A stretch of 20,297 bases of DNA from a virus, in IMG/VR virus record IMGVR_UViG_3300044701_005085, positions 1-20,297 of that record. One strand, given 5' to 3'. Below, piece by piece: positions 1-20,297 of this stretch. Numbering within the stretch: position 1 is the first letter of the stretch; each line of letters opens with the position of its first letter. The notes beneath the pieces are model-generated. The model searched no databases. It was given only the letters and a program-made list of their open reading frames with translations, and was not told the origin of the DNA. A program made the translations under genes and the position numbers.

Positions 1-1
1 T

Positions 2-523
2 TCGAGTTCCATCGGTCCTTTCAATAATGCAAGCATAATGAGATCATCTGCCAATAAAGATCTCGTTCTTCGCACTCAGTCAGCAGGTAGGAAGCTCGCT
101 TTTGCAGATAACTTGAACACGTTTGCACAGGTCTACTCCGGCTCCGTAGCAGGCACTTCTCCGATCAAAAATGCTGCCTTCATCTTCTCTGAGCTTGACC
201 AGGCTTTGGTTCTCAGTGGTTCGACATCAGTTGTCTTGGGAGCCGGATCTTCCGGTGGTGCAGCAGGCTACGTCGCCTTTGTTGGTTCAACAGGAGGAAG
301 AGCAGGACTCTTCCCATCGCAGGATCGTGCTGTGCAGGAATTCGACCTTGGCGGTCCAAACAAGCGGTGGGCAAACATCTACACCGGTGACCTTCATCTC
401 AAGAACGACAGGGGAGACTACACTCTGATTGAGGAGGCAGATTGCCTCACCATCAGGTTCAACAGTACAGGCAAGCGCTACAAGTTCCTCCTTGAGCCTG
501 TTCCCGAGCTCGACGAAAAGTGA
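2..523 (+). CDS. Virion structural / tail-fibre-like protein, C-terminal part (5' truncated by window edge)
   Basis: The reading frame is open from base 2, before the first in-frame ATG at 38, so this is the C-terminal part of a longer gene starting outside the window. The visible 173 residues are rich in Ser, Gly and Ala, with a low-complexity middle (LGAGSSGGAAGYVAFVGSTG). They end in a compact segment containing NKRWANIYTGDLHLKND and ending in KRYKFLLEPVPELDEK. From memory, that tail is common at the C-terminus of fibre-like virion proteins in marine T4-like phages; it was not searched. There are no signal peptide, membrane segment or enzyme motifs. The gene is followed by a strong hairpin terminator at 554-589. 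The role as an external fibre or decoration protein is inferred from composition, the C-terminal motif and the adhesin-like genes downstream. Confidence 0.6.
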   Translation, partial: SSSIGPFNNASIMRSSANKDLVLRTQSAGRKLAFADNLNTFAQVYSGSVAGTSPIKNAAFIFSELDQALVLSGSTSVVLGAGSSGGAAGYVAFVGSTGGRAGLFPSQDRAVQEFDLGGPNKRWANIYTGDLHLKNDRGDYTLIEEADCLTIRFNSTGKRYKFLLEPVPELDEK

Positions 524-553
524 TCTGACTTCGCTTCGTTCACTTGAGCAAAC

Positions 554-589
554 TATCGCCCTCGGTTCCTAATTGAGCCGAGGGCGATA
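554..589 (+). terminator. Hairpin terminator after the first virion gene
   Basis: The arms at 554-568 and 575-589 form a 15-bp stem with one G-U pair around the six-base loop CTAATT. The stem is GC-rich in the centre (CGCCCTCGG against CCGAGGGCG) and is followed by the weakly T-rich TATTTATC. It lies in the 86-base gap between the stop at 523 and the next start at 610. This fits a factor-independent terminator, though the T tract is imperfect, so processing or attenuation is possible. It would separate transcription of the upstream fibre gene from the adhesin block. Confidence 0.75.
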
Positions 590-609
590 TTTATCTGGAG
601 AGGTTACAC

Positions 610-1350
610 ATGGCACTTGTCGGGACCGTATCAGGCAGCAACGGTACTTCTAATACAGCAATAACTGGCACTCTCGTCGTTGCCAACACGAATACGAACT
701 TTCCCAGTATTCCGTCTGATGCCTTGCTTTTTGTGAGCGGTAACCTATCCAGCAATACCTCAATGGCTGTGTTTGGTGGTAGGGTCGTAGTCAGTGGTAC
801 TCTTACAGGGTCATCTGACATTATTGCAGGTGGCACGCTTATCTCGATCAATTCATCTGGTGATGAAGGTGGAGAGATTCGTTTGGAGAAGCCTGTCACA
901 AACACCTTTATCTCGGGCTCTGGCATCACAATTGACGTGTATCAGAACAAACTGCGGATCTTTGAGACAGGCACACCCTTCAAGGGTGGATTTTGGAACA
1001 TTGGAGACTTTGCATCTGGAGTTGGAACGAACCTTCGGACTGCAGGTGGGTCACAGTATTCCTATCGATCCGTTAGTGCAGACGATACGATGTCATCAAC
1101 TGATGCAATCATTGGTTGTAATCACTCAGCAGCGATCACAATCAAACTTCCTCTTGCTTCTGACTGTGGGGCTGGTCAATTCTTCATCATCAAGGATGAA
1201 GCAGGACAGGCAGCAACTTACAACATCGTAGTCTCCAAGTCTTTCGGCAGTTCTGACACAATTGACGGAAAGGACGCATACACCCTAACTGCAGTGTCTT
1301 CTTCCATCACAATCTATCGTGGCGGAACAGGCAAGTTCTTCATCACCTGA
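610..1350 (+). CDS. Fibre-like virion protein
   Basis: This is a 246-residue protein with an ATG start preceded by GGAGAGG about 5 bases upstream. The N-terminal half is Ser/Thr/Asn/Gly-rich with short alternating hydrophobic strands (for example FGGRVVVSGTLTGSSDIIAGG), as in beta-structured phage fibre proteins. The segment around residues 95-130 (EIRLEKPVTNTFISGSG, then LRIFETGTPFKGGFWNIGD) and the C-terminus (DGKDAYTLTAVSSSITIYRG, then GTGKFFIT) look like strand-rich fibre domains. No enzyme motif, signal peptide or membrane helix is seen. It follows the terminator at 554-589 and precedes a glycine-rich protein by 8 bases, so the two are probably co-transcribed. The fibre or decoration role is inferred from composition and context; the exact family is not recognised. 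Confidence 0.55.
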   Translation: MALVGTVSGSNGTSNTAITGTLVVANTNTNFPSIPSDALLFVSGNLSSNTSMAVFGGRVVVSGTLTGSSDIIAGGTLISINSSGDEGGEIRLEKPVTNTFISGSGITIDVYQNKLRIFETGTPFKGGFWNIGDFASGVGTNLRTAGGSQYSYRSVSADDTMSSTDAIIGCNHSAAITIKLPLASDCGAGQFFIIKDEAGQAATYNIVVSKSFGSSDTIDGKDAYTLTAVSSSITIYRGGTGKFFIT

Positions 1351-1358
1351 GGCATTGA

Positions 1359-2246
1359 ATGGCATACAACACAGGCAACGTATTCGACGCCATTGGAGGG
1401 GCTTTCTTTGGGGACGGCTCTGACGGTAATCTGGTCTTTGACAATGTGGCTACTGTTCTTGGCATCTCGCCCGTCTCAGGGATCTACACCTTGAACAGGG
1501 ATATCTTTGCACAGGACATGACAGTCTCATCATGTAGCGTCTTTACGAACGGCTACAGGATCTACGTTCGTGGCAAGCTCACAATATCATCCGGTGCATC
1601 AATCCAGTGTAATGGAAAGGACGCAGTCGGTGGAGGTGCAGGCCTCTCATATACCAATGCAGGAACACTCTGGGTTAGTGGTATTGATGGACGAGCCGGG
1701 GTAGCTGCGAACGGCTCAGCACAAGTCGGAGTCAACGCAGGTCCTCTTACGGGTTCATGTATTGGAGGAACGGGCGGAAGAGGTGGTGGAATCACAGGTG
1801 CGGCAGGTGGAACAGGAAGCACGCAGACGTCGAACAATAACTTCAGCTACGGAAACGTCATATTGCTAACTACAGGCAAGGCATTCATCGGTAGCTACAC
1901 TCACATAAACGGTGGCGGTGGTGGAGGGTCAGGAGCAATATCAGGTGCGGCAGGTTTCTCAGGTGGTGGTGGAGGTGGAGGCGGAGCAGTGCTAATCTGC
2001 GCATACACCTTGGACAACCAGGGAACGATCTCGGCCAATGGTGGAAAGGGTGGGGATGCGACAGGATCTCCTAGCGCCGCAGGTGGTGGCGGCGGAGGCA
2101 ATGGTGGGCTTGTGCTTGTTTCCTACAGGAGTCTCGCAAATCTTGGAACTATCACCGCCGCAGCAGGTCTTGCCGGTGCAGGAGTGTCAGAAACTCTTGC
2201 CGCTTCTGCTGGTGCTGTTGGACGTGTAGTGACAACGAGAATATGA
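1359..2246 (+). CDS. Glycine-rich adhesin-like virion protein (paralogue 1)
   Basis: This 295-residue protein has a non-repetitive N-terminal part (about residues 1-85, with YRIYVRGKLTISSGASIQCN) predicted to be strand-rich. The remainder is dominated by glycine-rich runs (GGTGGRGGG, GGGGGGSGA, GGGGGGGGA, GGGGGGNGG) alternating with short hydrophobic strands such as AVLICAYTLDNQGTISANGG. It is clearly paralogous to the gene at 2436-3332: both have the FFGxGxxGN start, the GYR(I/V)(Y/F)VR segment and the GTI-GGKGGDA segment. Alternation of polyglycine and hydrophobic strands recalls the polyglycine-II sandwich of T-even gp38-type tail-tip adhesins, but homology to gp38 is not shown. A receptor-contact role is inferred. 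The stop codon overlaps the next ATG by four bases. Confidence 0.55.
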   Translation: MAYNTGNVFDAIGGAFFGDGSDGNLVFDNVATVLGISPVSGIYTLNRDIFAQDMTVSSCSVFTNGYRIYVRGKLTISSGASIQCNGKDAVGGGAGLSYTNAGTLWVSGIDGRAGVAANGSAQVGVNAGPLTGSCIGGTGGRGGGITGAAGGTGSTQTSNNNFSYGNVILLTTGKAFIGSYTHINGGGGGGSGAISGAAGFSGGGGGGGGAVLICAYTLDNQGTISANGGKGGDATGSPSAAGGGGGGNGGLVLVSYRSLANLGTITAAAGLAGAGVSETLAASAGAVGRVVTTRI

Positions 2247-2455
2247 TGATAGTCAACAAGTACTATATTGTAGGTGAGCTTAGACCAGACACAGAAGCTA
2301 CTGCTTTGTCATTAGGCGCCAGTGCAATCATCATCGGAATCCCAGATTACCTCAAGGATGTCGCAGCACAGGAAAACTGGAATTTGCCTCACCTCTGGGT
2401 AGAAGAGTTTGAGCAGACTGAGCAGGAGCTTGACAGTGTCACACAACTTCTTTGA
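2243..2455 (+). CDS. Small acidic protein of unknown function
   Basis: This is a 70-residue ORF starting in an ATGA overlap with the upstream adhesin-like gene, with a second in-frame ATG at 2246. It reads as a short mixed fold: VNKYYIVGELRPDTEATALS, then GASAIIIGIPDYL, then an acidic C-terminus (WVEEFEQTEQELDSVTQLL). There is no signal peptide, membrane helix or recognised motif. Its 3' end overlaps the next glycine-rich gene by 20 bases, and that gene's ribosome binding site lies inside it, so translational coupling is likely. The position between two paralogous adhesin-like genes suggests a fibre-associated or chaperone role, as small assembly helpers often neighbour fibre genes. That is inference only. 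The ATGA coupling and lack of internal stops support it being real. Confidence 0.5.
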   Translation: MMIVNKYYIVGELRPDTEATALSLGASAIIIGIPDYLKDVAAQENWNLPHLWVEEFEQTEQELDSVTQLL

Positions 2456-3332
2456 AAGGTCCCTCTTTGACTCTTTTTTCGGAAACGGTGCCTCGGGTAA
2501 TGTTGTCGTAGTAGGAACTGTCACCCTTACGACAGACACTTACTATAACAACCTGACGGTCAATAGTGGCGGAGTCCTGATTACAGGAGGCTATAGAGTC
2601 TTTGTTAGAAATCGTCTGAGGGTTGAATCAGGTGGAACAATTCAGTACAATGCACCTGCTGCAAACGGAAGACTCGTAGGACCAGCTTATGGATTCGTAG
2701 GTACTGTCAATGGTTTTCCGACTTATGGCGCCAATGGAGTCAGTGGAAATGAGGGCGGAGTTGTGAATCATGTAGGAGTAACTCCAAACAATGCTGTATC
2801 ACAGTTGCGTCGAGGAGGAGTTCATGCTACAGCCTCAGCAGGCTGGTCTGCTGGAAAGGGCGGAAATGCAACCTTGAACGGTGCGGTTGGTGGCGCAGGC
2901 ACTCTCATAGCTAACAACTGGGGATCTACTAGGCACTTTCCAAACTGCATCACTTTCAAGGTTCACGGATTCGCTTCAGGTGCCTCTTTCGGAAGTGGTC
3001 CTGGGGGTGGCAGTGGTGCATGTGATGCAGGTGGTGTGAACGATTGGTCGGGAGCAGGCGGCCATGGCGGCGCAGCTGTGGGAATAGTCTGTCAAGAGAT
3101 CAGTAATGATGGAACAATCGAGTGCAAGGGTGGAAAGGGCGGGGACGCTGCAGGTTCAGTTAAGGCTGGCGGCGGTGGTGGCGGTGCTGGTGGAACCATT
3201 CTGATCACAACACGGATCGCAACAAAAGTGGGAACATTGGACGTGTCTGGTGGGGTCGGTGGTAATGGCGTCAATGGTGGTGAAAGCGGCAGTACAGGTG
3301 AGTCAGGCTTCACACAGGTGGTCATTATCTGA
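2436..3332 (+). CDS. Glycine-rich adhesin-like virion protein (paralogue 2)
   Basis: This 298-residue protein uses the GTG start at 2436, chosen because AGGAG at 2424-2428 sits 7 bases upstream and because the resulting N-terminus aligns with the paralogue at 1359. An upstream TTG at 2409 would add nine residues with no counterpart there. It shares with paralogue 1 an N-terminal FFGNGASGN segment, GYRVFVRNRLRVESGGTIQ, repeated glycine-rich stretches, and GTIECKGGKGGDA followed by GGGGGGAGG. It lacks paralogue 1's longest poly-Gly run and carries a different central insert (about residues 80-190) with FPNCITFKVHGFASG. Such divergence could reflect different receptor contacts. No enzymatic residues are visible. 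It is the last gene before a 60-base gap and the sugar cassette. Confidence 0.55.
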   Translation: MSHNFFERSLFDSFFGNGASGNVVVVGTVTLTTDTYYNNLTVNSGGVLITGGYRVFVRNRLRVESGGTIQYNAPAANGRLVGPAYGFVGTVNGFPTYGANGVSGNEGGVVNHVGVTPNNAVSQLRRGGVHATASAGWSAGKGGNATLNGAVGGAGTLIANNWGSTRHFPNCITFKVHGFASGASFGSGPGGGSGACDAGGVNDWSGAGGHGGAAVGIVCQEISNDGTIECKGGKGGDAAGSVKAGGGGGGAGGTILITTRIATKVGTLDVSGGVGGNGVNGGESGSTGESGFTQVVII

Positions 3333-3338
3333 AAGACT

Positions 3339-3357
3339 TATACATTCTGCTCACTTG
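3339..3357 (+). promoter_or_regulatory. Possible promoter for the glycosyltransferase cassette
   Basis: The short gap before the first glycosyltransferase holds TATACAT at 3339-3345 followed by TCACTTG at 3351-3357. A similar arrangement, TTTACAT then TCACTTG, occurs in the gap at 12078-12096. No matching -35 hexamer is seen. A -10-only element would suit a gp55-type late sigma, but two or three examples are too few to define a motif. Confidence 0.2.
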
Positions 3358-3358
3358 C

Positions 3359-3385
3359 CCTTAATTTAAATCATTCTAATTAAGG
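3359..3385 (+). promoter_or_regulatory. Inverted repeat covering the ribosome binding site of the first glycosyltransferase
   Basis: CCTTAATT at 3359-3366 is perfectly complementary to AATTAAGG at 3378-3385, with an 11-base loop. The right arm includes most of the Shine-Dalgarno AAGGAG (3382-3387) that serves the GTG start at 3393. Folding would hide the ribosome site. It could therefore limit translation of the glycosyltransferase, or be an AT-rich operator in DNA. There is no T tract, so it is a poor terminator. Confidence 0.45.
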
Positions 3386-3392
3386 AGTTCTT

Positions 3393-5231
3393 GTGCAGGA
3401 AGTTGTGATCGTCTCTGACTTCTTCTCGACTGAGCTTGTAGGTGGTGCTGAACTTACTACTGCTGCTCTTGAGGAGTCGTCTCCTTTTAATTTAATCAGA
3501 GTCAAGTCACAGGACGTGACTGTGCAGCTTCTACAGGAGCACCATGGCAAACACTGGGTGTTTGGTAACTGGGCTCTACTAGATAAGAACTTACTGCCTA
3601 CTATCATCGCTAATATGTCGTACTCAGTGCTAGAGTACGACTACAAATTCTGTAAGTACAGGTCACCTGAGAAGCACACTACTGCTGAAGGGGTTCAATG
3701 TGACTGTCATGAGCAGCCTATTGGAAAGATTACGGCAGCGTTCTACTTCGGTGCCAGAACTCTCTGGTGGATGTCAGAGCGTCAACAGTCACGCTATCTT
3801 GAGAGATTCCCTCTTCTGAAGGAGAGGCCCGGAAGCGTGCTATCCTCAGTCTTCTCAGAGAGTTTTTGGACAAGACTTCGTGAACTCAGGCTTGAGAGCA
3901 AGAATTCTCAAAGGAGCAAGTGGCTTGTCCTGGGCTCAGGCTCCTGGATAAAGGGCACTGATGAAGCCATTCAGTGGTGCAAGGACAATAAGAAGGAGTA
4001 TGAGGTCCTGTCAGGAATCTCACCTGATGAAGTTCTAAAGCGAATGTCTACTGCTGAGGGGTTCGTCTACTTGCCAAAGGGCGGGGACACGTGTCCAAGG
4101 ATGGTCATCGAGGCAAAGCTTCTTGGTTGTAAGCTTCATCTAAATGACAACGTTGAGCACGGAGCCGAAGACTGGTTCAATGCCCCAGATCAAATTGACA
4201 CCGAGTCCTACCTGTACGCAGCAAGAGAGACTTTCTGGAATGGTGTCAGGGCAGGCATGGAGTGGAGACCAACAATCAGTGGTTACACTACAGTCTATAA
4301 TGCAGAAAGTATGGGTTATCCATGGCGAGATTGCGTCAGTTCAATGCTTGCATTCTGTGATGAGGTAGTTGTCCTCGACGGTGGATCAAATGATGGTTCA
4401 TGGGAAGCACTAGTAGCCTGGAGTCAAGCGGAACCAAAGATCAGAGCACACCAGCATGTCATTGACTTCGAATCACCTGGCTTTGCATATGAATCTGATG
4501 GCCTCCAGAAAGCAAGATCACGCGATCTCTGCACGAAGGAGTTCTGTTGGCAGATGGATGCCGATGAGGTAGTTCCCGCCGAAGATGGTGCAAAAGTTAC
4601 AGCACTGTGTAGGAGACTAACACAGGAAGTCGAGCTTGTCTCCCTTCCGGTCATAGAGTACTGGGGCTCAAAGGAGAGAGTCAGGGTTGATGTCAATCCT
4701 TGGAAGTGGAGGCTCTCAAGAAATAGAAAGCACATCACACACGGAATTCCTGCCTTCCTGCGTAGGACGACGACCGATGGTAGAATCCATGCTGCACCCG
4801 GTACTGATGGCTGTGATTACATCAACAGGAAGAATGGTGAGCTCATCCCACACGTTTCTTTCTACACTGAGGAGGCCCACAACGCGAGAATTTGGGCCCT
4901 TCGTGGAGACAAGGAAGCGCTAAGGGATTACGAGAAGTGGTTGCAGATGAATGTTGATGCACTTCCTTCCGTGATTCATTACTCTTGGCTTGATATCGGT
5001 AAGAAGATTCGCAACTACAGCAAGTACTGGTCAAGGTTCTGGCAGAGTCTTTATAATGTCAAACAGGAGGACACTGCTGAGAACAACATGTTCTTCGATA
5101 AGCCGTGGAGTGAGGTCACAGACGAAGAGATATCTGCTCTCGCAAAGAGGCTTGCCGAAGAAACTGGAGGGCATGTTTTCCACGAGAAGATCGACTGGAG
5201 TAAAGTGACACCCTCAATTAGGATTAATTGA
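3393..5231 (+). CDS. Two-domain glycosyltransferase (GT-B-like plus GT2-type GT-A)
   Basis: This 612-residue protein starts at GTG 3393, with AAGGAG 5 bases upstream. The N-terminal part (about 1-280) resembles a GT-B glycosyltransferase. It begins with a Rossmann-like strand, carries a central WLVLGSGSWIKGTDEA segment, and has a donor-site-like region LPKGGDTCPRMVIEAKLLGC with E240 in the position typical of GT4 enzymes. The C-terminal part (about 290-612) is a GT-A fold of GT2 type. Its hallmarks are TTVYNAESMGYPWRDCVSSM, VVLDGGSNDGS around residue 329, and the metal-binding DADE at 389-392. It probably transfers two sugars or acts as a processive pair on one glycan. It heads the sugar cassette and ends with a one-base overlap (TGATG) with the next glycosyltransferase. 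The GT2 half is secure; the GT-B half is less so. Confidence 0.8.
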   Translation: MQEVVIVSDFFSTELVGGAELTTAALEESSPFNLIRVKSQDVTVQLLQEHHGKHWVFGNWALLDKNLLPTIIANMSYSVLEYDYKFCKYRSPEKHTTAEGVQCDCHEQPIGKITAAFYFGARTLWWMSERQQSRYLERFPLLKERPGSVLSSVFSESFWTRLRELRLESKNSQRSKWLVLGSGSWIKGTDEAIQWCKDNKKEYEVLSGISPDEVLKRMSTAEGFVYLPKGGDTCPRMVIEAKLLGCKLHLNDNVEHGAEDWFNAPDQIDTESYLYAARETFWNGVRAGMEWRPTISGYTTVYNAESMGYPWRDCVSSMLAFCDEVVVLDGGSNDGSWEALVAWSQAEPKIRAHQHVIDFESPGFAYESDGLQKARSRDLCTKEFCWQMDADEVVPAEDGAKVTALCRRLTQEVELVSLPVIEYWGSKERVRVDVNPWKWRLSRNRKHITHGIPAFLRRTTTDGRIHAAPGTDGCDYINRKNGELIPHVSFYTEEAHNARIWALRGDKEALRDYEKWLQMNVDALPSVIHYSWLDIGKKIRNYSKYWSRFWQSLYNVKQEDTAENNMFFDKPWSEVTDEEISALAKRLAEETGGHVFHEKIDWSKVTPSIRIN

Positions 5232-5911
5232 TGTCAACGCCGCTTGTTTCTGTTGTCTTACCCGCAAGAAATGCTGAGACTACGATAGCGGAATCCATAA
5301 AGTCTGTCCTGAATCAGGATTTTACAGACATCGAGCTACTCGTGATATTGAACGGCTGCACAGATGACACGTTAGGTGTTGTAAGTTCGGTGAAAGATGA
5401 AAGATTGAGAGTCTTAGAGTCCGAACCTGGTATAGTGAAAGCCCTCAACACTGGTCTTTATGAGTCACGCGGCAAGTACATTGCAAGGCAAGATGCAGAT
5501 GACATATGGCTTCCTGGGAAGCTAGCATTACAGATCAACTTACTTGAAAATGACAATGTCGATGTTGTTGGTACCCAGATGAGTGTCATCTCAAGTTCTG
5601 GATTAAACGTGACAAGTTATCCGCTACAAAATTCTAGTATAAAGTCTGCAATACTGGCAGGTCACAATCCAATCGGTCATCCATCGGTCACTTATCGAAA
5701 GTCTGTCGTAAAAAGTGTTGGAGGCTACTGGGACTTCTTCCCACTGGCCGAGGATCTTGATATGTGGGCAAGACTGATTCCACTAGCAAAATTTGCTAAC
5801 ATAGACGTGCCACTTGTCAAGTACAACCACGTACCGAACCCAAAGTACAATCCAGGAGTACCAAAGATCCTCGGAATGCACTACACACAGCTATACAGGA
5901 ACTCTAAATGA
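5231..5911 (+). CDS. Family 2 glycosyltransferase
   Basis: This is a 226-residue GT-A fold enzyme. The ATG at 5231 is preferred over a TTG one codon upstream and overlaps the previous stop by one base. Motifs follow the family order: VSVVLPARNAETTIAESIKS at the N-terminus, VILNGCTDDT as the nucleotide-sugar strand, the DAD metal site at 88-90 within ARQDADDIW, then GHPSVTYRKS and the catalytic-base region LAEDLDMWAR near 174. It transfers a sugar from a nucleotide donor with inversion, presumably onto a growing glycan; donor and acceptor cannot be read from sequence. Length is typical of a minimal soluble GT2 catalytic domain, with no membrane helices. It ends in an ATGA overlap with another GT-A-like gene, so the enzymes are likely made together. 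Confidence 0.85.
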   Translation: MSTPLVSVVLPARNAETTIAESIKSVLNQDFTDIELLVILNGCTDDTLGVVSSVKDERLRVLESEPGIVKALNTGLYESRGKYIARQDADDIWLPGKLALQINLLENDNVDVVGTQMSVISSSGLNVTSYPLQNSSIKSAILAGHNPIGHPSVTYRKSVVKSVGGYWDFFPLAEDLDMWARLIPLAKFANIDVPLVKYNHVPNPKYNPGVPKILGMHYTQLYRNSK

Positions 5912-6708
5912 AAGTTGACGTACTCATCTTCTCAAAGAATCGGCCAGCCCAACTGGACCTCCTGCTAAGGTCCATTAGTGAGAATTCCTCTGGAACTAAT
6001 GCGATTAGCGTCCTATACACGTCGACTTCAAGTGACCTGCATGAAGGCTATGCAAGGGTGATCGATTTGCATCCAACGGTGCAATTCTATCAAGAGAGGG
6101 CGTTTATGACCGACGTGAAGGAGTGGCTTGCAGGCTCTAAGCAAAGGTCCGTAATGATGCTCGTTGATGATATCGTCTTTCGAGAATATGTTGACTTCTC
6201 GACGATGGATGAGAGATTGAATGCAAATCCCGGAGTACTTTGTTACTCACCAAGATTAGGCCTCAACCTTGACTACTGTTATACACTCGATAAGAAGCAG
6301 TCTGTTCCCAATGGCACTGTTGTCGATGGAATGTTCGTATGGCAGTGGATGATGGGTGAAAGTGACTGGTCATATATGTTTTCTGTTGACGGTCATCTCT
6401 TTAGGCGAGCAGAGCTCGAATCGTGGATCTCGCATCTAAACTTCAGCAACCCTAACACACTTGAAGCTGAAATGCAAAAGATAACATGGACGTTTGACAT
6501 ACCGAAGCATGCGGTATCCCATGTCACATCAAGGCTTTTCAATATCCCTGCGAACAGGGTGCAAGATGTATTTGAGAACAGGTCAGGCGATGTTTCAATC
6601 GTCGAGATTAATGACAGGTTCAAAGCCGGTTCAAGGCTCTCTTTAGGAAGCCTCAAGGCAATGAACAGGGCATGCCACGAAGAGAGGATTTTGACATGGG
6701 AAAACTGA
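5908..6708 (+). CDS. GT-A-type glycosyltransferase (GT2-like)
   Basis: This 266-residue protein opens with VDVLIFSKNRPAQLDLLLRS, the family's N-terminal strand-helix, and carries VMMLVDDIVF with D87-D88 where GT-A enzymes bind the metal and nucleotide. After that it diverges from typical GT2 enzymes. It has a Trp-rich segment (MFVWQWMMGESDWSY) and an SVDGHLFRRAELESWI region that may form the acceptor site. I recall related proteins in marine phages and viruses, but cannot name a CAZy family. The ATG at 5908 is in an ATGA overlap with the previous gene. The C-terminus overlaps the GT6 gene by 13 bases. The glycosyltransferase call is good; the substrate is unknown. Confidence 0.65.
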   Translation: MKVDVLIFSKNRPAQLDLLLRSISENSSGTNAISVLYTSTSSDLHEGYARVIDLHPTVQFYQERAFMTDVKEWLAGSKQRSVMMLVDDIVFREYVDFSTMDERLNANPGVLCYSPRLGLNLDYCYTLDKKQSVPNGTVVDGMFVWQWMMGESDWSYMFSVDGHLFRRAELESWISHLNFSNPNTLEAEMQKITWTFDIPKHAVSHVTSRLFNIPANRVQDVFENRSGDVSIVEINDRFKAGSRLSLGSLKAMNRACHEERILTWEN

Positions 6709-7406
6709 GAGTGGGAGTTTTGCTTATTAGCACAGGGAAGTATGACCAGTTTGTGAAGCCGCTACTGGACTCTTTAGAGTCACACTTTCTAGTAGATCAC
6801 GAGAAGAAGTACTATCTCTTCACAGACAAAGAGCACGTCGATAACAGGGTAGCACATGTAAGGATCGAGAGAAAAGGATTCCCAGGAGACACCCTCTACA
6901 GGTTTCACTACTTCCTGACAATCGAAGACATTCTTGTAAAAGAGACTGATTGTTTGTATTACATGGATGTTGATATGTTGTGCGTTAATGCGATATCCAA
7001 CGAGATACTACCAACTCTTGCTAAGCCACTCGTGGCAACATCTCATCCGGGCTTCTTCCTAAAGAGCCTTGGTACACCTGAGGATGACAATAGGAGCACT
7101 GCTTTTATCTCAAACGCAGAGTACAGGCCCTGTTATTGGGCTGGTGGCTTTAGTGGAGGAGCTACAGACAGCTACCTCACGATGGCAAAGACGATTAAGG
7201 AAAATGTTGACATCGACACTTCTCGCGGAAAGATCGCAAAGTGGCATGATGAATCTCATCTCAACAGGTACCTCACCTCCAACCTTGACAAGGTCAAAAC
7301 CATGAATCCGTCATACTGCTACTCTGGCAAACTCCTGCAAGGTATTCCGTTCGTTGTTCCTCGGCTTGTCGCTCTTGACAAGAATCACAGTGAAGTGAGG
7401 TCATGA
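6696..7406 (+). CDS. GT6 family glycosyltransferase (ABO/alpha-1,3-Gal(NAc) transferase-like)
   Basis: The 236-residue protein matches the minimal catalytic core of GT6, the retaining family of vertebrate ABO, alpha-1,3-galactosyl and Forssman transferases. Visible landmarks in order are GVLLISTGKYDQFV (7-20), YLFTDK (40-45), the metal-binding DVD (91-93), ATSHPGFF (114-121), YWAGGFSGG (147-155), WHDESHLN (183-190) with the catalytic Glu at 186, and the C-terminal KNHSEVR. The residue aligned with human ABO position 268 is Gly (G151), as in the GalNAc-using A enzyme, but donor choice cannot be decided from this. ATG 6696 is preferred because AGAGAGG sits 8 bases upstream and the N-terminus then matches the family; an ATG at 6672 is the alternative. 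No transmembrane anchor is present, unlike the vertebrate Golgi enzymes. Confidence 0.9.
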   Translation: MGKLRVGVLLISTGKYDQFVKPLLDSLESHFLVDHEKKYYLFTDKEHVDNRVAHVRIERKGFPGDTLYRFHYFLTIEDILVKETDCLYYMDVDMLCVNAISNEILPTLAKPLVATSHPGFFLKSLGTPEDDNRSTAFISNAEYRPCYWAGGFSGGATDSYLTMAKTIKENVDIDTSRGKIAKWHDESHLNRYLTSNLDKVKTMNPSYCYSGKLLQGIPFVVPRLVALDKNHSEVRS

Positions 7407-8335
7407 AATCACCATATAGACAGGTCGTCATATGGGGAGAAAGGCTTGTGAATGGCCACAGTCATACTCACACTTACGTTCATGCTGCGTTCATGAAGGC
7501 TTATCAATGGTTGGGTCACACTGTCCTATGGCTATCTGATGAAGACGATATCTCTTCACTTGAATTCTCTGGGACGATGTTTATCACTGAGGGATTCAAG
7601 AATCTAAAGATGCCTATTCGAGGCGATTGTTGGTATGTACTTCACCATGTAGACTTCAAGCGTTTTGCAAGTGTTGCACAGAGGTGCGTTAACCTCAAGG
7701 CATACAGTACGTCCAATATGAAGCTTGTTGGGAAATGTCAGAAGATTCGTGACTTTGAGTATGTTACGAACTTCAATGAAGGCGGTGTTGAGGCTTCTAC
7801 GTTACTAATGCCCTGGGCAACGCACCTACTTCCATTTGAGTTCGAGAAGCTTGACAGAAAGTGCATAGCAGGAAGAAGAACTCGACTTGTTCACTGGGTT
7901 GGTTCTATCACAGACGGTGAAATGGGCAACATTGAAGAACTTCGAAAGACTGCAATTGCCCTTGAATCTCTTGGTGTACAGTTGGTTCACTCAAAAGTTG
8001 CTGAGGGCTGGGAAAGCAAAACCGCTATCCAGCACTCATGGATAGCGCCTGCTATCGTTGGAAAGTGGCAGAATGAAGTTGACTACCTGCCCTGTAGAGC
8101 CTTCAAAAATGCATCACTAGGAAGACTACCTGTGAGTAACTCCTCAGTCATCAATGAGATTTTTGAGCACATCATGCCGAGACCACAGGAGACTAACTAC
8201 GCAGAAGCGTTTACCGCTGTGCATGAGATGGAAGTCAATTCTGACGCATGCAGGCATGTGCAAGAAATAGTCAAAGTGAATCACACTTACTTGAACAGAA
8301 TCGACACGATAGAGACAGTGTTTGGTTGGAGATAA
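7403..8335 (+). CDS. GT-B-like glycosyltransferase (probable)
   Basis: This 310-residue protein starts at the ATG in an ATGA overlap with the GT6 gene, with GTGAGG just upstream. The N-terminus (VVIWGERLVNGHSHTHTYVH) reads as a strand, loop and helix followed by KAYQWLGHTVLWLSDEDD, typical of a GT-B N-terminal Rossmann domain. The C-terminal part has VHWVGSITDGEMGN and YLPCRAFKNASLGRLPVSNS, the latter resembling the donor-binding segment where GT-B enzymes recognise the sugar nucleotide. I do not recognise the exact family. Fucosyltransferase was considered because of the GDP-fucose genes downstream, but no GT10, GT11 or GT23 motif is visible. There are no membrane helices. The location inside the cassette supports a role in assembling the same glycan. 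Confidence 0.5.
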   Translation: MKSPYRQVVIWGERLVNGHSHTHTYVHAAFMKAYQWLGHTVLWLSDEDDISSLEFSGTMFITEGFKNLKMPIRGDCWYVLHHVDFKRFASVAQRCVNLKAYSTSNMKLVGKCQKIRDFEYVTNFNEGGVEASTLLMPWATHLLPFEFEKLDRKCIAGRRTRLVHWVGSITDGEMGNIEELRKTAIALESLGVQLVHSKVAEGWESKTAIQHSWIAPAIVGKWQNEVDYLPCRAFKNASLGRLPVSNSSVINEIFEHIMPRPQETNYAEAFTAVHEMEVNSDACRHVQEIVKVNHTYLNRIDTIETVFGWR

Positions 8336-8337
8336 AA

Positions 8338-8937
8338 TTGAGCGTCATAAAGAAAAGCATAACTGACTACTGGACCCATGCCATTGCTTGTAATTCAACC
8401 GGCATGGACAAGTTTGATCTCATAAAGTCACTTGCAACGGGCAAAGTTCTTCATGTTGGTTGCACTGATTATCCACTAGACAGCGTTGGTTCACTTCACA
8501 GGAGAATGATTGATGTCGGGATCGATGTTGATGGGTTTGACGTAGATAGCGTTGGAATCTCAAAACTAAGGGAGATCCTACCAGGACACGCTTTCTATGA
8601 TGATGTGTCTCAGATTACTCGATCATACGATCTTCTTGTCATTCCTGAGGTCATTGAGCATGTCACATCCCACGAAAAATTCTTTGAAGGGCTAAACGGG
8701 ATCGAGTTTGAAAGATTCGTGCTGTCTGTGCCGAATGCACTCTATCGCCAACTGCCATACCAGCATGATCCTCAAACAGGAACATTCTATGAAGTTGTCC
8801 ACCCAGATCACAAGTGCTGGTACTCTCCATACACGATATGCTTTCTAATCGAAGAAACAGCGAAGTGGAAGGTTGAAGACGTCTACCTAATGCATAATCA
8901 CAGTCAGGTTGTCCTCGTAGGCAAGAAGTCATGTTGA
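8338..8937 (+). CDS. SAM-dependent methyltransferase (class I, probable sugar O-methyltransferase)
   Basis: This 199-residue protein starts at TTG 8338, because GGAGA (8328-8332) lies 5-6 bases upstream and the gene then follows the previous stop by two bases. Extending to the in-frame ATG at 8248 would impose an 88-base overlap and an atypical basic N-terminus. The SAM-binding motif I is KVLHVGCTDYPLDS (residues 36-49), the acidic post-I position is in VDGFDVDS (64-71), and a motif-IV-like VIPEVIEHV lies at 101-109. This order is typical of class I methyltransferases acting on small molecules, sugars or lipids. In a glycan cassette it most likely methylates a sugar hydroxyl, perhaps capping the chain, but that is inference. 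It overlaps the fucose synthase start by 7 bases. Confidence 0.7.
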   Translation: MSVIKKSITDYWTHAIACNSTGMDKFDLIKSLATGKVLHVGCTDYPLDSVGSLHRRMIDVGIDVDGFDVDSVGISKLREILPGHAFYDDVSQITRSYDLLVIPEVIEHVTSHEKFFEGLNGIEFERFVLSVPNALYRQLPYQHDPQTGTFYEVVHPDHKCWYSPYTICFLIEETAKWKVEDVYLMHNHSQVVLVGKKSC

Positions 8938-9854
8938 TAACAGGCGCAACAGGTCTTCTTGGCAGCGAGATTCTTGCACTGTCACCAGGATCAGTTGGTC
9001 TCAATTCAAGGGATTGTGACCTGTCGGAGTCAAACCACGCTATTCTTACCCTTGAAGATGATAGAGTAGAAACAGTCATTCACTGCGCAGCAAGGGTCGG
9101 TGGTGTGAAGGCAAACACTGACTATGTTGCAGACTTCTTTGATGACAATGTCAAGATGAACATGAACGTTCTTGATGCCTGCCGTGAAAGGAAGTTGAAA
9201 CTGGTCTCGGTTCTCTCAACCTGCATCTATCCTGATGCTCCATACGTGAAGTACCCACTCACTGAGGATCAGCTTCACATGGGTCCTCCTCATCCCTCAA
9301 ACTTTGGTTACGCATACGCAAAGAGGATGTTGGAAGTACAAGCTCGCGCATATCGCCAGCAACACGGTTGCAATTTTATCTCTGTCATTCCTAACAATCT
9401 CTATGGTCTAAACGACAACTATGACCTGAATAGCGGTCATGTGATACCAGCTCTCATACGCAAGTTTCACGAGGCAATCATTAGTGATAAAAGGGATGTC
9501 GTCATTTGGGGCACAGGAAAACCACTTCGTGAGTTCACGTTTGCAAGGGACGCAGCAAAGATTGTTCTTTGGCTTGCAAAGCATTACGATGGTGAAACTC
9601 CTGTGAACATTGGAAATACGCAACAGGTATCAATTGAAAGTTTGGCACTGGCCATATCGGCTGAGATGTGTTACAAGGGAACGATAAGGTTTGACACAAG
9701 TAAACCTGATGGACAATACATGAAACCTTCTTCAAACAGTTTCTTGCGGTCTCTTGGGTGGAAGGAAGAGTATACTCCCCTTCGAGTGGGCCTAGCTGAA
9801 ACAATAAAGTCATTCAAGGAAAGATACCCGAACGTTCGTGGTGTTACCATTTGA
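8931..9854 (+). CDS. fcl: GDP-L-fucose synthase (GDP-4-keto-6-deoxymannose epimerase/reductase)
   Basis: This 307-residue short-chain dehydrogenase-type enzyme carries out the second and third steps to GDP-L-fucose: 3,5-epimerisation, then NADPH-dependent 4-reduction of GDP-4-keto-6-deoxymannose. The nucleotide-binding motif is G5-x2-G8-x2-G11. [10 protein letters not shown] (53-62) and STCIYP (96-101) follow. The catalytic set aligns with the E. coli enzyme: S96, C98, Y127, K131 and H170 correspond to S107, C109, Y136, K140 and H179. [11 protein letters not shown] and [15 protein letters not shown] are further family signatures. Length is slightly below the usual 310-320. It is followed after two bases by GDP-mannose 4,6-dehydratase, the preceding pathway enzyme, which greatly strengthens the call. 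Confidence 0.92.
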
Positions 9855-9856
9855 TT

Positions 9857-10828
9857 ATGAAGACAGCGCTCATAACAGGTGTAACAGGCCAGGACGGAAG
9901 CTACCTTGCAGAATTCCTGCTTGAGAACGGTTACAAGGTTGTAGGAATGAAGAGGAGGACTTCTCTTCTTGCAACAGATCGCATCGATCACCTCTTTAGC
10001 AATCCAAACTTCAGCCTCGTCTATGGCTCAATGAATGACGTGGGTTCATTCTACAGGCTCTTCCGTGATCAGCACTTTGATGAAGTCTACAACCTAGCTG
10101 CACAGTCACATGTTAGAGTCTCATTCGATGTTCCTGAGGAGACTGTCGATGCAGTAGCAATGGGCCCCCTGAGACTTCTAGAGTGTATCAGGACTATGCA
10201 GCCCCAGTGTCGATTCTACCAGGCCTCATCCTCTGAGATGTACGGTGATAATCCTGAGCATCCTCAGAATGAGGAGACGCGACTCATGCCGGCATCTCCC
10301 TATGCATGCGCAAAGGTCTTTGCTCATGGTCTCACTCGAAACTATCGTGAGGGATACGGCATTCACGCATCTTCCGGCATCCTCTTCAACCATGAGAGTC
10401 CTCGCCGCGGTGAGACTTTCGTCACTCGAAAGATCACTCTGGCAGCCGCAAGGATTAAGCTTGGCCTACAGGACAAGATTGCCCTCGGTAACCTTGATGC
10501 TCTTCGTGACTGGGGCTATGCCAAGGACTATGTTGAGGCAATGTGGCTCATGCTACAGCAGGAAAATCCGGACGATTATGTAATTGCTACTGGTGAGACT
10601 CACACGGTGCGTGAGTTTCTGGATGAAGTTTTCAAAATTGCAGACCTTGATGTTGACAAGCATCTCATCATCGATGACAGGCTTAGGCGTCCTCACGAGG
10701 TTCCATGGTTGGAAGGTGACTGCACAAAGGCCAGCGAGAAACTTGGCTGGGTCCCAAAGACAACCTTCAAAGGTCTTGCAAGGCTTATGTACGAGGCAGA
10801 TCTAAAGCTTGTGAAGGGTGAACTATGA
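9857..10828 (+). CDS. gmd: GDP-mannose 4,6-dehydratase
   Basis: This 323-residue enzyme converts GDP-D-mannose to GDP-4-keto-6-deoxy-D-mannose using bound NADP. The ATG at 9857 is chosen over a TTG two codons upstream. The dinucleotide motif GVTGQDG occupies residues 8-14. [15 protein letters not shown] and [12 protein letters not shown] are typical GMD segments, and QASSSEMYG gives the active-site S125 and E127 equivalents of E. coli T132 and E134. The catalytic Tyr and Lys are Y149 and K153 in [24 protein letters not shown] and [17 protein letters not shown] are near-diagnostic. Length is somewhat shorter than the roughly 370 residues of the E. coli enzyme. It overlaps the next gene by four bases and works with the fucose synthase just upstream. 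GDP-mannose must come from the host or from a gene outside the window. Confidence 0.95.
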
Positions 10829-11238
10829 CATATGAGAGAGGCATAATAGCGGGTTCATTTGACATCCTACACCCAGGTTACATACGGATGTTCGAAGAGT
10901 CAAAGCGTGTAGTGAACTACCTCATTGTAGCCCTACAGGATGATCCGACTATTGATAGGCCTGAGAAGTGCAAGCCTGTACAGTCATGGGAAGAAAGAGC
11001 TGAGATACTTAGATCGCTTCGATACGTTGACGATGTGGTCTACTACAACACCGAGTACGATCTCAGAAAGCTGCTTGGTTCCGTAAAGTATGATGTCAGG
11101 ATTCTTGGATCTGATTACCTCGGCAGGAGATTCACAGGTGATGACCTGGAAAAACCTGTCTTTTACTGCAACAGGAATCATCAGTACAGTCTCACAGACC
11201 TAAAGGAACGTATTGCGGAGTCTATGTTGAATAGGTGA
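10825..11238 (+). CDS. Cytidylyltransferase-like nucleotidyltransferase with altered HxGH motif
   Basis: This 137-residue protein has the layout of the TagD/RfaE-C nucleotidyltransferases that activate glycerol-3-phosphate, heptose-1-phosphate or similar substrates. The N-terminal signature is [19 protein letters not shown], where the usual HxGH reads H16-P-G-Y19, so the second His is Tyr. The middle [20 protein letters not shown] matches the conserved RxxxLxxlxyVDxV region. [14 protein letters not shown] and [10 protein letters not shown] take the place of the GxDY and (R/S)ISTTxIK motifs. Related HPGY proteins occur, to my recollection, in marine phages and bacteria. It may still transfer a nucleotide, but loss of a catalytic-site His makes activity and substrate uncertain. 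It is the last gene before a 40-base gap and closes the nucleotide-sugar block. Confidence 0.7.
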
Positions 11239-11278
11239 AAATGTTGTCACGGTGGTATACGATTAGTTTGAGGACCAC

Positions 11279-12073
11279 ATGAGCAACGAATTCCCTACTG
11301 GCAAGCCACACGTATCCTACTCGGAGGTCAGCACATGGCATTCATGTGGATACAAGCACAAGCTTTCCTACATTGACAAGGTGGTCATCGAACAGGACTG
11401 GATTCACGCTGACTTTGGAAAGCATGTCCACTCAGGAGTTGAGAACTACCTGAAGACCCGTGTGATGGACATTCCCGCAGTGATCAAGCTCATTGAGGAT
11501 GACTGGGCTGCAAAGGGCCGTCCGGATGTAGAGAAGTGGAAGTCATGGGCATCTAACATTCTCACCGACTTTCCAGGCTGGTTGGACACGGAACATCCCG
11601 GCTGGGAACTACTCGGTGCTGAGCTCCCCCTCTATGAGGACATTCCCGAAGAGGAGACCATCAAGTTCAAGGGATTCGTGGACTCCATCGTACGTGTTCC
11701 TCTCAACGAAGAGAAGACAAAGTGGAAGATCTGGATCCTTGACTGGAAGACAGGTCCGGCATACGGATGGCGCAAGGACAAACTAGAGAACGAACTGGTC
11801 CTTGCCCAGCTCTGGCTCTACAAGTCATATCTCCTACGAAAGCTAGACCTTCAAAGTCGAGAGGTCGGCTGTGCCTTTGTTGTCCTGAAGAAGGGAGCAA
11901 AGCCCGGCTCTACAATTGCTCGATATGACATCTCGGTGGGACCGAAACCGATGGAGAAGGGAGAGAAGCTCGTCAAGGACATGGTCAACGGTGTCCGTCG
12001 AGGTAAGTTCCTGAAGAACAAGTACAACTGCGAATGGTGTGACTTCGCAAAGAGCGGACACTGTAAGCGGTAA
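11279..12073 (+). CDS. PD-(D/E)XK nuclease, RecB/Cas4-like, with probable Fe-S cluster
   Basis: This 264-residue protein matches the RecB/AddB/Cas4 branch of PD-(D/E)XK nucleases. It starts with a SYSEVSTWHSCGYKHKL box carrying C23, then HVHSGVE with H51. The metal-binding acids are D135 in KGFVDS and D155-x-K157 in WILDWKTG, and the QxxxY motif is Q177-LWL-Y181. The C-terminal CEWC...C cluster (C251, C254, C262) with C23 would make a four-Cys Fe-S site, as in AddB and Cas4, although the CX2CX7C spacing is looser than the common CX2CX5C. It probably trims or resects DNA ends in recombination, repair or packaging. It has its own GAGGA site 4-5 bases before ATG and sits between two sugar-gene groups, with no helicase or cas genes beside it. 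Confidence 0.85.
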   Translation: MSNEFPTGKPHVSYSEVSTWHSCGYKHKLSYIDKVVIEQDWIHADFGKHVHSGVENYLKTRVMDIPAVIKLIEDDWAAKGRPDVEKWKSWASNILTDFPGWLDTEHPGWELLGAELPLYEDIPEEETIKFKGFVDSIVRVPLNEEKTKWKIWILDWKTGPAYGWRKDKLENELVLAQLWLYKSYLLRKLDLQSREVGCAFVVLKKGAKPGSTIARYDISVGPKPMEKGEKLVKDMVNGVRRGKFLKNKYNCEWCDFAKSGHCKR

Positions 12074-12074
12074 C

Positions 12075-12096
12075 TATTTACATATGCTCTCACTTG
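12075..12096 (+). promoter_or_regulatory. Possible promoter before the GT4 pair
   Basis: The gap after the nuclease contains TATTTACATAT (12075-12085) and, five bases on, TCACTTG (12090-12096). The gap at 3339-3357 has a similar TACAT plus TCACTTG pair. No -35 hexamer is evident. It is reported only as a candidate for a phage late promoter. Confidence 0.2.
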
Positions 12097-12121
12097 TGTG
12101 ATAGTGATGCAGGTGAGCACA

Positions 12122-13366
12122 TTGAGTAAAAAGAAAGTTATCGTCCTTTCCGATCACGCATTAAGCCCGTCAGGTGTGGGTAATCAAACCAGACACCTGA
12201 TCAACGGCCTCCTTGCAAAAGGAGGCTGGACTTTTAGGCAATTCGGAGCTGCAATTAAGCATCAGAGCTACGAGACAATAGCTGTCAATGAGGACTTTAT
12301 CATCAAGCCGATTGACGGCTTTGGTGATAGAAATCTGATTAGAGTTGCTCTGGCTACTGAGAAGCCTGATGCTATTCTCATCTTCACTGACCCAAGGTTC
12401 TTCACGTGGCTGTTTGAGATGGAAGATGAGATACATCAGGTCTGTCCAATCGCATGGTGGCACGTGTGGGACAACAACCCAGTGCCGGTCTTTAATGACC
12501 CTTACTACATGGGAACCGATCTGCTCAATTGCCACTCTTACCTAACGTACGAGATGGTAAGCAAGCTGTATCCTGAAAAGACTAATTTCGTCCCACATGC
12601 ATTGCCACCAGGTCTGTTTCACAGGATGCCTTCTTACATGAGGTCACACCATCGTTCAAAGCTGTTGGGTGAATCGAGGAAGGATCACATGATTGGCCTC
12701 TGGATCAATCGAAATGCAAGAAGGAAGCGCCCATCTGACGTTATCGAGTCATGGTCAATTTTCCTTAAGAATCTCCAGGAGAAGCATGGACACAGAAATG
12801 CCACGCTAATCATGCATACAGACCCATTTGACCAGGAAGGTCCAAACCTTGTTGAGGTCGCAAAACTAATGGGCATTGATGCAAATGTCGTTTTCTCGAA
12901 AGAGCGCCTTGACTATGAGAAGATGAACATCCTGCACAACATTAGCGATTTCTGTATCAACATCTCCTACGCAGAAGGTTTCGGGCTCTCAACTCTTGAG
13001 TCAATGACTGTAGGTAATCCCATTGTTGCGATCAAGACAGGAGGCCTTACAAGGCAGGTTGTCGACCACAGGGACGGTTCTGAGAATGGTGTTGCACTCC
13101 CTGTCGAGCTTCGAACCCTTGTAGGGTCCCAGACGGTTCCATACATTTACGAGGATTACGTCACAAACGAGACGATTGCAAAAGCTTACATGCAACTCTT
13201 TGAGATGGGACCTGATGGTCGTGAGAAGCTTGGCGCAAAGGCAATGAACTATGCCAATACCGAGTTCAGTTACCAGAAGACTATTGACGAGTGGGATAGG
13301 ACTCTCACCGATCTCATTGATAACTGGAAGACGAAGAGGAAGACCTGGGAGGTTGAAAAGCTGTGA
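12122..13366 (+). CDS. GT4-type glycosyltransferase (GT-B fold)
   Basis: This protein of about 414 residues is a classic GT-B enzyme. The N-terminal acceptor domain starts KKKVIVLSDHALSPSGVGNQ, with a glycine-containing loop after the first strand. The C-terminal donor domain has IGLWINRNARRKRPSDVIES and the GT4 EX7E motif E285-GFGLSTL-E293 followed by GNPIVAIKTGGL. It transfers a sugar with retention from a nucleotide donor that cannot be named from sequence. TTG 12122 is preferred because AGGTGA (12111-12116) lies 5 bases before it. ATG 12107 and GTG 12098 are alternatives that would add 5 or 8 residues. A perfect hairpin lies inside the early coding region at 12207-12226. The gene overlaps the next glycosyltransferase by four bases (GTGA). 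Confidence 0.85.
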   Translation: MSKKKVIVLSDHALSPSGVGNQTRHLINGLLAKGGWTFRQFGAAIKHQSYETIAVNEDFIIKPIDGFGDRNLIRVALATEKPDAILIFTDPRFFTWLFEMEDEIHQVCPIAWWHVWDNNPVPVFNDPYYMGTDLLNCHSYLTYEMVSKLYPEKTNFVPHALPPGLFHRMPSYMRSHHRSKLLGESRKDHMIGLWINRNARRKRPSDVIESWSIFLKNLQEKHGHRNATLIMHTDPFDQEGPNLVEVAKLMGIDANVVFSKERLDYEKMNILHNISDFCINISYAEGFGLSTLESMTVGNPIVAIKTGGLTRQVVDHRDGSENGVALPVELRTLVGSQTVPYIYEDYVTNETIAKAYMQLFEMGPDGREKLGAKAMNYANTEFSYQKTIDEWDRTLTDLIDNWKTKRKTWEVEKL

Positions 13367-14520
13367 AGAAGATTCTAGTAAGAGGTCCACTTCTCTCAAA
13401 GTCGGGCTATGGAACGCATGCAAGGCAGATAGTGAGCTGGCTCATTGAGAGGAGAATTGAGTTTGCTGCCGAAATTACTCCCTGGGGCATTACTCCTTGG
13501 CACTTGAACGCAAGTGACCTAAACGGTCTCATTGGAAAGATAATGGAGGCATCCGGAAAGAAAAGTGATAGATATGATGCCTCAATTCAGATTCAATTGC
13601 CGCATGAATGGGAGCAGATACAGGGTTGCTACAACATTGGAGTTACAGCAGGCACCGAAACTGATTTTGCATCAAAAGATTGGGCGATTGCTGTGTCAAA
13701 GATGGATCTCGTAATTGTTCCAAGCAGTTTCACAAAGGAATCTCTGGTAAGAGGGCAAGCTCCTTCCGACAAAATCGTTGTTATTCCAGAGTGTTTCAAC
13801 CCTGAGATCCCATCAGTGACGAGTGGCCTGCCACTCAAAGAGGTGGAATCGAATTTCAACTTTCTGCTCTTTGGCCAGATTACAGGCAACGATCCTGATC
13901 GTGACAGAAAGAACATCTTCTACACCGTGAAGTGGTTCTGCGAAGAGTTTGCTGGAAACAAGGACGTTGGACTTGTGATAAAGTCTAACATGGGAACTAA
14001 TTGCGTGTTTCACAGAAAGGCCCTGAATGATCTGTTCAAGAAGCTCATCTCAGAAGTGAGAAAGGGCGAGTACCCAAGGGTTTACTTGTTGAACGGTGAC
14101 ATGTCTGAAACCGAGTGTGCCGCTCTTTACAAGAGTCCAAAGGTTCACTGCATGGTGTCCTTCACAAAGGGCGAGGGTTATGGTCTTCCGCTAGTTGATG
14201 CCGCAGCATCAGGACTGCCTGTCATAGCCACCGATTGGTCAGGCCACCTTGACTTTCTAAATCGTGGAAAGTTCTCAAAGGTGAGCTACAGCATGGTGAA
14301 TGTTCCACAGTCGATCATCGACGAAAAGATCTTTGCAAGTGGCTCAAAATGGGCTATGCCAAAGGAAGAAGACGCAAAGAAGAGAATGAAGAAGATGGTT
14401 GAGTCACGTCACACACCAAAGCAGTGGGCTGATGAACTTTCTCAAAAAGTCTTAAGTGAATTCTCACAAGAGGCCGTGAATCTTCGATATGACGATGTTC
14501 TCGGTAAGCTGCTATGTTGA
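13363..14520 (+). CDS. GT4-type glycosyltransferase (GT-B fold)
   Basis: This 385-residue GT-B enzyme starts at GTG 13363, overlapping the previous stop, with GGGAGG about 10 bases upstream. It opens with KKILVRGPLLSKSGYGTHAR, where SGYGTHAR is the glycine-rich loop after the first strand. DLVIVPSSFTKESLV then KIVVIPECFN marks the domain hinge, FNFLLFGQITGNDPDRDRKN starts the donor domain, and FTKGEGYGLPLVDAAASGLP is the nucleotide-sugar site. The GT4 EX7E motif reads E271-x7-D279, so the second Glu is Asp, a conservative change found in some GT4 enzymes. Together with the previous gene it likely adds consecutive sugars to the same glycan. It overlaps a small membrane-protein gene by 7 bases. 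Substrate is unknown. Confidence 0.85.
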   Translation: MKKILVRGPLLSKSGYGTHARQIVSWLIERRIEFAAEITPWGITPWHLNASDLNGLIGKIMEASGKKSDRYDASIQIQLPHEWEQIQGCYNIGVTAGTETDFASKDWAIAVSKMDLVIVPSSFTKESLVRGQAPSDKIVVIPECFNPEIPSVTSGLPLKEVESNFNFLLFGQITGNDPDRDRKNIFYTVKWFCEEFAGNKDVGLVIKSNMGTNCVFHRKALNDLFKKLISEVRKGEYPRVYLLNGDMSETECAALYKSPKVHCMVSFTKGEGYGLPLVDAAASGLPVIATDWSGHLDFLNRGKFSKVSYSMVNVPQSIIDEKIFASGSKWAMPKEEDAKKRMKKMVESRHTPKQWADELSQKVLSEFSQEAVNLRYDDVLGKLLC

Positions 14521-14810
14521 TTGAGATACTTGCTGTTATACTGCTTGTGACCAATGTCATAACTGCGACATACCTGTATCGATTTGCGAAGATAGTGCTG
14601 AACTTACAGGACGCAGTTGAAAACGCACTTGACGTTATAGACAAACGATACGTCTCAATAAGCAAGGTCCTACAGATTCCACTTTTCTATGACTCACCTG
14701 AGATCAAGAAGGTGCACGAAGACATAAAGGCGTCACGTGATTCTCTGCTCTACATTGCAAACATAATTGGCAGAATTGAGGAAGACGCGGAGGCCGAAAA
14801 TGAAAGGTAA
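14514..14810 (+). CDS. Small membrane-anchored protein of unknown function
   Basis: This 98-residue protein has one clear N-terminal hydrophobic helix (LIEILAVILLVTNVITATYL, residues 2-21) followed by a positively charged turn. A mostly helical cytoplasmic part follows, ending in an acidic, possibly coiled-coil tail (SLLYIANIIGRIEEDAEAE). The helix is not followed by a signal-peptidase site, so it should stay anchored in the inner membrane. It overlaps the upstream glycosyltransferase by 7 bases and the sigma factor downstream by 11, so the three are translationally linked. No family is recognised. A spanin or holin role is not supported, because there is no lipobox or second helix and no lysis gene is nearby. 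Confidence 0.65.
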   Translation: MLIEILAVILLVTNVITATYLYRFAKIVLNLQDAVENALDVIDKRYVSISKVLQIPLFYDSPEIKKVHEDIKASRDSLLYIANIIGRIEEDAEAENER

Positions 14811-15531
14811 GAAGCGCATAAGAAAGTCTGGTACAGAGTCAAAGGCTCCCGAGAAGGAGCTTTACTTTGGTCCTGACACGCATAAGGCAATATGCCTCTT
14901 CAATGGCACGACAGACATGCAGGAGCGTGAGAAGATATACACTTCCGACATCAGGCCTGCAATTGAGACCCTGGTCGAGAATCTCATCAGAATATACTCA
15001 GTGCCGCTTCAACACAACAGTTATAACGAAGTGAAGAGCGACTGTGTGAACTTTCTCTATGAGAACCTCTGCAAGTTTGATGACAGTCGTGGCACAAAGG
15101 CCTTCTCTTACTTCAACGTCGTAGCACGCAACTGGCTATTCCTGTACATTCGCAAGATCAACAAGCATACAGGTAAGCATGTGTCTCTAAGTGACATGAG
15201 CCTGCTTTCAAAGAAAGACAAGAATGAGATAGCAAGGCACTCAATAGTTGAGTCACCTGAGACAGTGATGGTTGATGTTGAGAGGAAGGCAGAGATTCGA
15301 AACATCCTGACTCGAATTAATCACAAGCTTGTTGACGACAATGAGAAGGCTTGTATGCAAGCAATCATGTCTGTGTTTGAACACGTTGAAGACATTGACA
15401 TTCTGCACAAGAGGGCAATTCTCATCTACATTCGAGACCTTTCAAACCTACCTCAAAATCAGCTCTCTTCTGCGCTGGGCTCGATACGTCGACACTACAA
15501 GAAACTAGTTCAAGAGGACCTAAAGAAGTAA
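14800..15531 (+). CDS. Late-transcription sigma factor, T4 gp55-like
   Basis: This 243-residue protein directs host RNA polymerase to phage late promoters. ATG 14800 is chosen because GGAGG (14789-14793) sits 6 bases upstream; a TTG at 14767 is the weaker alternative. The N-terminus is very basic (KGKKRIRKSG). The sigma region-2 signature lies at about residues 80-120: DCVNFLYENLCKFDDSRG followed by KAFSYFNVVARNWLFLYIRK. As in gp55, there is no recognisable region 4 for a -35 element; the C-terminal third is helical and ends LSSALGSIRRHYKKLV. It stands directly upstream of baseplate genes whose late promoters it would serve. It ends in a TAATG overlap with the next gene. Confidence 0.8.
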   Translation: MKGKKRIRKSGTESKAPEKELYFGPDTHKAICLFNGTTDMQEREKIYTSDIRPAIETLVENLIRIYSVPLQHNSYNEVKSDCVNFLYENLCKFDDSRGTKAFSYFNVVARNWLFLYIRKINKHTGKHVSLSDMSLLSKKDKNEIARHSIVESPETVMVDVERKAEIRNILTRINHKLVDDNEKACMQAIMSVFEHVEDIDILHKRAILIYIRDLSNLPQNQLSSALGSIRRHYKKLVQEDLKK

Positions 15532-15896
15532 TGTCAGCGCTAGATGATGTAATCAGAAGAAATGAAGAGAAGATGAAGAAGGTTGCTGACTTCGGTGAGC
15601 TCCTTGATTCAATGGCATCAGTCGATGACAAGAGAAAGCTTCTCTGGAAGGAGATCTACCAGAATGCAGTCACCGATAGGGAGAACGCTTACATTTTGTA
15701 CATTGGCCTGTACCAGACAATGTCAGGCTCACCAGCCGACCATGCAGCTCACGGGTCAACCTTAATGAAGTACATGGAGAGGATGAGCAAGGCAAACGAT
15801 CAGATCATCAAGCTTGCTGAGATGATTCGCTCAACCGAAGAGGAGTCGCAGGCCATTGATTCCGAGGATATCTTCAGCAAGATCTCAAAGGAGTGA
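15531..15896 (+). CDS. Unknown helical phage protein downstream of the late sigma factor
   Basis: This 121-residue protein starts at ATG 15531, sharing a base with the sigma factor stop. It is predicted almost entirely helical and highly charged. A conserved-looking core runs KRKLLWKEIYQNAVTDRENA, then LYQTMSGSPADHAAHGSTLM, then YMERMSKANDQIIKLAEMIR. I believe similar proteins sit in this position in other T4-like phages, but I cannot assign a function. Its place beside the gp55-like gene makes a transcription partner (a gp33-type coactivator) or a packaging role possible, and neither is shown. There is no membrane segment. A strong AAGGAG for the next gene lies across its last codons. Confidence 0.6.
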   Translation: MSALDDVIRRNEEKMKKVADFGELLDSMASVDDKRKLLWKEIYQNAVTDRENAYILYIGLYQTMSGSPADHAAHGSTLMKYMERMSKANDQIIKLAEMIRSTEEESQAIDSEDIFSKISKE

Positions 15897-15899
15897 GGA

Positions 15900-17399
15900 A
15901 TGCCACCTGGCGTATCGAATATCTTTGGAGGACCACAATACAGGAAGGATCTTCAAGTACCGGAATCTGCTCGTTCAAACCTTCTTGACAGGGCCGTTGT
16001 TATAGACATCTGTGACGGCCTAAACCAGGGACAAATCGCCGCTTTGTTACTGGCATCAAATCCAAACATAGTTGCAAGTAGAATTCCAATAAATGCGTGT
16101 GTTGTGAGACCCGTCACAGCTGGCGCACAAGCTTCAAATCCAACTGCAATACTTGCATATCCATTTTTTTCATCACACATCTCAATGCCTGTAAAAGTTG
16201 GAGAGACTGTGTGGATTGTCTACGATAGTGACCCGAATACAACGGCAAAGAATTTTGCTTTCTGGCTTTCAAGGGTTCACGGAGACATTGCAAGTGAGGA
16301 TGTCAACTTTTCCCATCATGATAGAAGAATCTTACCAAGTCAACCGTCTATTGAAGAACCAGGTACTGCGGAAAAGGCAGGCGCAATAGCCAATGAAGTA
16401 GAAGCAGAAGATTTTCCTGACTTGTCACTTACACAGCCTGATGATGAAGTCAACGGTTATGAAGAAATTTTCGTCTTGAACGATGGCAAGCCTGTAAAGT
16501 TTGAACCGGTGCCAAGGCTCTATAGAAGGCCTGGCGATCTTATTCTTCAAGGTAGCAATAATGCGACCATATCTTTGACCACTGATCGTGGCTGGTATGT
16601 TGATGAAGATCCAATTGAAAAACCAAGCAATGCCACAAGCGGATCTAATGACTTTTCAGGAACAATAGACTTAGTTGCAGGAAGGTCAAGATGGATCTCA
16701 ACATCCGAGAAGGTGAGGACTGTACCAGAGACAAGGGAAAATTCCAGAGGATTTTTTGAGACGGTAAAGGATGTCGGGATAACAAAATTGCAAAATTCTC
16801 CAGAAGGAGATCCTGACTTCTTAAGTGATGCTGCAAGACTTTATATCTCAATGGCCACAAAATCTGATACGGGTTTCGGCCTAAAGACAATGACACCAAA
16901 ATTCCCAGGTGATGAAGATAGTGATGATGAGGAAGTAGCAGCGGCAGCAATTATCTCCAAATCAGACACAGTTAGAATAATCGCAAGAAAAGATGAAGAG
17001 CATGCAATCAATGGAAGCATTCTTATCGTTAAAGAGGGTGATACAGGCGAGGCTAATGACCTCGGTGCAATATCGATAAGATCCGATGGATCCATCGTAA
17101 TCTCAGGAAGCAGGATCTTTATTGGGCGTTCAAAGGCAGATGGCGGCCTCGGTGATGGACCCGATGATGCCCCTGATGGAGCACAGCCTTACGTAAAGTA
17201 CAAACAGCTTGAGGATCTCCTTAAGGCAATCATGAAGGACATCAACGATTTCTGCGACACGTTAAGCAAGCATACGACACCAGGCTACGGTGCACCTTCA
17301 GTACAGATCACACAAGCTGCAGCAACACTGAAGGCTGCAATGGTTTCACGTGAGTCTGAGATTGTCAATCTAAAGTCAGAGAGAATCTTTGGAGAGTAA
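15900..17399 (+). CDS. Baseplate hub/central spike-like protein with OB-fold (gp5-like)
   Basis: This 499-residue protein starts at ATG 15900, with AAGGAG 6 bases upstream. The N-terminal third contains an OB-fold-like stretch: ISMPVKVGETVWIVYDSDPN, then FAFWLSRVHGDIASEDVNFS, which resembles the gp5/VgrG OB domain of contractile-tail spikes. The middle has RLYRRPGDLILQGSNNATIS, a strand pattern seen in gp5-like proteins. The end has alternating strands (GAISIRSDGSIVISGSRIFI) and a helical tail with TLKAAMVSRESEIVNLKSER. Acidic low-complexity inserts occur (FPGDEDSDDEEVAAAA). No lysozyme active-site pattern is seen, so it would lack the muramidase domain that T4 gp5 carries. The position just upstream of gp25 and gp6 homologues supports a baseplate role. 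The exact equivalence to gp5 is inference. Confidence 0.6.
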   Translation: MPPGVSNIFGGPQYRKDLQVPESARSNLLDRAVVIDICDGLNQGQIAALLLASNPNIVASRIPINACVVRPVTAGAQASNPTAILAYPFFSSHISMPVKVGETVWIVYDSDPNTTAKNFAFWLSRVHGDIASEDVNFSHHDRRILPSQPSIEEPGTAEKAGAIANEVEAEDFPDLSLTQPDDEVNGYEEIFVLNDGKPVKFEPVPRLYRRPGDLILQGSNNATISLTTDRGWYVDEDPIEKPSNATSGSNDFSGTIDLVAGRSRWISTSEKVRTVPETRENSRGFFETVKDVGITKLQNSPEGDPDFLSDAARLYISMATKSDTGFGLKTMTPKFPGDEDSDDEEVAAAAIISKSDTVRIIARKDEEHAINGSILIVKEGDTGEANDLGAISIRSDGSIVISGSRIFIGRSKADGGLGDGPDDAPDGAQPYVKYKQLEDLLKAIMKDINDFCDTLSKHTTPGYGAPSVQITQAAATLKAAMVSRESEIVNLKSERIFGE

Positions 17400-17669
17400 A
17401 TGCCAATCGTAACAGCAGCGGGTCGTGAGAAGTTAGAGTCAGATATCAGGCAGGCATTCATTAGGGCAAAGGATGATGGAGCAAAGACAGGAGCAAATCC
17501 TGACACGATCATAAGTAATCTTGCAGAAGACCTATCCAGCGCTATAGACAGCTATGTGATTGCCTGTGTCGTTACAATACTCCCAGGTGCTCCTACCCTT
17601 ACTAAGGTGACTTTGCCGACAGGTATTGTTCCCTTTATGGGTAATGTCGTTGGAACTTCAAGCTCGTAA
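17400..17669 (+). CDS. Small phage protein of unknown function in the baseplate module
   Basis: This 89-residue protein's ATG directly abuts the preceding TAA, with GGAGAG 4 bases upstream, so it is co-translated with the spike-like gene. The N-terminal two thirds is helical (GREKLESDIRQAFIRAKDDG, then ISNLAEDLSSAIDSYVIACV). The C-terminus is a short Pro/Gly/Thr-rich segment ending in VVGTSSS. I recall similar short proteins, with an AEDLSxAIDxY core, next to hub and gp25 genes in other T4-like phages. They are generally labelled hypothetical. It may be a minor baseplate component. There is no membrane helix or catalytic motif. Confidence 0.6.
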   Translation: MPIVTAAGREKLESDIRQAFIRAKDDGAKTGANPDTIISNLAEDLSSAIDSYVIACVVTILPGAPTLTKVTLPTGIVPFMGNVVGTSSS

Positions 17670-17708
17670 CTTGCATGATCGCATACATACAGACAGGATA
17701 AATCGACC

Positions 17709-18188
17709 TTGTCATCTAAGAAGTACAGTTTCAAAGCTGTGGGTGAGACACCAGACGAACTTGCACAAAGGGCGAGACAGTCTATCTCATCACCTCCAAT
17801 TGGAATCGTTACGCCAATGTCACTTGGTGAAGGTGATGATGGTATCTTCAAGATGCACCACGACCTCGGAAACACTATTGCCGACAACCTTCGAAACCTG
17901 ATATCAACGAACTGGGGAGAGAGGCTGCTGGACTACAGATTTGGTGCCAACCTCAGAGAGCTGACTTTTGAGCTGGGGTCGGAAGACACGGATGCAGTTG
18001 CTATTGCAAGAATAAAAGCTGCGACTGACAGATACTTACCGTATGTCTCGCTTGATACATTCGAACCTTTCAATGAACTCGTAGAAGAGTCTGGAATCGC
18101 TAGAATCGGAGTGAGAATAACATACACTGTCCCACTTGTTGACACTAAGACACGGTCACTAGAGGTGACTCTACACACGGCAGGATGA
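17709..18188 (+). CDS. Baseplate wedge subunit, GPW/gp25 family
   Basis: This 159-residue protein has the gp25/GPW family layout: a variable N-terminus with PPIGIVTPMSLGEGDDGIF, then HHDLGNTIADNLRNLISTNW followed by GERLLDYRFGANLRELTFEL, the central family motif. The C-terminal domain ends in an IGVRITYTVPLVD strand and RSLEVTLH. gp25 links wedge proteins to the tail sheath and nucleates sheath assembly in contractile tails. The start is TTG 17709 with AGGA at 17695-17698; no in-frame ATG or GTG lies between it and the upstream stop at 17676, and later starts would cut the N-terminus. The stop overlaps the first ATG of the gp6-like gene. Family assignment is strong. Confidence 0.9.
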   Translation: MSSKKYSFKAVGETPDELAQRARQSISSPPIGIVTPMSLGEGDDGIFKMHHDLGNTIADNLRNLISTNWGERLLDYRFGANLRELTFELGSEDTDAVAIARIKAATDRYLPYVSLDTFEPFNELVEESGIARIGVRITYTVPLVDTKTRSLEVTLHTAG

Positions 18189-20017
18189 TGGCTGCAAATA
18201 GAAAGACACCCAATCGAAACTACCTCTCGAAGGACTTTGCGGACTTTCGTCGTGACCTTCTCGGGTATGCAAGAACATTCTTCCCAGACAAGATTCAGGA
18301 CTTCAGTGAAGCTTCTGTTGGTGGTCTTTTGCTAGACATGGCTGCAACAGTCGGCGACAACATGTCATTCTACCTTGACCACCAGTTCAGGGAGCTGTCT
18401 TGGAGTGAAGCTGTTGAAGTGCAGAACATTGAAAGGCTGCTTCGTAATAACGGCGTCAAGATTACTGGTGCATCTCCAAGCACAGTGACCCTAACGTTCT
18501 ACATTGAGGTACCTGCTGTGGATAACCTTGGTGTAGCAGTCCCAGATGAATCATCGCTCCCGGTAATACTTCCTGACACCGTTGTTGCTTCGTCAAACGG
18601 CGTGTTCTTCTCAACTGTTGCACCTGTGGATTTCACAGAGAAAGACAGGGCGGGCAATCTAATGTCTAACATAGTGGTTGGTGATACTTCAAACGATGGC
18701 ACACCACTCACATTCATCCTCAGTAAGAACACGACTGCCGTATCAGGCAAAATCTATACTGAGAGCTTCACATTTGGATCCGGCTACAGGCCATTCCAGA
18801 CTATAAGCCTCTCTAACGAGAATGTCACAGAGGTGATGTCCGTCGTAGATTCTGATGGAAACCTCTGGTATGAAGTTGAAAGCCTGACACAGGACACTGT
18901 GTTCTTGGGTAACAGAAATAGAACGCCTGATCGGGACGAAGTTGAGGAATCGCTTTACATCGTTCCTGCACCGCTGCGTTTCATCACAACTGTTGACCTA
19001 CAAAGCAGGTCAATGCAGCTCAGGTTTGGAGGCGGAGATCAAAACGCTGTTGATGATGATGTCTTTCCTGATCCTTCGAAGTTCTCACTGCCCACTTATG
19101 GAAGGAATACGATTCCACGGTTCACAGTCGACCCTAATGCCCTATTGCGTTCAAAGACTCTTGGGGTCGCTCCTACCTCTACGACACTAACTGTCAACTA
19201 TCGTGCTGGTGGCGGAATCTCACACAATGTTGGAGCAGGAACCATTCGATCAATCAAGACCCTTAATATGGAGTTTCGTGACGGGCCTGCGTCTTCTATT
19301 GCGACAGCTGTTAGGGCATCTGTGGACGTTGTCAATAACACACCTGCAACAGGAGGAGCCCAAGCACCGACGATCGACCAGCTTCGCACCCTTGTGCCCG
19401 CAGCAAAGAATGCGCAGGCAAGGATAGTGACTAAATCAGACCTCATATCTAGGGTGTACTCATTGCCATCAAAGTTTGGCAAGGTCTTCCGTGCAGGTGT
19501 GAGGCCAAACCCAAACAATCCCTTGGCATCCCAGCTGTTTGTGCTTAGCACCGATTCTAATGGGAGGCTCATACAGACTCCCGACACGCTGAAGCAGAAC
19601 TTGAGAACCTATCTCAACGAGTATAGGCTAATATCGGATGCAATTGACATTGTTGATGCCAGGGTGATAAACGTTACCTTACAAGTAACGATTGTTCCGA
19701 CTGCAAACGCAGTACCACTTAATGTTTCAAGAGACGTGATACAGGCTCTAAGGACGTTGATGTCAACAAGCAGCACGCAGATTGACCAAGCAATCGTAAT
19801 ATCTGACGTTCTCAACTCAATCATAAACGTTCAAGGTGTGCTCGCGGTTACCAACATCTCAGTGCAGAGCATATCTGGCTTGCTTGATGGCAGACAATAC
19901 TCTGAGAATTACTTTGATGTTGAGGCCAACACATACAGGGGTCTCATTGTGCCTCCGCCTGGTGCAATATTTGAAGTAAGATTCCCACAATACGACATAG
20001 TCGTTACGACGGAGTAA
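18185..20017 (+). CDS. Baseplate wedge protein, gp6/Baseplate_J-like
   Basis: This 610-residue protein begins with MMAANRKTPNRNYLSKDFAD (either ATG at 18185 or 18188), followed by an FRRDLLGYARTFFPD helix and DFSEASVGGLLLDMAATVGD. That arrangement is typical of gp6-type wedge proteins. The middle is strand-rich, with FTFGSGYRPFQTISLSNENV. The C-terminal half carries the Baseplate_J-like core: PAAKNAQARIVTKSDLISRV, then VFRAGVRPNP, then TLKQNLRTYLNEYRLISDAI and DARVINVTLQVTIVP. gp6 forms the inner wedge ring that joins the six baseplate arms around the hub. It overlaps the gp25 gene by four bases, as expected for interacting wedge partners. Confidence is high for the Baseplate_J class and slightly lower for strict gp6 orthology. 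Confidence 0.88.
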   Translation: MMAANRKTPNRNYLSKDFADFRRDLLGYARTFFPDKIQDFSEASVGGLLLDMAATVGDNMSFYLDHQFRELSWSEAVEVQNIERLLRNNGVKITGASPSTVTLTFYIEVPAVDNLGVAVPDESSLPVILPDTVVASSNGVFFSTVAPVDFTEKDRAGNLMSNIVVGDTSNDGTPLTFILSKNTTAVSGKIYTESFTFGSGYRPFQTISLSNENVTEVMSVVDSDGNLWYEVESLTQDTVFLGNRNRTPDRDEVEESLYIVPAPLRFITTVDLQSRSMQLRFGGGDQNAVDDDVFPDPSKFSLPTYGRNTIPRFTVDPNALLRSKTLGVAPTSTTLTVNYRAGGGISHNVGAGTIRSIKTLNMEFRDGPASSIATAVRASVDVVNNTPATGGAQAPTIDQLRTLVPAAKNAQARIVTKSDLISRVYSLPSKFGKVFRAGVRPNPNNPLASQLFVLSTDSNGRLIQTPDTLKQNLRTYLNEYRLISDAIDIVDARVINVTLQVTIVPTANAVPLNVSRDVIQALRTLMSTSSTQIDQAIVISDVLNSIINVQGVLAVTNISVQSISGLLDGRQYSENYFDVEANTYRGLIVPPPGAIFEVRFPQYDIVVTTE

Positions 20018-20020
20018 AAA

Positions 20021-20297
20021 GTGATCGTCATTTTGACGGCCTCAGCCGACACTTACATAACAAACAAAATTGTCGACTCACTTGCTGCTGTTTCTGGAAA
20101 TGTCGGACAGGCAGGGACGATTGACATATTCAAGCTGTATGATGAAAGCTTTGAGGTAACTGGTGCAAACGAGTTGTCTCGTGCACTTCTACGTTTCGAC
20201 TATGGCAGGCTGAGGTCACTTACTTCATCAATACTTGACCTAAACGACATGAGGGCAGTCCTCAAGTTGCGGCATATAAGCGCAGGACAGCCTGTTC
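20021..20297 (+). CDS. Virion protein with DNRLRE-like N-terminal domain (3' truncated by window edge)
   Basis: The frame opens at GTG 20021, with GGAG (20011-20014) 6 bases upstream and overlapping the end of the gp6-like gene, and runs off the window after 92 codons. It begins VIVILTASADTYITNKIVDS, continues with GNVGQAGTIDIFKLYDES and has ELSRALLRFDYGRL followed by MRAVLKLRHISAGQPV. The ADTYI start and the later strand pair resemble the DNRLRE-type beta-sandwich found in surface and virion proteins. From memory, similar starts occur in baseplate or fibre proteins of marine phages. Its place right after gp6 suggests a peripheral baseplate component. The C-terminal part and true length cannot be seen. 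Confidence 0.55.
   Translation, partial: MIVILTASADTYITNKIVDSLAAVSGNVGQAGTIDIFKLYDESFEVTGANELSRALLRFDYGRLRSLTSSILDLNDMRAVLKLRHISAGQPV

Follow-up and report, generated by a model that had tools for sequence, protein, structure and literature searches.

The window (the whole stretch of DNA analyzed here, 20,297 nucleotides of the virus record IMGVR_UViG_3300044701_005085) contains, amid phage genes, an open reading frame (ORF) whose product resembles the human ABO blood-group enzymes of glycosyltransferase family 6 (GT6). This raises the question of whether the protein is a working GT6 enzyme, what it could do for a phage, and how viral members of the family relate to those found in bacteria and animals.

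Identity of the phage GT6 protein

Judged from its sequence, the product of the ORF at 6696-7406 is a genuine GT6-family member of the DXD type. The protein matched the profile PF03414 with an E-value of 3e-27 and 95.6 bits against a curated cut-off of 25, which places it inside GT6 as the original prediction had proposed, and it also matched PHROG 3317 ('glycosyltransferase') with 180 bits. Besides, the best match in a PDB sequence search was BoGT6a (E 9e-40), followed by human GTA (E 6e-25). The score against NCBIfam NF041524 (family 6 glucosyltransferase) was 188.5 bits, under the cut-off of 250 for that model, and fits a divergent member of the family. Every motif that had been quoted for the protein (TGKYDQFV, FTDK, DVD, HPGFF, GGFSGG, WHDESHLN and KNHSEVR) was found in its 236 residues. 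The gene and its main motifs are located as follows:

6696..7406, + strand: GT6 glycosyltransferase of 236 amino acids (PF03414, PHROG 3317, PDB matches, AF2 model)
6966..6974, + strand: DVD, residues 91-93, the predicted metal-binding DXD motif, aligning with human D211-V-D213
7143..7160, + strand: GGFSGG, residues 150-155, from the alignment with human GTA
7242..7256, + strand: WHDES with the catalytic-position Glu186, aligning with human E303 and BoGT6a E192
7380..7400, + strand: KNHSEVR, with the C-terminal Lys229 and Arg235, aligning with human K346/R352

The ORF is intact, with 236 codons (a start at the in-frame ATG of 6672 would lengthen the product to 244 amino acids), and it shares a 13-base overlap with the preceding ORF while its stop codon overlaps the ATG at 7403. 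By overlapping both neighboring ORFs, the gene belongs to a densely packed run.

Predicted structure and active-site residues

An AlphaFold (AF2) model built from 40 aligned sequences reached a pLDDT of 95.7 and a pTM of 0.92 and showed a GT-A fold of the GT6 type, with Z scores of 30-34 to GT6 structures. It superposed on 225 residues of BoGT6a at 1.5 A (4ayj; Z 33.8) and on 229 residues each of a human blood-group enzyme at 1.3 A (3sx3; Z 32.1) and of bovine alpha3GT at 1.5 A (1k4v; Z 30.5). The superposition on human GTA/GTB that had been proposed as a check gave 1.3-1.4 A over about 230 residues of this confident model, and the structural match extends to human residue 353.

The HMMER alignment sets the human DVD opposite residues 91-93, so the DVD reported for this protein is indeed retained, and it pairs the human WHDESHLN and KNHQAVR with WHDESHLN and KNHSEVR of the phage protein, with W183-E186 opposite human W300-E303. 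By the same kind of comparison, the donor-contact and catalytic residues E186, H117, R69 and D185 correspond to human E303, H233, R188 and D302, and K229 to human K346 and alpha3GT K359, the C-terminal lysine that contacts the diphosphate; the roles of the residues at the human alignment positions are taken from published work (PMC4692239; PMC3961637). Displacement of DVD and Glu186 from the active-site cleft had been named as an outcome that would speak against the assignment, and the active-site residues were found to align, where 'in the cleft' denotes residue-by-residue sequence equivalence together with whole-fold superposition, not measured distances.

These positions are also conserved across the 205 sequences of the DXD set (a redundant set defined by the residues equivalent to D91 and D93). 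H117 and Y147 are invariant, E186 is kept in 204 sequences with a gap in the remaining one, and D185, E186 and K229 are present in every filled column. A variant, WHDESQ instead of WHDESH, occurs in 27 of the 205 (redundant count), including the viral loci L100, L145 and L162. Arginine fills the column of Arg235 in 46 of the 54 NXN sequences but in just 147 of the 205 DXD ones, which rules this residue out as a marker of metal dependence. Altogether, the sequence and the model indicate that the protein is almost certainly a working glycosyltransferase.

The residues associated with donor choice, human positions 266 and 268, correspond to A149, just before GGFSGG, and G151, within it. Both are identical to those of BoGT6a, a GalNAc-transferase, and they are compatible with GalNAc under the proposed rule that this sugar requires a glycine at 266 or 268 (PMC4692239), so that these two residues suggest UDP-GalNAc as the more likely donor. 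Compared with human GTA, alanine replaces Leu266 and Phe62 replaces Trp181, the latter being common to L001, L017, L097-L099, L104 and L169, among others. Moreover, Ser210 stands at the position of human Asp326, where most relatives have proline and the alignment is loose. With Phe62 and Ser210 at these positions, details of donor or acceptor binding may differ from those of the human enzyme.

A glycan cassette between tail and baseplate genes

The gene had been described as part of a phage late region, in agreement with the gp25-like, baseplate-wedge (gp6/J-like) and tail-fibre-like genes flanking the cassette to which it belongs. The cassette is located between the tail-fibre-like and the baseplate genes, on the same strand, and its main components are:

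3393..5231, + strand: 612-amino acid protein whose middle part gives a weak GT2-type match (PF13704/PF00535 below cut-off)
5228..5911, + strand: GT2 glycosyltransferase (PF00535, 89 bits)
5908..6708, + strand: unannotated ORF directly upstream of GT6, without Pfam or PHROG match
7403..8335, + strand: unannotated protein with predicted GT-B fold directly downstream of GT6 (AF2 pLDDT 89)
8931..9854, + strand: probable GDP-L-fucose synthase (Fcl; PF01370, 169 bits)
9851..10828, + strand: GDP-mannose 4,6-dehydratase (Gmd; TIGR01472, 438 bits, equivalog cut-off 415)
10825..11238, + strand: cytidylyltransferase-like sugar/polyol nucleotidyltransferase (PF01467, PHROG 7878)
12098..14520, + strand: two GT4-type glycosyltransferases (PF00534 over cut-off in both)
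17709..20017, + strand: baseplate genes (gp25-like, gp6/J-like) flanking the cassette (PHROG 43, 219; PF04965/PF04865 weak)

In addition, a short unannotated ORF lies between the GT-B-fold ORF and the Fcl-like epimerase, and a PD-(D/E)XK nuclease is listed between the cytidylyltransferase-like gene and the GT4 genes. A tblastn search matched a baseplate gene of the window to the baseplate wedge annotated in Flavobacterium phage immuto. The Gmd score over its cut-off and the Fcl-like gene suggest that the cassette probably makes GDP-fucose; the best NCBIfam match of the Fcl-like protein was NF047922, with 248 bits, under its cut-off of 500.

Near the tail-fibre-like genes, the ORFs at 1359-2246 and 2409-3332 of the window contain long glycine-rich tracts without Pfam match, and their composition is reminiscent of polyglycine phage adhesins. 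The tail-fibre-like ORFs at 2-523 of the window and at 2337-2942 and 2973-4538 of L001 have a common C-terminal block, YTGDLHLRNDRGDYTLIEE...FNxTGKRYKF.

Several other contigs carry the same module. The first five cassette genes (the weak GT2-type gene, GT2, the 5908 ORF, GT6 and the GT-B ORF) occur in the same order in L001. All five are also present in L097, L099 and L169, where the homologue of the 7403 ORF comes ahead of that of the 5908 ORF; four of the five are together in L104, and L098 is more rearranged. The 612-amino acid protein is conserved in L001, L097, L099, L104 and L169, and homologues of the 5908 ORF adjoin GT6 in these same five loci and lie near it in L098, so that the ORF accompanies GT6 within its clade. 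The gp6-like baseplate protein of the L001, L097, L098, L104 and L169 phages is 47-54% identical to that of the window, which indicates that these phages are related to the window phage; the module may therefore have descended with related phages rather than jumped between them. Among 26 contigs with a closely related Gmd (L261-L286), several of them cut near the site, GT6 was found only in L262, which is the same contig as L001, and in L278 and L280, whose GT6 proteins are divergent (30% identity). One contig of 41 kb encodes a gp6-like protein that is 99% identical, but it begins so near Fcl that the GT6 site is not covered.

Distribution of GT6 and the history of its metal site

The original prediction mentioned a single cyanophage example of phage GT6, and our survey overturned this view. 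INPHARED contains 71 phage records with a GT6 match over at least 80% of the protein, mostly from Synechococcus and Prochlorococcus phages but including two uncultured phages of 630-640 kb, and the IMG/VR scan returned at least 584 GT6 loci, which rules out rarity; a count from 2014 already listed two cyanophages along with 36 bacterial species (PMC3961637). In the open-access literature, no paper discussing phage GT6 as such was found. Phage GT6 genes are already known and common, and the window copy adds to the known list. When the species genomes of GTDB were scanned with a single motif, 157 GT6 loci were confirmed, and in the Dependentiae (the phylum of G011) GT6 scored over cut-off in 27 of 101 genomes. 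An uncultured huge phage, L006 (record LR756502.1, 642 kb), has a GT6 and four GT11 matches over cut-off.

The DVD motif of the window protein had been contrasted with the NXN of most bacterial enzymes, and among viruses it proved to be the rule: the viral GT6 sequences, made non-redundant at 95%, comprise 114 DXD, two NXN and one DVC (n=117). Part of this tally comes from a second scan, made with an NXN-type query alignment, which still returned almost only DXD viruses and so excludes the DXD predominance as an artefact of viral queries. The expectation that most bacterial GT6 enzymes have lost DVD for NXN was upheld by 51 NXN (NGT included) against 29 DXD sequences among the sampled bacteria, also non-redundant at 95%, in a ratio probably biased toward DXD, since the ranking of the loci followed their similarity to viral queries. 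The 2014 count included two bacterial GT6 of the DXD type, one of them demonstrated to be metal-dependent (PMC3961637).

Phylogenetic analysis supports one change between DXD and NXN in an unrooted tree. In a quick tree with 126 rows, all 51 of the NXN/NGT type formed one exact split (SH-aLRT 98) with the window outside, and in a more careful tree of 81 rows, from which the three motif columns had been removed, a 42-row NXN split was obtained with bootstrap 100 and SH-aLRT 95, recovered in all of 200 bootstrap trees and again excluding the window sequence. The direction from DXD to NXN is suggested by DXD being the general GT-A motif. The DVD and this tree position rule out a metal-independent NXN type for the window enzyme.

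Viral and cellular DXD rows were interleaved in the 81-row tree, with seven changes of the virus label (6-8 over bootstraps). The window sequence paired with L001 at 100/100 and belonged to a six-row group of five viral and one cellular DXD rows (100/99); in the quick tree, the sole cellular row of the corresponding group was that of the alphaproteobacterium Arenibaculum pallidiluteum (L017), a placement among viral rows consistent with phage-bacterium exchange. The proposal that a DVD-containing phage copy bears on how the family moved between viruses, bacteria and animals was thus partly borne out, for viruses and bacteria, through the interleaved DXD rows and the single NXN branch; for animals, the human row formed a long branch of unsure placement.

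Some sequences depart from these patterns. The only two NXN viral GT6 found (L184 and L185) are long ORFs with an N-terminal methyltransferase-like part (FkbM-like by eye), suggesting fusion and uptake from bacteria, and L320 is a viral GT6 with DVC instead of DXD near a Gmd gene. A distinct cyanophage branch (L009-L013, L015, L016 and similar loci) has Q-G-C for A-G-G at human 266-268 and no C-terminal KNHxxxR pattern, hinting at another donor or acceptor.

Fucosyltransferase genes near GT6

GT11 enzymes make the Fuc-alpha-1,2-Gal unit that ABO-type GT6 enzymes extend, so that a GT11-GT6 gene pair reads as an H-then-A/B-like pathway, although a nearby GT11 is a matter of gene context and does not define the enzyme. 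With a GT11 profile made from phage and bacterial sequences, we found GT11 on the same strand, within the fetched flank (about 6 kb), of 92 of the 117 non-redundant viral GT6 genes, directly adjacent in 43 of them, against 15 of 73 control loci (IMG/VR loci chosen by Gmd, without GT6). The Fisher p of 2e-15 overstates this difference, since related phages do not count as independent cases and the controls were those most similar to the Gmd of the window. GT11 was also present in 32 of 51 bacterial NXN loci and in six of 29 bacterial DXD loci.

No GT11 was recognized among the window proteins scanned against Pfam, and PF01531 (GT11) had no match in the 257-kb nearest relative; the five other GT6 phages tested all have it. 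Searches for GT10 and NodZ gave no match, but their controls gave none either, so that these two results carry little information. In the retrieved DNA of 30 Dependentiae GT6 loci (L341-L370), some of them short, no GT11 was found, indicating that GT6 commonly occurs without GT11 nearby; all 31 Dependentiae GT6 sequences tallied are of the DXD type.

A candidate partner of GT6 in the window is the protein encoded at 7403-8335. It has no Pfam, PHROG or NCBIfam match, but its AF2 model gave Z scores of 15-17 to GT-B enzymes such as TarM, PimA and T4 alpha-glucosyltransferase, these structural matches being GT4-type and similar enzymes, not fucosyltransferases. Members of its family lie near GT6 in 55 of the 170 viral loci, counted with redundancy, versus one of 73 control loci. 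A pattern scan of IMG/VR for this ORF returned no relatives, yet they are present in the loci fetched through GT6. The family, with the motif WATDLLP...PCRxFKNISYG...HTYxNR, is found repeatedly next to GT6, in viruses as well as in some Dependentiae and Chlamydiae loci.

Proposed function and competing explanations

We consider it probable that the protein is a metal-dependent alpha-1,3-GalNAc/Gal transferase belonging to a phage glycan cassette. With a divalent metal held by the DVD motif, this retaining, GT-A-fold enzyme would bind a UDP-sugar (more probably UDP-GalNAc than UDP-Gal), which would be transferred in alpha-1,3 linkage, as the family suggests, onto a surface glycan at a residue of the galactose type. 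The characterized DXD enzyme of Parachlamydia acanthamoebae requires Mg/Mn, whereas the NXN enzyme BoGT6a does not (PMC3961637), and by analogy the window enzyme is likely to depend on metal as well. GT6 would work together with the several glycosyltransferases and the probable GDP-fucose synthesis of the cassette, most likely to remodel a polysaccharide of the host surface during infection or to decorate virion proteins, so that the acceptor would most likely be a host-surface or virion glycan.

The nature of the acceptor divides the alternatives. The enzyme might be a true analogue of the histo-blood-group A/B synthases, adding GalNAc or Gal onto Fuc-alpha-1,2-Gal, with the fucosyltransferase supplied by a cassette gene, such as the GT-B-fold ORF at 7403-8335, or by the host. 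Gmd and the Fcl-like gene imply GDP-fucose, GT11 accompanies most viral GT6 genes, and by inspection it lies near the bacterial L017, in the same clade as the window; however, GDP-fucose could feed another sugar, the 257-kb relative has no GT11 and the matches of the GT-B-fold ORF point away from fucosyltransferases, and we regard this explanation as rather unlikely. Transfer onto a non-fucosylated acceptor, as by vertebrate alpha3GT or the Forssman synthase, has a chance that we place a little below even: the record of the nearest relative and the 30 Dependentiae loci, in which GT11 was not found, speak in its favor, whereas BoGT6a, the closest characterized relative in sequence and structure, uses fucosylated lactose (PMC3961637).

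The same cassette could instead glycosylate tail or other virion proteins and not the host surface. Its place between tail-fibre-like and baseplate genes would suit such a role, but gene position alone is weak evidence and in P-SSM2 and S-CAM9 the listed neighbors of the GT6 cluster are metabolic and host-related genes, not tail genes, which leaves this a doubtful option. That the DNA is cellular and misassigned to a virus, or that the gene is decayed, could be imagined from the record being only a 20,297-base fragment; nevertheless, the record itself includes baseplate genes, a gp6-like protein of 99% identity is encoded on a sister contig, a 257-kb contig has closely similar gene order, and the GT6 reading frame is unbroken, with none of the tested catalytic residues lost. 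The synteny across several virus contigs makes this last explanation very unlikely, and we give it next to no weight. The metal-dependent alpha-1,3-transferase of a glycan cassette thus remains our preferred interpretation.

At the level of the family, we tentatively propose a wider scenario, which we hold as a speculative possibility. Phages would be a main reservoir of the metal-dependent DXD form of the ABO family, often with an H-forming GT11 that would complete a blood-group-like A/B pathway in many of them; the DXD form would have passed repeatedly between viruses and cells, NXN would have a single bacterial origin, and the DXD pool could be the source of vertebrate GT6. The survey corrects the view of phage GT6 as a rarity, maps the loss of the metal site to one bacterial branch while viruses almost always keep it, and suggests that the pairing of a fucosyltransferase gene with GT6 recurs in phages, a family-level pattern that is more useful than the single gene of the window. 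Two questions thereby become testable: do phages decorate host cells or virions with ABO-like sugars, and which pool supplied animals with GT6?

Comparison with known systems

The GT6 of the Prochlorococcus phage P-SSM2 (PSSM2_268, AAX44645.1), one of the closest known systems together with its Kyanoviridae relatives, is an annotated phage counterpart with DVD and about 37% identity to the window protein, and it likewise lies in a run with a GDP-mannose dehydratase, nucleotide-sugar epimerases and other glycosyltransferases. In P-SSM2, however, a GT11 stands upstream in the same run, whereas none was recognized in the window, where a GT-B-fold ORF of another family directly follows GT6; the close Salacisavirus kin of P-SSM2 (L007) also falls in a tree clade separate from that of the window. 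BoGT6a of Bacteroides ovatus (4ayj, 4cj8) shares the fold (1.5 A over 225 residues), the organization as a soluble catalytic domain only and Ala/Gly at the donor-choice positions, but it has NAN in place of DVD, belongs to a different tree branch and has been demonstrated to be metal-independent (PMC3961637). The GT6 enzymes of Parachlamydia acanthamoebae and of Dependentiae/Chlamydiae are bacterial examples of the DXD type; in the quick tree, the Dependentiae/Chlamydiae rows form a supported branch of their own, apart from the clade of the window. Human GTA/GTB align with the window protein at the DVD, the histidine, the WHDE and the C-terminal lysine and arginine, with an identity of about 31% (about 24% for bovine alpha3GT), and the phage ORF differs from human GTA and alpha3GT in having no extra N-terminal region.
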